From contig CALHGE010000005.1 in assembly GCA_938029725.1 (NCBI GenBank), positions 62,001-126,000 of the forward strand: a stretch of DNA of 64,000 bases. Direction: 5' to 3'. The notes under the pieces were generated by a model. The model worked only from the letters and a program-made list of their open reading frames with translations. It was not told the origin of the DNA and ran no database searches. The stretch is from an uncultured Flavobacteriaceae bacterium (GTDB lineage Bacteria > Bacteroidota > Bacteroidia > Flavobacteriales > Flavobacteriaceae). This document shows, in pieces, positions 1 through 64,000 of the stretch. Each line of letters starts with the position of its first letter. The first letter of the stretch is position 1. Made by a program: the position numbers and the translations under genes.

Positions 1-1110
1 TCAGCGTCTATTGTACGTGCCGTTACTATGTTTTCATTTGTCGCTTATGCGCTCCATTTAAACCGCCCGAGTAATACCTTCAATATTCTAGCACTTTCGA
101 TGTTTACCATTTTGCTAGTGATAAACCCAATGCTCTTGTTTCAAGTAGGATTTCAAATGAGCTATGCTGCTGTTTTTGCTATTGTTTGGGTATATCCTAT
201 GCTACAAAGGCTATGGTTTCCGAAGAACCCCATAGTCAAAAAAGTTTGGCAACTGTTATCCGTAAGTATTGCCGCTCAATTGGGTGTTCTTCCGATTAGT
301 ATATTTTACTTTCATCAATTTCCAGCACTATTCTTTATATCCAATGTACTAATCGTACCAGCCTTAGGATTGATTTTAGGTATGGGAATTCTGACTATTG
401 TTTTAGCACTCCTAAATACACTTCCTCTATGGTTGGTTACACTATATAACCGCTTGATTGGCTTGATGAATTCTGTAATCGAATGGGTTGCTCAACAAGA
501 AGCCTTTGTTCTTAAAGACCTCTCTTTTGACAGCTTTCAATTGCTACTTTCTTATGGTATTATTATTTGTCTACTTAGCGCAGTTAAACGAGCGAATTTC
601 AAACGTCTCGCTGCAGTATTTGTGTCTATTATTGCCTTTCAACTTTACACATTCTACACATCATATCAAGCCAGTAAAAAGGAAGCACTACTTTTGGCGC
701 ACCGAAGTAAAAATTCTATTTTACTGCATCAATCCGAATATCAGCTCCAAATATTCACTTCAGATAGCGCTAGTTCTATCGCAATAGTAAAAGACTACCA
801 GGTTGCCGAACGTATTGAAAAGGTGAATTTTAAAAAATTGAAAAACAGCTATCTATGGAGAGGCAAAAAGATTCTTGTGCTTGATAGTTTAGGAATCTAC
901 CCCTCGGAAAATATCGACTATCTTATTCTTAGGCAATCTCCTAAAATCAATTTAGAGCGCCTAATAGATTCTATACAACCGAAAAGTATTATTGCTGACG
1001 GAAGCAACTACCGTAGTTACCTTGTGAGATGGAAAAATACCTGTACAAAAAGAAAGCTCCCTTTTCACTATACTGGCGAAAAGGGAGCTTATTATTTTGA
1101 ATCTAATTAA
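1..1110 (+). CDS. comEC: ComEC/Rec2 family DNA-uptake channel, C-terminal part (5' end outside window)
   Basis: The frame is open from base 1 (S-A-S-I-V-R-A-V-T-M), so this is the 3' part of a longer gene; the ATG at 28 is internal. The first ~190 residues are a polytopic competence domain with several hydrophobic segments and the family-typical stretch around FQVGFQMSYAAVFAI. In the ComEC family this domain forms the inner-membrane channel for single-stranded DNA during natural transformation. The last ~150 residues are soluble and show no HxHxDH metallo-beta-lactamase motif, so no nuclease domain is visible in this part. The gene is convergent with the peptide transporter and the two stop regions overlap by 4 bp. 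Its final codons also form a perfect inverted repeat (1054-1090). Family assignment is confident; competence itself is not shown. Confidence 0.85.
   Translation, partial: SASIVRAVTMFSFVAYALHLNRPSNTFNILALSMFTILLVINPMLLFQVGFQMSYAAVFAIVWVYPMLQRLWFPKNPIVKKVWQLLSVSIAAQLGVLPISIFYFHQFPALFFISNVLIVPALGLILGMGILTIVLALLNTLPLWLVTLYNRLIGLMNSVIEWVAQQEAFVLKDLSFDSFQLLLSYGIIICLLSAVKRANFKRLAAVFVSIIAFQLYTFYTSYQASKKEALLLAHRSKNSILLHQSEYQLQIFTSDSASSIAIVKDYQVAERIEKVNFKKLKNSYLWRGKKILVLDSLGIYPSENIDYLILRQSPKINLERLIDSIQPKSIIADGSNYRSYLVRWKNTCTKRKLPFHYTGEKGAYYFESN
1054..1090. terminator. Bidirectional hairpin inside the 3' end of comEC
   Basis: A perfect 12-bp inverted repeat (1054-1065 pairs with 1079-1090, 13-nt loop) begins with AAGCTCCCTTTT and sits inside the last codons of comEC. 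It lies directly beyond the convergent transporter gene. The A-rich and T-rich outer arms and the convergent arrangement fit a terminator working on both strands. A long T-tract after the stem is missing on the plus strand. Confidence 0.55.
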
Positions 1111-2642
1111 TGAATTTTACCCATTATTTTTTTAATTATTGGAGATACCACAAGAACAATAACACCAGCACCGATGGCATATTTAGCAATCAAATCAAAG
1201 CCACCCGTATACACAGCTAAAGTATCAAATCCTCCTATATTCTTATCTGTACTTTCAATAGCCAATTGTTTTCCTATAAAACCTACTATCTGAAAGGCAA
1301 AAGCGGAAGACAGAAACCAAACTCCCATTATAAATGCCATTAAACGCAAGGGTGATAAATCAGTCATTTTAGACAAGCCTACTGGTGACATAAATAGCTC
1401 TCCTATAGACAACAAGAGATACATTAGCAAAAGGTAAGCGAATGGCACTAGGCCATTTTCATCGGCACTCGCACCACTCATCGCTAAAACATAAAAACTA
1501 ATACCCGCAAATAGCAAACCTAAACCAAACTTATAAGGTGTTCGAGGGTTTAAATTTTTCTTACTTAACCAGGTCCACATCAAAGATATTGGTATCGCTA
1601 GAATGATAATAAACATAGAATTCAACGAATTTGTCTGTGCAGCACTCATGATACCATCCAAGTCTATATTTCTAGCTGCAAAGAGGGTAATCACACTACC
1701 AGATAGCTCATGAAAGCCCCAAAAAATAGTCATGAAAAAGGTAAGCAAAACTGCAGCAAAAAGTTTCTTACGTTCGTCTAGTGTAGCCTTATACATTTCG
1801 TATGCCAAATATGCCAAAACAGCTACGCCAATTCCTGTAAAAATGACGTTAACAATATTTTGCCCAGCAAATAAGCCTTCGGTTGCTATTGATTTATAAG
1901 AAGCAAGCAAAAGAGCAATTAAAGGCGCCGAAAGCACAGCCAAAACAGGAATAAGGACTCCTTGCTTTACGCCGAGAACTTTTTTATCCATAACCTTTTC
2001 GTTAGGCGGAAGCCCTCTATTTCCAAAAACATTCTTTTTAATTCCTCTCCAGAAAACAATAAGGCCCGTTAGCATTCCAATTCCAGCCAACCCAAAACCA
2101 TAGTGCCAGCCATATTCATAAGCTAACCATCCACACAAAAGTGGTGCTATCCAACCTCCGATATTGATTCCCATATAAAAAATAGTAAATCCTGAATCTT
2201 TCTTTGGATCACCTTTTTCGTATAGTGTTCCTACGAATGTGGAAATATTCGGCTTAAAAAACCCATTCCCCACAATGATCAAAGACAAGGCTAAGAAAAA
2301 AGCCATATTATTTTCGATGGCCAATACGAAATGACCAATAGCCATAAGAATACCCCCTAAAAAAATAGAATTACGCATTCCTAAAATCTGGTCTGAAATC
2401 TTTCCACCTATCACAGTAGAGGCATACACCAAAGACCCATATGAAGCATAAACGGCCGCCGTAGCATAATCGCGTTCAGCTAATGCCGCGAAAATAACAT
2501 CGACCATATAAAGAGTAAGTAAAGCCCTCATACCATAGAAACTAAAACGTTCCCATAGCTCCGCGAAGAATAGATAAAACAAGCCTTGAGGATGGCCCAT
2601 TATCTGTTTTTGATCACTGTAATCTGTAGTATCTGCTGTCAT
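1107..2642 (-). CDS. POT/PTR-family proton-coupled oligopeptide transporter
   Basis: A 511-residue major-facilitator protein. It carries the POT signature ExxER in helix 1 (E28, E31, R32) and the FYMGINIGG-type PTR2 motif near residues 155-165. Family members import di- and tripeptides with protons across the inner membrane. It lies 15 bp downstream of the dipeptidyl-peptidase IV gene on the same strand, so co-transcription is likely. The peptidase would then release dipeptides and this carrier would import them. Length and about a dozen hydrophobic segments are typical. The exact substrate range cannot be read from sequence. Confidence 0.9.
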   Translation of the reverse strand: MTADTTDYSDQKQIMGHPQGLFYLFFAELWERFSFYGMRALLTLYMVDVIFAALAERDYATAAVYASYGSLVYASTVIGGKISDQILGMRNSIFLGGILMAIGHFVLAIENNMAFFLALSLIIVGNGFFKPNISTFVGTLYEKGDPKKDSGFTIFYMGINIGGWIAPLLCGWLAYEYGWHYGFGLAGIGMLTGLIVFWRGIKKNVFGNRGLPPNEKVMDKKVLGVKQGVLIPVLAVLSAPLIALLLASYKSIATEGLFAGQNIVNVIFTGIGVAVLAYLAYEMYKATLDERKKLFAAVLLTFFMTIFWGFHELSGSVITLFAARNIDLDGIMSAAQTNSLNSMFIIILAIPISLMWTWLSKKNLNPRTPYKFGLGLLFAGISFYVLAMSGASADENGLVPFAYLLLMYLLLSIGELFMSPVGLSKMTDLSPLRLMAFIMGVWFLSSAFAFQIVGFIGKQLAIESTDKNIGGFDTLAVYTGGFDLIAKYAIGAGVIVLVVSPIIKKIMGKIH

Positions 2643-2657
2643 AGTGCTAGGGTTGGT

Positions 2658-4823
2658 TTATAAGTTGGTTTTTAAAAAATTGGTCATTTTATTGTAGAGT
2701 TGAATACGGGTGTTGCCACCATAAATTCCGTGATTTCTATCAGGGTAAATCGCCCAATCGAATTGCTTATTTGCTTGAATTAAGGCTTCAATCATTCGCA
2801 TACTATTTTGTACATGTACGTTATCATCGCCTGAGCCGTGAATCAACAAATACTTTCCTTTAAGCAATTCAGGGTAATTGAACGGCGAGTTATCATCATA
2901 GCCACCTGGGTTCTCTGCCGGTGTACGCATAAATCTTTCCGTATAAATGGTGTCATAAAACCGCCACGAAGTCACGGGTGCAACTGCAATTGCAGTCTCA
3001 AAAACATCGTTTCCTCTCAACAGGCAATTGGTAGCCATATGGCCGCCAAAACTCCAGCCCCAAATTCCGGTTCTATTTTCATCAATATAAGGCAACTCGC
3101 TTAATTTCTTTGCCGCAGCTATTTGATCTTCGGTCTCATATTTTACCAAGTTCATATAGGTGACTTTTTTAAAGTCGCTTCCTTTAAAACCTGTCCCTCT
3201 GCCATCAACACATGCCACTATATACCCTTGAGACACCAACATTTGATGCCAGTAATCATTCGCTCCGTTCCATCTATTTGATACATTTTGCGACCCGGGG
3301 CCACTATATTGATACATCAACAAAGGATACTCTTTTGAAGCATCAAAATCTTTGGGCTTCATCATATACATATTCAAATCGTTTCCATTGATCGCTATCG
3401 TTGAAAACTCTTTAGAGCTCATTTCGTATGTACTCAACTTTGCCTTAAGGGCGTCATTGTTAAGAATATCTTTTACTTTTTCTCCACTTAAAGCCTTGTG
3501 TAAAGTATAGGTATTCGGAATTGTTGCGCTCGAGTAGGTATTTATAAAATAGGTGAAATCTGAACTAAAATCGGCAGCATTCGTTCCGGCCTCAGTAGCA
3601 AGTTCTTTTTTATCTTCCCCAGAACTTGAAACGCTATAAACTCCTCGGTTAATAGAACCGTTCTCAGTCGATTGATAATAAATACGGTCTTCATTCTGAT
3701 CGTAGCCATAATACTTAGTCACTTCCCAAGACCCCTTGGTGATTTGATTCATCAACGGCCCCTTTTCACTATATAGATAGATATGATTGTACCCATCTTC
3801 CTCGCTCGTCCAAATAAAACTGTCGTCTGCTAAGAACGTGAGGTTGTCAGTGATATCAACATACGCTTTATCTGTTTCTTCCAAGAGAACATCAACTGAA
3901 TTATTTTTAGTGTTCACAGCATGTAATTTCAAATGATTCTGATGCCTATTTAAAGTCTGTACACTAAGCGTATTCGGATTGTTCATCCATTTAATTCTAG
4001 GAATGTAATAGGCTTCTCCCAAATCAATCTTCGAAATTTCTTTTGACTTCACATCTAACATATGTAAGCTAACCTTCGCATTTTCCTCTCCTGCTTTTGG
4101 ATACTTAAATACATTTTGCGTTTGGTATAATCCAGTTCCATAGACATCCATAGAAAATTCAGGAACCTTTGTTTCGTCGAATCTTAAGAAGGCTATTTTA
4201 CTACCATCCGAATTCCATTCAAAGGCCTGTACAAAACCAAATTCCTCTTCATAAACCCAATCGGTTATTCCGTTGCTGATTTTATTCTTTTCGCCATCTA
4301 AAGTTAACTGTATTGTAGTTCCTGAAGCTATCTCAAAAAGATACAAATTAGTATTTGCCGCATAAGCCACATGGGTGCCAGTTGGAGAAATCGATGGCTC
4401 TTGAATTTTGTTATCTGAAATTTTGATTAGCCTTTTTGTGGCTACATCATAAACGTAAAAAACACCCAATGTGGAACGTCTAAAAATAGCTTCTACTTCT
4501 GTTGCCAAAAGTAGTTTTGATTCGTCATCTGTAAACTCATAAGAAGAGAAGTTTTCGATGCCCTCAAGCCTTTTAGAAGAAACAATAGTCTCAATCTTGG
4601 CCAAAGATTTATAATCATATTTATCTAAGCTCGTACTTCCGTTTGAACGATCTTGATTCAAAATAGTGTACTGCTTTCCGCTTTTCATTGAGCGTAGGGC
4701 CTGCATACCTTCTGATTGAAAGGCTCCACGGTAGATTTCCTCAACTGTAATTTGCTTGGTTTGGGCAGAGATTGTAGCTGAAAAGCCAAGTAGTAAAAAT
4801 AACAGAATGTTTAATTTTTTCAT
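2658..4823 (-). CDS. Dipeptidyl-peptidase IV (S9B family)
   Basis: 721 residues with an N-terminal Sec signal ending near ISAQ, a DPPIV beta-propeller and a C-terminal alpha/beta-hydrolase. The catalytic triad is visible: Ser591 in GWSFGG, Asp666 in GSGDDNVH and His698 in DRNHG. The substrate-anchoring double Glu is present in DWVYEEEF (~residues 189-196). S9B enzymes remove N-terminal X-Pro or X-Ala dipeptides and act in the periplasm or at the surface in Bacteroidota. It is the first gene of a two-gene unit with the POT transporter and is divergent from HMG-CoA reductase. Confidence in family and activity class is high. Confidence 0.92.
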   Translation of the reverse strand: MKKLNILLFLLLGFSATISAQTKQITVEEIYRGAFQSEGMQALRSMKSGKQYTILNQDRSNGSTSLDKYDYKSLAKIETIVSSKRLEGIENFSSYEFTDDESKLLLATEVEAIFRRSTLGVFYVYDVATKRLIKISDNKIQEPSISPTGTHVAYAANTNLYLFEIASGTTIQLTLDGEKNKISNGITDWVYEEEFGFVQAFEWNSDGSKIAFLRFDETKVPEFSMDVYGTGLYQTQNVFKYPKAGEENAKVSLHMLDVKSKEISKIDLGEAYYIPRIKWMNNPNTLSVQTLNRHQNHLKLHAVNTKNNSVDVLLEETDKAYVDITDNLTFLADDSFIWTSEEDGYNHIYLYSEKGPLMNQITKGSWEVTKYYGYDQNEDRIYYQSTENGSINRGVYSVSSSGEDKKELATEAGTNAADFSSDFTYFINTYSSATIPNTYTLHKALSGEKVKDILNNDALKAKLSTYEMSSKEFSTIAINGNDLNMYMMKPKDFDASKEYPLLMYQYSGPGSQNVSNRWNGANDYWHQMLVSQGYIVACVDGRGTGFKGSDFKKVTYMNLVKYETEDQIAAAKKLSELPYIDENRTGIWGWSFGGHMATNCLLRGNDVFETAIAVAPVTSWRFYDTIYTERFMRTPAENPGGYDDNSPFNYPELLKGKYLLIHGSGDDNVHVQNSMRMIEALIQANKQFDWAIYPDRNHGIYGGNTRIQLYNKMTNFLKTNL

Positions 4824-4932
4824 AAATCAACGTAAAGAGTTAAAACTATCAAGTTTACTACTAATATTACTAATATTCGCTATTAAGCTTAAAAAAGACT
4901 TAAGTTTTAATGAAATCACCCTAGTTGGCTTT

Positions 4933-4964
4933 TTTGACCACAGCCCTGTTTATATGTATCTTTA
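4933..4964 (+). promoter_or_regulatory. Bacteroidota-type promoter before HMG-CoA reductase
   Basis: TTTG at 4933-4936 and TATCTTTA at 4957-4964, spaced 20 nt, match the -33/-7 consensus TTTG-N19-TAnnTTTG at all but one defined position. The start codon follows 22 nt after the -7 box, which would leave a short leader. Confidence 0.5.
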
Positions 4965-4985
4965 CGGAACTAAATCACCAAACAT

Positions 4986-6302
4986 ATGACCAAGCCTATT
5001 CAGGGGTTTTCAAAACTCACGAAGGAAGAAAAAATAGACTGGATTGTTTCAAATTACACCCAAGATAGTAAATCAGCAAGACTCATATTAACGCGTTATT
5101 GGAATACAGATACTGATTTACAAAAACTACATGACGAGTTTATAGAAAATACAATTACGAATTACTACCTGCCTTTTGGCATTGCTCCTAACTTTCTTAT
5201 TAACGACAAATTATATGCCATACCAATGGCTATTGAAGAAAGTTCAGTGGTTGCTGCCGCCAGTAAGGCTGCAAAATTCTGGTTAGACCGTGGCGGGTTT
5301 AAAACCACTATTCTTGGTACGGAAAAAATTGGGCAAGTGCATTTTATGTTTACTGGAGACTTTAGTAAGCTTAAAAACTTCTTTAAATCTGTAACATCTA
5401 AATTAGCTTCTGAAGCTTCTGATATTACTAAAAACATGGTGAAACGTGGCGGCGGTATTTCAAAAATCGAATTGAGAGATAAGACGACAGTGCTCGATAA
5501 TTATTACCAATTGCATTGCACTTTCGAAACTTTGGATGCCATGGGCGCTAACTTCATAAATTCTTGTTTAGAACAATTTGCAAAGACCTTCAAAACAGAA
5601 GCGCAGCATTTTTCTGAATTTAATGATGCAGAAAAAAATATTGAGATTGTAATGAGTATTCTCAGTAACTATGTTCCAAACTGCTTAGTAAGAGCTGAAG
5701 TAAGTTGCCCAATTGAAGAATTAACAGATGACACCGAGAATGCGATCAATTTTGCAAAAAAAATGATTCAGGCTGTCGCCATTGCCAAGGCGGAGCCACA
5801 CCGTGCAGTTACGCACAACAAAGGCATTATGAATGGCGTAGATGCAGTGATTTTAGCTACAGGGAATGATTTTAGGGCCGTTGAGGCTGGAGTTCATGCC
5901 TACGCAGCCAAAGATGGAAAATACAGCAGCCTTACACATGCAAGTATTGATCAGGGTATATTTAAGTTCTGGATAGAACTACCTCTAGCCCTGGGTACAG
6001 TTGGGGGTTTGACAAGCTTACACCCCTTAGTGAAGTTGGCCATGGAGATTCTTCAAAAACCTTCAGCCCAAGAATTGATGCAAATTGTAGCTGTTGCCGG
6101 ACTCGCACAAAATTTTGCCGCGGTTCGCTCTTTGGTTACTACTGGAATTCAAGAGGGACATATGAAAATGCATTTGATGAATATCTTAAATCAATTGGGA
6201 GCTACTGACCAAGAGAAGGATACTTTAACGAATCATTTCAAAAAAAACGCTGCTACTCATAACGCAGTTGTAGAAGCATTTAAAAACCTTAGAAATCAAT
6301 AA
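4986..6302 (+). CDS. mvaA: Hydroxymethylglutaryl-CoA reductase, class II
   Basis: 438 residues matching class II ('degradative'-type) HMG-CoA reductases. Visible catalytic residues are Glu84/Glu85 in MAIEESSVV, Lys279 and Asp286 in HNKGIMNGVDAV, the GNDFRAVEAG stretch at 293-302 and His392 in QEGHMKMH near the C-terminus. The enzyme reduces HMG-CoA to mevalonate. The 'degradative' family label is historical. Other mevalonate genes in the window (mevalonate kinase, diphosphomevalonate decarboxylase) indicate a biosynthetic role here. The stop overlaps the start of the next kinase gene (TAATG), which implies translational coupling. No membrane anchor is seen. Confidence 0.93.
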   Translation: MTKPIQGFSKLTKEEKIDWIVSNYTQDSKSARLILTRYWNTDTDLQKLHDEFIENTITNYYLPFGIAPNFLINDKLYAIPMAIEESSVVAAASKAAKFWLDRGGFKTTILGTEKIGQVHFMFTGDFSKLKNFFKSVTSKLASEASDITKNMVKRGGGISKIELRDKTTVLDNYYQLHCTFETLDAMGANFINSCLEQFAKTFKTEAQHFSEFNDAEKNIEIVMSILSNYVPNCLVRAEVSCPIEELTDDTENAINFAKKMIQAVAIAKAEPHRAVTHNKGIMNGVDAVILATGNDFRAVEAGVHAYAAKDGKYSSLTHASIDQGIFKFWIELPLALGTVGGLTSLHPLVKLAMEILQKPSAQELMQIVAVAGLAQNFAAVRSLVTTGIQEGHMKMHLMNILNQLGATDQEKDTLTNHFKKNAATHNAVVEAFKNLRNQ

Positions 6303-7210
6303 TGACCAAAGAATTTTATAGCAACGGCAAGCTTTTATTGTCTGGGGAATATGTAATTCTCGACGGTGCTGTTGGTCTTGCACTTCCTACGAGTTATGGT
6401 CAATCATTGCGTATAACCAAAAATGAAACGCCGTATGTTCATTGGAAAAGTACGGCAGCAGATAACTCCGTTTGGTTTGAAACTGAACTAGACGCCAAGA
6501 GCCTTGAAATAAGGAAATCCTCTGATATAGCTACAGCAAAAACCCTTCAAAAAATTCTGAGAGAGGCCAACAAACTAAACCATGAATTCTTATTTGGTTC
6601 TCAAGGCTATACCATTTCGTCTGTTTTAGATTTCGATCGTAGCTGGGGTCTTGGCTCTTCCTCAACTTTGATAAACAATATTGCCCAATGGGCAAAAATA
6701 GATGCCTATCAATTACTATGGAATGCATTTTCTGGCAGTGGTTATGACATTGCTTGTGCTCAACACGATTCGGCCATTCTTTACCATTTGGAGCAGCGCC
6801 AACCCATCGTTGAGGCAGTAGTTTTTAATCCGCCTTTTAAAGATGAGTTGTACTTCATTCATTTGAATAAAAAACAAAATAGCCGAGAGGGTATTGCACA
6901 ATATCGAAATCAGAGTTTTAACAAACCGGACTTAATAAAAAGTATTTCTACGATCACAAATGCATTATTGGCAAGCACTACGATATCAGAATTCAGAGAC
7001 TTGCTTTTAGCGCACGAAAATCTAATCGCCAAAAACCTAAAACTTTCTACCGTAAAATCAGAAAGGTTTCCTGATTATTTAGGAGGCATAAAAAGTCTTG
7101 GTGCATGGGGAGGAGATTTCATATTAGCTACCGGAAACTCCGATACACCAAAATACTTCAAAGGAAAAGGATACAACACTGTTATTCCATTTAGAAATAT
7201 AATTCTATAA
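6302..7210 (+). CDS. GYDIA-type GHMP kinase, candidate phosphomevalonate kinase
   Basis: 302 residues with a GHMP-kinase fold. The N-terminal motif is NGKLLLSGEYVIL, the phosphate-binding motif is WGLGSSST (115-122), and the family-naming GYDIACA lies at 147-153. GHMP kinases use ATP to phosphorylate small alcohols or phosphates. The one-base overlap with HMG-CoA reductase places this enzyme in the mevalonate pathway. A mevalonate kinase and a decarboxylase are encoded at 56.9-58.9 kb, but no classical phosphomevalonate kinase is visible. This protein is therefore the natural candidate for that step (inference). Known family members from Bacteroidota are annotated only as 'GYDIA family GHMP kinase'. 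A rho-independent terminator follows. Confidence 0.82.
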   Translation: MTKEFYSNGKLLLSGEYVILDGAVGLALPTSYGQSLRITKNETPYVHWKSTAADNSVWFETELDAKSLEIRKSSDIATAKTLQKILREANKLNHEFLFGSQGYTISSVLDFDRSWGLGSSSTLINNIAQWAKIDAYQLLWNAFSGSGYDIACAQHDSAILYHLEQRQPIVEAVVFNPPFKDELYFIHLNKKQNSREGIAQYRNQSFNKPDLIKSISTITNALLASTTISEFRDLLLAHENLIAKNLKLSTVKSERFPDYLGGIKSLGAWGGDFILATGNSDTPKYFKGKGYNTVIPFRNIIL

Positions 7211-7240
7211 AAAAAGGCTTCCCGATGGGAAGCCTTTTTT
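7210..7240. terminator. Rho-independent terminator, bidirectional
   Basis: A GC-centred stem AAGGCTTCCC / GGGAAGCCTT with a 3-nt GAT loop is flanked by an A-tract on the left and a T-tract on the right. It therefore serves the kinase gene (+) and the convergent foldase gene (-), which ends at 7290. Confidence 0.9.
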
Positions 7241-7289
7241 TCACAATCTTAAAAGACAGTACAACTTGCGCTGCATATTGTCACTACTA

Positions 7290-9416
7290 CTAATAAAAAG
7301 CAGTTCTATTATCTTCTATTTCTGAAGCTTCTTTTAAAGCATCAAATACTGATCTATTAACCTGTAAGGCACTTGCAGACTTCAAGGTATTTGCATAGGT
7401 ACTGTAGTTATCTAATGCAGCTGCGTCAACTTTCTTTAACACTGTTACCATAAATACGCCTGTTTCTCCTTCTATCAAACCTGATGTTTCACCTTCGCTC
7501 ATTGCGTAAGCAGCACCTACGATTGCAGGCTCTCTACCCGCCCCAGGAATTGTTGGTGACTTCACCGTTAAGGCACTAGCATTTGAAATAGACACCTTAG
7601 CAACTTTAGCCAAATCATCTATAGATTTACCTTGATGCTCTCCAATGATCTGAGCCGCTTTTCTTTCCTTTCTAATTTTAGGTAAAATACTTGCAGAAGC
7701 ATCTTCAACAGACATAACTCCCTCCTTGTATGATGCGGTTAATTGCACTACAGCGTAGCCATTGTTGATATTGAAACGCTTGATATCACCAATCTCAGTA
7801 TCCTCATTAAAGGCCCATTGTACTATGTTACGTTGATTTGTAAGTCCGGGTAAATTTTCATCTAAGGCTTTAATCTTATTTACAGGTCTCACTAAATATT
7901 CGCTTTCTTTAGCCAAATCAGTAAATACTTTATCTCCTGAAGTTGTTGCCATTTCAAATTTGGTAGCATCAGTAAATAAGTTGTTTATGGTCTCTTCTGA
8001 GGCTTCAATTTCACGACCTAGGGTAGCCACACGAACGATATCTTCTTTCTCATCTACTTTTATGATGTGGAAGCCAAAATCTGTTTCAACCAAACCAATA
8101 GCGCCTACTCCATTACTGAATGCAAAATCGTTGAATTTTGGAACCATAGTTCCTTCCTGAAAATATCCTAAATCTCCACCATTCGGTGCAGAAGGGCCAT
8201 CTGAGTTATCACGTGCTAATTCTACGAAAACAGCACCAGGCTTACGTGCTTCTTTATATAATCTGTTTGCCTCTGCCTCAGCCTCTTCCTTCGTACGTTT
8301 CACTTCAGGGTTTGCGCGTTGCGCGCCCTCATAAGCAATCAAGATATGACTTGCTTTCACAGAACCGTTTGCTTTTCTAGCAATCATCTTAGAAACTTTA
8401 AACAAATCACCCACACGATATGGACCATAAGTTTCACCTACCTTTAATGCCATTAATGAATCAGCAAATAAAGAAGGTAATTGTTTTTTAGATTTAAATA
8501 TGGTGTCGTATTTGATATCTGAATTACGATCTAAAAATGCCGCAACATCTGCCGTATTTTTAAAACCAGCTATCGTATCATTTGCTTTGGTTTGCGAATT
8601 GAACTCAACTGAACTATTCATCAATTTTGAAAGCCCCTCTTTAACGGCTGCTTCATCTGTAACTGAAGCTTTTTCTTCAAAATAAACAAACTGCAAATCC
8701 CGAGATTCGTCTTGCTTGTACTCGTCTTTGTGCGCATTTATATAACTAGCAATTTCATTTTTAGTCACTGTTATCGTGCTATCAGGAATTGAAGCGTATG
8801 GTACGCGAACATATTTTAAGTCTATTTTATTATTCGCCAGCTTGTACTCTAGCTCTCCTTCTTTCAAGGTAGCTCCTACACCGGCTTTTATCAAATTGAA
8901 ATAGGCCTGTTCTTTTGCACCTTGAATGATACTTTCTTCGGTTTGCAACCAATTTTCATATCTACCATCTCCTATTGTTGCTTTCATATCAGCAATAAAG
9001 TCAAGAAATTTATTTTCATCAAATATGCCACTCTCATCTTGAAATTGAGGACTCTGGGCATACCCAGGTATTGTTTTGATGTAATTCATAATTTGGTCTT
9101 GCTCGATATCAATACCTAGATCATCAAATTGTTGGCCTAAAATTGAATTGCGAACTTCTTGGTCGTACACTTGATTAACAAGTTGCATAGACGAGGTATT
9201 ACCAGAGTTTCTAGAGGCCTGCTCAATTTTCTGTCTAAAAGCATCAACAGAAATTTCATTGCCATTAATCTCAGCAACCGCGGAACCTACTTTTCCAGTA
9301 CCACTGCCTAAATCACCGTTTACAAAAACACCTGAAATCACAAATGCGAACAGGGCCAAACCAATGATTAAAATCAAAATGGTAGTTCTTTTTCTTATAT
9401 TCTCTAAAATTGCCAT
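7290..9416 (-). CDS. PpiD/SurA-like periplasmic peptidylprolyl isomerase
   Basis: 708 residues with a single N-terminal membrane anchor (about residues 11-32) and then a SurA-type chaperone region. A parvulin (PpiC) domain runs around residues 353-455, recognisable from KASHILIAYEG, the NGGDLGYF stretch and the GFHIIKV end. A long C-terminal helical/repeat region follows. PpiD-like proteins sit in the inner membrane facing the periplasm and assist folding of exported and outer-membrane proteins. It is the last gene of a minus-strand run with LptC and outer-membrane protein genes, which fits envelope biogenesis. A 162-bp gap before it suggests it may have its own promoter. Confidence 0.85.
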   Translation of the reverse strand: MAILENIRKRTTILILIIGLALFAFVISGVFVNGDLGSGTGKVGSAVAEINGNEISVDAFRQKIEQASRNSGNTSSMQLVNQVYDQEVRNSILGQQFDDLGIDIEQDQIMNYIKTIPGYAQSPQFQDESGIFDENKFLDFIADMKATIGDGRYENWLQTEESIIQGAKEQAYFNLIKAGVGATLKEGELEYKLANNKIDLKYVRVPYASIPDSTITVTKNEIASYINAHKDEYKQDESRDLQFVYFEEKASVTDEAAVKEGLSKLMNSSVEFNSQTKANDTIAGFKNTADVAAFLDRNSDIKYDTIFKSKKQLPSLFADSLMALKVGETYGPYRVGDLFKVSKMIARKANGSVKASHILIAYEGAQRANPEVKRTKEEAEAEANRLYKEARKPGAVFVELARDNSDGPSAPNGGDLGYFQEGTMVPKFNDFAFSNGVGAIGLVETDFGFHIIKVDEKEDIVRVATLGREIEASEETINNLFTDATKFEMATTSGDKVFTDLAKESEYLVRPVNKIKALDENLPGLTNQRNIVQWAFNEDTEIGDIKRFNINNGYAVVQLTASYKEGVMSVEDASASILPKIRKERKAAQIIGEHQGKSIDDLAKVAKVSISNASALTVKSPTIPGAGREPAIVGAAYAMSEGETSGLIEGETGVFMVTVLKKVDAAALDNYSTYANTLKSASALQVNRSVFDALKEASEIEDNRTAFY

Positions 9417-9578
9417 TATATGGAGTATTTAAAATCAGTTCGCGAAATTACCATTTTCTTTTGAAATAATAAAGACTTTTAGTGGTATACACGTATCATT
9501 GAAAGCTTTGCGATTGCGAGACTTATGCTACCAAAAATAGTTTCGAGCAGTAATGATTATGCTTTTATTAAAAACAAC

Positions 9579-10868
9579 CTAGTCTTTTCCTAGTACTTCG
9601 AGCATAACCATATCGATTTTGGTACTAGAGACTTCAAGTATTGTGAATCGAAAATTTGCTATCTCAATTTCCGAATTCTGTTCAGGAATTTCACCTGTCT
9701 CACTTACAATCAAGCCCCCTAAAGTCTCGTATTCATCAGTCTCTGGAAGCTCGAACTTGTAATTTTCATTCAAATAATCTACATCTAGTCTAGCCGAAAG
9801 CTTATATGATTTTTCTGTTATTTGCTCTTCAATTAAATCAGTGGAATCATGTTCATCTTCAATTTCACCAAACAGTTCTTCAACGATATCCTCCACAGTC
9901 ATTATACCTGAAGTGCCCCCATATTCATCTAACACAACAGCGATACTTTTATGTTTTTTTATGAGCACGTTTAAAATATCATTTATCAGCATGGTTTCAG
10001 GAACCAGCTCAACAGGTCGCAAAATACTTTTTATGGTTTTAGGCTTTTTAAAAAGCTCAAAAGAATGCACATATCCTATAATGTCATCAACCGTATCTTT
10101 AAAAATTAATATTTTGGAATAACCGGTTTCTGTAAAAATTTTAGTAAGAGCCCTCGGTGTTTCATGGAGTTCAACCGCAGTAATTTCAGTTCTAGGGATC
10201 ATTACTTCACGCGCTTTAACCCCTGAAAATTCTAAAGCATTTTGAAAGATCTGTATCTCAGAATCAACCTCGTCCTCCTCTTCAACAGTCTCCATTTGTT
10301 CGGTAATGTAGTCGCCGAGTTCTATTTTACTAAATGACAACTGCACCTCGTCTCCATCTGTTTTTAAAAAGGTTTTTAGAATAAAGTCAGAAATTTTTAT
10401 AATAAACCAAGAAAGAAATCCAAAGAGAACATAAAAAATATAGGCTGGTAGTGCCAATACCTTTAATAAGGTATTTGAGTAAATCTGAAAGAGAACTTTA
10501 GGAAGAAATTCTGCAGTAAGTAAAATCACAAGAGTAGAAATTACGGTTTGCGTAAGCAGGCTAAAATCAGTCAAAAGCAAATTAAAAAAACCCAAAGTAG
10601 ATGAAGACAAGTTAACAAACCATTCCATTAAAAACTCACCCATAAACAGACCATAAACAACTAAAGCTATATTGTTTCCAATAAGCATCGTTGCAATAAA
10701 CTTAGATGGTTTTTGGGTAAGAAGCGTTAATAATTTAGCAAGAAAGCCTTCTTGTTTTTTTTCAATCTCAATATGGATTTTATTTGCCGAGACAAAAGCA
10801 ATCTCCATACCTGAAAAGAAAGCAGAAAAAAGTAAGGATAAACTAATGACAATGATGGAAGTATCCAA
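9579..10868 (-). CDS. CNNM/HlyC-CorC family membrane protein (DUF21 + CBS pair + CorC domain)
   Basis: 429 residues. The N-terminal DUF21/CNNM transmembrane domain (~1-190) begins with a helix-breaking SAFFSGMEIAF motif. It is followed by a CBS pair (~215-335, with VMIPRTEI and VLDEYGGTSGIMTVEDI) and a CorC/HlyC C-terminal domain. Proteins of this architecture are linked to magnesium/cobalt efflux or ion homeostasis; the 'hemolysin' name is historical. GldE of gliding flavobacteria has the same architecture, so GldE is an alternative, but no gld gene is adjacent. The start lies 2 bp from the stop of a small membrane-protein gene, so the two are probably co-transcribed. Confidence 0.85.
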   Translation of the reverse strand: MDTSIIVISLSLLFSAFFSGMEIAFVSANKIHIEIEKKQEGFLAKLLTLLTQKPSKFIATMLIGNNIALVVYGLFMGEFLMEWFVNLSSSTLGFFNLLLTDFSLLTQTVISTLVILLTAEFLPKVLFQIYSNTLLKVLALPAYIFYVLFGFLSWFIIKISDFILKTFLKTDGDEVQLSFSKIELGDYITEQMETVEEEDEVDSEIQIFQNALEFSGVKAREVMIPRTEITAVELHETPRALTKIFTETGYSKILIFKDTVDDIIGYVHSFELFKKPKTIKSILRPVELVPETMLINDILNVLIKKHKSIAVVLDEYGGTSGIMTVEDIVEELFGEIEDEHDSTDLIEEQITEKSYKLSARLDVDYLNENYKFELPETDEYETLGGLIVSETGEIPEQNSEIEIANFRFTILEVSSTKIDMVMLEVLGKD

Positions 10869-10870
10869 AG

Positions 10871-11074
10871 CTATTCTTGATTTTCATGTTGTCGTTGCTC
10901 AAACTTTTTACGGTATTTTCTGCGAAACAGAAACATGCCTGTAGAAGCAACAGCGAAAAATATAAATAAATAAGCAAAATTGCGATCTGTATTCCATACC
11001 TGGGTTATTTTGTAGAGCGAAAAAATAGCTACAAACAAATACAAATATTCTGTGTATTTCAAAATCTTAATCAT
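10871..11074 (-). CDS. Small membrane protein of unknown function
   Basis: 67 residues with two predicted transmembrane helices (about 9-24 and 33-50) and a very basic, charged tail rich in Arg/Lys/Gln. It overlaps the 3' end of lptC by 8 bp and ends 2 bp before the CNNM gene, so it is embedded in a translationally coupled run. The overlap and membrane pattern argue for a real gene. I do not recognise a family and assign no function. It may support the adjacent membrane protein or LPS export (inference only). Confidence 0.65.
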   Translation of the reverse strand: MIKILKYTEYLYLFVAIFSLYKITQVWNTDRNFAYLFIFFAVASTGMFLFRRKYRKKFEQRQHENQE

Positions 11075-11699
11075 GCGATGTTTCTTTAACTTTAGCTTGT
11101 TCTTTTTCTTGCGGTATCAGCATTAAACCATAGGTCTTGTGTGCGTACAAGAAGTTTCTATCTTTACTGAAATCCATTCCTTCACCGTCCATAATAGTGC
11201 CATCCTCAGGATTTGTATAGGTGAATTTTTCATGTGTATAAATCCACTCGTTATCTTGGTCCAAATAAAGCTGAGGTGTTTCTAATTTTTTTCCATCATA
11301 ACTTTCCAAGACCACATTGCCCTGTAAATCTATCAAATTCGTAGCAGAATAAATAATGCCATACGCTGCTCTGATAATACTTTTTTGACCGTTATCATCA
11401 AAAAAGTCTACCAACAAGCCGTTCGGAAAGGTGCGATATGGGAATTCTAAATTTGTAAAATTTTCGCTTTTTGGGCTTTTCAATACCGTAATAACCCTCG
11501 AAGATTCTGAGGAGTCGGTTGCAATATTATTTTTAGCCTCGGTATAGGTGAGCACAAAATTCTCAGCAACCCCTACAGGAAAAACTTTCTTTTTAGCTTC
11601 ATCACCTACACGCTTATAGCTATCTCCGCATGAAAAAAAAAGCATTGCCATGAAAATCACGGCAATGCTATTAAAAATATTGTATTTGGGTTTAACCAT
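11067..11699 (-). CDS. lptC: LptC-like LPS export ABC transporter periplasmic protein (lipoprotein)
   Basis: 210 residues starting with a lipoprotein signal (MAMLFFSC, lipid on Cys ~24). The body is beta-strand-rich and matches the LptC family of Bacteroidota (YAEAxN-like start, then LLVDFFDDNGQ and the YTHEKFTY and GEGMDFSKD motifs). LptC connects the LptBFG transporter to the periplasmic LptA bridge during LPS export. It starts 1 bp after the TPR gene ends, so it belongs to the same transcript. The assignment is by pattern and context and is fairly confident. Confidence 0.8.
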   Translation of the reverse strand: MVKPKYNIFNSIAVIFMAMLFFSCGDSYKRVGDEAKKKVFPVGVAENFVLTYTEAKNNIATDSSESSRVITVLKSPKSENFTNLEFPYRTFPNGLLVDFFDDNGQKSIIRAAYGIIYSATNLIDLQGNVVLESYDGKKLETPQLYLDQDNEWIYTHEKFTYTNPEDGTIMDGEGMDFSKDRNFLYAHKTYGLMLIPQEKEQAKVKETSHD

Positions 11700-11700
11700 C

Positions 11701-13074
11701 TTATATACTAGGTACTTTTACACTACCTCCAACCCAACAACTGAAGCTTACTGTTTTACCAGCCATACCACTACTAAAGATATCCTCTTTAGAAGGTGCT
11801 TTCGCCGAGTAACTTGCAGCTGATTTATTCGCTCTTGAACTTAAAGAAGGATTAACTCTACCTGCTTTTCTTGCCATATCAGCAGCTTTCCAATAGATAG
11901 CACGTTTCTCAAAAGTAGTACTACCACATTGGTTGGCACTACTTGCGTAAAGGTTTGCAATCAACAAATATGCTTTACCATTTGATGAGTTCGCATCGAT
12001 TGCTTGCTGAGCATATTTTCTTGCGGTACCCTTGCTTCCTTTTCTTCTGTTAATTACGGCTACTTTATATGCAATATTTGATCTTTTGTACGAATCGGTC
12101 TCTAAGCTCAAGGCTTTATCAAAATCTACCAAAGCACCTTTGCTATCGCCATTCTTCATTTTCAAAGTACCTCCATAAACATAAGCATCAGCAGAAGGAT
12201 CTAAAGACAATTGGGCTTCGAACAACTTCTGAAACATTGGGTCATCTGTACATTCTTTATTAAACATTAAACCTACCGCTCTTTTCACCCAAACAACATT
12301 AGTCTTATTTGCCTCAAATGTCTTCTGATATAAAGGAATTAGGTTCGTACAATCAGCTAGCGGTCCTAATTTTGAATCAATGCTACCCGCAATCTGACCA
12401 TAGGATTCAGAGTTTTTAGTAGCAATTCTCAAAATATTTTTTTCTTTTGACGTTAACGTGCCTGCCTCCTCTTTAGGAAGCAACTTCGTTATTCTATCGG
12501 TAAGCTTTTTGTTTTCTTCTTCAATTTTTACGGTCATCTCATCATATAAATCAAATACCGCCTGCAAATCTTTACTACCTGCTTTATGCAAATCAACTAG
12601 ACTTGAAAAATATAAGTACAAGGCCTTTGGATTCTTGAAATTTGGATTATCCTCATTAAAAGCCTTTCCAAGTTCCGTATAAATTTCATCGTTGGAAATC
12701 ATTTTATTGTCATACTTCACTAAGACCTTTTTGATAACCATAGCCGCCATCTTCGTCTTTTTAGGAAAATGAACCATTCTATCGTCATACAACTTCATTA
12801 AATCTACAATAGCAGCGTCTTTATCTGCATCAGAAGACTTCTTGATTTTATCTTTTAAAATCTTTTCTCCAATCGTGTAATTGGCCAGATTTATAGCCGG
12901 ACATGTTTCATATACCATTTTCCATGGCGTGTACGCTGCGTCGTAATTTTTAACTTTTGCATGCTCAACATAAATGGAGAGATTGGTCATACACTCCGTA
13001 TTTTGAGCCTGGGCATTAGTTATCGCCATTGACCCTAAGAGCATAATTGCCGTAAAATAGAGTTTCGTTTTCAT
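11701..13074 (-). CDS. Tetratricopeptide-repeat periplasmic protein
   Basis: 457 residues with a cleavable signal (MAITNAQAQ). Helical repeats include several TPR-like units, most clearly around residues 295-370 (SADAYVYGGTLKMKNGD, then YKVAVINRRKGSKG, then AYLLIANLYASS). TPRs make protein-protein contacts. In flavobacteria an equivalent gene is commonly found beside lptC and coaX, suggesting a scaffold for envelope machinery, but the partner is unknown. It lies 40 bp after the outer-membrane protein gene and 1 bp before lptC. The C-terminus is unusually Ser/Ala/Lys-rich. Confidence 0.75.
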   Translation of the reverse strand: MKTKLYFTAIMLLGSMAITNAQAQNTECMTNLSIYVEHAKVKNYDAAYTPWKMVYETCPAINLANYTIGEKILKDKIKKSSDADKDAAIVDLMKLYDDRMVHFPKKTKMAAMVIKKVLVKYDNKMISNDEIYTELGKAFNEDNPNFKNPKALYLYFSSLVDLHKAGSKDLQAVFDLYDEMTVKIEEENKKLTDRITKLLPKEEAGTLTSKEKNILRIATKNSESYGQIAGSIDSKLGPLADCTNLIPLYQKTFEANKTNVVWVKRAVGLMFNKECTDDPMFQKLFEAQLSLDPSADAYVYGGTLKMKNGDSKGALVDFDKALSLETDSYKRSNIAYKVAVINRRKGSKGTARKYAQQAIDANSSNGKAYLLIANLYASSANQCGSTTFEKRAIYWKAADMARKAGRVNPSLSSRANKSAASYSAKAPSKEDIFSSGMAGKTVSFSCWVGGSVKVPSI

Positions 13075-13114
13075 AATCTTCTTTGTTTAAAGTGGTTAAT
13101 GTACTAAATTTTGG

Positions 13115-14401
13115 TTAGTTAATTTTTCTTTTCTGGAACCATTTATCGTTCAAGGATAGTCCCAAATTTATTTTAAAATAGTTTTCCTCTATCAGCAGCA
13201 TGTCGGTTGTTCCTCTTTTTCCGATCTCGAAACCGAGATTCACATTTGAAAAACCACCAGCCGCAGAAGATAGCGGTAAACCAACTCCAAAAGTTATGCC
13301 AAGATTATTTATTTCAGTGTTATTAACTATCATACCCGTATTATCCATACGTATTCCCGCACGGTAGGTAACCCTTTTAAAGTAGCTACTAAAAGAGGTA
13401 TAATCAGGAACAAAATAACCCCCAACCGCAATTGAGCTAGCATCTTCATAGCTCAAATTAGCAACCGGAATAAAATCATTCTTAAATGAACTTAGCGCCT
13501 GAAAGCTGTACTCTGCTCCTAAAAACCATTTTTTATTCTCTCCATAGCCAAGGCCTAAAGTCGTAGTAGTTGGAATCTTCAAAGTTGTGTTTTTGAGTCC
13601 TCTTGCTTCCAAATTAACATCTACGATTTCTATATTGTCACCAGTCGCAGTAGAAAAAGAACCAATTTCTTGGGTATTTCGTGAGGTAAGGTTCGCCTGA
13701 GTGTTTACTCTAGCAGAAGTATACAGGGTATATTTACCCTTGACCCTGGGATTGTAATTGAGGGCATAATTAAAATCTAAGCCATTTATTCTAGATGTTC
13801 TATCATCTACTGCTCCAAATTGGATGTCCTGAATAACTTGAGTTCTTAAATTATTGATGGTTCCAAAGTTGAAATTTGCAGTAACTCCAAAACTTAAATC
13901 TTTGGTTATTTCATAGCCCAAACTTAGATACGCTTTGCTTAAATCACCGACACCAGAATATTGGTTGATAACATTAGACTCGGTATTATCTTCATTCAGA
14001 GTCGTTGATTCTGAAATGATATTATAACCCACCGAAGTATATGGCTTAATACCAAAGCCCAGACCTAAACCTTTGCCCACATTAAAACCAAGTGAAAGGT
14101 AATCAAGGTTGACAATTTGATTACTTTCTTCTGCAGTAGCACTATTAAGTGACAACTGTTTATATGAAATACCTGCAGAATATACCGTCAGACGTAATTT
14201 ACCATAGGCTGCAGGATTCTGTAGGTTTACGTGAATACTGTCACCATAGATGCCAATACCCCCCATCATTTGATTTTCAATTGTTGCTGTCGCTCTTAAA
14301 TCACCAATACCAAAGTAGGAATAAGGGGAAACAGTACCATCTTGAGCATTAGCTCCTATAGCGGCAAAGCACACTATTGCAATTACAATTTTTTTGATCA
14401 T
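13115..14401 (-). CDS. Outer-membrane beta-barrel protein of unknown function
   Basis: 428 residues with a signal peptide (MIKKIVIAIVCFAAIGANAQ). Alternating amphipathic strands follow throughout, with many Gly/Tyr/Asn turn residues (GIGDLRATA, GLGFGIKPYTSVGYN, LGLGYGENKKWFLGAEYSF). The pattern resembles FadL/PorV-like barrels, but no specific family motif is certain. It begins exactly one base before coaX ends, so the two genes are adjacent without a gap. It is probably a conserved flavobacterial envelope component. No transport substrate can be inferred. Confidence 0.7.
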   Translation of the reverse strand: MIKKIVIAIVCFAAIGANAQDGTVSPYSYFGIGDLRATATIENQMMGGIGIYGDSIHVNLQNPAAYGKLRLTVYSAGISYKQLSLNSATAEESNQIVNLDYLSLGFNVGKGLGLGFGIKPYTSVGYNIISESTTLNEDNTESNVINQYSGVGDLSKAYLSLGYEITKDLSFGVTANFNFGTINNLRTQVIQDIQFGAVDDRTSRINGLDFNYALNYNPRVKGKYTLYTSARVNTQANLTSRNTQEIGSFSTATGDNIEIVDVNLEARGLKNTTLKIPTTTTLGLGYGENKKWFLGAEYSFQALSSFKNDFIPVANLSYEDASSIAVGGYFVPDYTSFSSYFKRVTYRAGIRMDNTGMIVNNTEINNLGITFGVGLPLSSAAGGFSNVNLGFEIGKRGTTDMLLIEENYFKINLGLSLNDKWFQKRKIN

Positions 14402-15130
14402 TTAACGCTTGTTGTATTCTAGCAAAAAGTTTAATCCTACGAGGAGAAATTTGGAATCCGCAAATATGGTATTTTTTAATCGTTTTGACAAAAATAGCGT
14501 ATCACCGCCTGTTAAAATAACTGTTAAATCTTCAAAACGAGATTGATACCGTTCAATAACACCATCTATTTCTGCTAAAATACCATTTACAACCCCACTA
14601 TGAATACTTGAAGCGGTAGAATTTCCAATTAGGTCTAACGGGGCATTCAATTCGAGGAGCGGCAGCTTAGAAGTTTGATTATGAAGCGCTTGGTAGCGCA
14701 TCCGTAATCCTGGAGAAATACTTCCTCCTAAATATTCGCCATTAGCGCTAACCATATCGTAAGTCACGCAAGTACCGGCATCAACAACAAGTGTATTCGC
14801 TCTTGGATTATGATAAAAAGCCGCAGTTGCTAGTGCAATTCGATCAACGCCTAAAGTTTTAGGTGTAGCATACGAGTTTTTATACGGAATTTTAAAAGTA
14901 TGATCCAAAATATACACCTTACAAAAAACAGTAAGCGCCTCAATAGTGGTTTGATCGAGACTGCCTGAAGCAGAAACTATGGCTGAACTTATGTCAGAAT
15001 AGGCACGAAATACAGCTTTTACCCTCTCAATAAGTCTAGGAGCCTCTAAACTTTCATCAAAAAGAAGATTATCTTTATTGAAAACAGCAAGCTTAATTGC
15101 AGTGTTTCCGGCGTCTATAATCAAGTTCAT
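14402..15130 (-). CDS. coaX: Type III pantothenate kinase
   Basis: Start chosen at 15130 (MNLIIDAGNTAIKLAVF). An upstream in-frame ATG at 15166 would add 12 residues before the family's conserved N-terminus. The 242-residue product has the ASKHA-fold phosphate motif DAGNTAIK, VDAGTCVTYD and GGSISPGLRMR, all characteristic of CoaX. It phosphorylates pantothenate in the first step of coenzyme A synthesis and, unlike CoaA, needs a monovalent cation and is not feedback-inhibited by CoA (family knowledge). It heads the minus-strand envelope-gene run and is divergent from tRNA-Phe. Confidence 0.93.
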   Translation of the reverse strand: MNLIIDAGNTAIKLAVFNKDNLLFDESLEAPRLIERVKAVFRAYSDISSAIVSASGSLDQTTIEALTVFCKVYILDHTFKIPYKNSYATPKTLGVDRIALATAAFYHNPRANTLVVDAGTCVTYDMVSANGEYLGGSISPGLRMRYQALHNQTSKLPLLELNAPLDLIGNSTASSIHSGVVNGILAEIDGVIERYQSRFEDLTVILTGGDTLFLSKRLKNTIFADSKFLLVGLNFLLEYNKR

Positions 15131-15183
15131 ATAGCAAAGATGACCAATTGAAAAATAAACCCACACTTTTTTATACGTTTTTG

Positions 15184-15214
15184 TTTGTATATCTTAAATT
15201 TGAAATTATATTTG
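15184..15214 (+). promoter_or_regulatory. Consensus Bacteroidota promoter driving tRNA-Phe
   Basis: TTTG at 15184-15187, a spacer of exactly 19 nt, then TATATTTG at 15207-15214 match the Bacteroidota -33/-7 consensus perfectly. The tRNA begins 18 nt after the -7 box, as expected for a short 5' leader. Confidence 0.8.
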
Positions 15215-15232
15215 CAGCCCCTTAGAGGGTAT

Positions 15233-15305
15233 GGTGCCTTAGCTCAGTTGGTAGAGCAATGGACTGAAAATCCATGTGTCCCTGGTTCGATTCCTGGAGG
15301 CACCA
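15233..15305 (+). tRNA. tRNA-Phe (GAA)
   Basis: A 73-nt cloverleaf. The acceptor arms GGTGCCT and AGGCACC pair fully, the D-arm is GCTC/GAGC, and the anticodon stem ATGGA/TCCAT encloses loop CTGAAAA with anticodon GAA at 15266-15268. The T-loop is TTCGATT. The middle pair of the T-stem reads T opposite T (CCTGG on both sides), an internal mismatch. CCA is not encoded: the discriminator A is followed by CGA, so the 3' end would be added post-transcriptionally. It is flanked by a strong promoter and a terminator, so it is a single-gene transcript. Confidence 0.95.
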
Positions 15306-15311
15306 CGACAG

Positions 15312-15336
15312 ATCCCCGCAAATGCGGGGATTTTTT
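15312..15336 (+). terminator. Rho-independent terminator after tRNA-Phe
   Basis: The stem ATCCCCGC / GCGGGGAT with a short AAAT loop is followed by a T-run. It lies 7 nt after the tRNA and 20 nt before the start of the nucleoside-hydrolase gene. Confidence 0.9.
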
Positions 15337-15355
15337 GTTTTTAATTTCTTCCGTA

Positions 15356-16282
15356 ATGAAAGATTTCTTAAAGTCTTTGCTTTTGTATTTCATGGCCTCT
15401 ATTCTATTCTTTGGGTGCGAAAAACCCAAAGACAATAAAATTTCGATACTAATCGATGCCGACACCGCCAATGAAGTTGATGATCTTTATGCACTTGTGT
15501 ACGCGATAAATGAACCTAAATTCGATATTGTTGGTATTACTTCCGCCCAATTTCATACCTCACCCTTGGCAACCGACTCAACTGCTTTAGAGAGTCAAAA
15601 AATCAATGAAGCTATTTTAATGTTGATGAACAGAACAGACATTCCACTTGCCATTGGAAGTAATATGCCATTAACCTCTATAAATCAACCAGCAGAATCG
15701 CAAGCCGCTAATTTTATTATATCTGAAGCCCATAAAGCATCTGAGAGAAAAAAATTACAACTTGTCATTTTAGGCTCTTGCACAAATGTTGCATCGGCCC
15801 TATTAAAAGACCCAAAAATTATTTCAAAAATTCAGATAAGTTATCTAGGCTTTTGGCATAACCCGAAAACCAATGTGTTTAATAAAAAGGAGTTTAACTC
15901 TGGTAACGATACGCTAGCGGTAGAAGTTTTACTTAACACAAAAGGTTTAGATTTTACCGTTATGACAGCCACAACAAGTCAGCATTTGATTTTTAACAAA
16001 AGTGATGTCGATACACATTTGAAAGGGAAAAGTAGCATCGCTGATTATTTGGTGACACGATGGGAAACCTACGAGCGATGGTGGACAAAAGAGGACCCTG
16101 CAAAAAAAGAATGGATTATGTGGGATGTTGCCCTATTGGAGGCCTTGGCACATCCGGAGTGGGCAACAAAGAAAAAATACACTACTCCCCCTGAAAACAC
16201 AGAAAGAAATATCGATATTTATACCGACATACGCGTTCAAAAAATGATGCTAGGTTTTTGGCAAAATATAGATACGCTTTAA
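15356..16282 (+). CDS. Nucleoside hydrolase-like lipoprotein
   Basis: The start at 15356 is chosen because the frame upstream runs through the tRNA and its terminator. From here a lipoprotein signal is visible (lipid Cys21 after ILFFG). The 308-residue product has the inosine/uridine-preferring hydrolase metal motif in a spaced form, DADTANEVDD (34-43), followed by VGITSAQFH. Family enzymes hydrolyse N-ribosidic bonds of nucleosides to base plus ribose. The lipid anchor places it in the periplasm or outer membrane. It heads a compact run with a DinB-like protein, a sugar-kinase-like protein and an ADP-ribosylglycohydrolase. The substrate is unknown. Confidence 0.85.
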   Translation: MKDFLKSLLLYFMASILFFGCEKPKDNKISILIDADTANEVDDLYALVYAINEPKFDIVGITSAQFHTSPLATDSTALESQKINEAILMLMNRTDIPLAIGSNMPLTSINQPAESQAANFIISEAHKASERKKLQLVILGSCTNVASALLKDPKIISKIQISYLGFWHNPKTNVFNKKEFNSGNDTLAVEVLLNTKGLDFTVMTATTSQHLIFNKSDVDTHLKGKSSIADYLVTRWETYERWWTKEDPAKKEWIMWDVALLEALAHPEWATKKKYTTPPENTERNIDIYTDIRVQKMMLGFWQNIDTL

Positions 16283-16292
16283 ATTTTTCACA

Positions 16293-16739
16293 ATGCCTCT
16301 CGAAACCCTAAGAAAACTCTTTAAAAGAGATCTTGAAAAACTAAAATTCGAAATTTCAAGTTATCAACACGAAGACAAAATATGGATTACTGATAAAAAC
16401 ATTAGTAATTGCTCAGGCAACCTGTGCTTACATCTTATTGGAAACCTTAAAGCATTTATTGGTAATGAATTGGGGCAAATAGCATATGTACGACAAAGAG
16501 AACTTGAGTTTTCTCAAAAGGATATTCAAAAAAATACATTACTTCGAGAAATTGACAAAACCATCGAAATCATTGAAATTACCCTTAAAAACATGACCCC
16601 AATAGACTTAGAAAAGGAATATCCACAACTGGTATTTAAAGAAAAAATGACCACCGGATATTTTTTAACCCATTTAGCTACACATTTAAGCTACCACTTA
16701 GGTCAAATTAACTACCACCGACGATTATTAGATAACTAA
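16293..16739 (+). CDS. DinB/DUF1572-like four-helix protein
   Basis: 148 residues, all-helical, with the DUF1572/DinB layout. A first helix is followed by LCLHLIGNLKAFIGN (His in helix 2) and a late GYFLTHLATHLSYHLGQINYH block. The His residues of these helices form the metal site in DinB-like proteins. DinB-fold proteins include mycothiol- or bacillithiol-dependent thiol transferases and isomerases, but many members have no known activity. It sits 10 bp after the nucleoside hydrolase and 9 bp before the kinase. No signal peptide is seen, so it is cytoplasmic. Confidence 0.75.
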   Translation: MPLETLRKLFKRDLEKLKFEISSYQHEDKIWITDKNISNCSGNLCLHLIGNLKAFIGNELGQIAYVRQRELEFSQKDIQKNTLLREIDKTIEIIEITLKNMTPIDLEKEYPQLVFKEKMTTGYFLTHLATHLSYHLGQINYHRRLLDN

Positions 16740-16748
16740 AACGATATT

Positions 16749-17720
16749 GTGAATTACTTTGATATTAAAACACCTGTTGATCAGTTACAAGAATACTTGG
16801 TTTCAAACCAATGGATAAAAGCTGAAGATCAAGTTTTATTTGTCGATAAACCTGGAGAGGGCAACATGAATGTGGTGCTACGTATCAAGACAGATACCCG
16901 CTCTTTTATTCTAAAACAATCTCGCCCATTTGTTCAAAAATACCAAGAAATTGAAGCGCCTTTAGACCGTATAGCTGTTGAACATCAATTTTACCAAGCG
17001 ATTCAAAAAGAAGTTCTTAGTAAAAACCTACCCGCCATTTTGGGGTATGACGCTACTGAACATCTTCTGATTTTGGAAGATTTAGGTGATTGTCAAGACC
17101 TGACCTCCTTGTATTCTTCAAGAAAAATTGCAAAAAATACTTTAGAGCAATTGACCTCAATTCTTAGCTCAATTCATAAGAGCAAGGTGCCCAAGAGTTT
17201 TCCTGACAATATGGCGATGCGTCAACTGAATCACCAACATATTTTTGTTTTACCCTTTCTTGAAACTAACGGCTTTGAATTAAATGATATACAAGAAGGG
17301 CTTCAAGAACTTTCTATGCCATTCAAGCAAGATACTGCTCTTAAAGCGGTTATAAACGACGTTGGAAACACCTATTTATCTTCCGGAAATACGCTTATAC
17401 ATGGCGATTATTATCCCGGAAGTTGGATGACCAAAGCGAAAAACATCTACGTCATCGATCCAGAATTTGGTTTTGTGGGTTTTGCAGAATTTGATTTGGG
17501 CGTAATGGCCGCGCACATTATCATGGCGACTGCAGATGAATCTTATCTTAATTCTATATTTAGTTATTATACAGAAACAGCAGACAAAAAATTAATGATC
17601 CAAGTTGCGGGTATTGAAATTATACGACGCATAATCGGAATTGCACAACTGCCTCTAGAAAGAGCTCTCACAGAAAAGAAGTATCTTTTAGAACTTGCTC
17701 GAAAAATGATACTATCATGA
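16749..17720 (+). CDS. Methylthioribose-kinase-like phosphotransferase
   Basis: 323 residues with a GTG start; no nearby ATG fits. The aminoglycoside-phosphotransferase fold is clear, and the closest match by eye is 5-methylthioribose kinase. Shared features are GEGNMNVVLRI followed by FILKQSRPFV in the N-lobe, the catalytic LIHGDYYPGSWM and the metal-binding VIDPEFGFVGFAEFDLG. MtnK phosphorylates C1 of a 5-substituted 5-deoxyribose. Neighbours acting on nucleosides and ADP-ribose fit a ribose-type substrate, but no other methionine-salvage gene is present. The stop overlaps the next gene by 4 bp (ATGA). Substrate assignment is inference. Confidence 0.75.
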   Translation: MNYFDIKTPVDQLQEYLVSNQWIKAEDQVLFVDKPGEGNMNVVLRIKTDTRSFILKQSRPFVQKYQEIEAPLDRIAVEHQFYQAIQKEVLSKNLPAILGYDATEHLLILEDLGDCQDLTSLYSSRKIAKNTLEQLTSILSSIHKSKVPKSFPDNMAMRQLNHQHIFVLPFLETNGFELNDIQEGLQELSMPFKQDTALKAVINDVGNTYLSSGNTLIHGDYYPGSWMTKAKNIYVIDPEFGFVGFAEFDLGVMAAHIIMATADESYLNSIFSYYTETADKKLMIQVAGIEIIRRIIGIAQLPLERALTEKKYLLELARKMILS

Positions 17721-19000
17721 GTCGTATTCTTTTATGTATCGGATGTTTCGCATTGCTAGTTTCGTCTTGCAAACAAAACATGCCAACGCTTGATATTCCA
17801 TCGCCTACTAAAATCGCCTATGCCACCGATACACTTAGCCTATCAAAAGCAGAGAGATATGATAAAATTTTAGGTGCTTTGGTAGGTTCTGCCATTGGAG
17901 ATGCCATGGGTACTTCAACCGAAATGTGGCACCGAAAGGACATTCAACTAAAATACGGTTATATCACAGGGCTTACACCAGCGGTTCGAGAACAATCTCC
18001 AGAAGGTACTTGGGGCCATAATCTGAATGCAGGAGCAACTACGGATGATACGCGTTGGAAATTTTTAATGGCAAACTATTTGAGTTCTCAAAAAGGAAAG
18101 CTTAACGCTGAAAATTTTGCCGTCTTTATTACCGATTATTACGCCGCTCTGACCAAAGGTTTGGAAGGGCTAGCAATCAGCACTGACCCCGACATCCTCG
18201 ATAAACAAATTCAAAAAATTTACTGGGTCAAAGAATGGGCTCGGGTTGCTTTGGCCTATCAACAAGGAAGTGTGCCTTATCAAAAAGCGCAAAATAGATT
18301 TTATGGGGGCGAAATGTCTTGTGCTGGTCAATTATACACCCCAATGTTTGGCTTGTTGGCAAATACACCAGAAGAAGCCTATACTATTGCCTATGAACAT
18401 ACCTTATTTGATTTAGGTTATGCTAAAGATATTTCAGCCTTGGTTGCTGCCATGACACAAATGGCGATGCGCACACAACATATGGATTCTATCTTGAACA
18501 CTGTTACTTTTATCGACCCCTATGATTACCAAAACAGCCGTTTAATAGGTCGAATTTCGTATACCACTGCCGAAGCTTCTAGAAAAGGCATATTAGCAAT
18601 CAAGAAAAGAGTTTTGATTGATTCACTTATCACCAAAGATTCAATTCGCTATAAAATACCCGAAAATTTTCAGGGCTCACAAAAAGATTGGGTTCGCCAA
18701 GAAATGGCATACCAAATGCTCGAGAAGGATGAAAAGGCTATCGCTTTCCACGCAGGTGAAATTTGGCAAATTCTAATTACTAGCCTTGAATTTGGGGAGG
18801 GTGACTTTGAAAAAACCCTCCAATTTATTGTCAATTACGGTCGCGACAATGATACGGTTGCAGCCGTCGCCGGAATGATTTTAGGTGCTAAACATGGGTA
18901 TTCAAACCTACCCCTAAGCCTCAAAGAAGAAGTTCTTGAAGTTAGCAAGACCCAAATGGGTATTGACCTTCAAGAAATGGCAAAAATACTTGCTGAATAA
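17717..19000 (+). CDS. ADP-ribosylglycohydrolase-family lipoprotein
   Basis: 427 residues with a lipoprotein signal (LLVSSC, lipid Cys18). The ARH fold is marked by GALVGSAIGDAMG (~53-65), the metal motif TTDDT (108-112) and the C-terminal RDNDTVAAVAGMILGA. ARH enzymes hydrolyse ADP-ribosyl bonds or O-acetyl-ADP-ribose with two metal ions. The surface or periplasmic location is unusual for an ARH and points to scavenging of nucleotide-derived ribosides rather than removal of protein modifications (inference). It is translationally coupled to the kinase-like gene by a 4-bp overlap and is the last gene of the cassette. Confidence 0.85.
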   Translation: MSRILLCIGCFALLVSSCKQNMPTLDIPSPTKIAYATDTLSLSKAERYDKILGALVGSAIGDAMGTSTEMWHRKDIQLKYGYITGLTPAVREQSPEGTWGHNLNAGATTDDTRWKFLMANYLSSQKGKLNAENFAVFITDYYAALTKGLEGLAISTDPDILDKQIQKIYWVKEWARVALAYQQGSVPYQKAQNRFYGGEMSCAGQLYTPMFGLLANTPEEAYTIAYEHTLFDLGYAKDISALVAAMTQMAMRTQHMDSILNTVTFIDPYDYQNSRLIGRISYTTAEASRKGILAIKKRVLIDSLITKDSIRYKIPENFQGSQKDWVRQEMAYQMLEKDEKAIAFHAGEIWQILITSLEFGEGDFEKTLQFIVNYGRDNDTVAAVAGMILGAKHGYSNLPLSLKEEVLEVSKTQMGIDLQEMAKILAE

Positions 19001-19206
19001 AATTAACTTTTACACCTTTTTTTACTCCAAATAGGCTCAAAATTAAACCTGTAATCAAAAAAGGTCTTATTTAAATCATAATTTACCCTTTCTAAATTTG
19101 TATAAAAAAGATAGAACTAAATTACGACTAGTAAGTTTATGAGCCACACCGCGTCTTACTCCTTTTCGAGACCTTAGAGTTTAAAAAAAAACGAACATAA
19201 TGGCTA

Positions 19207-19237
19207 TTTCTAAGCTCTTTCTAAAATAGTATCTTTG
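19207..19237 (+). promoter_or_regulatory. Promoter before the arsenosugar-type cluster
   Basis: TTTC at 19207-19210, a 19-nt spacer and TATCTTTG at 19230-19237 match the Bacteroidota promoter except for one base. It lies 19 nt before the rhodanese start. The 256-nt gap 19001-19256 shows nothing else recognisable. Confidence 0.6.
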
Positions 19238-19256
19238 CCTTCTTATATAAATTAGT

Positions 19257-19745
19257 ATGCGATTTTTAATCTTTTTTATTCTGTTTCTTGTTTTTGCCGC
19301 TTTGGTATTTGGTCAAAAAAAAATAGACAAAACCTTGAAGCTACTCAACAATGAAAGTGTACCCTATATAAATGTTGATGAGCTAAAATCTTCTGAAAAT
19401 ATCATTCTTTTAGACACGCGAAAAAAGGTTGAATTTACGGTGAGTCATCTAAAAAATGCCATTTGGGTAGGTTATGAAGATTTTGAGGAAGAAAAAATTA
19501 GGTCACAAATTGAAGATAAAAATACGCCAATTGTAGTGTATTGCTCGATAGGTGTGCGTTCTGAAGATATTGGCGAGAAGCTTCAAAAAGCTGGCTATAC
19601 AAATGTCAAAAACCTTTATGGGGGTATTTTTAAATGGAAAAATCAAGGGAATAGCGTCTATAATACTACTGCAGAAACCGATAGTGTACATGCCTACAAC
19701 AAAATTTGGGGCAAGCTTCTCGAAAAAGGCGTTAAAGTGTATTAA
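19257..19745 (+). CDS. Exported rhodanese-like sulfurtransferase
   Basis: 162 residues with an N-terminal signal or anchor (hydrophobic residues 2-19 ending VFGQ). A single rhodanese domain follows (~36-135) with LLDTRKKVEF and the active-site loop CSIGVRS, catalytic Cys96. Rhodaneses carry a persulfide or bind thiophilic oxyanions. It opens the arsenosugar-type cluster and is separated from the TIGR04282 gene by 34 bp. A role in thiol or sulfur chemistry of arsenic is plausible but unproven; single-domain rhodaneses are promiscuous. Confidence 0.85.
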   Translation: MRFLIFFILFLVFAALVFGQKKIDKTLKLLNNESVPYINVDELKSSENIILLDTRKKVEFTVSHLKNAIWVGYEDFEEEKIRSQIEDKNTPIVVYCSIGVRSEDIGEKLQKAGYTNVKNLYGGIFKWKNQGNSVYNTTAETDSVHAYNKIWGKLLEKGVKVY

Positions 19746-19779
19746 CCCGCTATCAAGCTTCAATTTATAAATTTCAGAT

Positions 19780-20457
19780 ATGGGCATACTCCTTTCCACC
19801 GAAAAAAAGCAAGAGGAGGCAACGGTAAATTATCATACCATCGCTTCAAAGAATTTACTGCTTATTTTTACAAGGAATCCTGAATTAGGAAAATGCAAAA
19901 CCCGCCTAGCGGCAAGGGTAGGAGATGAAAGTGCTTTGAAAATTTACAAGTTTTTATTAAATCATACCGCTGAATTGACTCAAGATGTAAATGCTGCCAA
20001 ACAGGTTTGGTATTCCGAAGAAATTTGGAAGGACGACATTTGGGATAATTCCTATTTCAATAAAAGAGTACAACATGGAGCTGATTTAGGCATCCGTATG
20101 GCCAATGCTTTTCAAGAAGGATTTTCTTCTAACTTTGAGCGTATTGTTGTTATTGGAAGTGATATGCATGACCTCTCTAAAACCGACATTGATAATGCCT
20201 TTGAAGTTCTCCAAACAAAAGATTTTGTCATCGGGCCTGCAGAAGATGGGGGTTACTATTTATTGGGAATGACTACTTTTAATTCGGCTGTATTCCAAAA
20301 CAAAGCTTGGGGCTCAGAAACCGTTTTACAAGACACCCTAAACAATTTAAAAAACAAAAATCTACAAGTTCTGGAGATGAGAAACGATATAGATCTTTAT
20401 GAAGATATCGCAACAACAGCTGCTTTCCAGCCTTTTCTAAAACATATGAAGAAATGA
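19780..20457 (+). CDS. TIGR04282-type (DUF2064) arsenosugar-associated transferase
   Basis: 225 residues with a nucleotide-diphospho-sugar-transferase fold. Typical motifs are LLIFTRNPELGKCKTRLA near the start, VVIGSDMHDLS, and PAEDGGYYLLGM toward the end. The family is called 'rSAM-associated transferase 1' and more recently arsenosugar-biosynthesis glycosyltransferase. It usually occurs near an ArsM methyltransferase and radical-SAM ArsS. Here ArsM is two genes downstream. The 3' end overlaps the nucleoside phosphorylase start by 4 bp (ATGA). The activated sugar or glycerol donor is not known to me. Confidence 0.85.
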   Translation: MGILLSTEKKQEEATVNYHTIASKNLLLIFTRNPELGKCKTRLAARVGDESALKIYKFLLNHTAELTQDVNAAKQVWYSEEIWKDDIWDNSYFNKRVQHGADLGIRMANAFQEGFSSNFERIVVIGSDMHDLSKTDIDNAFEVLQTKDFVIGPAEDGGYYLLGMTTFNSAVFQNKAWGSETVLQDTLNNLKNKNLQVLEMRNDIDLYEDIATTAAFQPFLKHMKK

Positions 20458-21269
20458 CACAAAAACAATTAGACGAATCAACTGCTTATTTAAGAGGCAA
20501 AGGTTTTGATGCTCCAGAAATCGGAATCGTACTAGGTACAGGTTTAGGAAAATTGGTTGATGAAATTGAAAACACAATCGAAGCACATTACAATCATATT
20601 CCATTTTTTCCATTAGCAACCGTAGAATTTCATGCCGGCAAGCTAATCTACGGAACCCTCGAAGGAAAAAAAGTTGTGGTCATGCAAGGGCGTTTTCATT
20701 TATACGAAGGCTATGACCTGATGGATGTTACCTATCCTATTCGCGTAATGCACCAATTGGGTATTCAAAAATTATTCATCTCTAATGCCGCGGGAGCCAT
20801 TAATCTCGATTATAAAAAAGGAGATATGATGTTGATTGACGATCATATTAATTTACAAGGCAGTTCTCCATTAGCCTTCAAAAACGTAGCGCAATTCGGA
20901 GAACGTTTTGTAGATATGGCCGCGCCCTATGATGTTGAAATGGGTAAAAAACTAATAGCGATAGCGGAGAGAGAAAACATCTCTCTTAAAGAAGGCGTAT
21001 ACGCTTCTGTAGTCGGCCCGCAATTAGAAACAAGGGCAGAATACCGAATGTTAAAGATCCTTGGTGCGGATGCCGTTGGAATGAGTACGGTACCAGAAGT
21101 AATTGTTGCTAATCATTTACGACTACCCATTATAGCAGTGTCAGTTTTAACTGATGAATGTGATCCTGACAACTTACAAACCGTTAATATTCAAGAAATT
21201 ATCGAAATTGCCGGAAATACAGAGCCAAAAATGGTGACGTTGTTTAGAGAATTAATTAAAGAAATTTAG
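20454..21269 (+). CDS. Purine-nucleoside phosphorylase (trimeric PNP/MTAP family)
   Basis: 271 residues with GTGLG (phosphate loop), GRFHLYEGYDL, SNAAGAINL and GMSTVPEVIVA, typical of the trimeric PNP/MTAP family. It cleaves purine nucleosides with phosphate to base and ribose-1-phosphate. At the base-recognition position Asp234 (VLTDECDP) replaces the Asn of 6-oxopurine PNPs; the adenine-specific MTAP has Asp there. Its place between the TIGR04282 transferase and ArsM suggests it removes adenine from an arsenic-containing 5'-deoxyadenosine (inference). General purine salvage is the alternative. Confidence 0.9.
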   Translation: MTQKQLDESTAYLRGKGFDAPEIGIVLGTGLGKLVDEIENTIEAHYNHIPFFPLATVEFHAGKLIYGTLEGKKVVVMQGRFHLYEGYDLMDVTYPIRVMHQLGIQKLFISNAAGAINLDYKKGDMMLIDDHINLQGSSPLAFKNVAQFGERFVDMAAPYDVEMGKKLIAIAERENISLKEGVYASVVGPQLETRAEYRMLKILGADAVGMSTVPEVIVANHLRLPIIAVSVLTDECDPDNLQTVNIQEIIEIAGNTEPKMVTLFRELIKEI

Positions 21270-21279
21270 AACTAGAAGC

Positions 21280-22245
21280 ATGAGTTATTTAGAAGCAACA
21301 AACGATTTGTACAAAGAAGCAGCTTTAACACCTGATGTTGGTCTTTGCTGCACAACAAACCCCATTTGGCAATTCCCCGGACTTTCAATTCCGACCATAA
21401 TGCAGGAAATGAATTATGGCTGTGGTAGCACGGTCTCTGCGCAAGACTTAATCAATAACCCTAAAGTACTTTATGTAGGTGTTGGTGGAGGAATGGAACT
21501 ATTACAATTCTCTTACTTCTCAAGACAAAAAGGAGGCGTTACAGGTGTTGATGTAGTTGATGAAATGCTGGAAGCTTCCAAAAAGAACTTTAAGATTGCC
21601 GAGGAAGAAAATGATTGGTTTAAAAGTGAGTATGTAAACCTAGTTAAGGGTGACGCTTTGAATCTTCCCGTGGAAGATGAAAGTATTGATGTTGCCGCAC
21701 AAAACTGTCTTTTCAACATTTTCAAGATAGATGATTTAAAGAAAGCAGTAGCAGAAATGTATCGTGTTCTAAAGCCTCATGGAAGACTTGTAATGAGTGA
21801 TCCAACTTGTGAACAACCTATGAATAATGACTTGCGAAATGATGATCGCTTAAGAGCACTATGCTTGAGCGGAAGTATTCCTATCGCAGATTATGTAAAA
21901 GTCTTAACCGATGCTGGTTTTGGTACTATAGAAATTCGCGCTAGAAAATCGTATCGCGTTTTATCACCAAACCACTATCCGACGGATGAATTGATTTTTA
22001 TCGAATCTATAGAGATTGCCGCTATCAAAGACCCAATGCCAGAAGACGGACCTTGTATGTTTACTGGAAAAACAGCTATATACTACGGTGATGAAGATTA
22101 TTTTGATGACAAAGCAGGGCATGTGCTTATGCTAAATCAACCCTTAGCTGTTTGCGATAAGACCGCAGCGGCTTTAGCGAAGGCAAATGATGAAATTCAT
22201 ATCAGCGAAAGTACATGGCATTATAATGGTGGCGGATGCTGCTAG
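21280..22245 (+). CDS. arsM: ArsM-type arsenite methyltransferase of arsenosugar clusters
   Basis: 321 residues: a class I SAM methyltransferase with SAM loop VLYVGVGGGMELL (63-75). Cysteines stand at the arsenite-binding positions of ArsM: C23/C24 in GLCCTTN, C48 in NYGCGST and C195 in LCLSGSIP. An extra Cys pair ends the protein (C320-C321, after GGG). ArsM methylates As(III) to mono- and dimethylarsenicals, which are the precursors of arsenosugars. The surrounding TIGR04282/TIGR04283 and PNP genes support the arsenosugar subtype rather than volatilising detoxification. A strong terminator follows. Confidence 0.88.
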   Translation: MSYLEATNDLYKEAALTPDVGLCCTTNPIWQFPGLSIPTIMQEMNYGCGSTVSAQDLINNPKVLYVGVGGGMELLQFSYFSRQKGGVTGVDVVDEMLEASKKNFKIAEEENDWFKSEYVNLVKGDALNLPVEDESIDVAAQNCLFNIFKIDDLKKAVAEMYRVLKPHGRLVMSDPTCEQPMNNDLRNDDRLRALCLSGSIPIADYVKVLTDAGFGTIEIRARKSYRVLSPNHYPTDELIFIESIEIAAIKDPMPEDGPCMFTGKTAIYYGDEDYFDDKAGHVLMLNQPLAVCDKTAAALAKANDEIHISESTWHYNGGGCC

Positions 22246-22268
22246 CTAATTTTTGATATTCTTATTCC

Positions 22269-22300
22269 AAAGGCCTGCTAATAAAAAAGCAGGCCTTTTA
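22269..22300 (+). terminator. Rho-independent terminator after arsM
   Basis: A perfect 11-bp stem AAAGGCCTGCT (22269-22279) / AGCAGGCCTTT (22288-22298) with an 8-nt A-rich loop and a T-run. It separates the 19.2-22.2 kb transcript from the phosphate-transporter gene. Confidence 0.9.
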
Positions 22301-22376
22301 CTTTTTAAATAAAGTTCGCAGTAAGCAAAGTGCATCTATTACGTCAAAAAGTAAGAATGAATTATTACTGCAAAAT

Positions 22377-23483
22377 ATGAGCATCATCTTTATCTTTCTT
22401 TTTGTTGCCGCCTGTTTTTTAGCCTATAGCAATGGTGCAAACGATAATTTCAAAGGCGTTGCTACACTTTTCGGAAGTGGTACGACCAATTATAAAAACG
22501 CAATTAACTGGGCAACAGCAACCACATTTGCTGGCTCGGTAACCGCACTATTTTTAGCAAAAGAACTCGTTAAAAATTTCTCAGGAAAAGGCTTGGTTCC
22601 AGATGAGTTAATTTTAAGTCCGAATTTTGCTATTTCTATTGCGCTAGGAGCAGCAATCACAGTTTACTTAGCTACCAGAATCGGAATGCCCATATCTACA
22701 ACACATAGTTTAGTAGGAGCGCTTTTTGGCGCTGGCGTTATGGCGGTTGGTAGTGACTTCAATTTCATCAAACTCGGAAAAACATTTTTAATGCCGCTTA
22801 TAGTGAGCCCTTTAATAGCAGCTGTTTTAAGTTTGATTGCCTATCTTATTTTTAGATACTTCAGAGCGTTAATGGGTATCTCCAAAAATGATACTATTTA
22901 CATTCCAAAAGCAGAGGTATCAAATACGAATCACATGCGCATGGTTTCAACTACACCAATGAATGTTGAGATAGAAAACCAACACATCGAAACTTATAGC
23001 GGACAAGTATTGGGTATTACTACCCAAAAAATATTAGACACACTTCATTATATTAGCGCCGGAGTGGTAAGTTTCGCAAGAGGACTAAATGATACTCCTA
23101 AAATTGTTGGTCTTTTACTCATTATAAACACTTTAGATATCAGGTGGGGACTGATTACAGTAGCTATTGTAATGGCGGCTGGCGGTTTATTGAACTCTAA
23201 AAAAGTAGGAGTTACGATGAGTCAAAAAATTACTCCTATGAATTCAGGGCAAGGGTTTACGGCAAATATGATTACAGGTTTATTAGTTACAACTGCGAGT
23301 ATTCATGGGCTACCTGTTTCTACAACACACGTTTCGGTAGGCTCTATTTTCGGAATTGGCACCGTGACCAAAAAATCAGACCTAAAAATGGTTTCTAAAA
23401 TAATATTGTCATGGGTCTTAACCTTGCCCATTGCGGCCTTAACGAGTGCATTTTTTTTTAAATTGTTTCAGATGTTTTTATAA
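22377..23483 (+). CDS. PiT-family inorganic phosphate transporter
   Basis: 368 residues, polytopic, with the two inverted PiT/PHO-4 repeats. The first has SNGANDNFKGVA (~20-30) and PISTTHSLVGAL; the second has RGLNDTPKIVG and PVSTTHVSVGSIFG. PiT carriers import metal-phosphate with protons or sodium and also admit arsenate. Its position between arsM and the TIGR04283 gene hints that it serves arsenate/phosphate traffic of this pathway, but a plain phosphate role is equally allowed. A terminator upstream suggests separate transcription. Only 16 bp separate it from the DUF547 gene. Confidence 0.9.
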   Translation: MSIIFIFLFVAACFLAYSNGANDNFKGVATLFGSGTTNYKNAINWATATTFAGSVTALFLAKELVKNFSGKGLVPDELILSPNFAISIALGAAITVYLATRIGMPISTTHSLVGALFGAGVMAVGSDFNFIKLGKTFLMPLIVSPLIAAVLSLIAYLIFRYFRALMGISKNDTIYIPKAEVSNTNHMRMVSTTPMNVEIENQHIETYSGQVLGITTQKILDTLHYISAGVVSFARGLNDTPKIVGLLLIINTLDIRWGLITVAIVMAAGGLLNSKKVGVTMSQKITPMNSGQGFTANMITGLLVTTASIHGLPVSTTHVSVGSIFGIGTVTKKSDLKMVSKIILSWVLTLPIAALTSAFFFKLFQMFL

Positions 23484-23499
23484 AACTAAACTAGCAAGA

Positions 23500-24414
23500 A
23501 TGAATTTAGCATTGTTTACACTTATCGGTTTACTTCCGTTAGCATGTGTTAATCACAAGGAAGTTGCGAAAAATGATACTTCTATTGAGAAGGACAAATT
23601 GGAGTTTGTTTCACCTGTTCAGGAAAATCCGCTAATTACAAGCTCTGAAGACACGATAGCACAAATAGAAGAGATTGATACCAGAGGTATTGAAGTTGTT
23701 GTGCAAGAAAAAGCTAAACTTATAAAAGAGGTATCAATAAAAAAGAAAACACCAGAAAACCTTCTATTGCCTGAGCATTCCCCTTGGAGTATTTTATTGA
23801 TTAAATATGTCGATGATAAAGGCGATGTTGATTATAGGGCTTTTCAAAATGACAGCGTGGCTCTAGGTGAATATCTGAATCATTTAGAGAAAAACAGTCC
23901 TAAAAAAGACTGGCCTAAAAATGAAAAATTAGCCTATTATATTAATCTTTATAATGCCGCGACGGTAAAACTCATCCTTGATAATTACCCAACTACTAGT
24001 ATTAGAAATATTAAAAACCCTTGGGGTATGGACTGGGTGAAAACAGGTGATGGAGTTCTTTCCTTAGGAGATATTGAGCATAAGATACTTCGAAAAATGA
24101 ATGAACCCCGTATACATTTTGCAATCAATTGTGCCTCATTTTCCTGTCCGAAGTTATTAAACAAAGCTTTTACAGCTGCCGAGATAGAAATACAGTTACA
24201 TGAAGCAACTCTTGATTTCGTAAATGATAAAACCAGAAATATTATTTCAAAAGAAGAAATGCAGTTATCGAATATTTTCAAATGGTACAAAAAAGACTTT
24301 ACCGAAAATGGTTCGTTAACAGATTATATAAAAACCTATACTACCATCGAAATCAATAGCGACACCGATATTGACTATCTCAAATATGACTGGAATTTGA
24401 ATGAAACGAAATAG
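23500..24414 (+). CDS. DUF547 lipoprotein, copy 1
   Basis: Start at 23500 rather than 23446, because MNLALFTLIGLLPLAC gives a clear lipobox (lipid Cys16) and removes overlap with the transporter. The 304-residue product has a ~100-residue low-complexity, Glu/Lys-rich linker followed by the DUF547 domain. Conserved blocks are LAYYINLYNAATVKLIL, DIEHKILR, HFAINCASFSCPKL and FKWYKKDF. The domain has an invariant His/Cys set suggestive of a cysteine-based hydrolase or transpeptidase, but the reaction is unknown. It overlaps the TIGR04283 gene by 14 bp. A second DUF547 protein lies at 30.5 kb. Confidence 0.8.
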   Translation: MNLALFTLIGLLPLACVNHKEVAKNDTSIEKDKLEFVSPVQENPLITSSEDTIAQIEEIDTRGIEVVVQEKAKLIKEVSIKKKTPENLLLPEHSPWSILLIKYVDDKGDVDYRAFQNDSVALGEYLNHLEKNSPKKDWPKNEKLAYYINLYNAATVKLILDNYPTTSIRNIKNPWGMDWVKTGDGVLSLGDIEHKILRKMNEPRIHFAINCASFSCPKLLNKAFTAAEIEIQLHEATLDFVNDKTRNIISKEEMQLSNIFKWYKKDFTENGSLTDYIKTYTTIEINSDTDIDYLKYDWNLNETK

Positions 24415-25105
24415 CCCAAAAATCAGTATTATAATTCCAGTTCTCAACGAAGAAACTGCTATCTCTAAGATATTAGATTCTTTGATGGAGAATAGTTCCG
24501 CTAAAAATATCAAAGAAGTACTTGTAATTGATGGTGGTAGCGTAGATAACACAAGAGCACTCGCTTTGAATCATAAGGTGACCCTAATTCTTTCAAAAAA
24601 GGGCCGCGCCAGACAAATGAATCTTGGTGCAAAAAATGCTACAGGTGAAATTCTTTATTTTATTCATGTAGACACGCTTCCTCCTAAGGGCTTTGACAAA
24701 ACCATTATAGAAGCTGTTTTAAGTAAAAATGAAGTAGGTTGTTTTCAAATGAAATTTGATAGTGACAGCCGATTTTTAAGATTTTTTGCATGGTTTACAC
24801 GCATCAATATTAAACTTTGCCGTGGCGGAGATCAATCACTTTTTATCACTAAAAGTCTCTTTGAAAAATCAGGAGGCTTTGATGAAAACTATATCGTTTA
24901 TGAAGACAATGAGTTTATCGGACGTTTATATGAAATGGTTCCGTTTAAAATACTGCCCCGTCACGTAAAAACTTCAGCTCGCAGATATGAACAAGGCAAT
25001 AAAGTTGCACTACAATATCACTTTGGAGTAATTCATCTAAAAAATTACATGGGTGCAGGACCAGAGAAGTTATATGATTACTACAAGCGAAAAATTGCTA
25101 TTTAG
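24401..25105 (+). CDS. TIGR04283-type arsenosugar-associated glycosyltransferase
   Basis: 234 residues, GT-A family 2 fold: ISIIIPVLNEE at the start, VIDGGSVDNT, the DxD-like FIHVDTLPP, and GGDQSLFI further on. The family is 'rSAM-associated transferase 2', now described as an arsenosugar-biosynthesis glycosyltransferase. It is overlapped by the upstream DUF547 gene, so the two are translationally coupled. It is expected to transfer a sugar or sugar-like group in the cytoplasm; acceptor and donor are not established. The 3' end is convergent with the amidase gene, overlapping by 4 bp. Confidence 0.85.
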   Translation: MKRNSPKISIIIPVLNEETAISKILDSLMENSSAKNIKEVLVIDGGSVDNTRALALNHKVTLILSKKGRARQMNLGAKNATGEILYFIHVDTLPPKGFDKTIIEAVLSKNEVGCFQMKFDSDSRFLRFFAWFTRINIKLCRGGDQSLFITKSLFEKSGGFDENYIVYEDNEFIGRLYEMVPFKILPRHVKTSARRYEQGNKVALQYHFGVIHLKNYMGAGPEKLYDYYKRKIAI

Positions 25106-26166
25106 CGAATACGACCAATCTCTCCACCTTCAAAATCTAAAATAACACCTTCAGAAATCCATTTGGCCAAGGCTTGACGATTTTCAGGGTCAAGAATACG
25201 ACGCTGATCTTTTTTATTCCGAATATTTCCGATTTCTATAAAGGTCATTGCTGGGTGGGTTTTCTTTACCAAATACAATGAAGTACGGTCTTCAAAAGTA
25301 CCTGTATACGTTCGATTCGGTTGGTACTTCTTATATTTTTTTTGAAAAGTTTTGTGAATACTCTCGGCTAACTTTTTTCCATTTTTGCTTTTCTCGTGGT
25401 GATAAAAAAACACATCTATGTTCTGACCTTTACTTCGGCTATCTACATGGGTTACTATCAATCGTTGAAACTTTCCCCTATTCTTACTATGAAGTTCATT
25501 TACAATAGCCACTCTTTGTCGTAAACGAGCGACTTGATTAAGCGGAATGACTTTATCTCCATAAGCCACCTCATCATGGTCTATCTTTAAGATACGTTGG
25601 TCTCGAATACCATCATTAGGGTCACGAATTATGATATATACCTTGGCGCCATGCGCTAACAACTCTTTTGCGAGTCTTAAATTAATATCATAGGCATATT
25701 CATCTTCAGCTATCGAAGTGCCCGCATAGTTAGCCATTGCGCCAGGATCTGGACCACCATGACCAGAAACTAAATAATAAATTGCATCTTTTAGCTTTGT
25801 ACTTTTAGCTAGAACAGTCGCATGTTTCGCACCAAAAATGGCAAATTCTTCGTTTTCAATCTTTAGGATTTCTGCAGCCTTATTTTGAGTGGTATCTATG
25901 ATAGCGACTGCATCTATTTTCACTAAAGGAATTCGATAATTACGCCCTTCGTACAAGTGCACACTATCACGTAAATTATCCATGTTCATGGCTATAAAAT
26001 CATCATAAGCCTCGTAAGGGTTCATGCCCTGTTTTCTTAGAAGAGAAAGTATACCGTCTCCTTTCTCTGCAGTTACTGTGGCTAATGAATCTTGCGCATT
26101 TGCCTTAAGGCCCAATACCATGAACAGCGTTAGCAAAAAAATCTTTTTAAAAATACTAGAAATCAT
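25102..26166 (-). CDS. N-acetylmuramoyl-L-alanine amidase (Amidase_3) with LysM-like N-domain
   Basis: Start set at 26166 because a Sec signal begins there (MISSIFKKIFLLTLFMVLGLKANAQ spans its first 25 residues); an ATG at 26211 is further upstream. The mature protein has a LysM-like segment (GDGILSLLRKQGMNP to YRIPL) and an AmiC-type amidase domain. The domain shows SGHGGPDPGAM (zinc His), a zinc Glu in EYAYDINL, His in VTHVDSRS and Glu in FIEIGNIRN. It cleaves the amide between MurNAc and L-Ala during wall remodelling and cell separation, in the periplasm. Confidence 0.87.
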   Translation of the reverse strand: MISSIFKKIFLLTLFMVLGLKANAQDSLATVTAEKGDGILSLLRKQGMNPYEAYDDFIAMNMDNLRDSVHLYEGRNYRIPLVKIDAVAIIDTTQNKAAEILKIENEEFAIFGAKHATVLAKSTKLKDAIYYLVSGHGGPDPGAMANYAGTSIAEDEYAYDINLRLAKELLAHGAKVYIIIRDPNDGIRDQRILKIDHDEVAYGDKVIPLNQVARLRQRVAIVNELHSKNRGKFQRLIVTHVDSRSKGQNIDVFFYHHEKSKNGKKLAESIHKTFQKKYKKYQPNRTYTGTFEDRTSLYLVKKTHPAMTFIEIGNIRNKKDQRRILDPENRQALAKWISEGVILDFEGGEIGRIR

Positions 26167-26285
26167 ATATAACAATCTAATCTTCAATGCTACTTCAAAA
26201 ATGATGCCCATACTTACATCCTGATTACAAAATTAGATACGTTTTTTGAAATGGAGCTGGTCATTTTGAAAAAAAAGTTAACAAT

Positions 26286-27548
26286 TTAAAAATACTGTCC
26301 AATACCAAAAACTACCCCCCGAGAAGCGTCTTTGGTTACTCCATAGCCATAATCTATGCGAAAGATAGCGTTGAATATTTTCTTGTGTATAAATCGAAGT
26401 CCCACTCCAGGGTATACTCTGATGTTTTGATTTTCAGTAAAATCACCTAAACCACCACCAGGATTACGCCAAGAACCACCATCAACAAAAACGTTACTTT
26501 GCAGTACAAACCAATTTTTATCGATCAGTGTATGGCGGTATTCCGTATTGAAAACAATAGCACCAGTTCCACGATCAATAGTATTTCCTACACCACGAAT
26601 ATTCAGATTATTATCTACAGTAAATGGTGCAAACGGGGTTTCTACATTGCTGGCCAAACCCAAACGCAACCGACTCGCCCAATTGCCCTTTTGACCAACT
26701 CTATGAAAGTAAGCGAAATCGTTAAAGCCTATTAAAAACTCAGGGAGATTAGCGTTTGAACTTCCGACATATTGAAAATTGAGCTGGCTTCGAAAGCCTT
26801 CTAAGTACTGATAGAAATATTCTAGGCTATTATACTCATAGATAAACTTCATCAAATGTTTATCTACATTTAATGCCTGAGGCACCAAGTCATTTGTTGC
26901 TCCAGACAGATACTCATAGTCTTCCGTAAATAAACTAAAGCCAAATTCTATTCTATTTTTAAAGTTCAGTTCGTAAAGCCCTAGAACTTCAAAGCCCTTA
27001 TTATTATAGCGATAATCGGCCGTTGTATTGTCAAAAAACACTGGTTCTTGCGTGGTGAAATCATGGTAATTTAAGGCTAAGCCTAGCCTACTACTAAATA
27101 GATATGGCGCCTTTAAGGCCAGGCCGTAGGAGTTAAAAACATCAAACTGATAAAATCCTCCGAATGTAATATTTCTTCCTAAAAGATTGAATTCTTGAAG
27201 CCCAATTCTGAACGCAAAATCATCATTTGAAGAGGTGAACAAATTTGCAAAAGGAATCAAGGTGAAATTTTCTTCGATATTATAAAAAACATCATACCTA
27301 CTCTTATCCTCAGAAGTGAAAACTTGAAAATAAGCATGAGCGATCGCAGGAAGTCTTTTTAAACGTTCCATATCTTCAAGAATAATCATAGAATCTAAGA
27401 CCATCCCCTTTTGCAGCTTGATAATCTTCTTTATAAAGGAGGTCTTCGTTCTTTTGCCTCCTTGAACCTTCACATCAGCCACCAATGGTTCTTGCGCAAA
27501 GCCCATGGACATCACCAACAAAATTAAAATGGAAACAAACAATTTCAA
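26286..27548 (-). CDS. Omp85/BamA-superfamily outer-membrane protein with one POTRA-like segment
   Basis: 420 residues, signal ending GFAQ. One POTRA-like unit follows (about 22-95; KVQGGKRTKTSFIKKIIKLQ is its start), then a 16-strand-type barrel ending in Phe (GIGQYF). The region GFRSQLNF to NIRGVGNTIDRGTGAIVF resembles the D15 surface-antigen domain. BamA has five POTRAs, so this is a short paralogue, perhaps of the TamA/patatin-partner or secretion type. It is the downstream gene of the GH113/lipoprotein run but separated by 66 bp. Substrate unknown. Confidence 0.72.
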   Translation of the reverse strand: MKLFVSILILLVMSMGFAQEPLVADVKVQGGKRTKTSFIKKIIKLQKGMVLDSMIILEDMERLKRLPAIAHAYFQVFTSEDKSRYDVFYNIEENFTLIPFANLFTSSNDDFAFRIGLQEFNLLGRNITFGGFYQFDVFNSYGLALKAPYLFSSRLGLALNYHDFTTQEPVFFDNTTADYRYNNKGFEVLGLYELNFKNRIEFGFSLFTEDYEYLSGATNDLVPQALNVDKHLMKFIYEYNSLEYFYQYLEGFRSQLNFQYVGSSNANLPEFLIGFNDFAYFHRVGQKGNWASRLRLGLASNVETPFAPFTVDNNLNIRGVGNTIDRGTGAIVFNTEYRHTLIDKNWFVLQSNVFVDGGSWRNPGGGLGDFTENQNIRVYPGVGLRFIHKKIFNAIFRIDYGYGVTKDASRGVVFGIGQYF

Positions 27549-27614
27549 CTTGAATATTTTGTATTAACGCAGCTAAAGATACAGTATAGCTATTACAAAC
27601 AAATCACAGTTGCA

Positions 27615-28343
27615 TTATTCAACCTGAAAAGGTAGCTCCGAAAAAAGGTTTACCCAATTGTCTTCACTAACGCCTAGCAAGGTGAAATTGTACCCCTCCC
27701 CTGATTTAAGAGTCGGAGGTGCCCTTTGTGTAACATTCAAGACTACATTTTCAAGATTGTAGTACTGAAAGCTTCTTTCGAAGGTATACGTTCCTGAAAG
27801 AAGCGTGTTACTTAGGTCAGATACGACGTGAAAGTAGATTTTCGTATCGTCATACTTTCCTTCTTGCCAAGTAAAATTTGGCATATTTGTACTGGACTCT
27901 ACCGTAACATTCTGAGAAATATATTCTGTAGGTTTGGTATTTTGTTTCAGACGAATCGGATTTGATAGATGGGTTTTATCATCTTCATCGAAAGCAACAA
28001 TTACCCATTTTTCATTACTAGCAGTCGCTTCAAATTTTTTCAAAAATCCATTAAAAACATCTCTAATTGGAAATTCAACTGGCATATAATTTTCAAAATC
28101 ATTCTTATTAAAAGTTACATCTTCAGTTTCAAAATATCTGAAATTTGTACTGCCTGGTCTAGGATAAAAAAAGACACTTATTAAATCATCTTCTTCATTA
28201 CTTGCTGCACAGGCAATTACATTATCTAAAACCACTTCTTTACTTGCTAGAGCAGAATCTAAAGTAAGTGCTAATCTATTTTCAGCATCTGTAGAACAAC
28301 TCAGAATTAAAAATGCGATTATGGGGGAACAAAATCGAAACAT
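27615..28343 (-). CDS. Hypothetical lipoprotein
   Basis: 242 residues with a lipoprotein signal (FLILSC, lipid Cys16). The mature part is beta-strand-rich with alternating aromatic residues and shows no catalytic motif; I do not recognise a family. It starts 1 bp downstream of the GH113 gene, so the two are surely co-transcribed and perhaps both outer-membrane-bound. An immunoglobulin-like or carbohydrate-binding role would fit the neighbour but is only a guess. Confidence 0.65.
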   Translation of the reverse strand: MFRFCSPIIAFLILSCSTDAENRLALTLDSALASKEVVLDNVIACAASNEEDDLISVFFYPRPGSTNFRYFETEDVTFNKNDFENYMPVEFPIRDVFNGFLKKFEATASNEKWVIVAFDEDDKTHLSNPIRLKQNTKPTEYISQNVTVESSTNMPNFTWQEGKYDDTKIYFHVVSDLSNTLLSGTYTFERSFQYYNLENVVLNVTQRAPPTLKSGEGYNFTLLGVSEDNWVNLFSELPFQVE

Positions 28344-28344
28344 G

Positions 28345-29346
28345 TCAGTTAGTTTTATAATATTCAGTTATTATCTTTTGGGCTGGCTTATTTTGAGGCG
28401 TAAAGCGATTGTCCTCAATACCTCCAGATTTTTCATGATTTATAAACCATTTCCAAACATAACCGCCAGCAAACCAATCTTCTGTCCAGAACTCTGAAAA
28501 AATAGCTTTCTTCGCATTGCTTTGAGCCTGCAAGTTTACGGCATCATCATTACGATCTACCAACCAAGGTTTTTTTGCATTATAATCCATACTACGATAT
28601 CCAAATTCAGTAAATAGAACAGGTTTATTTTTTTCTTTTGATAGCGCAGCAATTTTATTTTTCCAAGGCTGCCATCCTTTCTTTAACTGTTCTACAGAGG
28701 GTGTTTTTTCCTCAGACAACGGAAAATAGGCATCTATGCCAATGTAATCAAGATCCTCCCAAAAGGTGGTTCTTGGATACTCGTCCCAATTGGCAGCATA
28801 GGTTAATTTTCCTTTATAAACTTCTCGAATTTCTTTGACCAGATTCTTCCAATATCCTGGCCTGTTCTTTACAAACTGTTCTAACTCGGTACCAATACAT
28901 AAAATATCAGCTTTGGTTTCTTCAGCTAGTTTTGCATAGGTAATAATGAAATCATCATATGATTTCTCTAAAATTTTCCATTCTTCTTCTGTATTCATTT
29001 TTAGCGTCCCCGTAAACTCTCCTCGCCAAATCCATATTTGAGGCTTAACCATTACCTGAACTCCATTTTTTTGCAAAAGTTCAATATACTGTTTTGCGCC
29101 ACCCTTGGTTTCACCGAACCACTGTCTATCTGTATTATGTATAATTTCAGGGGAATTGATATCGCGAATAAAACCAAAAGGCATAACCGCAGCATGGTTA
29201 GCATTTACCAATAATACTTCATCAACATGTTCTTGCTTCGCTTCCTCACGAGAAGCAACAAAACTAACTCCGTTGATTTTTGGAATCGCCTGACTTGCGC
29301 ATGAGAACTGCAATAAGCAAAATATTAAAAAACCTAAAACCCTCAT
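28345..29346 (-). CDS. GH113-type glycoside hydrolase (beta-mannanase-like), lipoprotein
   Basis: 333 residues, lipoprotein signal (LLQFSC, lipid Cys16), and a TIM barrel in the GH113/clan GH-A style. The acid/base Glu154 lies in CIGTELEQF after strand 4, and the nucleophile Glu247 in LFTEFGYRS after strand 7. KPQIWIW on strand 3 and GIDAYFPL on strand 6 are also typical. GH113 contains endo-beta-1,4-mannanases. Only a lipoprotein gene is coupled to it; there is no SusC/SusD pair nearby, so this is not a classical polysaccharide utilisation locus. Family confident, substrate inferred. Confidence 0.85.
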   Translation of the reverse strand: MRVLGFLIFCLLQFSCASQAIPKINGVSFVASREEAKQEHVDEVLLVNANHAAVMPFGFIRDINSPEIIHNTDRQWFGETKGGAKQYIELLQKNGVQVMVKPQIWIWRGEFTGTLKMNTEEEWKILEKSYDDFIITYAKLAEETKADILCIGTELEQFVKNRPGYWKNLVKEIREVYKGKLTYAANWDEYPRTTFWEDLDYIGIDAYFPLSEEKTPSVEQLKKGWQPWKNKIAALSKEKNKPVLFTEFGYRSMDYNAKKPWLVDRNDDAVNLQAQSNAKKAIFSEFWTEDWFAGGYVWKWFINHEKSGGIEDNRFTPQNKPAQKIITEYYKTN

Positions 29347-29419
29347 TCATTTGCGTTTAGCCTTCAAAAATAAGGGTTTTTGTATGATTCTTTTAAAAAA
29401 GAGAGTATAAAAGTATTTT

Positions 29420-30328
29420 CTAGAAAATACCTCTTAAACCAAGATTAAAGGTTTGGCCTAGACCAGTATTACTACCTCTTACAAAATTGGTGTATAAAAC
29501 CTCGAGGTTAAGTGCTTGTGTCAATTGATATTTAGCTCCACCACCAACTGCTGTAAAATCTTGTGCAAATTCGTTTCCTAAGTCGATTCGTTGAGCGTGT
29601 TGTGCCAAAGCCAAAATGGTAAATTTCGAACTCGGAAAGTAACTTAAAAACACTCCTGGATTGATATTTAAACTATTATTCGCAAAACTTTCATCTTCAT
29701 CACCAAAGTTAAGTTCGGTAGTAAGCTCGGTAAATAACTGCCATTTATTTCCTGGAAATGTATAGTCATAAAAGAAACGGTTCTGCCACACAGAACCCTT
29801 TTGCTCTAGAAAAACTCCGTTCTCAGTCTCGTTATCAATTAAAGGAATAAATAAAGAACTTTGAATAGAGAAATTACTTAAAGAAGCGAAAGGCACGAAC
29901 TTAATAGATGGCGCAAATGCTGTCAAACCTGAACGCGAATTATCATCGCCACTAAAATTAAATACATCCAATGCAGCTCTTTCATCATTTTGAGTACTAA
30001 TGACATTAGAACGAAGTCTCGCTATAAACCCAAGATTAACTCTCTTATTTTCTCCTACACCTGTGTAAAACTCAAAACTAGAGGTAAAAAACGATTGCCT
30101 AGCTTCCTTACCGTTAGAGAAAGTACTTTTGGTTTGAGTATATAAATTATTGAACCATTTTATATCAACCTGTCCTTTTCCTATGAGTTTCGAAGGTGTA
30201 TACTGTTGAATATTACTTTGCTCAGGGGCATCCAACATTTCTTTGTCTTTTGCGTCAGTTTGAGCAAAGCCCATTGCACATGCAAAGAAGAAGCCTACTA
30301 GCGTGATATAACTTTTTACTATTTTCAT
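29420..30328 (-). CDS. Outer-membrane beta-barrel protein of unknown function
   Basis: 302 residues, signal ending GFAQ, then a Gln/Asp-rich stretch and amphipathic strands with the pattern of a small barrel (INPGVFLSYFPSSKFTILAL, then the final LGLRGIF). Ends in Phe, as barrels do. I recognise no family. It stands between the GH113 unit and the second DUF547 gene with gaps of 74 and 125 bp, so transcriptional linkage is uncertain. Confidence 0.65.
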   Translation of the reverse strand: MKIVKSYITLVGFFFACAMGFAQTDAKDKEMLDAPEQSNIQQYTPSKLIGKGQVDIKWFNNLYTQTKSTFSNGKEARQSFFTSSFEFYTGVGENKRVNLGFIARLRSNVISTQNDERAALDVFNFSGDDNSRSGLTAFAPSIKFVPFASLSNFSIQSSLFIPLIDNETENGVFLEQKGSVWQNRFFYDYTFPGNKWQLFTELTTELNFGDEDESFANNSLNINPGVFLSYFPSSKFTILALAQHAQRIDLGNEFAQDFTAVGGGAKYQLTQALNLEVLYTNFVRGSNTGLGQTFNLGLRGIF

Positions 30329-30453
30329 GATTACCTTGGTTTACTTAGATTTCCTTCTAAAAATAAATTTTTATGCCTTTAGTTATAAAATAGCAGTCTT
30401 CCTTTCTGTCTCAATAGGTCGTAGCTATAGAAAAACCCTTCTCTGATCAATAA

Positions 30454-31176
30454 TTATTTGACTTCGTTCAATGACCAATCGTAGGGGTAATATGATATTT
30501 TTGCCTTCTCAGGCAGTTTTTCAAGTTTATACCTGTTGATAAAGTCGGTGAGGCTTCCACTTTGTTCGAAATCGCCTTTATACCATTCAAAAATCTTTGA
30601 AATTTTGACTTTATTCTTATCTATTTGAATAAAATTCGGATCGTTCATAGCCTTTTTTGTCTGCCGATTCAATTGTGAATTCAGTCTTGCAGGCGTATAT
30701 GCTTCGTCGATAATAGGCGGACACCCTAGCCCGGCGCACACCAAAACAAAGTGAAAACGCGGATCTTTTGAAAAATTTTCGCGTAACAATTGATGTTCCA
30801 TATCGTTTAGACTAATATTTTCTCCCCCAATATTATACAAGGTTTTATCGAAAAATCCGTCAACATCTAAAGGTGATTTCAGGGGGTAGTTTTCTAGTAT
30901 TCCTTTCATAACAGAAAGGTTGTACCCATTAATCCAGAATGCCTGGTACTCTTGCTCTTCTACTTTATTTACTGAAATACTTTTCGCCATTTCAAGCAAT
31001 TCGTTCAATGCTACCGGATTGTCTTTTATGGATGCATAATCAACCCGTCCGTTCTTTACATTCGCCTTGAAAAAAATATCGGCTTTTGAAAAGAATTCTG
31101 CAGTCCCTTGGGCAAAGATTATTGACGTGGTGAACATTAAAATGATTAGTAAACCTATACTTTTAATTTTCTTCAT
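30454..31176 (-). CDS. DUF547 protein, copy 2, exported
   Basis: 240 residues with a Sec signal ending FAQ. The DUF547 domain fills nearly the whole mature protein: AFWINGYNLSVMKGIL, DMEHQLLR, HFVLVCAGLGCPP and FEWYKGDFEQ. It has the same invariant His and Cys pattern as the lipoprotein at 23.5 kb, but lacks its linker and lipid anchor. It is divergent from the flavoprotein oxidoreductase across a 239-bp spacer. The molecular function of the domain is unknown. Having two copies in 8 kb is notable. Confidence 0.8.
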   Translation of the reverse strand: MKKIKSIGLLIILMFTTSIIFAQGTAEFFSKADIFFKANVKNGRVDYASIKDNPVALNELLEMAKSISVNKVEEQEYQAFWINGYNLSVMKGILENYPLKSPLDVDGFFDKTLYNIGGENISLNDMEHQLLRENFSKDPRFHFVLVCAGLGCPPIIDEAYTPARLNSQLNRQTKKAMNDPNFIQIDKNKVKISKIFEWYKGDFEQSGSLTDFINRYKLEKLPEKAKISYYPYDWSLNEVK

Positions 31177-31415
31177 AGTAAATTGATATTGTTAATCAAA
31201 ACTGAAATGTCTGTCGAAAGTATTTTAACATCCCTACAAACAAAACAAGAAATTTATATTTTTTGTATGATTTTAAAAATCAAAGGGTGTCGGTACGAGA
31301 GCGGTGTAACAACCTTACAAAGAAGTCTCGTATTTAAAATCTTTCTAAATTAAACATTGTTTTTAAGTTCTTACATTTAGGAACGACCAAATTCTCATTT
31401 ACACCCAATACATAT

Positions 31416-32762
31416 ATGGAGCATATTGTTATTATAGGTAATGGAATCGCCGGAGTTACAGCGGCACGACATATCCGAAAAAAATCAGACAAAAGAATAA
31501 CTATTGTCTCAGCAGAAACTGATTATTTCTTTTCTCGTACTGCGTTGATGTACGTTTATATGGGACATATGAAATTCGAACATACGCAACCTTATGAGAA
31601 TTGGTTCTGGAAAAAGAACAGAATCGAATTGGTAAAGGCTTATGTAAATGCTGTTGACCATCAAAATAAAAAGTTGGTTTTGGCCGATGGAAATTTCCTC
31701 AATTATGATAAACTAATTCTAGCTACAGGATCAAAACCGAACAAATTTGGTTGGCCCGGACAAGATTTGGCGGGAGTTCAAGGTTTGTATTCCAAACAAG
31801 ATTTAGACCAGTTGGAAGCGAATGCACCAGATAAGGAAACTTGTAAACGTGCCGTTATCGTCGGTGGCGGATTAATCGGAATTGAGATGGCCGAAATGCT
31901 TCGCAGCAGGAAAATTCCTGTTACTTTTTTGGTTCGCGAGAACAGCTTCTGGAACGGTGTTTTACCTGCGGGAGAATCTGCGATGATTAACGAGCATATT
32001 TTAGAACACCATATTGATTTACACCTCGGCACTAATCTTGTCGAAATTTTAGCAGATGAAAACGGAAGAGCTAGAGCCGTCACCACTGATAAAGGAGATA
32101 CTATTGAATGTTCGGTTGTAGGCCTTACAGCCGGGGTATCACCAAATGTCGATTTTCTAAAAGAATCAGGCATAGAATTGGGCAGAGGCATTAAAGTCAA
32201 TCGGCATTTAGAAACAAACATTTCAGACATATATGCGATAGGTGATTGTGCTGAACAACATGAAGGTATTGGTCAAAGAAGACCAATTGAAGCGGTTTGG
32301 TACACGGGTAGAATGATGGGAGAAACCCTTGCTCAGACCATCTGTGGTAATAAGACTGAATATAAACCAGGGCATTGGTTTAACTCCGCTAAATTCCTAG
32401 ACCTCGAATATCAAACCTACGGGTGGGTATTTAGCGAACGAGGAATGAAAGAAAATGAACAACATTTTCACTGGAGAGATGACAAAGAAAAAATATGTAT
32501 CACTATAGCCTTTAATAAAGATACCAAACAATTTTTAGGCATCAACACCTTCGGTATTCGAATGCGTCATGAAATTTTTGACCGCTGGCTCACTGAAAAA
32601 TGTGATGTGAATCATGTGTTGGAATATCTAAAGGATGCCAATTTTGACCCAGAGTTCTATTCTAAATATGAACATAAGATTGTTTCCACATTCAATTCAG
32701 AATTCGGGACAAGCATCACGCCGAAGAAAAAAAGTTGGAAACGAATTTTCAGTAACGCTTAA
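31416..32762 (+). CDS. NAD(P)/FAD-dependent oxidoreductase
   Basis: 448 residues with two Rossmann dinucleotide motifs, GNGIAGVTAA (8-17) for FAD and VGGGLIGIEMAE (~149-160) for NAD(P), plus the FAD-closing IYAIGDCAE. The fold is that of nitrite-reductase/rubredoxin-reductase-type pyridine-nucleotide oxidoreductases, with an extra ~130-residue C-terminal part. No redox-active CxxxxC disulfide is seen. It probably passes electrons from NAD(P)H to a partner; the 4Fe-4S membrane protein directly downstream is the obvious candidate. Substrate unknown. Confidence 0.85.
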   Translation: MEHIVIIGNGIAGVTAARHIRKKSDKRITIVSAETDYFFSRTALMYVYMGHMKFEHTQPYENWFWKKNRIELVKAYVNAVDHQNKKLVLADGNFLNYDKLILATGSKPNKFGWPGQDLAGVQGLYSKQDLDQLEANAPDKETCKRAVIVGGGLIGIEMAEMLRSRKIPVTFLVRENSFWNGVLPAGESAMINEHILEHHIDLHLGTNLVEILADENGRARAVTTDKGDTIECSVVGLTAGVSPNVDFLKESGIELGRGIKVNRHLETNISDIYAIGDCAEQHEGIGQRRPIEAVWYTGRMMGETLAQTICGNKTEYKPGHWFNSAKFLDLEYQTYGWVFSERGMKENEQHFHWRDDKEKICITIAFNKDTKQFLGINTFGIRMRHEIFDRWLTEKCDVNHVLEYLKDANFDPEFYSKYEHKIVSTFNSEFGTSITPKKKSWKRIFSNA

Positions 32763-32834
32763 TAAAAAGCTGTGAGGCCGAGTGAAATCGAGACCTATCT
32801 ACATAGAAAAACAGATTCTGGCCATCCCCAGAAT
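32763..32834. repeat. Intergenic imperfect inverted-repeat element A
   Basis: The 93-bp spacer holds a GAGGCCGAGTG...ATCGAGACC segment and a hairpin ATTCTGG (32815-32821) / CCAGAAT (32828-32834). The words resemble those of the spacer near 50.66 kb. It may be a dispersed repeat remnant and a weak terminator. Confidence 0.45.
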
Positions 32835-32855
32835 GACAATAAATAGAATGCATTC

Positions 32856-34436
32856 ATGAAGACAATACAAAACATAGGCATAGCGATCTTTTTACTCGGT
32901 TTAGGAATTTTTGCCGCCCTACCTTTCTTGGGCTCGTTCAAATTAGACCAAAGTACTTTCGATGAAATTGTGACTGAAAAGAGAATAAAGAGCGAAATAT
33001 TTACTGCAGACATGCAACAAAATGTTGTTGGAAAAGAGTTTACAGGAATGATTGATCTATCCTCTAAAATCTCCAAAGCACTCGAATACGCAAATGCGAC
33101 ACACGTAAAAAACAAGGAGTACAAAAAGAAAATCTACACGAAGTCTAGTGAAATGGCTTCGTTAATAGGAAAGCGTTCAGGAACTGGATACATTGCCAAT
33201 AACAAAGGAATAATGTGGTTTTTAAGTTTCGGGATAGGAATTATAGGGGCACTCCTATTCATTATTCCTCAAGTTGTCACTTTGGGTAAAAAAGGCATTA
33301 AGAACGATGGTGTGTACCACCAAAGCTCAACCAATAAAGGGTGGATTGCGTGGCTGGTGTTTTTCTTTTTAGTTTCATTTTATATGGTACTATATTTCGG
33401 TTCGCAATACGCCGTAAACTGGACCTACCTTGTTGACCCCATAAGTGAAAGCTTAAGTGGAAACCCTGCTGGGCATTGGTTTGTATATGGTTTTATGTAT
33501 TGTACCATAATGTCTGTAATGGCAGTGCGTATGTACATCAAATACCGCCATAATATGTACCAGATCGTACGAACCACTTCAGTACTTTTCTTTCAAATCA
33601 TATTCGCCTTTTTGATTCCAGAAATTATGGTTCGTTTACAAATGCCGTACTATGATTTTAAAAATGCTTTTCCCTTAGATTATGATTTCTTTTTCCAATG
33701 GAATTTGAAATCACTTTTAGATAGTGGAGGTATTGGTCTGTTTATTCTAGTTTGGGGAGTTGTACTGACCTTAGTTATTGTTCCAGTAATGGTTTATTTC
33801 TTTGGAAAAAGATGGTACTGCTCATGGGTTTGTGGATGTGGCGGATTAGCCGAAACTTTAGGAGACCCCTATCGCCAGCACTCCAGTAAATCTTTATTTT
33901 CTTGGAAAGTAGAAAGATGGTTAATTCATGGCGTTTTAGTTTTTGCTGTTGTAATGACAGGAATGACCTTATATAGCTTTTTTACAGAAACCAGCACCGT
34001 ATTTGGAATCAAAACTTCAAGTATTCAAAACCTCTATAGCCTAGCGATCGGTTCTGTATTTGCTGGTGTAATCGGAACAGGCTTCTACCCTATTTTTGGA
34101 AACAGAGTTTGGTGTCGTTTTGGGTGCCCTTTAGCTGCTTATTTAGGCTTTGTACAACGTTTTAAATCTCGTTTTAGAATTACTACAAATGGTGGCCAAT
34201 GCATTTCTTGTGGAAACTGTTCTACCTATTGTGAGCAAGGCATCGATGTTCGTGCCTACGCTCAGAAAGGCGAAAATATTGTACGCTCAAGCTGTGTAGG
34301 CTGTGGCGTTTGTTCTGCAGTATGCCCAAGAGGGGTATTAAAATTAGAAAATGGCCCAGAAGAAGGTCGAATCAATCCTACTGAAATTTTGCTCGGTAAT
34401 GATGTGGATTTGATGGAATTGGTTAATAAGAAATAG
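32856..34436 (+). CDS. Polytopic 4Fe-4S protein (NapH/CcoG-like)
   Basis: 526 residues with about seven hydrophobic helices and several cysteine motifs. These are CxxxCxC (C322, C326, C328), CxxxC (C420, C424), and two ferredoxin-type sites: CxxCxxCxxxC (C449-C459) and CxxCxxCxxxCP (C480-C490). The arrangement matches NapH/NosR/CcoG-like membrane ferredoxins that pass electrons across the inner membrane. Residues 30-110 form an atypical periplasmic-looking insertion. It is downstream of an NAD(P)H flavoprotein, so the two may form an electron-transfer chain. No terminal reductase is adjacent. Confidence 0.85.
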   Translation: MKTIQNIGIAIFLLGLGIFAALPFLGSFKLDQSTFDEIVTEKRIKSEIFTADMQQNVVGKEFTGMIDLSSKISKALEYANATHVKNKEYKKKIYTKSSEMASLIGKRSGTGYIANNKGIMWFLSFGIGIIGALLFIIPQVVTLGKKGIKNDGVYHQSSTNKGWIAWLVFFFLVSFYMVLYFGSQYAVNWTYLVDPISESLSGNPAGHWFVYGFMYCTIMSVMAVRMYIKYRHNMYQIVRTTSVLFFQIIFAFLIPEIMVRLQMPYYDFKNAFPLDYDFFFQWNLKSLLDSGGIGLFILVWGVVLTLVIVPVMVYFFGKRWYCSWVCGCGGLAETLGDPYRQHSSKSLFSWKVERWLIHGVLVFAVVMTGMTLYSFFTETSTVFGIKTSSIQNLYSLAIGSVFAGVIGTGFYPIFGNRVWCRFGCPLAAYLGFVQRFKSRFRITTNGGQCISCGNCSTYCEQGIDVRAYAQKGENIVRSSCVGCGVCSAVCPRGVLKLENGPEEGRINPTEILLGNDVDLMELVNKK

Positions 34437-34540
34437 TTCACTCTGACGTAAGAACTACTATCACGCTATGCATGCCGAGGTGCCCTCAACCAAATAAGAG
34501 GTCCTCGACAAGCTCGCACTGACCGCATAACTTTCATTTG
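34437..34540. repeat. Intergenic imperfect inverted-repeat element B
   Basis: The 160-bp spacer between the 4Fe-4S gene and the YwqK-like gene contains GAGGTGCCCTC and GAGGTCCTC palindromes and a GCTCGCACTGACCGC segment. That segment shares its core CTGACCGC with the spacer at 55.86 kb. No promoter was recognised. Confidence 0.4.
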
Positions 34541-34596
34541 GCTCCTTTTTAATGTTAGTTTATTCAGGTACATTCGACCTAATCTAAAAACAAGCC

Positions 34597-35082
34597 TTGT
34601 TTACTAATGCACTCCTACTTATTGTATGCTCTCTAAGTTTTGGAAACTTATCCAAAGCAGATGGCATGTATCATAAAGAATACTATGAAACAGGCGGTAC
34701 CAAGGCTGAAGGTTGGATTTATAAGGGCATAAAAACAGGATACTGGCGATTCTATCACTCCAGCGGCAAGATTTCAGAACAAGGATATTACCACGATAAC
34801 CAACGCATAAAGTATTGGTACTTTTATAGTTCGAAAGGGGAGAAAATCTCGGAAGGGCATTACAGAAATAATAAAAGAGTAAAGTGGTGGCTTTTCTTTG
34901 ACAGAAACGGAAAAATAAATCATAAGTGTCAACTTCTTAATGACATTAAAAATGGCTATTGTTTGATGTATGATAATACCAAATTGACCTCAGCAGAAAA
35001 ATATAAAAATGGAAAGAAAATTAAAGAATGGTTCAGTTTCATTAGTTTTAGGCGCGAAAACAACCTTTCCGATTTAAAATAA
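34597..35082 (+). CDS. YwqK/MORN-type repeat protein, TTG start
   Basis: 161 residues. TTG at 34597 is the only start that keeps the signal peptide (FTNALLLIVCSLSFG); an in-frame stop lies 12 bases upstream (34585-34587). After the signal come about five ~22-residue repeats of the form G-x-Y-x-x-x-x-R/K-x-x-Y-W-x-F-Y/F-x-x-x-G-K-x-x, typical of the 'YwqK antitoxin-like' or MORN family. These are beta-hairpin repeats that bind membranes or proteins; the antitoxin name rests on a single Bacillus system. The stop codon overlaps the next glycosyltransferase start (TAATG). Confidence 0.75.
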   Translation: MFTNALLLIVCSLSFGNLSKADGMYHKEYYETGGTKAEGWIYKGIKTGYWRFYHSSGKISEQGYYHDNQRIKYWYFYSSKGEKISEGHYRNNKRVKWWLFFDRNGKINHKCQLLNDIKNGYCLMYDNTKLTSAEKYKNGKKIKEWFSFISFRRENNLSDLK

Positions 35083-35765
35083 TGATAAAAGTCATCATTC
35101 CCGCCTTCAATGAGGCCGATTCAATTGCTTCAGTAATCAAAGAAATTCCGACATCGGTTACAGAAGTTATTGTAGTCAATAACAATTCAACAGACGAAAC
35201 TGTTAAAAATGCAGTAGCAGCAGGGGCTACAGTCTTAACTGAAAATAGGAAAGGATATGGATATGCTTGTTTAAAAGGCATGAATTACATAGCCGAACAG
35301 TCCAATCCACCCGATATCATCGTATTTATTGACGGAGACTATTCTGATTACCCAGAGGAACTTACAAAAATCGTAGCCCCCATTTTAAGTAATGACTATG
35401 ATTTCGTAATAGGTTCGCGAGTTAAGAAACTAAGAGAGGAAGGTAGCATGACCCCCCAGCAAATTTTTGGTAATTGGCTGGCTACCTTTTTAATGAAGTT
35501 GTTTTTTCAAGCAACATTTACTGACTTAGGCCCATTTAGAGCCATAAGGTATGATAAGTTGCTCGCACTTGAGATGGAGGATAAGACCTACGGCTGGACG
35601 GTTGAAATGCAGCTAAAAGCACTCAAAAAAAAAATAGCATATACCGAAGTACCAGTGCGTTACAAAAAGAGAATTGGCATTTCAAAAGTGTCAGGCACGG
35701 TAAAAGGTAGTATATTTGCAGGCATAAAAATTCTTGGATGGATTTTTAAATATAGTTTAAAATAA
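35082..35765 (+). CDS. DPM1-like family-2 glycosyltransferase
   Basis: 227 residues, GT-A fold: VIIPAFNEADSI, VVNNNSTDET, the DxD-type FIDGDYSDY, and a later GWTVEMQLKA block. It resembles dolichyl/undecaprenyl-phosphate mannosyl- or glucosyltransferases without membrane helices. It probably loads a sugar from a nucleotide donor onto a polyprenyl phosphate at the inner face of the membrane. Coupled to the upstream YwqK-like gene (1-bp overlap) and 1 bp from the next glycosyltransferase. The sugar is unknown; mannose is a guess supported only by neighbours. Confidence 0.82.
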   Translation: MIKVIIPAFNEADSIASVIKEIPTSVTEVIVVNNNSTDETVKNAVAAGATVLTENRKGYGYACLKGMNYIAEQSNPPDIIVFIDGDYSDYPEELTKIVAPILSNDYDFVIGSRVKKLREEGSMTPQQIFGNWLATFLMKLFFQATFTDLGPFRAIRYDKLLALEMEDKTYGWTVEMQLKALKKKIAYTEVPVRYKKRIGISKVSGTVKGSIFAGIKILGWIFKYSLK

Positions 35766-35766
35766 T

Positions 35767-37251
35767 ATGGGCTTAATAATCGCTTACATCATCTTGGCAA
35801 TCTACAGTATTGCGCTGTTGTTGATTTTCTTCTATAGCCTTGCACAGCTGAACCTTTTGGTCAATTACTTAGGTAACAAACGCCAAAATCAGGATGCCCC
35901 AAAATTCAATTTATTAGACCCAAAAGAGATTCCTTATGTGACCATTCAACTTCCAGTTTATAATGAAGAATACGTTATGGACCGCTTATTAGTAAATATT
36001 GCCAAAATAGAATACCCTAATAGTAAGTTGGAAATACAAGTATTGGATGATTCTACAGATGACACTGTAATTGATACTGCCAAGCACGTTGAAGCACTAA
36101 AAGCTACCGGATTAGATATCACACATATACGCCGCTCTAATCGTCAAGGCTTTAAAGCTGGCGCTTTGAAAGAAGGCTTAGAAATTGCTAAAGGAGAATT
36201 TATTGCAATTTTTGATGCAGATTTTCTTCCAGATAGTGATTGGCTAAAAAAGACTGTTATTTATTTCAAAGACCCTGAAATCGGTGTTGTACAAACGCGT
36301 TGGGGCCATATCAACAGAGATTATTCAACACTTACTAAAATTCAAGCCTTTGCTTTAGACGCGCATTTCACCTTAGAGCAAGTCGGAAGAAACTCTAAAG
36401 GTCATTTTATTAACTTTAACGGCACCGCTGGAATCTGGCGTAAAGAATGTATTCTAGATGCTGGAAACTGGGAAGGCGACACGCTTACGGAAGACCTTGA
36501 TTTAAGCTACCGTGCACAACTAAAAGATTGGAAGTTTAAGTACTTGGAGGATGTAGAGACTCCTGCTGAGCTTCCCGTTGTTATTAGTGCCGCTCGCTCA
36601 CAGCAATTTCGTTGGAACAAAGGAGGTGCTGAAAACTTCAGAAAGACGGTTTTAAGTGTTGTTACTGCAAAGAATATCAACTTCAAAACAAAGTTTCACG
36701 GCGTAATGCATTTATTAAACAGTTCGATGTTCTTATGCGTATTCATGGTCGCTTTGTTAAGTATACCCTCCATGTACATTAAGGCTATTTACCCTCATTT
36801 AGACTGGGTATTTAGTACGCTTAGCTTCTTTGTTCTAAGCACCATCATACTCTTTGTTTGTTATTGGTTTACCTATAAAAGCATTCAGGGTAGTAGCTTT
36901 AACAACTTTGTAGATTACATTAGAATTTTCTTTACCTTCTTTTCAGTTGCATTAGGTTTTTCATTGCATAACTCAATAGCGGTGTTAGAAGGTCATATGG
37001 GTAAACGAAGTGAGTTTGTTAGAACTCCCAAGTTCAATATCAATAACCTTACTGAAACATGGAAAGGCAACAAATACTTAGCTAAAAAGTTATCCCCAAA
37101 TATGATTTTAGAATTTGGCTTAATGGGCTATTTCCTTTTCGGAATGTACAGCGCAATACCTTTAAATGATTTCGGGCTCTTTCCGTTTCATTTTATGCTG
37201 TTCTTAGGCTTTGGCTACGTTTTCTTTAAATCACTCACGGCAAGGGCTTAG
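35767..37251 (+). CDS. Membrane glycosyltransferase, cellulose-synthase-like (GT2)
   Basis: 494 residues. An N-terminal helix is followed by a GT2 catalytic domain: LPVYNEE, VLDDSTDDT, the metal DAD in FDADFLP, a TED-like base in LTEDLDL, and the QQFRWNKG motif for the acceptor end. Four or five C-terminal helices form the membrane part. This is the core of processive beta-glycan synthases, and also of ceramide glucosyltransferase-like enzymes. No PilZ domain and no BcsB neighbour are visible, so bacterial cellulose is unlikely. It is last in the 31.4-37.25 kb operon. Confidence 0.85.
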   Translation: MGLIIAYIILAIYSIALLLIFFYSLAQLNLLVNYLGNKRQNQDAPKFNLLDPKEIPYVTIQLPVYNEEYVMDRLLVNIAKIEYPNSKLEIQVLDDSTDDTVIDTAKHVEALKATGLDITHIRRSNRQGFKAGALKEGLEIAKGEFIAIFDADFLPDSDWLKKTVIYFKDPEIGVVQTRWGHINRDYSTLTKIQAFALDAHFTLEQVGRNSKGHFINFNGTAGIWRKECILDAGNWEGDTLTEDLDLSYRAQLKDWKFKYLEDVETPAELPVVISAARSQQFRWNKGGAENFRKTVLSVVTAKNINFKTKFHGVMHLLNSSMFLCVFMVALLSIPSMYIKAIYPHLDWVFSTLSFFVLSTIILFVCYWFTYKSIQGSSFNNFVDYIRIFFTFFSVALGFSLHNSIAVLEGHMGKRSEFVRTPKFNINNLTETWKGNKYLAKKLSPNMILEFGLMGYFLFGMYSAIPLNDFGLFPFHFMLFLGFGYVFFKSLTARA

Positions 37252-37253
37252 GT

Positions 37254-38435
37254 TTATTTTGGAGTAACTTTAGCATTCTCATTCAGCCATTTCATATAGC
37301 CTACCACACGTTGTAGAACATTGCTATTACCATCATTTGTGTAATTCACAGCGATGCTCCAATTATAACTAGGAAAATACAAAAAAGAAGTACCCCAAAA
37401 TCCTTCGTGAAAATACGCCTGTATTCCTGACTTCTTTCCAACAAGACTCGCAAAACCTAGTCGCTGTGCGGGAAGCGTTTTGCCCTGGCTATTATATTCT
37501 TTTTTTAATAACATGACTGCTAGGGTGGTATCATTCTCAAAAATTTCACCATTGAACAGTGATTGAAGAAATACACTTAAATCTCTAGTATTCGATACTA
37601 AACCACCTCCTCCATACAAATCAACCGAATTATCCCAATTTGATGCGTCTTGTACTCCAATATATCTTTTTACAGATGGCTTCAAACCTTCAGGTCGCTT
37701 TTCAAGACTTTCTAAATAGGTTACAGACATACCTAGCTCGTCGAATTTCAAAAGGCTTCGTAGCCCATCGGCAAGATCTGTTTTGGTAAGCGTCTCAATA
37801 ATTTCCCCTAGCAAGACGTATCCAGTGTCACTATAATGCTCCTCTTCGCCTGGTGCTGCGTGTGGCTTTCCTTTGTCCATTGCAAATTGTATCTGCTCAG
37901 TTCTTGTCCAACGTTTAGCGGCATTTTTAGACGCTTCTAGAATGTATTCAGGTCCGCCTTCTGCATAATCGTATAAACCGCTAGAGTGATTCAGACATTG
38001 TCTTATTGTAATTTTATCTGGATTATAACCCCCGTTTCTTAAAATCGTAATATGTTCTTGGGAGATGTACTTGGAAATTGAATCTTCTATTGTGAGCACT
38101 CCTTTTTCTCGCAAACGTAAGATGGCGGTTGCTGTAAAAACCTTAGTCAAGCTAGCAATTCGAAAAGGCTGATCAGAATCAAGAATACTATCCTTCTCTA
38201 AACTATCGTACCCTGCTGCTCCTGTGAAATTTACCCCTAGCTCAGGTGACATCACCGTGAGTGACATCCCTGCAACAGCATTTTTAGGATTAGCTACTTC
38301 TTCATCGAGTATGCGTTGAAGCTCGACAGATGGGTTTGTACTGTACCCAATTTTTTTTGTAGAAGAACAACTAATGCACAAAAGGAAAAAACTAGTACAA
38401 AGTAATACATATCGCATGGGTTTAATTTTATTCAA
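37254..38435 (-). CDS. Class C beta-lactamase-family serine hydrolase, lipoprotein
   Basis: 393 residues. The signal has a lipobox near FLLCISC23; a shorter start at 38417 is possible. The serine-hydrolase motifs are Ser95-x-x-Lys98 (SLTK), a YSDTGY at the usual Tyr site, and HEGFWG in place of KTG. Family members are D,D-peptidases, esterases or beta-lactamases; the substrate cannot be read. It ends 3 bp from the convergent glycosyltransferase and is 39 bp downstream of an AraC regulator on the same strand, so both may share a transcript. Confidence 0.82.
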   Translation of the reverse strand: MNKIKPMRYVLLCTSFFLLCISCSSTKKIGYSTNPSVELQRILDEEVANPKNAVAGMSLTVMSPELGVNFTGAAGYDSLEKDSILDSDQPFRIASLTKVFTATAILRLREKGVLTIEDSISKYISQEHITILRNGGYNPDKITIRQCLNHSSGLYDYAEGGPEYILEASKNAAKRWTRTEQIQFAMDKGKPHAAPGEEEHYSDTGYVLLGEIIETLTKTDLADGLRSLLKFDELGMSVTYLESLEKRPEGLKPSVKRYIGVQDASNWDNSVDLYGGGGLVSNTRDLSVFLQSLFNGEIFENDTTLAVMLLKKEYNSQGKTLPAQRLGFASLVGKKSGIQAYFHEGFWGTSFLYFPSYNWSIAVNYTNDGNSNVLQRVVGYMKWLNENAKVTPK

Positions 38436-38474
38436 AGATTAGGCTTTCTAGAAAATGAGCATTGTAAAAATTCG

Positions 38475-39278
38475 TCAAAAATAATTAGGACGCACTTCAA
38501 TGAAAGCCGGAGTATGTAACAATTGAGAAGGCGTATGATTGGTATAGCGCCTGATTTCTTTAATAAAATGACTTTGGTCATAATAGCCATACTTTAACAC
38601 ATAATGCTGCCAATCATTATTTCGTGTGATATAAATTTCTCGCACTGCCTTCTTATAACGCTGCAAAGATTGAAACCGTTTTGGAGTGAGTCCGGTATCT
38701 TTCTTAAAATAACGCTCTAGTGTAGAATAGGAATAATTGGTTGTTCTCATAATTGTTTTTAGGTCGAAACTAGCGCTTACCTCTTGTGCTATCTCCACCA
38801 TAAAACCCTCACGCTCCTTCTTATAACGAGCAGCAAACCATTGATCAAGTTCACTGGCAATAGCTTCTGGGCTTAACTGCAATAAATGAGTTCGCAAAAG
38901 CTCTATATCCATACCAAATACATCATTCGCATAAGCAACAGAGCCTTTCATTATGGTCTCTGAATCGATATTTAAAAAAGGTTTTAGAGAAGAAATTCCT
39001 CTTGATTTAAACTTAATGACAACATAGCTTTTGAGTTCCGAAAAATCTATAAATACCTCTTGGTGAAGAAAACTAAAGAGTTGACTGCGATTAGAAATGA
39101 TTTTCTTCCCCATATACGTCATCGTATACTGACCATCAAATACAAGAATCATATCTGGGGTTATACCAGGGTATGCATACATATGAGCACTATCCATTGA
39201 CAACAAACTAGTACCACTGAGCATCCAATAATGGTCTATGTGCTTTTTCACCTCTGCTAGTTGCGGCTCGAAAATCAT
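38475..39278 (-). CDS. AraC-family transcriptional regulator
   Basis: 267 residues. The N-terminal ligand-type domain has no clear cofactor motif. The C-terminal double helix-turn-helix spans about 165-265 (MRTTNYSYSTLERYFKKDTG, then FQSLQRYKKAVREIY, then YGYYDQSHFIKEIRRYT). It resembles the DUF6597 domain found in Bacteroidota regulators (PYPGITPDMI-type N-domain). It may control the adjacent serine hydrolase or lactonase genes; no operator is identifiable by eye. Confidence 0.85.
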   Translation of the reverse strand: MIFEPQLAEVKKHIDHYWMLSGTSLLSMDSAHMYAYPGITPDMILVFDGQYTMTYMGKKIISNRSQLFSFLHQEVFIDFSELKSYVVIKFKSRGISSLKPFLNIDSETIMKGSVAYANDVFGMDIELLRTHLLQLSPEAIASELDQWFAARYKKEREGFMVEIAQEVSASFDLKTIMRTTNYSYSTLERYFKKDTGLTPKRFQSLQRYKKAVREIYITRNNDWQHYVLKYGYYDQSHFIKEIRRYTNHTPSQLLHTPAFIEVRPNYF

Positions 39279-39327
39279 ACTGCCAAACTAATGAAAAAAA
39301 ACAATTTACAATTGGGAAAGCAAATTA

Positions 39328-40374
39328 TCATCGCTGCGGTTTCAATACCAAAAAATGCGTATCCATTACATTTCCAGTTAGGATTATATCTTTATATGGT
39401 GCCGCAACTGTAGATGCTGACATTTCCTCGCCATCATTTACATATACTTTTTCAATGGTATAATCATTTAAACCGCGATACTCAATTTTAATAATTTCGG
39501 AAGGCGAAACCTCGTTATTGCCCCCGGCATATGATGAAAATGCTAGTAGATTCGGGTGCGCTCCAATCCATAAATTCCCTTCTGAATCAAATTCAATATT
39601 ATCAACCCCTGTATAACAATAGATATCTTCAATGAAGTTGAGTGATCCGTCTTCGTTTGTACTGTATACTTTTACTTCAAAATTTCTAGGTGATGCTACA
39701 AAAAGTAACTTTCGCTCTTTATCGTAATTAATACCGTTGGCATACCCAATACCTTTTGCTACTTCTTTAAACTTTTTTCCATCGAAATACATCACGTTTG
39801 ACACCCCTAAACCCCCATAATCTTCTAAAAGCCTGCCCACTCCATCTACATATTTATGATCGTTTGTGAAATAAAAACGATTTTTAGCTAACATAACCAC
39901 ATCATTGGGGCTTACCAAAGCAGGGTTCCTAATTGTTCTTTCAAAAGTCAATACGGTATCTTGTAATTTGAACACTTCAAATGAATGCCCTTTTACTGTA
40001 TGATTTACCGCCATAACGGTATAGGTACTATCCTCCTTATATACTGAAATTCCATGAGGAGCGAAAGGCATCTTTATATCAGCAGTCAATTTTTTGACTT
40101 GATAATCTTTCGAATGCAATTCAACCAAATACAAGCCTCCTCTCTTTTCCTGCTCTTCTAAAGAACTTTTTCGAGGTGAAGCAGAAACTAGTGCAAACCC
40201 GTTTTCAGAAATCACCGTGATATCTTCTGCACCAGCGATTGCTATTTTTTTTACGACTTCACCATTAAAAAAATTCTCAATAGTTCTAAAATAGCCAGTC
40301 GAAACAAATACATAGCCAACATAAAAAACAAGGGCAAGGGCAGTGTAGCCTATAATTTTCTTTAATCTTCCCAT
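39328..40374 (-). CDS. Paraoxonase/arylesterase-type lactonase
   Basis: 348 residues with an uncleaved N-terminal anchor (residues 8-24) and a six-bladed propeller. All hallmark positions of PON enzymes are present: calcium ligands Glu50-Asp51, Asn157 in SPNDVV, Asn213 in YANGI, and Asp258-Asn259, plus the His107/His125 dyad (HGISV and VNHT). PONs hydrolyse lactones, including acyl-homoserine lactones in many cases. The anchor suggests an inner-membrane or periplasmic enzyme. It is 49 bp upstream of the AraC gene on the same strand. The family match is strong because every calcium and catalytic residue aligns. Confidence 0.85.
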   Translation of the reverse strand: MGRLKKIIGYTALALVFYVGYVFVSTGYFRTIENFFNGEVVKKIAIAGAEDITVISENGFALVSASPRKSSLEEQEKRGGLYLVELHSKDYQVKKLTADIKMPFAPHGISVYKEDSTYTVMAVNHTVKGHSFEVFKLQDTVLTFERTIRNPALVSPNDVVMLAKNRFYFTNDHKYVDGVGRLLEDYGGLGVSNVMYFDGKKFKEVAKGIGYANGINYDKERKLLFVASPRNFEVKVYSTNEDGSLNFIEDIYCYTGVDNIEFDSEGNLWIGAHPNLLAFSSYAGGNNEVSPSEIIKIEYRGLNDYTIEKVYVNDGEEMSASTVAAPYKDIILTGNVMDTHFLVLKPQR

Positions 40375-40551
40375 AATTTACAATTTGATTGTTCTTGAAT
40401 TTAGCCTTTTCAAATTTCCAATACAATAAATACGACGTCAAAAGCTTTCACTTGTTTCCAAATACGTATTACCGTTCTATCTGCATTGTGCTTTTCTTAA
40501 TTTTCTCCTTCAAAAAACCTATTTTAGTCAGATCGAATGAACTGATCGAAA

Positions 40552-41895
40552 ATGCCCAATAGATTCATCACATACTGGAAGCTTCACAAAGTATCCATAC
40601 TATTGGCCGTACTAAGTTTAGTCTTCTACTTTACATTCGCCTACCATTTAGAAAGAACAGACTTTATAAAATTGCTTAGTCTTTTCGCGGCACTTTTCTT
40701 TTTATGTTTCAAGCTGGTTCAGTTTGAAAAATGGAATTTTAAATTCCTTTTAGTAACTGGCATTCTCTTCCGATTAGTTTTCCTCCTAGCAGAACCCAAT
40801 CTCTCACAAGATTTTTATCGTTTTATTTGGGATGGAGAATTGGTTCGCCATTTCTTGAATCCGTATTTGAATGTTCCAAACACCTTAATCGAACAATCTG
40901 ATTTGGTCATCACCAATGCACAAGAGCTTTACGAAGGCATGGGAAGCTTAAGTGCGAAGCACTTTAGTAATTACCCTCCATTAAACCAACTCATCTTTGC
41001 CTTGGCGGCATTGCTAGGCGGAAAAAGTATCTTAGGCTCAGTCATTATAATGAGAGGTACTATAATTCTAGCCGATATCGGAATTTTTTATTTTGGCCGT
41101 AAACTATTGAAGAATATCAATCAATCGCCACACCTAATTTTCTGGTATTTCTTAAACCCGTTAGTACTCATCGAATTGACAGGAAACCTTCATTTTGAAG
41201 GGCTAATGCTCTTCTTTTTTGTTTGGGCACTTTACCTGCTTTCTGTTCACAAATGGCAGTGGGCAGCTGTGGTTTATGCTTGTTCTATATCAGTAAAGTT
41301 AGTTCCTTTGGTATTTCTTCCGCTGTTCTTAAATCACTTTAAGTTTAAGAAGACAATTCTATTTTACACAATTATTGGAGTGACCTCGCTCGTACTATTT
41401 GCTCCTTTTTATACCCAAGAGTTTATTAGCAACTATTCCAAAACTATCGGGCTGTGGTTTTCCAATTTCGAATTCAATGCGGGACTTTGGAACCTTGTGA
41501 AAAAAATCGGAATACAATTTGATGCAAAACCTTGGGAACTGATTAAAACCTACGGAAAAATAACTCCAATACTTACAATTGTAGCTGTATTACTTTTTAC
41601 ATTCTTAAGAAAAAATCAAAAATTACCAGTTTTGCTAACTTCAATGCTTTGGGTATTGACCCTTTATTATTTCATGTCCGCAACCGTGCATCCCTGGTAT
41701 ATTATCTTCCTTATTGTACTAACTGCGTTTACAAAATATCGCTTTGCGTTTATATGGTCCGCAGCCATTGTTCTGAGCTATTTTGCCTATTCAATAAGTG
41801 ACTTTAAAGAAAACCTATGGCTATTAGCGATTGAATATCTCTCAGTTTTCACCTTCTTGATTTATGAACTTGTTGCGTATCGTAACAAAAATTAA
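40552..41895 (+). CDS. Polytopic mannosyltransferase-like protein
   Basis: 447 residues with about 11-12 transmembrane helices and a periplasmic DxD-like site in LSQDFYRFIWDGEL (~82-95). The YPPLNQ, NPLVLIE and SVKLVPL motifs also match the bacterial polyprenyl-phosphate-mannose mannosyltransferase-like families (GT-C fold). GT-C enzymes use lipid-linked sugars at the periplasmic face. With the DPM1-like enzyme 5 kb upstream it could form a synthesis-and-transfer pair (inference). It is divergent from the lactonase and separated from the next gene by 234 bp. Confidence 0.78.
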   Translation: MPNRFITYWKLHKVSILLAVLSLVFYFTFAYHLERTDFIKLLSLFAALFFLCFKLVQFEKWNFKFLLVTGILFRLVFLLAEPNLSQDFYRFIWDGELVRHFLNPYLNVPNTLIEQSDLVITNAQELYEGMGSLSAKHFSNYPPLNQLIFALAALLGGKSILGSVIIMRGTIILADIGIFYFGRKLLKNINQSPHLIFWYFLNPLVLIELTGNLHFEGLMLFFFVWALYLLSVHKWQWAAVVYACSISVKLVPLVFLPLFLNHFKFKKTILFYTIIGVTSLVLFAPFYTQEFISNYSKTIGLWFSNFEFNAGLWNLVKKIGIQFDAKPWELIKTYGKITPILTIVAVLLFTFLRKNQKLPVLLTSMLWVLTLYYFMSATVHPWYIIFLIVLTAFTKYRFAFIWSAAIVLSYFAYSISDFKENLWLLAIEYLSVFTFLIYELVAYRNKN

Positions 41896-42129
41896 GGTTT
41901 TTGTAAAAAATCGCACTTGCCTTAGGTCAGCTCAAAATAATTTGTACATTTACTCCATAATGACCGAACAAAACTACATCTTAGCTACTAAGAGCATCAC
42001 TGCTCCGGTACTTCCGTTCGCTCTACGCCGTCGCCCGTAGGGGTACTACACATTTTATGGAACTAGGTGAGTCCAGTTCCGCATAAGCAAAATCATATCT
42101 TTCTTTTTACTTTTTAAATCATCACAACA
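41896..42129. other. Intergenic spacer before the arginine operon
   Basis: No open frame with coding character is seen. A GC-rich core (42000-42050) has GTAC-containing imperfect repeats and resembles the dispersed intergenic elements elsewhere in the window. TATCTTTC at 42096-42103 could be a -7 box for the GNAT gene, but no -33 box at 19-20 nt is recognised. Confidence 0.4.
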
Positions 42130-42750
42130 ATGAATCTTGTTGTTGCTAATACATCACATTTTAAGTACGCGCAAATCATTTGCGATACCATAGCTGACTC
42201 GGCTAAAGATCGAGGTACTGGTATTGCCAAGCGTACACCAAAATACATTCGAAAAAAACTAGAAAATGGTAATGCTATCATCGCTTTAGACGGAGATTGT
42301 TTTGCCGGTTTTTGTTATATCGAAGTTTGGGGGCATGAGAAATACGTCGCGAACTCGGGCTTAATTGTACACCCCGAGTACAGGTCAAAAGGGCTCGCTA
42401 AAAAAATCAAAGCGCGAATTTTTAAATTATCGCAGAAGAAATTTCCAGATGCTAAAATATTTGGTATTACTACCGGGCTTCCAGTAATGAAGATCAATTA
42501 CGAACTGGGGTATAAACCTGTGACTTTCTCTGAACTAACAGATGACCCAGAATTCTGGAAAGGCTGTCAAACCTGCAAAAACTTTGATGTACTCACTCGA
42601 ACAGAGCAAAAAATGTGCCTCTGTACAGGCATGCTTTACGACCCTGTAACAAAATCAAAGAAAGAAAAGAAAGTGAATGGCAAAGCATTTCAACGATTGA
42701 AGAGTATAAAGGAAACATTGTTTTTGAAGAAAAAAGCGAAGAGAACATAG
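42130..42750 (+). CDS. GNAT acyltransferase, candidate N-acylglutamate synthase
   Basis: 206 residues with a GNAT fold: acyl-CoA loop HPEYRSKGLAKKIK and a preceding beta strand (VANSGLIV). A C-terminal extension carries a four-cysteine pattern (CxxC in GCQTCKNF and CxC in MCLCTGMLYDP) that may bind metal. It is the first gene before argG and the operon contains no other candidate for acylation of glutamate, the first step of arginine synthesis. An acetyl- or succinyl-CoA:glutamate transferase role is therefore inferred. The final residues are Lys-rich. Confidence 0.7.
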   Translation: MNLVVANTSHFKYAQIICDTIADSAKDRGTGIAKRTPKYIRKKLENGNAIIALDGDCFAGFCYIEVWGHEKYVANSGLIVHPEYRSKGLAKKIKARIFKLSQKKFPDAKIFGITTGLPVMKINYELGYKPVTFSELTDDPEFWKGCQTCKNFDVLTRTEQKMCLCTGMLYDPVTKSKKEKKVNGKAFQRLKSIKETLFLKKKAKRT

Positions 42751-42855
42751 AAAAAAGAGAAGAAAGAAGAGCAATGTATCTGTTCTCTTTTCTTGAGTAG
42801 AAATTTGAAAAAATAAAAAGGCTTCCCGATTTCACTGGAATATAAATAGAAGATA

Positions 42856-44040
42856 ATGAAAAAATTAGTTTTAGCATATAGCGGCGGGTTAGACACCTCA
42901 TACTGCGCCAAGCACCTTAGCAAAGAAGAGGGCTATGAAGTACATGCAGTAAGTGTAAACACGGGTGGGTTTTCATCAGAAGAAATCAAAACGATTAAAA
43001 CGCAGGCATTAGAACTTGGGGCGACTTCGTATACTTCAATTGATGCTGTTCAGACTTTCTATGACAAAGTAGTAAAGTATCTCATCTTTGGAAATGTTTT
43101 AAAAAACAATACCTATCCGCTATCGGTTAGTGCAGAACGAATAGTTCAGGCGATTGAAATCGTAAATTATGCCAAGAAAGTTGGCGCAAAATATATCGCT
43201 CACGGAAGTACAGGGGCGGGTAATGACCAAGTTAGGTTTGATATGATTTTTCAAATCATTGCTCCTGAGATTGAAATCATTACTCCGATTCGAGATAACA
43301 AACTAACTCGAGAGGCGGAAATTGAATACCTAAAACAAAACGGAGTAGACTATTCTTGGGAAAAAGCAAAATACTCGATCAACAGAGGCCTTTGGGGAAC
43401 ATCAGTAGGTGGTGAAGAGACTTTGACCTCTGAAAAACCCTTGCCAGATTCAGCATACCCAAGCCAGTTACAAGAGAAGAATCCGTCTGAAGTAAAGCTT
43501 AGTTTTGAAAAAGGTGAATTGATTGCTATCGATGGTGAAAAAGACAAGCCAGTTGCTAATATTGAAAAACTCGAAGCAATGGCCTCTAAATACGCTATTG
43601 GAAGAGACATTCATGTTGGCGATACCATAATCGGTATTAAAGGGCGTGTTGGTTTTGAAGCTCCCGCATCTTTGATTATCATAAAAGCACATCATTTGTT
43701 AGAGAAACATACGCTCACCAAATGGCAGCAATATCAGAAAGAACAGCAAGGTAATTTCTACGGAATGTTACTCCATGAAGGCAACTATTTAGACGCCGTA
43801 ATGCGAAACATAGAAGCTTTTTTGACCGATACACAAAAGACTGTTTCAGGAGATGTATTTGTAGGCTTGTATCCTTTCCAATTCAGATTGCACGGCATCT
43901 CATCAAAACACGATTTGATGAATGCATCTTTTGGAAGCTATGGTGAAATAAACAAAGGTTGGTCAGCTGATGATGCAAAAGGTTTTATCAAAATACTATC
44001 CAACTCAGGAAAAATCTATAACCACGTAAACAATGATTAA
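42856..44040 (+). CDS. argG: Argininosuccinate synthase
   Basis: 394 residues with the PP-loop AYSGGLDTSYC at 8-18 and the family's later motifs (GSTGAGNDQVRF, PIRDNKLTRE and YSINRGLWG). It adenylates citrulline and condenses it with aspartate to argininosuccinate, in the cytoplasm. It overlaps argC by 8 bp, so the two are coupled. A weak 9-bp inverted repeat (AAAAGAGAA at 42753-42761 and TTCTCTTTT at 42783-42791) and an orphan half of a terminator arm (42816-42830) lie between it and the GNAT gene. Confidence 0.93.
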   Translation: MKKLVLAYSGGLDTSYCAKHLSKEEGYEVHAVSVNTGGFSSEEIKTIKTQALELGATSYTSIDAVQTFYDKVVKYLIFGNVLKNNTYPLSVSAERIVQAIEIVNYAKKVGAKYIAHGSTGAGNDQVRFDMIFQIIAPEIEIITPIRDNKLTREAEIEYLKQNGVDYSWEKAKYSINRGLWGTSVGGEETLTSEKPLPDSAYPSQLQEKNPSEVKLSFEKGELIAIDGEKDKPVANIEKLEAMASKYAIGRDIHVGDTIIGIKGRVGFEAPASLIIIKAHHLLEKHTLTKWQQYQKEQQGNFYGMLLHEGNYLDAVMRNIEAFLTDTQKTVSGDVFVGLYPFQFRLHGISSKHDLMNASFGSYGEINKGWSADDAKGFIKILSNSGKIYNHVNND

Positions 44041-45007
44041 AGTAGGTATTATAGGCGGTTCAGGATATACCGGCGGAGAACTCATTAGAATACTATTGAA
44101 TCATTCGCAAACAGAAATTGATTTTGTATTTAGTACAACAAGAGCTGGAAAATCAGTTTCTTCAGCGCATCCTGATTTATTAGGTACTACGGATTTAGCT
44201 TTTACAGGAAGTATAAATCCAGATGTAGCCGTAGTTTTTCTGTGTTTAGGGCATGGAAATTCTATCAAGTTTTTGAATGAAAATCACTTTTCAGAAAACA
44301 CCAAAATTATCGACTTAAGCAATGATTTTAGATTAGCGAATGATGCTAATTTAAACGGAAAATCTTTTGTCTACGGCTTGCCTGAGTTAAAAAGATCTGA
44401 GATAAAAGAAGCAAAATTCGTCGCCAACCCGGGCTGCTTTGCAACTGCAATTCAACTCGGCTTACTACCGCTAGCAAAAGCGGGGTTATTAGCTGCTGAC
44501 ATTCATGTAAATGCCGTTACCGGAAGCACGGGGGCAGGCGTTAGCCCGTCAGGCACCACACATTTTAGCTGGCGAAATAATAACGCAAGTTGGTACAAGC
44601 CATTTACGCACCAGCATTTGGGTGAAATCAACGAAAGCCTGAAATCAGTACAAGAAAATACTGGCGAAATCTTCTTTCTTCCCAACAGAGGTAATTTTAC
44701 AAGAGGCATCTTCGCAACTGCATATACCCATTTTGAAGGAACTGAGGCAGAGGCAATTCAATTGTATACCGATTTTTATACCAATGCGGAATTCACACAA
44801 ATAGCGAATGCGCCCATTCATCTAAAACAAGTAGTGAATACGAACCAGTGTCATATTCATTTACAGAAGCACAATGACACCTTACTCATCACATCGGCAA
44901 TCGACAATTTATTAAAAGGAGCCTCTGGGCAAGCAGTTCAGAATATGAATTTGATGTTTGGCTTTGATGAAAGTGAAGGCCTACATTTAAAAGCAGGGGT
45001 TTTCTAA
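44033..45007 (+). CDS. argC: N-acyl-gamma-glutamyl-phosphate reductase
   Basis: 324 residues with NAD(P)H loop GIIGGSGYTGGEL at the N-terminus and the catalytic Cys in ANPGCFATAIQLGLLPL (Cys ~134). It reduces the acyl-glutamyl phosphate to the semialdehyde, the third step of arginine synthesis. The short length fits the type found in Bacteroidota. It overlaps argG by 8 bp and is followed by proC after 77 bp. Confidence 0.92.
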   Translation: MIKVGIIGGSGYTGGELIRILLNHSQTEIDFVFSTTRAGKSVSSAHPDLLGTTDLAFTGSINPDVAVVFLCLGHGNSIKFLNENHFSENTKIIDLSNDFRLANDANLNGKSFVYGLPELKRSEIKEAKFVANPGCFATAIQLGLLPLAKAGLLAADIHVNAVTGSTGAGVSPSGTTHFSWRNNNASWYKPFTHQHLGEINESLKSVQENTGEIFFLPNRGNFTRGIFATAYTHFEGTEAEAIQLYTDFYTNAEFTQIANAPIHLKQVVNTNQCHIHLQKHNDTLLITSAIDNLLKGASGQAVQNMNLMFGFDESEGLHLKAGVF

Positions 45008-45084
45008 ATGAAGTACTATTTACTTAACGCCTAGAATAAGCAGTAACCACTATAAATTACTTTGTACTTAATACCAAATAAAAT

Positions 45085-45879
45085 ATGAAAATAGCCATCA
45101 TAGGAACAGGAAATTTAGGCCTATCAATAGCGAAAGGTGTTTTGCACAGCAACGGCGCCACTAGCATGTATATGACCAAAAGAAATGTAGCGAGCATCAA
45201 AGAATTTGAAAGCTACGGTAATGTTACGGTTAGCTCTGATAATAGAGAAGCTGTAAAAAACTCTGACATTTTAATTTTTGCGGTACAACCTGTTCATTTT
45301 GCTCAAATCTTGGAAGATATTAAAGATTTATTGACTGAAAAGCATGTAGTCATTTCTACTATAACCGGCTTTAGTATTGCCAAGATGGAAAGTATTATTG
45401 GTTCAAAAAATTATATCATTAGAAGTATGCCGAACACCGCTATTTCTGTGGGGAAATCAATGACTTGCATTTGCGCCAATGAAATAGGCGCAAAACGCAT
45501 TGACTTAGCAAAAGCCATTTTTAATAGAATGGGGCATTCCTTGGAAGTTCCGGAGGAACAAATGCAGGCCGCAACGGTTATCTGTGCCAGCGGAATAGCC
45601 TTTTGGATGCGTCTGATTCGCGCCACAACCCAAGGAGCGATTCAGCTTGGTTTTGATGCCAAAGAAGCACAAGAATTAGCGATGCATACTTGTAATGGAG
45701 CAGCAGCTTTATTAATTGAGTCTGGTAATCATCCAGAAGAAGAAATAGATCGGGTTACCACTCCTATGGGTTGTACCATTCAAGGGCTAAATGAAATGGA
45801 ACATCAAGGTTTGAGTTCTTCCTTAATACAAGGTATTGTAGCCTCATTTGATAAGATAACAGCGTTTAAAACGAACTAA
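45085..45879 (+). CDS. proC: Pyrroline-5-carboxylate reductase
   Basis: 264 residues with the Rossmann loop IGTGNLGLSIA at 5-15 and the family block NTAISVGKSMTCI, then the C-terminal DRVTTPMGCTIQGL (the Thr/Ser-rich proline-binding helix). It reduces pyrroline-5-carboxylate to proline. Its position inside the arginine operon is common in this lineage and may link proline and ornithine supply. The 94-bp spacer before the next gene holds no recognisable promoter. Confidence 0.9.
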   Translation: MKIAIIGTGNLGLSIAKGVLHSNGATSMYMTKRNVASIKEFESYGNVTVSSDNREAVKNSDILIFAVQPVHFAQILEDIKDLLTEKHVVISTITGFSIAKMESIIGSKNYIIRSMPNTAISVGKSMTCICANEIGAKRIDLAKAIFNRMGHSLEVPEEQMQAATVICASGIAFWMRLIRATTQGAIQLGFDAKEAQELAMHTCNGAAALLIESGNHPEEEIDRVTTPMGCTIQGLNEMEHQGLSSSLIQGIVASFDKITAFKTN

Positions 45880-45973
45880 TATTGTGGTCAAGTGAAGAAG
45901 ACAATGTATGTATTGCAACTACAACCTTGTTCTCTACAATACTGGTAAAGACCTTTAGAATAAAACAAAAAGC

Positions 45974-47098
45974 ATGAACTTATTCGATGTATATCCACTT
46001 TATGATGTTACTCCAGTTTCCGCCAAAGGAATTGTTATAACTGACGATAAAGATCAAGAATTTCTTGATTTCTATGGCGGACACGCTGTGATTTCCATTG
46101 GGCATTCGCATCCGCATTATGTAAAAAGACTAAAAGAGCAGTTAGATAAGATTGGGTTTTACAGTAATGCTGTTCAGAACCCACTACAGGTGGAATTGGC
46201 CACCAAACTAGGCCAACTCTCTGATTGCGAAAACTACCAGCTTTTTCTTTGTAATTCTGGCGCAGAAGCCAATGAAAACGCCTTGAAAATGGCCTCTTTT
46301 CATACGGGAAAAACGCGTATCATTTCTTTCAAAAATGGCTTTCATGGACGTACTTCAGCTGCAGTTGCTGCTACCGACAATGAAAAAATCAACGCTCCTT
46401 TAAACAAACAACAAAAGGTCACCATACTTCCACTTAATGAAATTGAATCTTTTAAAGTTGAAATTGACAAAGGAGATGTTTGCGCAGTAATCATAGAAGC
46501 CATTCAAGGTGTTGGTGGATTAGATGAGCCAACTACTCAATTTTATCAAGAGATTGCTCAATTGTGTAAGAAGAAAAAAGCAGTGCTAATAGCCGATGAA
46601 GTACAATCTGGTTTTGGCAGGAGCGGAAAATTCTTCGGATTTCAACATCATGATATTCAACCCGATATCATAAGTATTGCTAAAGGCATGGGCAATGGCT
46701 TCCCCGTTGGAGGAATTCTAATTAATGAAAACATTAAAGCTTCCTACGGTTTATTAGGAACAACCTTTGGCGGAAACCACCTCGCTTGCGTTGCAACTTT
46801 GGCAGTTTTAGAAGTTATAGAAAAAGAAAATTTAATTAAAAACGCCAAAGTATTAGGTGAATATTTCAATCAAAAAGCAGGTGAAATTCCACAAGTGAAA
46901 CGCATAAAAGGCCGAGGTTTGATGCTGGGCTTGGAATTCGATTTCGAAGTCGCAGCCCTGCGAAAAAAATTAATTTATAAACAACATTTGTTTACCGGTG
47001 GAGCAAAAGACAAAAATGTTCTTCGCATTTTACCTGCCTTAAATATCACTAAAAAAGATATGGACTTATTTTTTGAAGCCCTTAAAAGAGAATTATAA
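45974..47098 (+). CDS. argD: N-acylornithine aminotransferase (class III PLP)
   Basis: 374 residues, class III aminotransferase: DFYGGHAVISIGHSHP, NSGAEANENALKMA (PLP phosphate region), ADEVQSGFGRSGKFF (Asp/Glu pair near PLP), and the PLP lysine in SIAKGMGNGFPVGG. It forms N-acylornithine from the acyl-glutamate semialdehyde and glutamate. The stop overlaps the argF' start (TAATG). Only one aminotransferase is in the operon, so it should serve this step; ornithine or GABA transaminases are close paralogues. Confidence 0.88.
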   Translation: MNLFDVYPLYDVTPVSAKGIVITDDKDQEFLDFYGGHAVISIGHSHPHYVKRLKEQLDKIGFYSNAVQNPLQVELATKLGQLSDCENYQLFLCNSGAEANENALKMASFHTGKTRIISFKNGFHGRTSAAVAATDNEKINAPLNKQQKVTILPLNEIESFKVEIDKGDVCAVIIEAIQGVGGLDEPTTQFYQEIAQLCKKKKAVLIADEVQSGFGRSGKFFGFQHHDIQPDIISIAKGMGNGFPVGGILINENIKASYGLLGTTFGGNHLACVATLAVLEVIEKENLIKNAKVLGEYFNQKAGEIPQVKRIKGRGLMLGLEFDFEVAALRKKLIYKQHLFTGGAKDKNVLRILPALNITKKDMDLFFEALKREL

Positions 47099-48036
47099 TG
47101 GAAAACTATCTTAGTGTACAAGACATCGACTCTCTTTCTGATTGGGTATTAGAGGCGAGAAAAATGAAAAAGAATTCAACGCAACACAAAGCACTTGGGC
47201 AAGGAATAACAGTATGTCTGTTGTTCTTTAACAACAGCCTCAGAACACGATTGAGCACTCAAAAGGCCGCTATGAATTTAGGTATGGAAGTTATGGTGAT
47301 GAACTTCGGAAGCGAAGGTTGGGCCTTGGAATATGAAGACGGAACAGTTATGAATCAAGGCAGCTCAGAACATATCAAAGAGGCAGCGAGCGTGATTTCT
47401 CAATTTTGCGATATTGTAGCTATTCGTGCATTTGCATCTTTAACGGATAAAGAAAAAGATGAGGCGGAAATCGTTCTAAACGGGTTTGCAAAATATGCTT
47501 CTATTCCGGTTATAAATATGGAAAGCTCGGTTGGGCATCCTTTACAAGCACTTGCCGATGCGATCACAATAGATGAACAAAACACAAAAAAAAGACCCAA
47601 AATCGTACTTTCTTGGGCACCTCACCCCAAAGCATTACCGCATGCTGTTGCGAATTCTTTTGTTGAAATGATGCAGTTGCTAGATGCCAACTTTGTAATT
47701 ACCCATCCTGAAGGATACGATCTAAACCCTAAAATAACTAAAAACGTTCAAATCGAGCATGATCAAAAAAAGGCTTGCGAAAATGCAGATTTCGTTTATG
47801 TAAAAAACTGGAGCAGTTATTCAAATTATGGAAAGGTTTTACATCAAAATTCTGATTGGATGATGACCCAAGAAAAACTAGGAAAAGCTAAATTCATGCA
47901 TTGCTTGCCTGTTAGAAGAAACGTTGTTGTTGAAGATGCGGTTTTAGATGGAGCGCAATCTTTAGTTATTGAGCAGGCGAATAACAGAACCTATGCTGCA
48001 CAGGTGGTTTTAAAAAAAATATTAGAAACTAGCTAG
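47098..48036 (+). CDS. argF': N-acylornithine carbamoyltransferase (acetyl- or succinyl-specific)
   Basis: 312 residues related to the N-acetyl/N-succinyl-ornithine carbamoyltransferases rather than ordinary OTCase. The carbamoyl-phosphate loop is SLRTRLS (47-53), followed by GSSEHI (88-93), VRR near the C-terminus (HCLPVRRN) and VKNWSSY. At the residue that sets specificity (Pro90 in Bacteroides fragilis succinylornithine enzyme, Glu92 in the Xanthomonas acetylornithine enzyme) this protein has Ser90. Its substrate is therefore open. It converts the acylornithine to acylcitrulline, bypassing free ornithine; ArgE must then deacylate the citrulline. Confidence 0.88.
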   Translation: MENYLSVQDIDSLSDWVLEARKMKKNSTQHKALGQGITVCLLFFNNSLRTRLSTQKAAMNLGMEVMVMNFGSEGWALEYEDGTVMNQGSSEHIKEAASVISQFCDIVAIRAFASLTDKEKDEAEIVLNGFAKYASIPVINMESSVGHPLQALADAITIDEQNTKKRPKIVLSWAPHPKALPHAVANSFVEMMQLLDANFVITHPEGYDLNPKITKNVQIEHDQKKACENADFVYVKNWSSYSNYGKVLHQNSDWMMTQEKLGKAKFMHCLPVRRNVVVEDAVLDGAQSLVIEQANNRTYAAQVVLKKILETS

Positions 48037-48037
48037 G

Positions 48038-48787
48038 ATGAGTTTGAGACTTAAAGATAAAACCTGCATTGTAACAGGGGCGACAAGCGGAATGGGGAAG
48101 GCCATTGCTGAACGATTTCATCAAGAAGGGGCTAATATCGTTTTATCTGGAAGAAATCTTGAACGTGGTGCTGCATTGGCCAAAAAGCTCAACAACTCAG
48201 TTTTCCTTGCCGGTGATGTCAGTAGTCAAAATTATAATAAAGAACTTGTTGCAGGAGCAATTAAAAATTTTGGCAAACTTGATATCGTATCAATGAACGC
48301 AGGAATCTTAGGTTTAGGTAGTGTAACAGAACTATCCTCTGAGGATTGGCATACTACTGTAAACATAAATCTGACTTCCATTTTTTATCTTTCCAAATAC
48401 GCTATTCCGTATTTAGAAAAATATAACGGAAATATCTTAATCAATGCGTCAATTGCTGCCTATAAAAGTTTTCCAAACCACCCGGCCTATTGTGCTTCAA
48501 AAGCAGGTTCCGTTGCCCTTATGAAACAAATGGCTTTGGAATATGCTCCTAAAATAAGGGTAAATGCCATTTGCCCTGGTCCAGTTAACACCCCTTTGAT
48601 ATGGGAATCAGCAAAGGCGTTCAAAAACCCTGAAGCCGCAGTGGAAAATGTTGAAAATAAAACATTAATGAAGCGTTTAGGACAACCGGAAGATGTGGCA
48701 AACCTAGCCTTGTTCTTAGTTTCTAGTGAAGCATCATGGATCACAGGCACCGCAATGACCATAGACGGAGGAATCTTAAACCAATAG
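48038..48787 (+). CDS. Short-chain dehydrogenase/reductase embedded in the arginine operon
   Basis: 249 residues, classical SDR: cofactor motif TGATSGMG (14-21), NAG (~86), catalytic Ser (~137) in INASIA and YCASK (Tyr ~152, Lys ~156). SDRs oxidise or reduce alcohols with NAD(P). It starts 1 bp after argF' ends, and argB starts 1 bp after it, so it is clearly part of the transcript. No arginine step needs an SDR, hence the function is open. A homologue of 3-oxoacyl-ACP reductase or sugar dehydrogenases cannot be excluded. Confidence 0.85.
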   Translation: MSLRLKDKTCIVTGATSGMGKAIAERFHQEGANIVLSGRNLERGAALAKKLNNSVFLAGDVSSQNYNKELVAGAIKNFGKLDIVSMNAGILGLGSVTELSSEDWHTTVNINLTSIFYLSKYAIPYLEKYNGNILINASIAAYKSFPNHPAYCASKAGSVALMKQMALEYAPKIRVNAICPGPVNTPLIWESAKAFKNPEAAVENVENKTLMKRLGQPEDVANLALFLVSSEASWITGTAMTIDGGILNQ

Positions 48788-48788
48788 A

Positions 48789-49568
48789 ATGAAAGAAAAA
48801 CTATCTATCATAAAAATCGGCGGCCAGGTCATCGAAAATAAAACAGAGCTTAGAAAATTTCTAACTCTTTTTGCAAGCCTAGATGGACATAAAATTCTAG
48901 TGCATGGCGGAGGAAAATTGGCTACACAATTGGCTGCCAAACTCGGTATTGAATCAAAAATGGCAGGAGGCCGAAGAATAACCGATAGCAAAACCCTAGA
49001 AGTCATTACCATGGTGTATGCCGGGTTGACCAACAAGAACATCGTAGCCGAATTACAAGCAAATAATTGTAATGCTATAGGCCTAAGTGGTGCAGACGGT
49101 GATGCTATTCAGGCTCATAAACGACCGGTTAAAGAAATTGATTATGGCTTTGCAGGTGATGTTGATGGTGTGAACAGCACCTTGATTTCAAAGCTTTTAC
49201 ATGCTAAATTAACACCTGTTTTCTGTGCTATGACCCATGATGGAAAAGGACAATTATTAAATACAAACGCAGATACCATTGCCTCCGAACTAGCAATCGG
49301 CATGAGCGCAATGTTCTATACTACCCTCTACTATTGTTTTGAAAAGAAAGGTGTTTTAATGAATGTAGAGAATGATAATTCTGTTGTTCAACATATCGAT
49401 TCAAAAAAATATCAAGTGCTTCTAAATGATGGAATTATAGCAGATGGCATGCTTCCTAAATTAGAAAATTGCTTTCATGCCTTAAACAAAAATGTGCGTA
49501 AAGTATGTATCGGGCATCCTTCGATGCTCAACTCAGAAAATGAACTTTTCACAAGTATTACCTTATAA
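48789..49568 (+). CDS. argB: N-acylglutamate kinase
   Basis: 259 residues, amino-acid-kinase fold: IIKIGGQVIE at the start, the glycine-rich LVHGGGKLAT, the substrate segment AGGRRITD, and the late NTNADTIASELA nucleotide region. It phosphorylates N-acetylglutamate (or the succinyl equivalent) with ATP, the second step of arginine synthesis. It lacks an N-terminal regulatory helix, as expected for a feedback-insensitive form, but this should not be over-read. It is followed by argE after a single base pair. Confidence 0.92.
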   Translation: MKEKLSIIKIGGQVIENKTELRKFLTLFASLDGHKILVHGGGKLATQLAAKLGIESKMAGGRRITDSKTLEVITMVYAGLTNKNIVAELQANNCNAIGLSGADGDAIQAHKRPVKEIDYGFAGDVDGVNSTLISKLLHAKLTPVFCAMTHDGKGQLLNTNADTIASELAIGMSAMFYTTLYYCFEKKGVLMNVENDNSVVQHIDSKKYQVLLNDGIIADGMLPKLENCFHALNKNVRKVCIGHPSMLNSENELFTSITL

Positions 49569-49569
49569 A

Positions 49570-50634
49570 ATGACACAACAACAGCGTACCGACAAAGCTC
49601 TAAACTTATTGAAACAACTGATTTCAATACAATCATTTTCCTCGGAAGAGGACAAAACCGCTGATGCAATTCAAGATTGGCTGAAAGACTTCGACATTCC
49701 TTTTGAACGCATTCATAATAATGTCTTCGCCAAGAACAAATTCTGGGATGACAGCAAACCTACGCTATTACTAAATTCGCACCATGACACGGTAAAGCCA
49801 AACAAAGCCTATACCAAAGACCCTTTTAATCCGCATATTGAGGATGGAAAACTATATGGATTAGGAAGCAATGATGCTGGCGGATGTTTGGTTTCTTTAC
49901 TCGCTACTTTTACTCATTTTTATGCAGCAAAAGAACTTAGCCATAATATTTTGATCGTTGCCTCGATGGAAGAGGAAAGTGCAGGTGAAAACAGTTTGCG
50001 AGGCTTACTTCCTAGCCTTCCAAAAATTGATGTGGCTATTGTGGGAGAACCCACCTTAATGGATTTAGCTATTGCTGAAAAAGGATTAATAGTGTTTGAT
50101 GCGATTATAAAAGGAACCCCCTCTCACGCTGCCCATCCGAATAATAATAATTCCATCTATAATACTATCGAAGTGTTGGAATGGTTTAAGAATTACAAAT
50201 TTAAAAAATCTTCTGAAGCTTTGGGAGAGGTAAAAATGACGGTTACACAGATCAACGCAGGTAGTCAGCACAATGTAGTTCCGGCACAAGTAGAATTGGT
50301 TATTGATGTTCGCGTAAACGATGCCTATTCAAATAAAGAGATTGCCGATCTCTTGAAATCAGAAGCGCCTTGTGAATTACAAGAACGCGGATTAAAACTC
50401 AACTCTTCCAAAATAGACAGAAACCATGCCTTGGTTCAAGCAGGAATTGCCTTAGGAAGAAAAACCTATGGTTCTCCAACACTATCTGACCAAGCAGCAT
50501 TAACCTGTCAGTCATTAAAATTAGGGCCAGGAGACAGCACGCGTTCACATTCTGCTGACGAGTTTATTTACCTTGACGAGATTATCAAAGGAATTGATTT
50601 ATATATTAAAATTTTAAGTAGATTTTTGAAATAA
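49570..50634 (+). CDS. argE: M20-family deacylase (acyl-ornithine/citrulline type)
   Basis: Start at 49570 (MTQQQRTDKALNLLKQLI), one base after argB; an upstream in-frame ATG at 49492 would lie inside argB. 354 residues with dizinc M20 motifs LNSHHDTVKP, GLGSNDAGGC and EEES, and the bound-metal His near the C-terminus in HSADEF. It removes the acyl group from N-acylcitrulline or acylornithine in this pathway. By context it is argE-like; dapE and carboxypeptidases share the fold. A hairpin-rich spacer of 118 bp separates it from argH. Confidence 0.85.
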   Translation: MTQQQRTDKALNLLKQLISIQSFSSEEDKTADAIQDWLKDFDIPFERIHNNVFAKNKFWDDSKPTLLLNSHHDTVKPNKAYTKDPFNPHIEDGKLYGLGSNDAGGCLVSLLATFTHFYAAKELSHNILIVASMEEESAGENSLRGLLPSLPKIDVAIVGEPTLMDLAIAEKGLIVFDAIIKGTPSHAAHPNNNNSIYNTIEVLEWFKNYKFKKSSEALGEVKMTVTQINAGSQHNVVPAQVELVIDVRVNDAYSNKEIADLLKSEAPCELQERGLKLNSSKIDRNHALVQAGIALGRKTYGSPTLSDQAALTCQSLKLGPGDSTRSHSADEFIYLDEIIKGIDLYIKILSRFLK

Positions 50635-50654
50635 CTGCTGCTGCCAACACGCGT

Positions 50655-50686
50655 GGAGTCGAGACCGATCAAAATCTCTCGACTCC
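50655..50686. repeat. Perfect 10-bp inverted repeat between argE and argH
   Basis: GGAGTCGAGA at 50655-50664 pairs with TCTCGACTCC at 50677-50686 across a 12-nt loop. It resembles the ...GAGTGAAATCGAGACC... segment at 32.78 kb. No T-run follows, so it is not a clear rho-independent terminator; it may be a dispersed element or an RNA stem that moderates argH expression. Confidence 0.6.
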
Positions 50687-50752
50687 GCTCGATATACTAG
50701 CAATAAAACAAACAGATTTCTCTTCAGGGAAATGAAAATAAAATAGTTACCT

Positions 50753-52042
50753 ATGAAACTTTGGGATAAAGGATTCAGTACAGATAAAAAAATAGACCAT
50801 TTTACGGTAGGCAATGACCGAGAACTAGATTTACAGCTAGCCAAATATGATGTTATTGCTTCAAAAGCCCACGCCAAGATGTTGGGCAAAATCGGGCTAT
50901 TAACTTTTGAAGAGACTATGGCACTAACAGATGAGCTAGATAGAATAGGCGCTTCAATTGTCAAAGGAGAATTCAAAATCGAAGATTCATTCGAAGATAT
51001 GCACTCTAAAATTGAGTTTTTACTTACCCTTAGATTAGGAGATACAGGTAAAAAAATTCATACAGCACGTTCTCGAAACGATCAAGTTTTAGTAGCCATG
51101 CACTTGTATTTGAAAGATGAGCTTTCTGAAATCAAGTCACAAACAAAAGATCTTTTCGATTTACTCTTGACTTTGGCTGAGCAACATAAAGCGATTTTAC
51201 TTCCTGGATACACCCACTTACAAATTGCTATGCCTTCGTCCTTTGGTTTATGGTTTTCTGCCTATGCCGAAAGCCTAATTGATGATTTATATTTTATTGA
51301 CGCTGCCTACAAAGTGGCTGACCAAAACCCCTTAGGGAGTGCTGCAGGGTATGGGAGTTCTTTCGCAATTGATCGAAATTTCACGACAAAAGAAATGGGC
51401 TTTAAAACTATGAAATATAATGTAGTGGCAGCACAAATGGGCCGAGGAAAGGTCGAAAAAGCTACTGCTTTCGGAATGGCAAATATTGCAGCAACCCTAT
51501 CTAAAATGGCCATGGACATCTGTCTTTACATGAGTCAGAATTTTAATTTCATCTCTTTCCCTGATGAATTAACGACCGGTAGTAGTATTATGCCACATAA
51601 GAAGAACCCCGATGTTTTTGAATTGGTTCGCGGCAAATGCAACAAGCTTCAGGCAGTACCAAATCAGTTGACTTTGGTTATCAACAATCTTCCTAGTGGT
51701 TATCACAGAGATTTGCAACTAGTCAAGGAAATTATTATTCCTGCCATTCAAGACCTTAAAGCCTGTCTAGAGATTCTCACCTTTAGTCTAAAAGAAATCC
51801 GTGTAAACGATAGCATTTTAGAAGATCCAAAATACGACTATCTCTTTAGTGTTGATACCTTAAATGAGCTCGTTCAAACCGGAATGCCTTTTCGAGATGC
51901 CTATAAAAAAATGGGGAAGGAAATCAATGCGGGAACTTTCACTCCTAAAAAAGATATTGAACATTCTCATGAAGGTAGTTTGGGTAATTTATGTTTAGCT
52001 GAGATTCGAGAAAAAATGAAAAATACGAACGAATACTTTTAA
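50753..52042 (+). CDS. argH: Argininosuccinate lyase
   Basis: 429 residues of the fumarase/aspartase superfamily with the signature SSIMPHKKNPDVFELVRGK and upstream HTARSRNDQV. It splits argininosuccinate into arginine and fumarate, the final step. It is the last biosynthetic gene of the run and is separated from argE by a hairpin-rich spacer. The enzyme is a few tens of residues shorter than typical E. coli ArgH (family knowledge), without obvious loss of motif. Confidence 0.92.
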   Translation: MKLWDKGFSTDKKIDHFTVGNDRELDLQLAKYDVIASKAHAKMLGKIGLLTFEETMALTDELDRIGASIVKGEFKIEDSFEDMHSKIEFLLTLRLGDTGKKIHTARSRNDQVLVAMHLYLKDELSEIKSQTKDLFDLLLTLAEQHKAILLPGYTHLQIAMPSSFGLWFSAYAESLIDDLYFIDAAYKVADQNPLGSAAGYGSSFAIDRNFTTKEMGFKTMKYNVVAAQMGRGKVEKATAFGMANIAATLSKMAMDICLYMSQNFNFISFPDELTTGSSIMPHKKNPDVFELVRGKCNKLQAVPNQLTLVINNLPSGYHRDLQLVKEIIIPAIQDLKACLEILTFSLKEIRVNDSILEDPKYDYLFSVDTLNELVQTGMPFRDAYKKMGKEINAGTFTPKKDIEHSHEGSLGNLCLAEIREKMKNTNEYF

Positions 52043-52074
52043 ATTATATTCGCCATACAAAAGACCTTTTGAAA

Positions 52075-53670
52075 ATGAAAAAAAACACTCATAATGCAAA
52101 GCTATTTTTCGTCGCCATTCTTTTCCTAAGTCATTTGATTCATGCTCAAGATACATATCAACGAAATACATCAGCAGATGTACAAAGCTATATTTTCAAC
52201 CTTACTTTAAACGATACTAATAATCAAATCTATGGAGAGGCTATTGTTACCGTAGCGTTTAAAAAAGAAATAAATGCATTTGCATTAGACCTTATCGCAA
52301 AATCAGAAACCTTTGGTATGGAAATTATCGGAATTTTTGAAGATTCTGTAAAGATTGACTATGCTTATGAAGACAACAAAATTAAAATTATCCCAAAGGC
52401 TTCAGCATCAAAACAACGAAGCTACAAAATTCAATATCACGGTATTGCTGAAAGAGGTCTGGTAATCGATACTACGAAATTTGGACAACGCTCTTTCTTT
52501 GGTGATAACTGGCCAAATTTAGCCAGGCATTGGCTCCCTTCTGTTGATCATCCATCTGATAAAGCCAGTATTGAATTTCGAATTACGGCACCTGATCATT
52601 ATGATGTAGTCGCTACAGGAAAAAAAACTGAAGAGAGTAATTTGGGCGACGGTAACAAATTGACCACCTATAAAGAGCCCGCTCCTGTTGCGATGAAAGT
52701 AGTCACTATAGGAGTTACTAAATTTGCCAATCGCCTTTTGGGCGAAGTCGCGGGCATCCCCATTTCTGCATGGGTATATCCTGAAAATAGGCTAGATGGT
52801 TTTTCTGATTATGGGGTTGCGACCAAGGTCATAAAATACTTTATGAACAACATTGGTCCGTATTCCTATGCAAAGCTGGCTAATGTGCAAGCCAAAACCC
52901 AATGGGGAGGCTTGGAGAATGCTGGCACCATTTCATATTTCGAAAATTCCGTAACCGGAAAAAATGAGGTAGAAGGCTTAATTGCGCACGAAATTGCGCA
53001 TCAATGGTTTGGTAATTCTGCTTCAGAAAATGATTGGAACCATGTTTGGCTTAGTGAGGGTTTTGCGACCTACTTTACTATTTTATATCAAGAAAGTGTT
53101 TATGGTGATCAAAAGCGTAAAGAAGAGTTGTTGCTTGATCGAAATCAGATTATTGATTATTACAAGAAAAAACCCGCTCCGATAGTTGACCCTAGTATAG
53201 TAGATCCAATGAAAGTTTTAAGCACAAACACCTATCAAAAAGGAGCTTGGGTATTGCATATGCTACGCCATAAATTAGGTGATGAAACTTTTTGGAAAGG
53301 TATACGCAGGTACTATGCCGTATTTCAAAACTCTAATGCGATGACCATAGATTTTCAAAAAGTTATGGAAGAAGTATCAGGACAAACCCTGCAGTACTTT
53401 TTTCAACAATGGGTTTTTACAAAGGGTTATCCAGAAATAAAATGGACCTGGACGTATAAAAAAAATAAAGTAATCATAAGCCTTAACCAAATTCAAGACC
53501 ATAGCTTATTTGATTTTCCTTTGGCAATCGCAATTGAAAAAGATGGGGAATTTATAATTTCTTCAGTTCACGTAAACAAGAAAAAAAATACTTTTGAAAT
53601 AGCAATTGATTCAAAACCAAGTTCGGTGCGTCTCGATCCTAATATTTCGCTTTTATTCGAAGAAAGATAG
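52075..53670 (+). CDS. M1-family zinc aminopeptidase, short form
   Basis: Start set at ATG 52075; a TTG two codons upstream is less likely. 531 residues, Sec signal ending LIHAQ. The zinc motif is H305-E306-x-x-H309 in HEIAHQWFGN, with third ligand Glu328 in LSEGF, and GGLEN stands for the GAMEN exopeptidase motif. M1 enzymes remove N-terminal residues from peptides. The protein stops soon after the catalytic domain, so it lacks the large helical C-terminal domain of PepN. It is probably periplasmic or secreted. Ordinary for Bacteroidota. Confidence 0.88.
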   Translation: MKKNTHNAKLFFVAILFLSHLIHAQDTYQRNTSADVQSYIFNLTLNDTNNQIYGEAIVTVAFKKEINAFALDLIAKSETFGMEIIGIFEDSVKIDYAYEDNKIKIIPKASASKQRSYKIQYHGIAERGLVIDTTKFGQRSFFGDNWPNLARHWLPSVDHPSDKASIEFRITAPDHYDVVATGKKTEESNLGDGNKLTTYKEPAPVAMKVVTIGVTKFANRLLGEVAGIPISAWVYPENRLDGFSDYGVATKVIKYFMNNIGPYSYAKLANVQAKTQWGGLENAGTISYFENSVTGKNEVEGLIAHEIAHQWFGNSASENDWNHVWLSEGFATYFTILYQESVYGDQKRKEELLLDRNQIIDYYKKKPAPIVDPSIVDPMKVLSTNTYQKGAWVLHMLRHKLGDETFWKGIRRYYAVFQNSNAMTIDFQKVMEEVSGQTLQYFFQQWVFTKGYPEIKWTWTYKKNKVIISLNQIQDHSLFDFPLAIAIEKDGEFIISSVHVNKKKNTFEIAIDSKPSSVRLDPNISLLFEER

Positions 53671-53829
53671 CGCCCCATTGCTAGTAAAACATATTAGAAA
53701 TGGCAGTGTAGTATTTAATTCACTAGCACTCTTTTAAGTAAAAAATGTGCGAGTAACCGCCTATTGCAATACCTACAATAGGCCCTTGATAAGAAATCAC
53801 TTAGCGCTTGTCTAAGTAACGAATCTATT
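53671..53829. other. Convergent spacer with two hairpins
   Basis: Between the M1 peptidase and the pseudouridine synthase are GCCTATTG (53759-53766) / CAATAGGC (53776-53783) and ACTTAG (53799-53804) / CTAAGT (53812-53817). Neither is followed by a proper T-run. They could terminate one or both transcripts weakly. Confidence 0.4.
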
Positions 53830-54672
53830 CTATTGAACCATTCCTAAATTAATAACCTCTTGATCGGTAAGGTATCTCCAGTGACCTCTAGGAAGGTCTT
53901 TTTTAGTAAGAGAACCATACACAACGCGATCGAGTTTTGTTACTTCATAATCGAGTTCTTCAAACAAACGTTTTACGATATTATTTCTTGAGCTGTAAAT
54001 TTCAATACCCACCTGATTCTTAGGAGAATTGTCTACAAAGCTAATATCTTGTACACGCACAGAATGTTCTTCTACAGTTATACCTTCTTTAATTCGCTTT
54101 AAATCAGCACTCCGTAATTCTTTCGTCAACGTGACATGAAATATTTTTCGGATTCCGTTTTTTGGTCTTGCTAGTCTTTTGGAGAGTTCTCCATCATTAG
54201 TAAACAATAATAAGCCTGTGGTGCTTTTATCTAGCTTATCTATAGGGGATAATTCAGATTTAGAGGCTCCTGAAACTAAACTATTCACAGTACGTCTTCC
54301 TCTTTCATCTTTACCTGTGGTGACAAAATCTTTAGGTTTGTTTAATAAAACGTATTCCTTTTTTATAGGATTCAATCGCCGCCCGTCAAAACGAACATCA
54401 TCTGTCAATTGTACCTTGTAACCCATTTCAGAAATGGGTTTTCCGTTTACGGTAACATTTCCAGCAGAAATATAAATATCAGCTTCGCGTCGCGAACAGA
54501 CACCAGAGTTGGCAACATAACGATTCAAACGAATTTCGTTCGGGTTCGATGACTTCTTGGTTTCTGTCTTTTTCTTTATGGAAGCGTTTGCTTTTGTATT
54601 CCGTCTATTACGGAAAGCACCTTCATCTTTTCCTGATTTCTTATAATCCTTTTTGGAATCTGACTTGGCCAT
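53830..54672 (-). CDS. Pseudouridine synthase, RluB/RsuA type
   Basis: 280 residues. A highly basic N-terminal tail (~1-45) is followed by an S4 domain (LNRYVANSGVCSRREAD) and the catalytic domain with the Asp in IDKLDKSTTGLLL. Later KNQVGIEIYSSRNNIVKRLFEEL is typical. Members isomerise a uridine in 23S or 16S rRNA. It is the usual flavobacterial form with a long Lys-rich leader. The target nucleotide is not predictable with certainty; RluB (23S U2605) is the most likely paralogue. Confidence 0.88.
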   Translation of the reverse strand: MAKSDSKKDYKKSGKDEGAFRNRRNTKANASIKKKTETKKSSNPNEIRLNRYVANSGVCSRREADIYISAGNVTVNGKPISEMGYKVQLTDDVRFDGRRLNPIKKEYVLLNKPKDFVTTGKDERGRRTVNSLVSGASKSELSPIDKLDKSTTGLLLFTNDGELSKRLARPKNGIRKIFHVTLTKELRSADLKRIKEGITVEEHSVRVQDISFVDNSPKNQVGIEIYSSRNNIVKRLFEELDYEVTKLDRVVYGSLTKKDLPRGHWRYLTDQEVINLGMVQ

Positions 54673-54698
54673 GGTTTTAATTTAGGTGCAAAGGTAGG

Positions 54699-55649
54699 TT
54701 AATCCTCAAACTCCACCGTAGACTGTCGTTCTCTATTTACAATCAATTTTGTTACGTCTGGTCTTGAGTAGTGACCCACGCAATCAAAATTTTGCCGTTC
54801 CTCGTATACACGGTTAAAATCTAAATCTTGATAAATCAAACCTTCCTTATGAAGTACAGGTTCGATAATCCATTCTCCATCGGGGCCAGCAATACAAGAA
54901 CCCCCATTAGCAAGTATTTCAGGTGCTTTTGCTAAAATTGCATCCAAATGAGGCGTGTCTTTTGGAAAATCCGTTTTTTTCATCAATGACGAAACTGAAA
55001 TCACATAACTTCTAGACTCGCGGGCAATGAATCGGGTAATATCTTTGGTGTTATGATCGCTTCCTGGCCACACGGCTATATGCAAGTTCTCACCTTGACC
55101 ATAGAGTGCAGTTCTCGGTAATGGCATCCAATTTTCCCAGCAATTGAGTCCGCCGACCGTAAATTCTTTAAGCGGGTGCACCTGTAACCCATTACCATCG
55201 CCAGGTGCCCAAGTAAGGCGTTCGTCATACGTAGGCTGTAGCTTTCTGTGAACTGATTTTATTTCTCCCTTTTGATTGATATATACCAAAGAAGCATAAA
55301 TACTATGCCCTCCTCTGTTCTGAGCACGTTCCATAATTCCTAAATAAATGGCGATGCTGTTCTCTTGTGCCAATTTGCAAATAGAATCTAATTCTCCAAG
55401 TTCAATTTGAATTGAATTGCGAACATAGTGGGCATGCAATTCTTTGTTTACTTTTTTATCCCACTCAGCACCATCTGTAAGCGCCAACCAAAATGGATAT
55501 CCGGGCAATAGCGCTTCTCCAAAAACAACAAGCTCTGCTTTCTCATTTGCAGCTTCCTGAATTATTGTTTCGATTTTTTGAAGTGTTTCTGATTTATTCA
55601 GCCAAACGGGGGCAATTTGAGCAAGTGCTACTTTTAGTATGTTTTTCAT
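54699..55649 (-). CDS. Nitrilase-family carbon-nitrogen hydrolase
   Basis: 316 residues with the Glu-Lys-Glu-Cys set of the family: Glu45 (VFGEALLPGYP), Lys137 (HRKLQPT), Glu143 (YDERLTW) and nucleophile Cys170 (LNCWENWMP). The GLNCWEN and PGYPFW forms are those of true nitrilase / cyanide-hydratase-like members that turn nitriles into carboxylates. Cytoplasmic. It lies 26 bp upstream of the pseudouridine synthase on the same strand. Natural substrate unknown. Confidence 0.85.
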   Translation of the reverse strand: MKNILKVALAQIAPVWLNKSETLQKIETIIQEAANEKAELVVFGEALLPGYPFWLALTDGAEWDKKVNKELHAHYVRNSIQIELGELDSICKLAQENSIAIYLGIMERAQNRGGHSIYASLVYINQKGEIKSVHRKLQPTYDERLTWAPGDGNGLQVHPLKEFTVGGLNCWENWMPLPRTALYGQGENLHIAVWPGSDHNTKDITRFIARESRSYVISVSSLMKKTDFPKDTPHLDAILAKAPEILANGGSCIAGPDGEWIIEPVLHKEGLIYQDLDFNRVYEERQNFDCVGHYSRPDVTKLIVNRERQSTVEFED

Positions 55650-55949
55650 AGTAATAAAGAATAGAGAACAAAGATATAAGAATACAGACTGAAGACTATC
55701 AATCTTGATATTTAGCTAAGGCTGAGATATCTTTTACACTGTTTTGAATAACTTTTAAAAACAGTTTTCTCCATCATGAGATTCATATAGCGCTCTATCG
55801 CTTGAATACAATGCTTTAAAATATTATATTGATTTTAGCGCCGCAGTCCTCCGCTCCGCTCAAGCTGACCGCTTGATTTTCTATCTCCTCTCTTCTCTTT
55901 AGTCCTGCTTGGTGGCTCCCTTCTCCCTTTGGTCTCGCCACTTTTTAAC
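55650..55949. repeat. 300-bp spacer with inverted-repeat element and CT-rich tract
   Basis: No coding frame is convincing. At 55843-55876 a CTCCGCTCCGCTCAAG segment includes the hairpin TCAAGC (55860-55865) / GCTTGA (55871-55876). It is followed by a strongly pyrimidine-rich stretch to about 55936. The core CTGACCGC also occurs at 34.52 kb. It looks like the same class of dispersed intergenic element seen elsewhere in the window. Confidence 0.45.
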
Positions 55950-56855
55950 CTACAGAATACGATTTAAAACAAGATCAACATCAATTAGTAAGATACTAAA
56001 GACACCAGCAATGATTATAAATTTCAAAATATTATGCAACCAAACATAATGCTTCTTGGTCTTAGATCTCATCAGTAATACAAGAAATAAAATCAAGAGC
56101 GCAATACAGCCAACAAAATAGTAATTCATTAAGCCCACATCAAATTTTGTTATCAGTAAAAGAGACGGAATTAGGCTAAGCAAAATCAAAGCTGCAATAC
56201 AAATTTTTGAAATTCCAGCCCCATATATAATAGGAATGGTCTTATAGTTTTGCGTCAAATCACCTTTCATATTCTCCAAATCCTTTATCATTTCACGCAC
56301 CAAAATCAATAGAAACAAAAAGATAGCATGAACAAAGATTACCGTTTCAAAGTTTTTATAATACACAAAAACGGCAAAGAATGGAGCAATGGCTAAAGTC
56401 GCCGAAACAAAATTTCCTATAAAAGGAACTTTTTTAAGTTTGTGCGAATAAAACCAAATTCCGAAGATATAGGCAGAGAAAAAGAATACCGCTCGAAAAG
56501 ATACATAGCTCGCAGCAAAAACTGCTAAAAAGTTAAGAATGAAGTAAGTTGTCAATTTAAATCTTTGGCTTACCAATCTATCCAACATGCTTTTATTGGG
56601 CTTGTTGATTAAATCCTTTTCAGCATCATAAAAACTATTGATGATATATCCACTGGCTACAACCAGCGCCGAAGACACTACAATAAAAAATAGATTTAAG
56701 TCCAAAATGACTTTATGAAGTGGCAAATCTGGAGATAAAATATAGATAGAGGCTAAGTACTGAGCCAAAGCAATCATAAGAATATTAAACCCTCTGACGA
56801 CAGAAAACAGACTCAATAACTTTAAAAGCAAGAGTTTGTTTTTTCTACTTAGCAT
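55950..56855 (-). CDS. UbiA-family prenyltransferase
   Basis: 301 residues, about nine membrane helices, with both Asp-rich prenyl-diphosphate motifs: NxxxDxxxD (Asn73, Asp77, Asp81) and the DLENMKGD motif (Asp192, Asp199). UbiA enzymes join an isoprenoid chain to an acceptor in the membrane. In Bacteroidota close relatives are annotated geranylgeranylglycerol-phosphate geranylgeranyltransferase. It is 15 bp downstream of mevalonate kinase and shares that operon, so its isoprenoid substrate comes from the same pathway. Acceptor uncertain; menaquinone or heme pathways are alternatives. Confidence 0.85.
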   Translation of the reverse strand: MLSRKNKLLLLKLLSLFSVVRGFNILMIALAQYLASIYILSPDLPLHKVILDLNLFFIVVSSALVVASGYIINSFYDAEKDLINKPNKSMLDRLVSQRFKLTTYFILNFLAVFAASYVSFRAVFFFSAYIFGIWFYSHKLKKVPFIGNFVSATLAIAPFFAVFVYYKNFETVIFVHAIFLFLLILVREMIKDLENMKGDLTQNYKTIPIIYGAGISKICIAALILLSLIPSLLLITKFDVGLMNYYFVGCIALLILFLVLLMRSKTKKHYVWLHNILKFIIIAGVFSILLIDVDLVLNRIL

Positions 56856-56870
56856 TGAAAATGTGTTGCA

Positions 56871-57809
56871 TTAGAAGTTGTACACCACTTCTAGCTTATA
56901 GTCTTTAAGTGCTGATTGCGCCTTGTCAATATCTTGAGTGAAGCCTAAAATATAACCGCCACCACCTGAACCACAAAGTTTTAGATAATAGTCGTTTGTT
57001 TCGATTCCTTGTTGCCAAAGTTGATGAAATTTTGCAGGAATCATAGGTTTAAAGTTATCCAAAACCACATGTGAGAGTTGCTTTAGATTTCCGAAAAGTG
57101 ATTTCACATTACCATTTACGAAATCTTCTACACAGGCATCGGTATGTTTGATGAATTGATTCTTCAACATGGCTCGAAAACCTTCTTGCTTCATCTTTTC
57201 CATAAACAATTGAACCATCGGCGCAGTTTCTCCTGTCGAACCGCTGTCTAATAAAAATACAGCACCTTTACCTTCGGTATTTTGACTAGGTATGCTTGTA
57301 GATTCTATGTTGTCTTGAGAGTTAATCAAAATAGGTAAACTCAAATAGCTGTTTAAAGGGTCAAGACCAGATGACATTCCGTGGAAGAAAGATTCCATCT
57401 TGCCAAAAATCTGTTTTAGTTTTAAAAGCTTTTCTCGTGTAAGGTTTTCAAGAACTGTAATCTTATCTTTTGCGTATTGGTCGTAAACTGCTGCTACCAG
57501 AGCACCGCTACTTCCAACGCCATATCCTTGAGGAATAGAGCTATCGAAATACATTCCTGCTGCAACATCTTTTTTCAATTCATCAAAATCGAAAGAGACT
57601 AACTTCGGTTCTTGCTCAGTAACTTCTTCTAGATATCTTACCAAATTCTTTAAGTGAGCATTTGATTCTAAGGCCTCCTTAGATGGGTTATCATCTGTCT
57701 TTAGCGCACCCTTGAAAAAGTTGTAGGGAATAGATAGACCTTTAGAATCTTTTATAATTCCGTATTCACCAAAGAGGAGTATTTTAGAATAAAATAAGGG
57801 ACCTTTCAT
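56871..57809 (-). CDS. Mevalonate kinase-type GHMP kinase
   Basis: Start at 57809 (MKGPLFYSKILLFGEYGI), where homologues begin; an ATG at 57833 is possible. About 312 residues. GHMP motifs: SKILLFGEYGI, QGYGVGSSGALVAA (~92-105), a GLDPLNSYL substrate-side motif and the C-terminal CGSGGGGYILGF. It phosphorylates mevalonate. It is 36 bp downstream of the decarboxylase. The family can also contain phosphomevalonate kinase, so the role is split with the GYDIA protein at 6.3 kb by elimination. Confidence 0.85.
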   Translation of the reverse strand: MKGPLFYSKILLFGEYGIIKDSKGLSIPYNFFKGALKTDDNPSKEALESNAHLKNLVRYLEEVTEQEPKLVSFDFDELKKDVAAGMYFDSSIPQGYGVGSSGALVAAVYDQYAKDKITVLENLTREKLLKLKQIFGKMESFFHGMSSGLDPLNSYLSLPILINSQDNIESTSIPSQNTEGKGAVFLLDSGSTGETAPMVQLFMEKMKQEGFRAMLKNQFIKHTDACVEDFVNGNVKSLFGNLKQLSHVVLDNFKPMIPAKFHQLWQQGIETNDYYLKLCGSGGGGYILGFTQDIDKAQSALKDYKLEVVYNF

Positions 57810-57869
57810 ATACTGTTTAGATTCGCAATTCAATACTTAACGCTTATAAGACGAAAATATGATTAAAAG

Positions 57870-58952
57870 TTACAATTTTTTGGCTCCAAAACCAATTCGA
57901 TCACAAATGTACTGTCCATTTTCGCAATATGCAACAAGCTCATTCTTAATAAATTGAAATACTTCTTCCTTTTCACTTTCAGGGTATAATACATGTACAT
58001 TCGCCCCCGCATCTAAAGTAAAGCAGACATTTGTATTAGAACTCTCACGAAATGCCCATATTTTATTAATGATTTCAAGCGTATTAGGCTTCATCAAAAC
58101 AAAATAAGGCAAACTTGTCATCATCATCGCATGAAGTGTGAGCGCTTCACTTTCAACAATCTCTATAAAGCTTTTTAAATCTCCTTCAGAAAAAACCGCT
58201 TGTAACTTTGTCAGGTTTTCATGCGCTTGAGCGAACCGATTTTTAGCAAAAGGATGATTGTGCATTAAATCGTGCCCAACCGTGCTACTTACCTGCTTTT
58301 GCCCCTTATCAACCAGTAAAATAGTATCATGGTAGTTTTTAAAAACAGCATGCACCTTATAGGGGTATTTGACCCCATACAAATCAGAACTTTCTGCAAT
58401 GTCTGAATGAGCACCCCATTGGATCAAATCACCTTCAATACTTCTGCAGGCGCTGCCCGATCCAAGACGAGCTAAAAAAGAGGCTTTTTTATTAAAAAAG
58501 TCTTGATTTATTTCCGGATTCAACTTCTTTTCAATCGACATCAAACAGAGTGCTAGCGCCGACATACCACTAGCAGAAGAAGCTATACCACTGCTATGTG
58601 GAAAAGAGTTAGAAGTTTCAATCTTAAAATGATACTCCTTTAAAAAAGGAAGATAGCTCTCAATACGCCCAAAGAAAATTTTAATTTTAGGCTTGAACTC
58701 TTCTTTAGGTTTTCCTTCGAACAACAAATCAAATGAGAAATCTGAAGATTTTGACGCTAGCTTGTTATACGAAATGGATGTTGTAGTCGCACAGGCATCT
58801 AGGGTGAAACTTATAGATGGATTCGCAGGAATTTGGTTGTCTTTTTTCCCCCAATACTTCACAAGTGCGATATTGCTTGGAGATTTATAAGTTACTTTTC
58901 CGGCTGTAATTTCATTCGAATATACAGACGGAATAAAGTTTTTATGAGTCAT
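57870..58952 (-). CDS. mvaD: Diphosphomevalonate decarboxylase
   Basis: 360 residues. Family signature near the start SPSNIALVKYWGKKDN (~24-39) with the catalytic Lys and PANPSISFTLD; later SSGIASSASGMSAL is the ATP loop and SGSACRS follows. The enzyme decarboxylates mevalonate diphosphate to isopentenyl diphosphate. It heads the minus-strand set mvaD, mevalonate kinase, UbiA. A TATCTTTG-type -7 box lies upstream on the minus strand (58970-58977), without a clear -33 box. Confidence 0.92.
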   Translation of the reverse strand: MTHKNFIPSVYSNEITAGKVTYKSPSNIALVKYWGKKDNQIPANPSISFTLDACATTTSISYNKLASKSSDFSFDLLFEGKPKEEFKPKIKIFFGRIESYLPFLKEYHFKIETSNSFPHSSGIASSASGMSALALCLMSIEKKLNPEINQDFFNKKASFLARLGSGSACRSIEGDLIQWGAHSDIAESSDLYGVKYPYKVHAVFKNYHDTILLVDKGQKQVSSTVGHDLMHNHPFAKNRFAQAHENLTKLQAVFSEGDLKSFIEIVESEALTLHAMMMTSLPYFVLMKPNTLEIINKIWAFRESSNTNVCFTLDAGANVHVLYPESEKEEVFQFIKNELVAYCENGQYICDRIGFGAKKL

Positions 58953-59150
58953 TCAAAACGGAATTTACGCAAAGATAGTTGTTCGCCTATAAATTCGCTA
59001 CTTTAGAGTGCAAACCAGCACTTTGTAAAAATCGCCTTGTATCAACATTGCCTTATTTATTTGCTTTCTCATAGCCTGGTTCCGCAACTACTTTGAATTA
59101 TACTATTTGGGAGTTTAATTTATTTACACCCCTTTAATAAATATGCTACT

Positions 59151-59672
59151 ATGGGTGAAATAATCATTAGAAATGCAACAGTAGCAGACGCCGAGTACAT
59201 ATCTCTTTTGGGTAGAATTACCTTTAGCGAAACATTTGGCAATCATTTTAAGGACAAGCAAGACTTAGTTAATTACTACGAACGCACGTTTTCTGTTCAA
59301 AAAATCAGGAGTAGCATTAAAAATCTAAATAACGTTTTTTGGCTAGCATTTGCAAATGATCTACCGGTTGGTTATGCCAAGTTAAAATTGAATTCCTCTT
59401 CTTCATTTATTACATCGGGTAGAGCATCGCAACTTCAAAAAATTTATGTGCTAAAAGATTTTCTCTCCTTAAAAATCGGGTACAAGCTTCAAAGTAAAGT
59501 ACTTGCCAAGGCAACAGAAAATAAGAGTGACTATATCTGGTTATCTGTTCTGGAAAGTAATGAAAGAGCTAGTGCCTTTTACCGAAAAAATAATTTTTCA
59601 CAAGTTGGAACCCATGGTTTTGAAATCGGCAAAGAAGAGTTTTCATTTATTGTACTATCTAGAAACCTATAG
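59151..59672 (+). CDS. GNAT-family acetyltransferase
   Basis: 173 residues with a GNAT fold: NATVADAEYISLL at the start, LQKIYVLKDFLSLKIGYKL around the acyl-CoA loop and WLSVLESNERASAFYRKNNF at the end. It resembles RimI- or PaiA-like N-acetyltransferases, although the usual Q/RxxGxG loop is degenerate here (LSLKIGYKL). The acceptor is unknown. It is convergent with DUF1697 with adjacent stops. Nothing in context points to a pathway. Confidence 0.8.
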   Translation: MGEIIIRNATVADAEYISLLGRITFSETFGNHFKDKQDLVNYYERTFSVQKIRSSIKNLNNVFWLAFANDLPVGYAKLKLNSSSSFITSGRASQLQKIYVLKDFLSLKIGYKLQSKVLAKATENKSDYIWLSVLESNERASAFYRKNNFSQVGTHGFEIGKEEFSFIVLSRNL

Positions 59673-60212
59673 TTAAATGCTCAATTCTAATACCTTTAGT
59701 AGGGTTCTATGATTTCTAGTTGTGGCAGTAATCTGTAACTTGCGTTCGATTATGTTGTTTGTCAACTTCGCCTTTCCTGCGCCATTTAAACAGTTCAAGT
59801 AAACGCAATTCTTACCAAAAGAAAATAATTCACTAGGGTAATCTTCTTGAACTAATTTGGCAATTAACTCTTGTTCGGGCTCACTCTTTAAAAGCACATA
59901 GTAGATTCTATTGGCCTCTAAATCTTCTTTTTGAGTATACGGGCTTTCTTCAAGTATCGCCTCTATTTCTGTTCTGGTCTTTACCGTAACAGGAACGTTA
60001 AAACCAAAAGTATCAGCGATACCTGTTTTTATTTTTTCTTCTAAGCCTAGCCTATTCTTTTCAGCTGATTTAAAAATAACATTTCCGCTTTGAATATAAG
60101 TTACTACATCTTCAAAGCCATTCTTTATCATCATTGCTTTTAACTCGGCCATTTTTATTTTCTTGTGACCACTGACATTAATCCCTCTTAATAATGCTAT
60201 GTATGTATTCAT
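59673..60212 (-). CDS. DUF1697 protein
   Basis: 179 residues. The N-terminus YIALLRGINVSGHKKIKMAEL is the DUF1697 signature, and the ENRIYYVLL and CVYLNCLNGAGKAKLTNN blocks follow in the usual order. The family has a ferredoxin-like fold and no established activity. The gene begins inside the end of the flavoprotein gene (4-bp overlap, ATGA), so it is translationally coupled to it. Confidence 0.88.
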   Translation of the reverse strand: MNTYIALLRGINVSGHKKIKMAELKAMMIKNGFEDVVTYIQSGNVIFKSAEKNRLGLEEKIKTGIADTFGFNVPVTVKTRTEIEAILEESPYTQKEDLEANRIYYVLLKSEPEQELIAKLVQEDYPSELFSFGKNCVYLNCLNGAGKAKLTNNIIERKLQITATTRNHRTLLKVLELSI

Positions 60213-61492
60213 GTATTGTTCCTAGTGATACCCTTAGCGGCTATATACCCCCCCGACCATGCGTTTTGAAAGTTGAACCCCCCTGTGATGGCATCTACAT
60301 CAATTACTTCTCCTGCAAAAAAGAGATTTGGATGTAATTTGCTTTCATATGTTTTAAAATTAATCTCTTTGAGATTTACGCCTCCCGCAGTTACAAATTC
60401 CTCTTTAAAAGTGCTCTTACCGTCAACCTCGAAATCACATTTTGTTAGTTGATCGGCAAGCGATTGTAACTGTACTTTATTTGTATCTGCCCATTTCATA
60501 TCTTCTGGAATACCGGAAGCTCTGACCAAATTAGTCCATAAGCGCCTTGGAACTTCAACTGCTTTTGTTCGCAACACCGTTTTTTTAGCTTCTATCTCTT
60601 TGATTTCTTGCAACAGGTTTATGACTTGCTCAGAATGATAGTCAGGAAGCCAGTTGATTCTCAACTGAAACTTATAGCTCATCTCATTTAAAATCTTTGC
60701 ACCCCAAGCCGATAGTTTTAAAATAGCAGGCCCGCTCATGCCCCAATGTGTAATTAAAAGAGGGCCTTCAGAATTAAGAAGCACTTTGTCGGCTACTCTC
60801 GTTTTTAGCGGTATGGTTATTTTAGGTTGAAAAACTTTCTTTGCCAAAACCTCAACACTAGCATAGGTACTTACACCAGGAATTCCCTTAATGCGCTCAT
60901 CTAGTATGTTGAATGTAAATAAAGAAGGTACTGCCTTTTCTACCGAGTGCCCGAGCTTTTCAAGCATCTTCCAAATTTTAGGATTACTACCCGTCGCTAT
61001 CAGCAATTTTTTACATTGGTAGGTTTTCTTTATGGATGTAATCTCCCAAATCTTTTCATCATCCTTCTTTACAGAAGCGATTCCAACAACGCTGCTATGT
61101 TTGAGAACCTGAACACCCAATCGATTAGCTTCGTTCAAAAAACAATCAATTATCGTTTGAGAAGAGTTAGAAACAGGAAACATTCTGCCGTCATCTTCTA
61201 TCTTTAAATCAATACCTCGCTCCTCAAAAAAGGAAACTGTATCGCCGCTACAATAGGTGTGAAAAGGCCCTAAAAGCTCCTTCTCTCCTCTTGGGTAATT
61301 TTTAACTAGCTCGCTTGGGTCGAACTCTGCATGAGTGACATTACATCTTCCCCCACCAGAAACTTTTACTTTTGAAAGTACTTCTTTACCTCGCTCGAGA
61401 ATCGCAATTTTTAAACTTGAATCAGCCTCCGCAATATGAATTGCTGCATAGAATCCTGCTGCGCCTCCTCCAACAATTAGTACATCAAACAT
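60209..61492 (-). CDS. HI0933/BaiN-type FAD-dependent oxidoreductase
   Basis: 427 residues with the N-terminal FAD motif IVGGGAAGFYAAIHIAEA, SGGGRCNVTH at ~45-54, and the C-terminal AGEVIDVDAITGGFNFQNAW, which is diagnostic of the HI0933/YhiN family. Members are flavoproteins of mostly unknown biological reaction; BaiN reduces bile acids, and a housekeeping role is suspected. Coupled on both sides: 4-bp overlap with DUF1697 and a 1-bp overlap with the phosphodiesterase. Confidence 0.88.
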   Translation of the reverse strand: MFDVLIVGGGAAGFYAAIHIAEADSSLKIAILERGKEVLSKVKVSGGGRCNVTHAEFDPSELVKNYPRGEKELLGPFHTYCSGDTVSFFEERGIDLKIEDDGRMFPVSNSSQTIIDCFLNEANRLGVQVLKHSSVVGIASVKKDDEKIWEITSIKKTYQCKKLLIATGSNPKIWKMLEKLGHSVEKAVPSLFTFNILDERIKGIPGVSTYASVEVLAKKVFQPKITIPLKTRVADKVLLNSEGPLLITHWGMSGPAILKLSAWGAKILNEMSYKFQLRINWLPDYHSEQVINLLQEIKEIEAKKTVLRTKAVEVPRRLWTNLVRASGIPEDMKWADTNKVQLQSLADQLTKCDFEVDGKSTFKEEFVTAGGVNLKEINFKTYESKLHPNLFFAGEVIDVDAITGGFNFQNAWSGGYIAAKGITRNNT

Positions 61493-62238
61493 TACTTTAA
61501 ACGTTCAGGATAGTTGGTGATAATTCCGTCAACGCCAAATTGTTTCATCGCCAATATATCTTCAGGTTCATTGACGGTCCAAGTATAGATTTTAAAACCG
61601 GCTTCTTGAATTTTCAAACTATTCGCTGCAGTCAACAGCTTATAGTTTGGGTTAATTGCAATCGCATTTAATTCCTTAGCAATCGGTATAGCAGCTAAAG
61701 GGTCTTCTTCGGTCAATACCGCAATAGAAACAGCAGCGTTTCGCGCTCGCATCTGCTGAAGTTCATCCCAGTTAAAACTAGAAATCAAAAAGTCTTCTAT
61801 TTTCCAGCCCTTTGTTTCGATATACTGGTTGATTATAAAATTAACACGTTCCGTAGTTCCTGCTCCTTTCAATTCAATGTTTAGCTTGGTTTTATGCTTA
61901 ATAGCGTTAAGAACATCTTCTAGTAAAGGAATTTCATGCCCCCCATTGACAATCACTTTTCGCAATTCCATGTAATTCCAATCTTCTATTTCTCCCTCAG
62001 CATTGGTTAAACGTTCTAGGGTATCGTCATGAAAAACAACGGTTTCACCACTTTTCACGTTAAAAACGTCGATTTCAATCATATCCACACCAAATTCCAT
62101 TGCTTTTTCAATTGAAGCAATCGTATTTTCAGTCTCATGCCCCATGGCACCTCTATGACCAATAACTAAAGGTTTATTTTCCATACAACTAGATAAAAAG
62201 AGCACAACAAATAGACTTACAAACGAAAATATTTTCAT
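61492..62238 (-). CDS. Glycerophosphodiester phosphodiesterase, lipoprotein
   Basis: 248 residues with a lipoprotein signal (VVLFLSSC, lipid Cys18). GDPD motifs: the IGHRG start (His, Arg), ENTIASIEKAMEFGVDMIEIDV (metal Glu and Asp), and VVFHDDTLERLT. It hydrolyses glycerophosphodiesters to glycerol-3-phosphate plus alcohol with Ca or Mg. The lipid anchor puts it at the outer membrane or periplasm, where phospholipid head groups are salvaged. It is 10 bp downstream of the alpha-amylase gene. Confidence 0.9.
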   Translation of the reverse strand: MKIFSFVSLFVVLFLSSCMENKPLVIGHRGAMGHETENTIASIEKAMEFGVDMIEIDVFNVKSGETVVFHDDTLERLTNAEGEIEDWNYMELRKVIVNGGHEIPLLEDVLNAIKHKTKLNIELKGAGTTERVNFIINQYIETKGWKIEDFLISSFNWDELQQMRARNAAVSIAVLTEEDPLAAIPIAKELNAIAINPNYKLLTAANSLKIQEAGFKIYTWTVNEPEDILAMKQFGVDGIITNYPERLK

Positions 62239-62248
62239 AGTAATCGGA

Positions 62249-64000
62249 TTATTTTAACTCAAAAATAAAAGATTCCAACGGATTAATGGCAACTTGAATT
62301 CGACCAATCTCATCTTCGACTTTAAATTTATTTTCGTTTCCGTACAAAGCATCCTTCGAGATATATTCACCGTTTGCCAGATTCCATTTTCGAATAATCT
62401 CTTTTGGAATTTTCAACTCAAATTCATACCTCGTATCAGCATCAAAATTGGAAACTACAATAAGTTTTTCATCAGCTGACCAACGAACAAAAGAAAGAAC
62501 CCGATGATTGTAATTCTCAGTATGTTCTCGATTGTAATAGTGAACATCTTCGTACGCTCCCATAAGCGCATCGCTATTTATCGTAAAGTTTAGCAATCGT
62601 TTATAAAAATCACGAAGGTTTTTTTCTTCTTCTGTGAGTTGCCCCCCGTCAAATTTTCCGTCATTTAGCCACCTTTGATGGCTTGGAACGCCTATATAAT
62701 CAAAAATTGATGTTCTTGTAGGTTTTCCATAACCGGCATCTTCTAAACCCGGCTCACCTACTTCTTGTCCGAAATAGATCATAGTAGGTGCGGTACTCAA
62801 AGTTGCAGAAACTACCATTGCTGGCTTTCCTTTTAAAGCAGAACTCGCAAAATCTGTACTCGCAATACGTTGTTCGTCATGGTTCTCCAAAAAGTGAAGC
62901 ATATGGTGCTCAATATCTTGCAAGCCTTCTTGCACTTTAGGTATATGATCTGTCCAACCATGGCCTTGTATAATATGCTTTATACTATCGTAAAGTTCTA
63001 CTTTATCGTAGAGGTAATCCATTTTTCCCTTTCGAATGTAATCTCTATATAAACTTGGTTGGTACACCTCAGCAAGTAAAAAAGCGTTTGAATTTTTCAT
63101 TTTTACATGAGAATTCATATAACTCCAAAACGCTACAGGAACCATTTCAGCCATATCGTATCGAAAACCATCTACACCCATAGCTAACCAATACAAGGCG
63201 ATATCTTTAAATTTCTTCCAGGAACTGGGAACGTTTTTATCAGACCAAAACTGATAATGCGCCTTATAGTCTTTAGAATCGTAGCCTTCAGGAAGTACAT
63301 CAAAATCATAAGAACCATCTGGCCGAACTCCGTAATTTATTTTTATGGTTTCATACCAATCATTCATATTAGGTTGTGGTGACCGAGCGCCATTTCCTGT
63401 CCATTTCGCCGGAATTTCTTCAAAATTTCCATCTGACAAAATACTCGCAGCGCCACCCAAAGGAAGGTATCCATTTTCCCAATTGGGTACTTTAAACTCC
63501 GCTTCAGGTGCATAATAAAAATTATTATCACGCTCGTATTCTACCAAGGTATTATCAGAAGCGCCAAAAGGCTCTGAACCCTTGGGTGTTGATTTACCTT
63601 CATAATTTCGGGCAACATGATTGGGCACAATATCAATCAGTAGCTTCAAGCCTACGGCATGTGTTCGTGCGATCAATTGTTGAAATTCTTCTAAACGCTT
63701 TTCAGGGTTTTCCGCTAAATCAGGATTAACATTATAGTAATCCTTAACGGCATAAGGTGAACCTGCCCGACCTTTAAAAATATCAGGATCATCACTCGAA
63801 ATACCAAACTGCGAATAATCAGTTATTACACCATGGTGTAGCACTCCTGTATACCAAATATGAGTCACACCAAGGTCTTTGATTTTCTTCAAAGCTTCCG
63901 CTGAGAAGTCGGAAAATTTTCCGACTCCATTTTCTTCCAAAGTTCCCCAAGGCTTGTTGTTTGTATTTGTATTTCCGAATAATCTCGTGAAGACTTGATA
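62249..64000 (-). CDS. GH13 alpha-amylase-family protein, 5' end beyond the window
   Basis: The frame stays open to base 64000 (reading VFTRLFGNTN..NKPWGTLEENGVGKF), so the start is off-window; the residue at 63940 is not a genuine start. Catalytic residues: nucleophile Asp in GFRYDMAEM, acid/base Glu in LLAEVYQPS and the Asp of ENHDEQRIAS, with DIVPNHVARNY as region I. It cleaves alpha-glucan or a related alpha-linked saccharide. The C-terminal ~80 residues form the beta-sandwich domain C. It is in a run with the phosphodiesterase, but no Sus genes are seen here. Confidence 0.9.
   Translation of the reverse strand, partial: YQVFTRLFGNTNTNNKPWGTLEENGVGKFSDFSAEALKKIKDLGVTHIWYTGVLHHGVITDYSQFGISSDDPDIFKGRAGSPYAVKDYYNVNPDLAENPEKRLEEFQQLIARTHAVGLKLLIDIVPNHVARNYEGKSTPKGSEPFGASDNTLVEYERDNNFYYAPEAEFKVPNWENGYLPLGGAASILSDGNFEEIPAKWTGNGARSPQPNMNDWYETIKINYGVRPDGSYDFDVLPEGYDSKDYKAHYQFWSDKNVPSSWKKFKDIALYWLAMGVDGFRYDMAEMVPVAFWSYMNSHVKMKNSNAFLLAEVYQPSLYRDYIRKGKMDYLYDKVELYDSIKHIIQGHGWTDHIPKVQEGLQDIEHHMLHFLENHDEQRIASTDFASSALKGKPAMVVSATLSTAPTMIYFGQEVGEPGLEDAGYGKPTRTSIFDYIGVPSHQRWLNDGKFDGGQLTEEEKNLRDFYKRLLNFTINSDALMGAYEDVHYYNREHTENYNHRVLSFVRWSADEKLIVVSNFDADTRYEFELKIPKEIIRKWNLANGEYISKDALYGNENKFKVEDEIGRIQVAINPLESFIFELK

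Follow-up and report, generated by a model that had tools for sequence, protein, structure and literature searches.

A compact group of genes in the 64,000-nucleotide stretch of uncultured Flavobacteriaceae DNA analysed here (the window) carries the marks of arsenosugar biosynthesis without arsS, the radical-SAM gene of that pathway, which raises the question of where this gene is. We scored the encoded proteins by profile searches, and wherever a specific model exists the window genes exceeded its curated cut-off. The seven genes lie on the forward strand between positions 19257 and 25105. A rhodanese-domain protein (19257–19745; NF045521 'rhoda_near_glyco', 205.2 bits, cut-off 145; PF00581) is followed by a TIGR04282 protein (19780–20457; 212.3 bits, cut-off 134), a trimeric-type purine nucleoside phosphorylase (PNP; 20454–21269; NF006054, 342.6 bits, cut-off 218; TIGR01700, 299.9 bits, cut-off 293.35) and ArsM, an arsenosugar-type arsenite methyltransferase (21280–22245; NF038099, 563.7 bits, cut-off 400). 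Further downstream are a PiT-family transporter for inorganic phosphate, or possibly arsenate (22377–23483; PHO4/PiT PF01384, 224.8 bits, cut-off 33.7), a DUF547 protein (23500–24414; PF04784, 89.7 bits, cut-off 27) and a TIGR04283 family 2 glycosyltransferase (24401–25105; 224.5 bits, cut-off 182; PF00535). The TIGR04282 and PNP genes share an ATGA overlap of 4 bases (20454–20457), and the DUF547 and TIGR04283 genes overlap by 14 bases (24401–24414); from our reading of the sequence, the most likely start codon of the DUF547 gene is ATG 23500 and not GTG 23446, where the mechanical open reading frame begins. These scores and coordinates bear out the gene identities, positions and overlaps of the original prediction, as well as its arsenosugar link, which rested on ArsM, TIGR04282 and TIGR04283. 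It was also right that the window encodes no radical-SAM protein, the CxxxCxxC motif being absent from non-overlapping open reading frames of at least 80 amino acids. By eye, the rhodanese N-terminus is signal-like.

A terminator-like hairpin (22269–22298, forward strand; 11 pairs, then a T-rich tail) stands 3′ of arsM and separates it from the PiT gene, so the cluster may form two transcription units; the region holds 4 such hairpins against 4.6 in shuffles, a count not above the shuffled level. A promoter scan of the region was uninformative (15 sites against 20.1 in shuffles).

We compared the cluster with 80 loci fetched for ArsM relatives, counting a gene as present when it fell within the fetched stretch. 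PNP was found in 79 of the 80 and TIGR04282 in 78, which places the arrangement beyond chance. TIGR04283 (62/80) and rhodanese (61/80) were also frequent; the PiT transporter, present in 7/80, is an optional member. ArsS was encoded within the fetched stretch at 22 loci, together with the cluster genes, in Winogradskyella, Aquimarina, Tenacibaculum and relatives. Of the genomes that have the cluster but showed no arsS in the stretch fetched, 49 were searched and all 49 encode ArsS outside the cluster, a count that leaves out L064, L082, L093, L104 and L121. Maribacter and Arenibacter offer examples of this split. The ArsM tree splits accordingly, with support of 100/100: one side holds the 22 ArsS-linked loci, L121 and two ArsM copies from the arsS locus (locus B, below), and the other the remaining 60 rows, including the window. 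Alignment of the window ArsM with solved arsenic methyltransferases showed that the cysteines of YGCGST, NC and CLxG, which presumably bind arsenic, are kept.

Of the known arsenosugar set (NF038099, TIGR04167, TIGR04169, TIGR04282 and TIGR04283), the window thus shares ArsM, TIGR04282 and TIGR04283, whereas ArsS and TIGR04169 are held by its relatives; in this lineage the set is split over two loci, and the arsS locus is absent from the window assembly. The window cluster differs further in having PNP, rhodanese, DUF547 and the optional PiT gene. The arsinothricin pathway (arsQML) is also a bacterial organoarsenical pathway, but with a different product, and the window ArsM scored only 89.2 bits against a cut-off of 500 with the arsinothricin ArsM model. 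Cheng 2021 and Xue 2017 and 2019 are reportedly the main papers. Judged by titles and the opening lines of abstracts, none of the papers listed in our literature searches dealt with this cluster in Flavobacteriaceae, and a search for arsenosugar with Flavobacteri listed one review on algae as food; since subscription literature lay mostly outside these searches, they are no proof of novelty.

We next consider the same-genus relatives. ArsS (TIGR04167) was over cut-off in 11 of 13; the other two are G002, which is 57% complete, and G004, which has only an arsS remnant. All eight relatives with arsM over cut-off also carry arsS (8/8). Locus B in relatives comprises arsS and TIGR04169 (AhpD-like; 198.1 bits in L015, cut-off 120), often with a second TIGR04282-like gene, a TetR regulator and GT9, and in most same-genus relatives it adjoins purD. 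Specifically, arsS adjoins the GT9/purD block in 10 of the 11 relatives with ArsS (the exception is G012), and purD and GT9 gave strong matches in 12/13 (the miss is G002).

The window genome assembly is 92% complete and in 81 contigs. The whole-genome TIGR04167 search proposed in the original prediction returned no ArsS over cut-off, the best match reaching 33 bits against 300. We rejected this match, on contig C9, as ArsS: hits with E ≤ 0.001 occurred in all 14 control genomes and were over cut-off in only one of them. The neighbourhood that arsS has in the relatives was not found either. In the window genome purD reached only 20.7 bits and GT9 only 21.5 bits. With the window genome alone searched and no positive control, DUF4254, a TPR protein and F0 subunit a had no match, and a neighbouring epimerase had only paralogue-like matches (best 69 bits, 28%). 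F0 subunit a lies near the GT9/purD block in G007. Reading 81 contig starts and 57 contig ends for gap borders, we found one: contig C75 starts with residues 336–406 of a transporter gene that in G007 follows the 3′ end of the atp operon and flanks the block, so that the start of C75 appears to be a border of the missing block. Genes p37–p39, beside the border gene in G007, were not found in the window genome and p40 directly follows the border gene on C75, so gene order at this border differs from that of G007. The TIGR04169 AhpD-like protein (p25) had no match at the starts and ends of the window contigs, where it was compared, and TIGR04030, a different peroxidase family with no bearing on TIGR04169, was over cut-off in 0/14 genomes.

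We conclude that ArsS is absent from the assembly most likely because the cluster is split and, in addition, the assembly has a gap, and from the relatives we infer that the organism itself has arsS. Very probably, the window carries 'locus A' of a two-locus Flavobacteriaceae arsenosugar set, with locus B missing from the draft assembly and not from the biology. A biological meaning of the missing arsS is not supported, as its neighbourhood, purD and F0 subunit a included, was not found in the assembly either. The original prediction had left two options, ArsS encoded elsewhere or another enzyme in its place; the counts in relatives (11/13 and 49/49) favour the former and speak against the latter. 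For draft genomes, synteny should be checked around 'missing' pathway genes before new chemistry is proposed.

The TIGR04282 protein had been expected to be a transferase that adds the aglycone or sugar. It gave a weak F420_cofC match (32 bits), together with DUF2064 and weak CofC matches. We searched its predicted structure (pLDDT 90.0) against the PDB, and ranks 1–20 were nucleotidyltransferases or a putative nucleotide-sugar enzyme, judged by title or, for Rv2983 and Rv0371c among them, by presumed function. The first glycosyltransferase appeared at rank 21. The 3-phosphoglycerate guanylyltransferase 7p97, 2i5e and 6bwg, the latter two presumably CofC/FbiD-type proteins, resemble the model in fold (TM 0.57–0.66 by query length) at an identity of only 14–17%. 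Sequence and fold neighbours are thus mainly nucleotidyltransferases, and the protein looks like one of these rather than a glycosyltransferase. We propose that it is a putative NTP:arsenoribose-1-phosphate nucleotidyltransferase. The TIGR04283 protein, over its cut-off, is borne out as a family 2 glycosyltransferase, and we propose that it acts as an arsenoribosyl transferase.

Because TIGR04282 folds like nucleotidyltransferases, we suggest the order ArsM, ArsS, PNP, TIGR04282, TIGR04283. According to the literature, ArsM would methylate arsenite to dimethylarsenic and ArsS would join this to the 5′-deoxyadenosyl group of SAM; arsenic adenosylation by a radical-SAM enzyme is described in PMC12159101. 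PNP could then cleave the arsenic nucleoside by phosphorolysis, releasing adenine, as had been predicted, but also yielding 5-deoxy-5-dimethylarsinoyl-ribose-1-phosphate. The CofC-like TIGR04282 protein would activate this arsenoribose-1-phosphate with an NTP to an NDP-sugar, from which the TIGR04283 glycosyltransferase may move the arsenoribose onto an acceptor. To our knowledge, no enzymes have been assigned to the steps after ArsS. Read in this way, the order of the genes suggests specific reactions in a sequence that can be tested, with phosphorolysis first, nucleotidylation second and glycosyl transfer last. In the window PNP, residue 234, presumably the base-specificity position, is Asp, as in 80/80 aligned rows and also in other bacterial PNPs; the Glu that presumably corresponds to the one also needing change in human PNP is kept in 80/80. 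The occurrence of this Asp in other PNPs and the retained Glu count against a specialised role of the enzyme.

Had arsS truly been lost, ArsM would only detoxify by methylation and the other cluster genes would be idle or otherwise used. The failure to find ArsS in the assembly fits such a loss, as does the known loss of genes in the genus (arsM and arsS in G004; arsM in G006, G009 and G012). We nevertheless consider it improbable, since no tested genome has arsM of this kind without arsS (8/8 same-genus, 49/49 others, with the five loci named above excepted), and the missing block holds purD and, as in G007, F0 subunit a, both hardly dispensable; Flavobacteriaceae are a largely aerobic family. 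Still less weight, close to none, falls on an ArsS-free enzyme making the third arsenic–carbon bond. The bisenarsan cluster, which leads to a different organoarsenical in bacteria, offers a precedent in that it contains no SAM-dependent enzyme and its arsenic–carbon bond is proposed to form without such enzymes (PMC12159101). Profile searches recognised no candidate gene for such a reaction in the window cluster, each of the 49 cluster-bearing genomes searched has ArsS, and the assembly gap already accounts for its apparent absence.

A different objection is compatible with the gap: rhodanese, TIGR04282, PNP and TIGR04283 could form an arsenic-independent locus that, for example, channels salvaged nucleosides into a glycan and that acquired arsM by insertion; TIGR04282 and TIGR04283 would then owe their arsenosugar names to association only. 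Six of 12 relatives (G004, G005, G006, G009, G011 and G012) have no intact arsM at the cluster locus, yet all six keep PNP, TIGR04282 and TIGR04283. Moreover, PNP had a single match in each of the 5 matched genomes among 6 searched, and the window PNP may be a general salvage enzyme. Against this stands the retention of arsS in five of the six relatives, G004 excepted, and, in the other lineage, its linkage to these genes within the fetched stretch (22/80 loci). We regard the arsenic-independent origin as possible but doubtful.

Not every member of the genus keeps both arsM and arsS: G006, G009 and G012 have lost arsM, and G004 has lost the two together; two of the six relatives without intact locus arsM have a foreign-looking arsM copy beside arsS. 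That PNP, TIGR04282 and TIGR04283 persist in G004 counts against a purely arsenic role, and they may have a role beyond arsenic. More speculatively, and rather unlikely, the three could constitute a general module that converts 5′-modified deoxynucleosides through a sugar-1-phosphate and an NDP-sugar to a glycoside, while ArsM and ArsS would be front ends open to exchange. In some relatives without arsM, ArsS might then be fed with imported methylated arsenic through a SusC–SusD–symporter–phosphoesterase operon joined to arsS. These natural losses of arsM or arsS in close relatives offer ready-made comparisons. Among the 11 genomes with arsS, all three without arsM are among the four with the SusCD operon (chance probability 0.024 with G003 counted, 0.033 with it left out, as its contig ends beside TIGR04169), an association that, with relatedness ignored in the count, is only a hint.

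The absence of ArsS from the cluster, correctly observed in the original prediction, is most likely explained by a split cluster together with an assembly gap. The cluster comprises seven genes at 19257–25105 on the forward strand, encoding a rhodanese, a TIGR04282 protein, PNP, ArsM, PiT, DUF547 and TIGR04283, and its ArsM is of the arsenosugar type by profile search (NF038099, 563.7 bits versus a cut-off of 400). The proposed gene overlaps were borne out (ATGA at 20454–20457; 14 bases at 24401–24414), as was the lack of a CxxxCxxC motif, which was absent from all non-overlapping ORFs of at least 80 aa in the window. The whole-genome TIGR04167 search that had been proposed yielded a best match of 33 bits against a cut-off of 300 in the window's genome (3.80 Mb, 81 contigs, 92.15% complete). 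The same search gave matches with E ≤ 0.001 in 14 of 14 control genomes, over the cut-off in one. ArsS exceeded the cut-off in 11 of the 13 same-genus relatives (in two pieces in G006); G002, which is 57% complete, has none, and G004 has just a remnant. Upstream of the cluster (16293–19000) lie genes for a DinB-like protein, a methylthioribose-kinase-like/APH protein and an ADP-ribosylglycohydrolase, which are syntenic at this position in several same-genus relatives. A tRNA-Phe gene (15233–15306) overlaps the start of a mechanical ORF (15185–16282); since the ORF begins across the tRNA gene, the true start of its protein lies further in.

We fetched and read 13 stretches from the relatives. 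In 10 of the 11 ArsS-bearing relatives, arsS is next to a conserved block comprising GT9, DUF4254, purD, an epimerase gene and two further small genes, often with TetR; the exception is G012, with arsS at a different place. Where stretches are long enough (for example, L014, L015, L016 and L021), the opposite flank carries ferredoxin-reductase-like, TPR-type and bactofilin-like genes, and F0 subunit a lies there in L021 (PF00119) and, by eye, in L015; flanking-gene names lacking a profile scan were assigned by eye. arsM and arsS are on different contigs in G003, G007, G008, G010 and G013 and 661 kb apart in G001; arsS located away from arsM is thus a common arrangement in the genus. The arsM neighbourhood of these relatives is that of the window wherever the contig is long enough.

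purD and GT9 gave strong matches in 12 of 13 relatives (the miss being G002), but in the window's genome they scored only 20.7 and 21.5 bits, respectively. Searches of the window's genome alone, with no positive control, gave no match for DUF4254, the TPR protein or F0 subunit a, and only paralogue-like matches for the epimerase (best 69 bits, 28%). We also took a 52.5-kb stretch of G007 and looked for its proteins at 81 contig starts and 57 contig ends of the window's genome. Contig C75 opens with residues 336–406 of a 410-residue transporter gene, located 3′ of the atp operon, and proceeds to p40–p42 of the G007 stretch, with C77 continuing; p37–p39, which lie between these genes in G007, were not found at contig starts or ends. 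For the part of the stretch that runs from the transporter gene back to the first genes read, and that includes the atp operon, arsS and purD, the 81 starts and 57 ends gave only weak paralogue-like matches, and the second border of the gap was not found among them. Flavobacteriaceae are a largely aerobic family, in which loss of both purD and F0 subunit a is hardly expected, and we therefore read the missing arsS block as an assembly gap.

For a wider comparison, we kept the best 80 of at least 554 ArsM-relative loci from a genome collection. Among these best 80, 22 had ArsS within the fetched stretch, usually in the order TIGR04169, ArsS, rhodanese, TIGR04282, PNP, ArsM, optional PiT, DUF547, TIGR04283; most linked loci keep this order, and in some it differs or members are absent. 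PiT (22377–23483 in the window) is present in 7 of the same best 80, and arsenate import by its protein is a candidate role only. The other 58 had no linked ArsS, linkage being judged within the fetched stretch, which reached at most 10 kb to either side. Fifty were chosen for a whole-genome ArsS search and one (L082) was left out; ArsS exceeded the cut-off in all 49 genomes searched, the match ending at a contig end in G029 and G052. Eight loci stood outside that search (L057, L059, L063, L077, L064, L093, L104 and L121), the first four being contigs of G007, G013, G003 and G008, all ArsS-bearing. In a midpoint-rooted ArsM tree of 85 rows, whose bootstrap was not fully settled, a 100/100 branch separates the 22 linked loci, L121 and the ArsM copies at the arsS loci of G011 and G005 from the remaining 60 rows, including the window. 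With its two sides parted across this branch, the tree is compatible with a single event having split arsS from the cluster.

Work by Xue in 2017 reportedly has ArsM supplying dimethylarsenic, and work by Cheng in 2021 is said to be a source for ArsS adenosylation of arsenic. A further account describes arsenic being adenosylated by a radical-SAM enzyme, ArsS (PMC12159101). In the order that we propose, ArsM would yield dimethylarsenic and ArsS would then adenosylate the arsenic; phosphorolysis by PNP would release adenine and arsenoribose-1-phosphate, the TIGR04282 protein would activate this sugar-1-phosphate and TIGR04283 would transfer the activated sugar. All 80 aligned rows have Asp at PNP residue 234, in a column that we take to be Asn243 of human PNP, and residue 192 presumably corresponds to human Glu201. 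Glu201Gln with Asn243Asp lets human PNP take adenosine analogues (PMC2799393). The Asp may thus be compatible with an adenine nucleoside substrate; the argument is weak, because PNPs of other bacteria likewise have Asp and none of the 80 rows has lost the Glu. Despite its name as a glycosyltransferase, TIGR04282 is CofC-like by sequence; its model (pLDDT 90.0) has fold matches including 3cgx, 3-phosphoglycerate guanylyltransferase and other nucleotidyltransferases, with the first glycosyltransferase at rank 21. A sugar-1-phosphate could be the substrate that such a nucleotidyltransferase-like enzyme might activate.

The significance of the cluster rests on this proposed reaction order and on natural losses of arsM and arsS. 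The window-type locus has PNP, TIGR04282 and TIGR04283 without an intact arsM in 6 of 12 relatives (G004, G005, G006, G009, G011 and G012; G002 was not assessable and was left out). In G005 and G011, arsM lies beside arsS and is 81–82% identical to that of the window; in the ArsM tree, these copies (L015:7550-8518 and L012:10145-11113, respectively) fall in the linked-cluster lineage. They suggest that the native arsM was lost and then replaced by a horizontally acquired gene and, since they pair together in the tree, may stem from a single transfer. G006, G009 and G012 (the latter two 99% complete) have arsS and no arsM over the cut-off. G004 has lost both arsenic enzymes: roughly the first 49 codons of arsM remain (L034, contig C250, 1498–1644), with TIGR04283 next, and the last 40 of arsS (L024, contig C305, 1021–1137), a remnant fused, by eye, to the start of a second TIGR04282-like gene; rhodanese, PNP, TIGR04282 and TIGR04283 are still open. 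Because PNP, TIGR04282 and TIGR04283 are kept despite these losses, genes retained without arsM may serve a role beyond arsenic. Across four loci (L012, L017, L018 and L022), a same-direction run of SusC, SusD, a sodium/solute symporter, a metallophosphoesterase, TIGR04169 and ArsS occurs in G012, G009 and G011 and is partly visible in G006. All three relatives with arsS and no arsM are among these four genomes, and the phosphoesterase also occurs in L175, outside the genus set.
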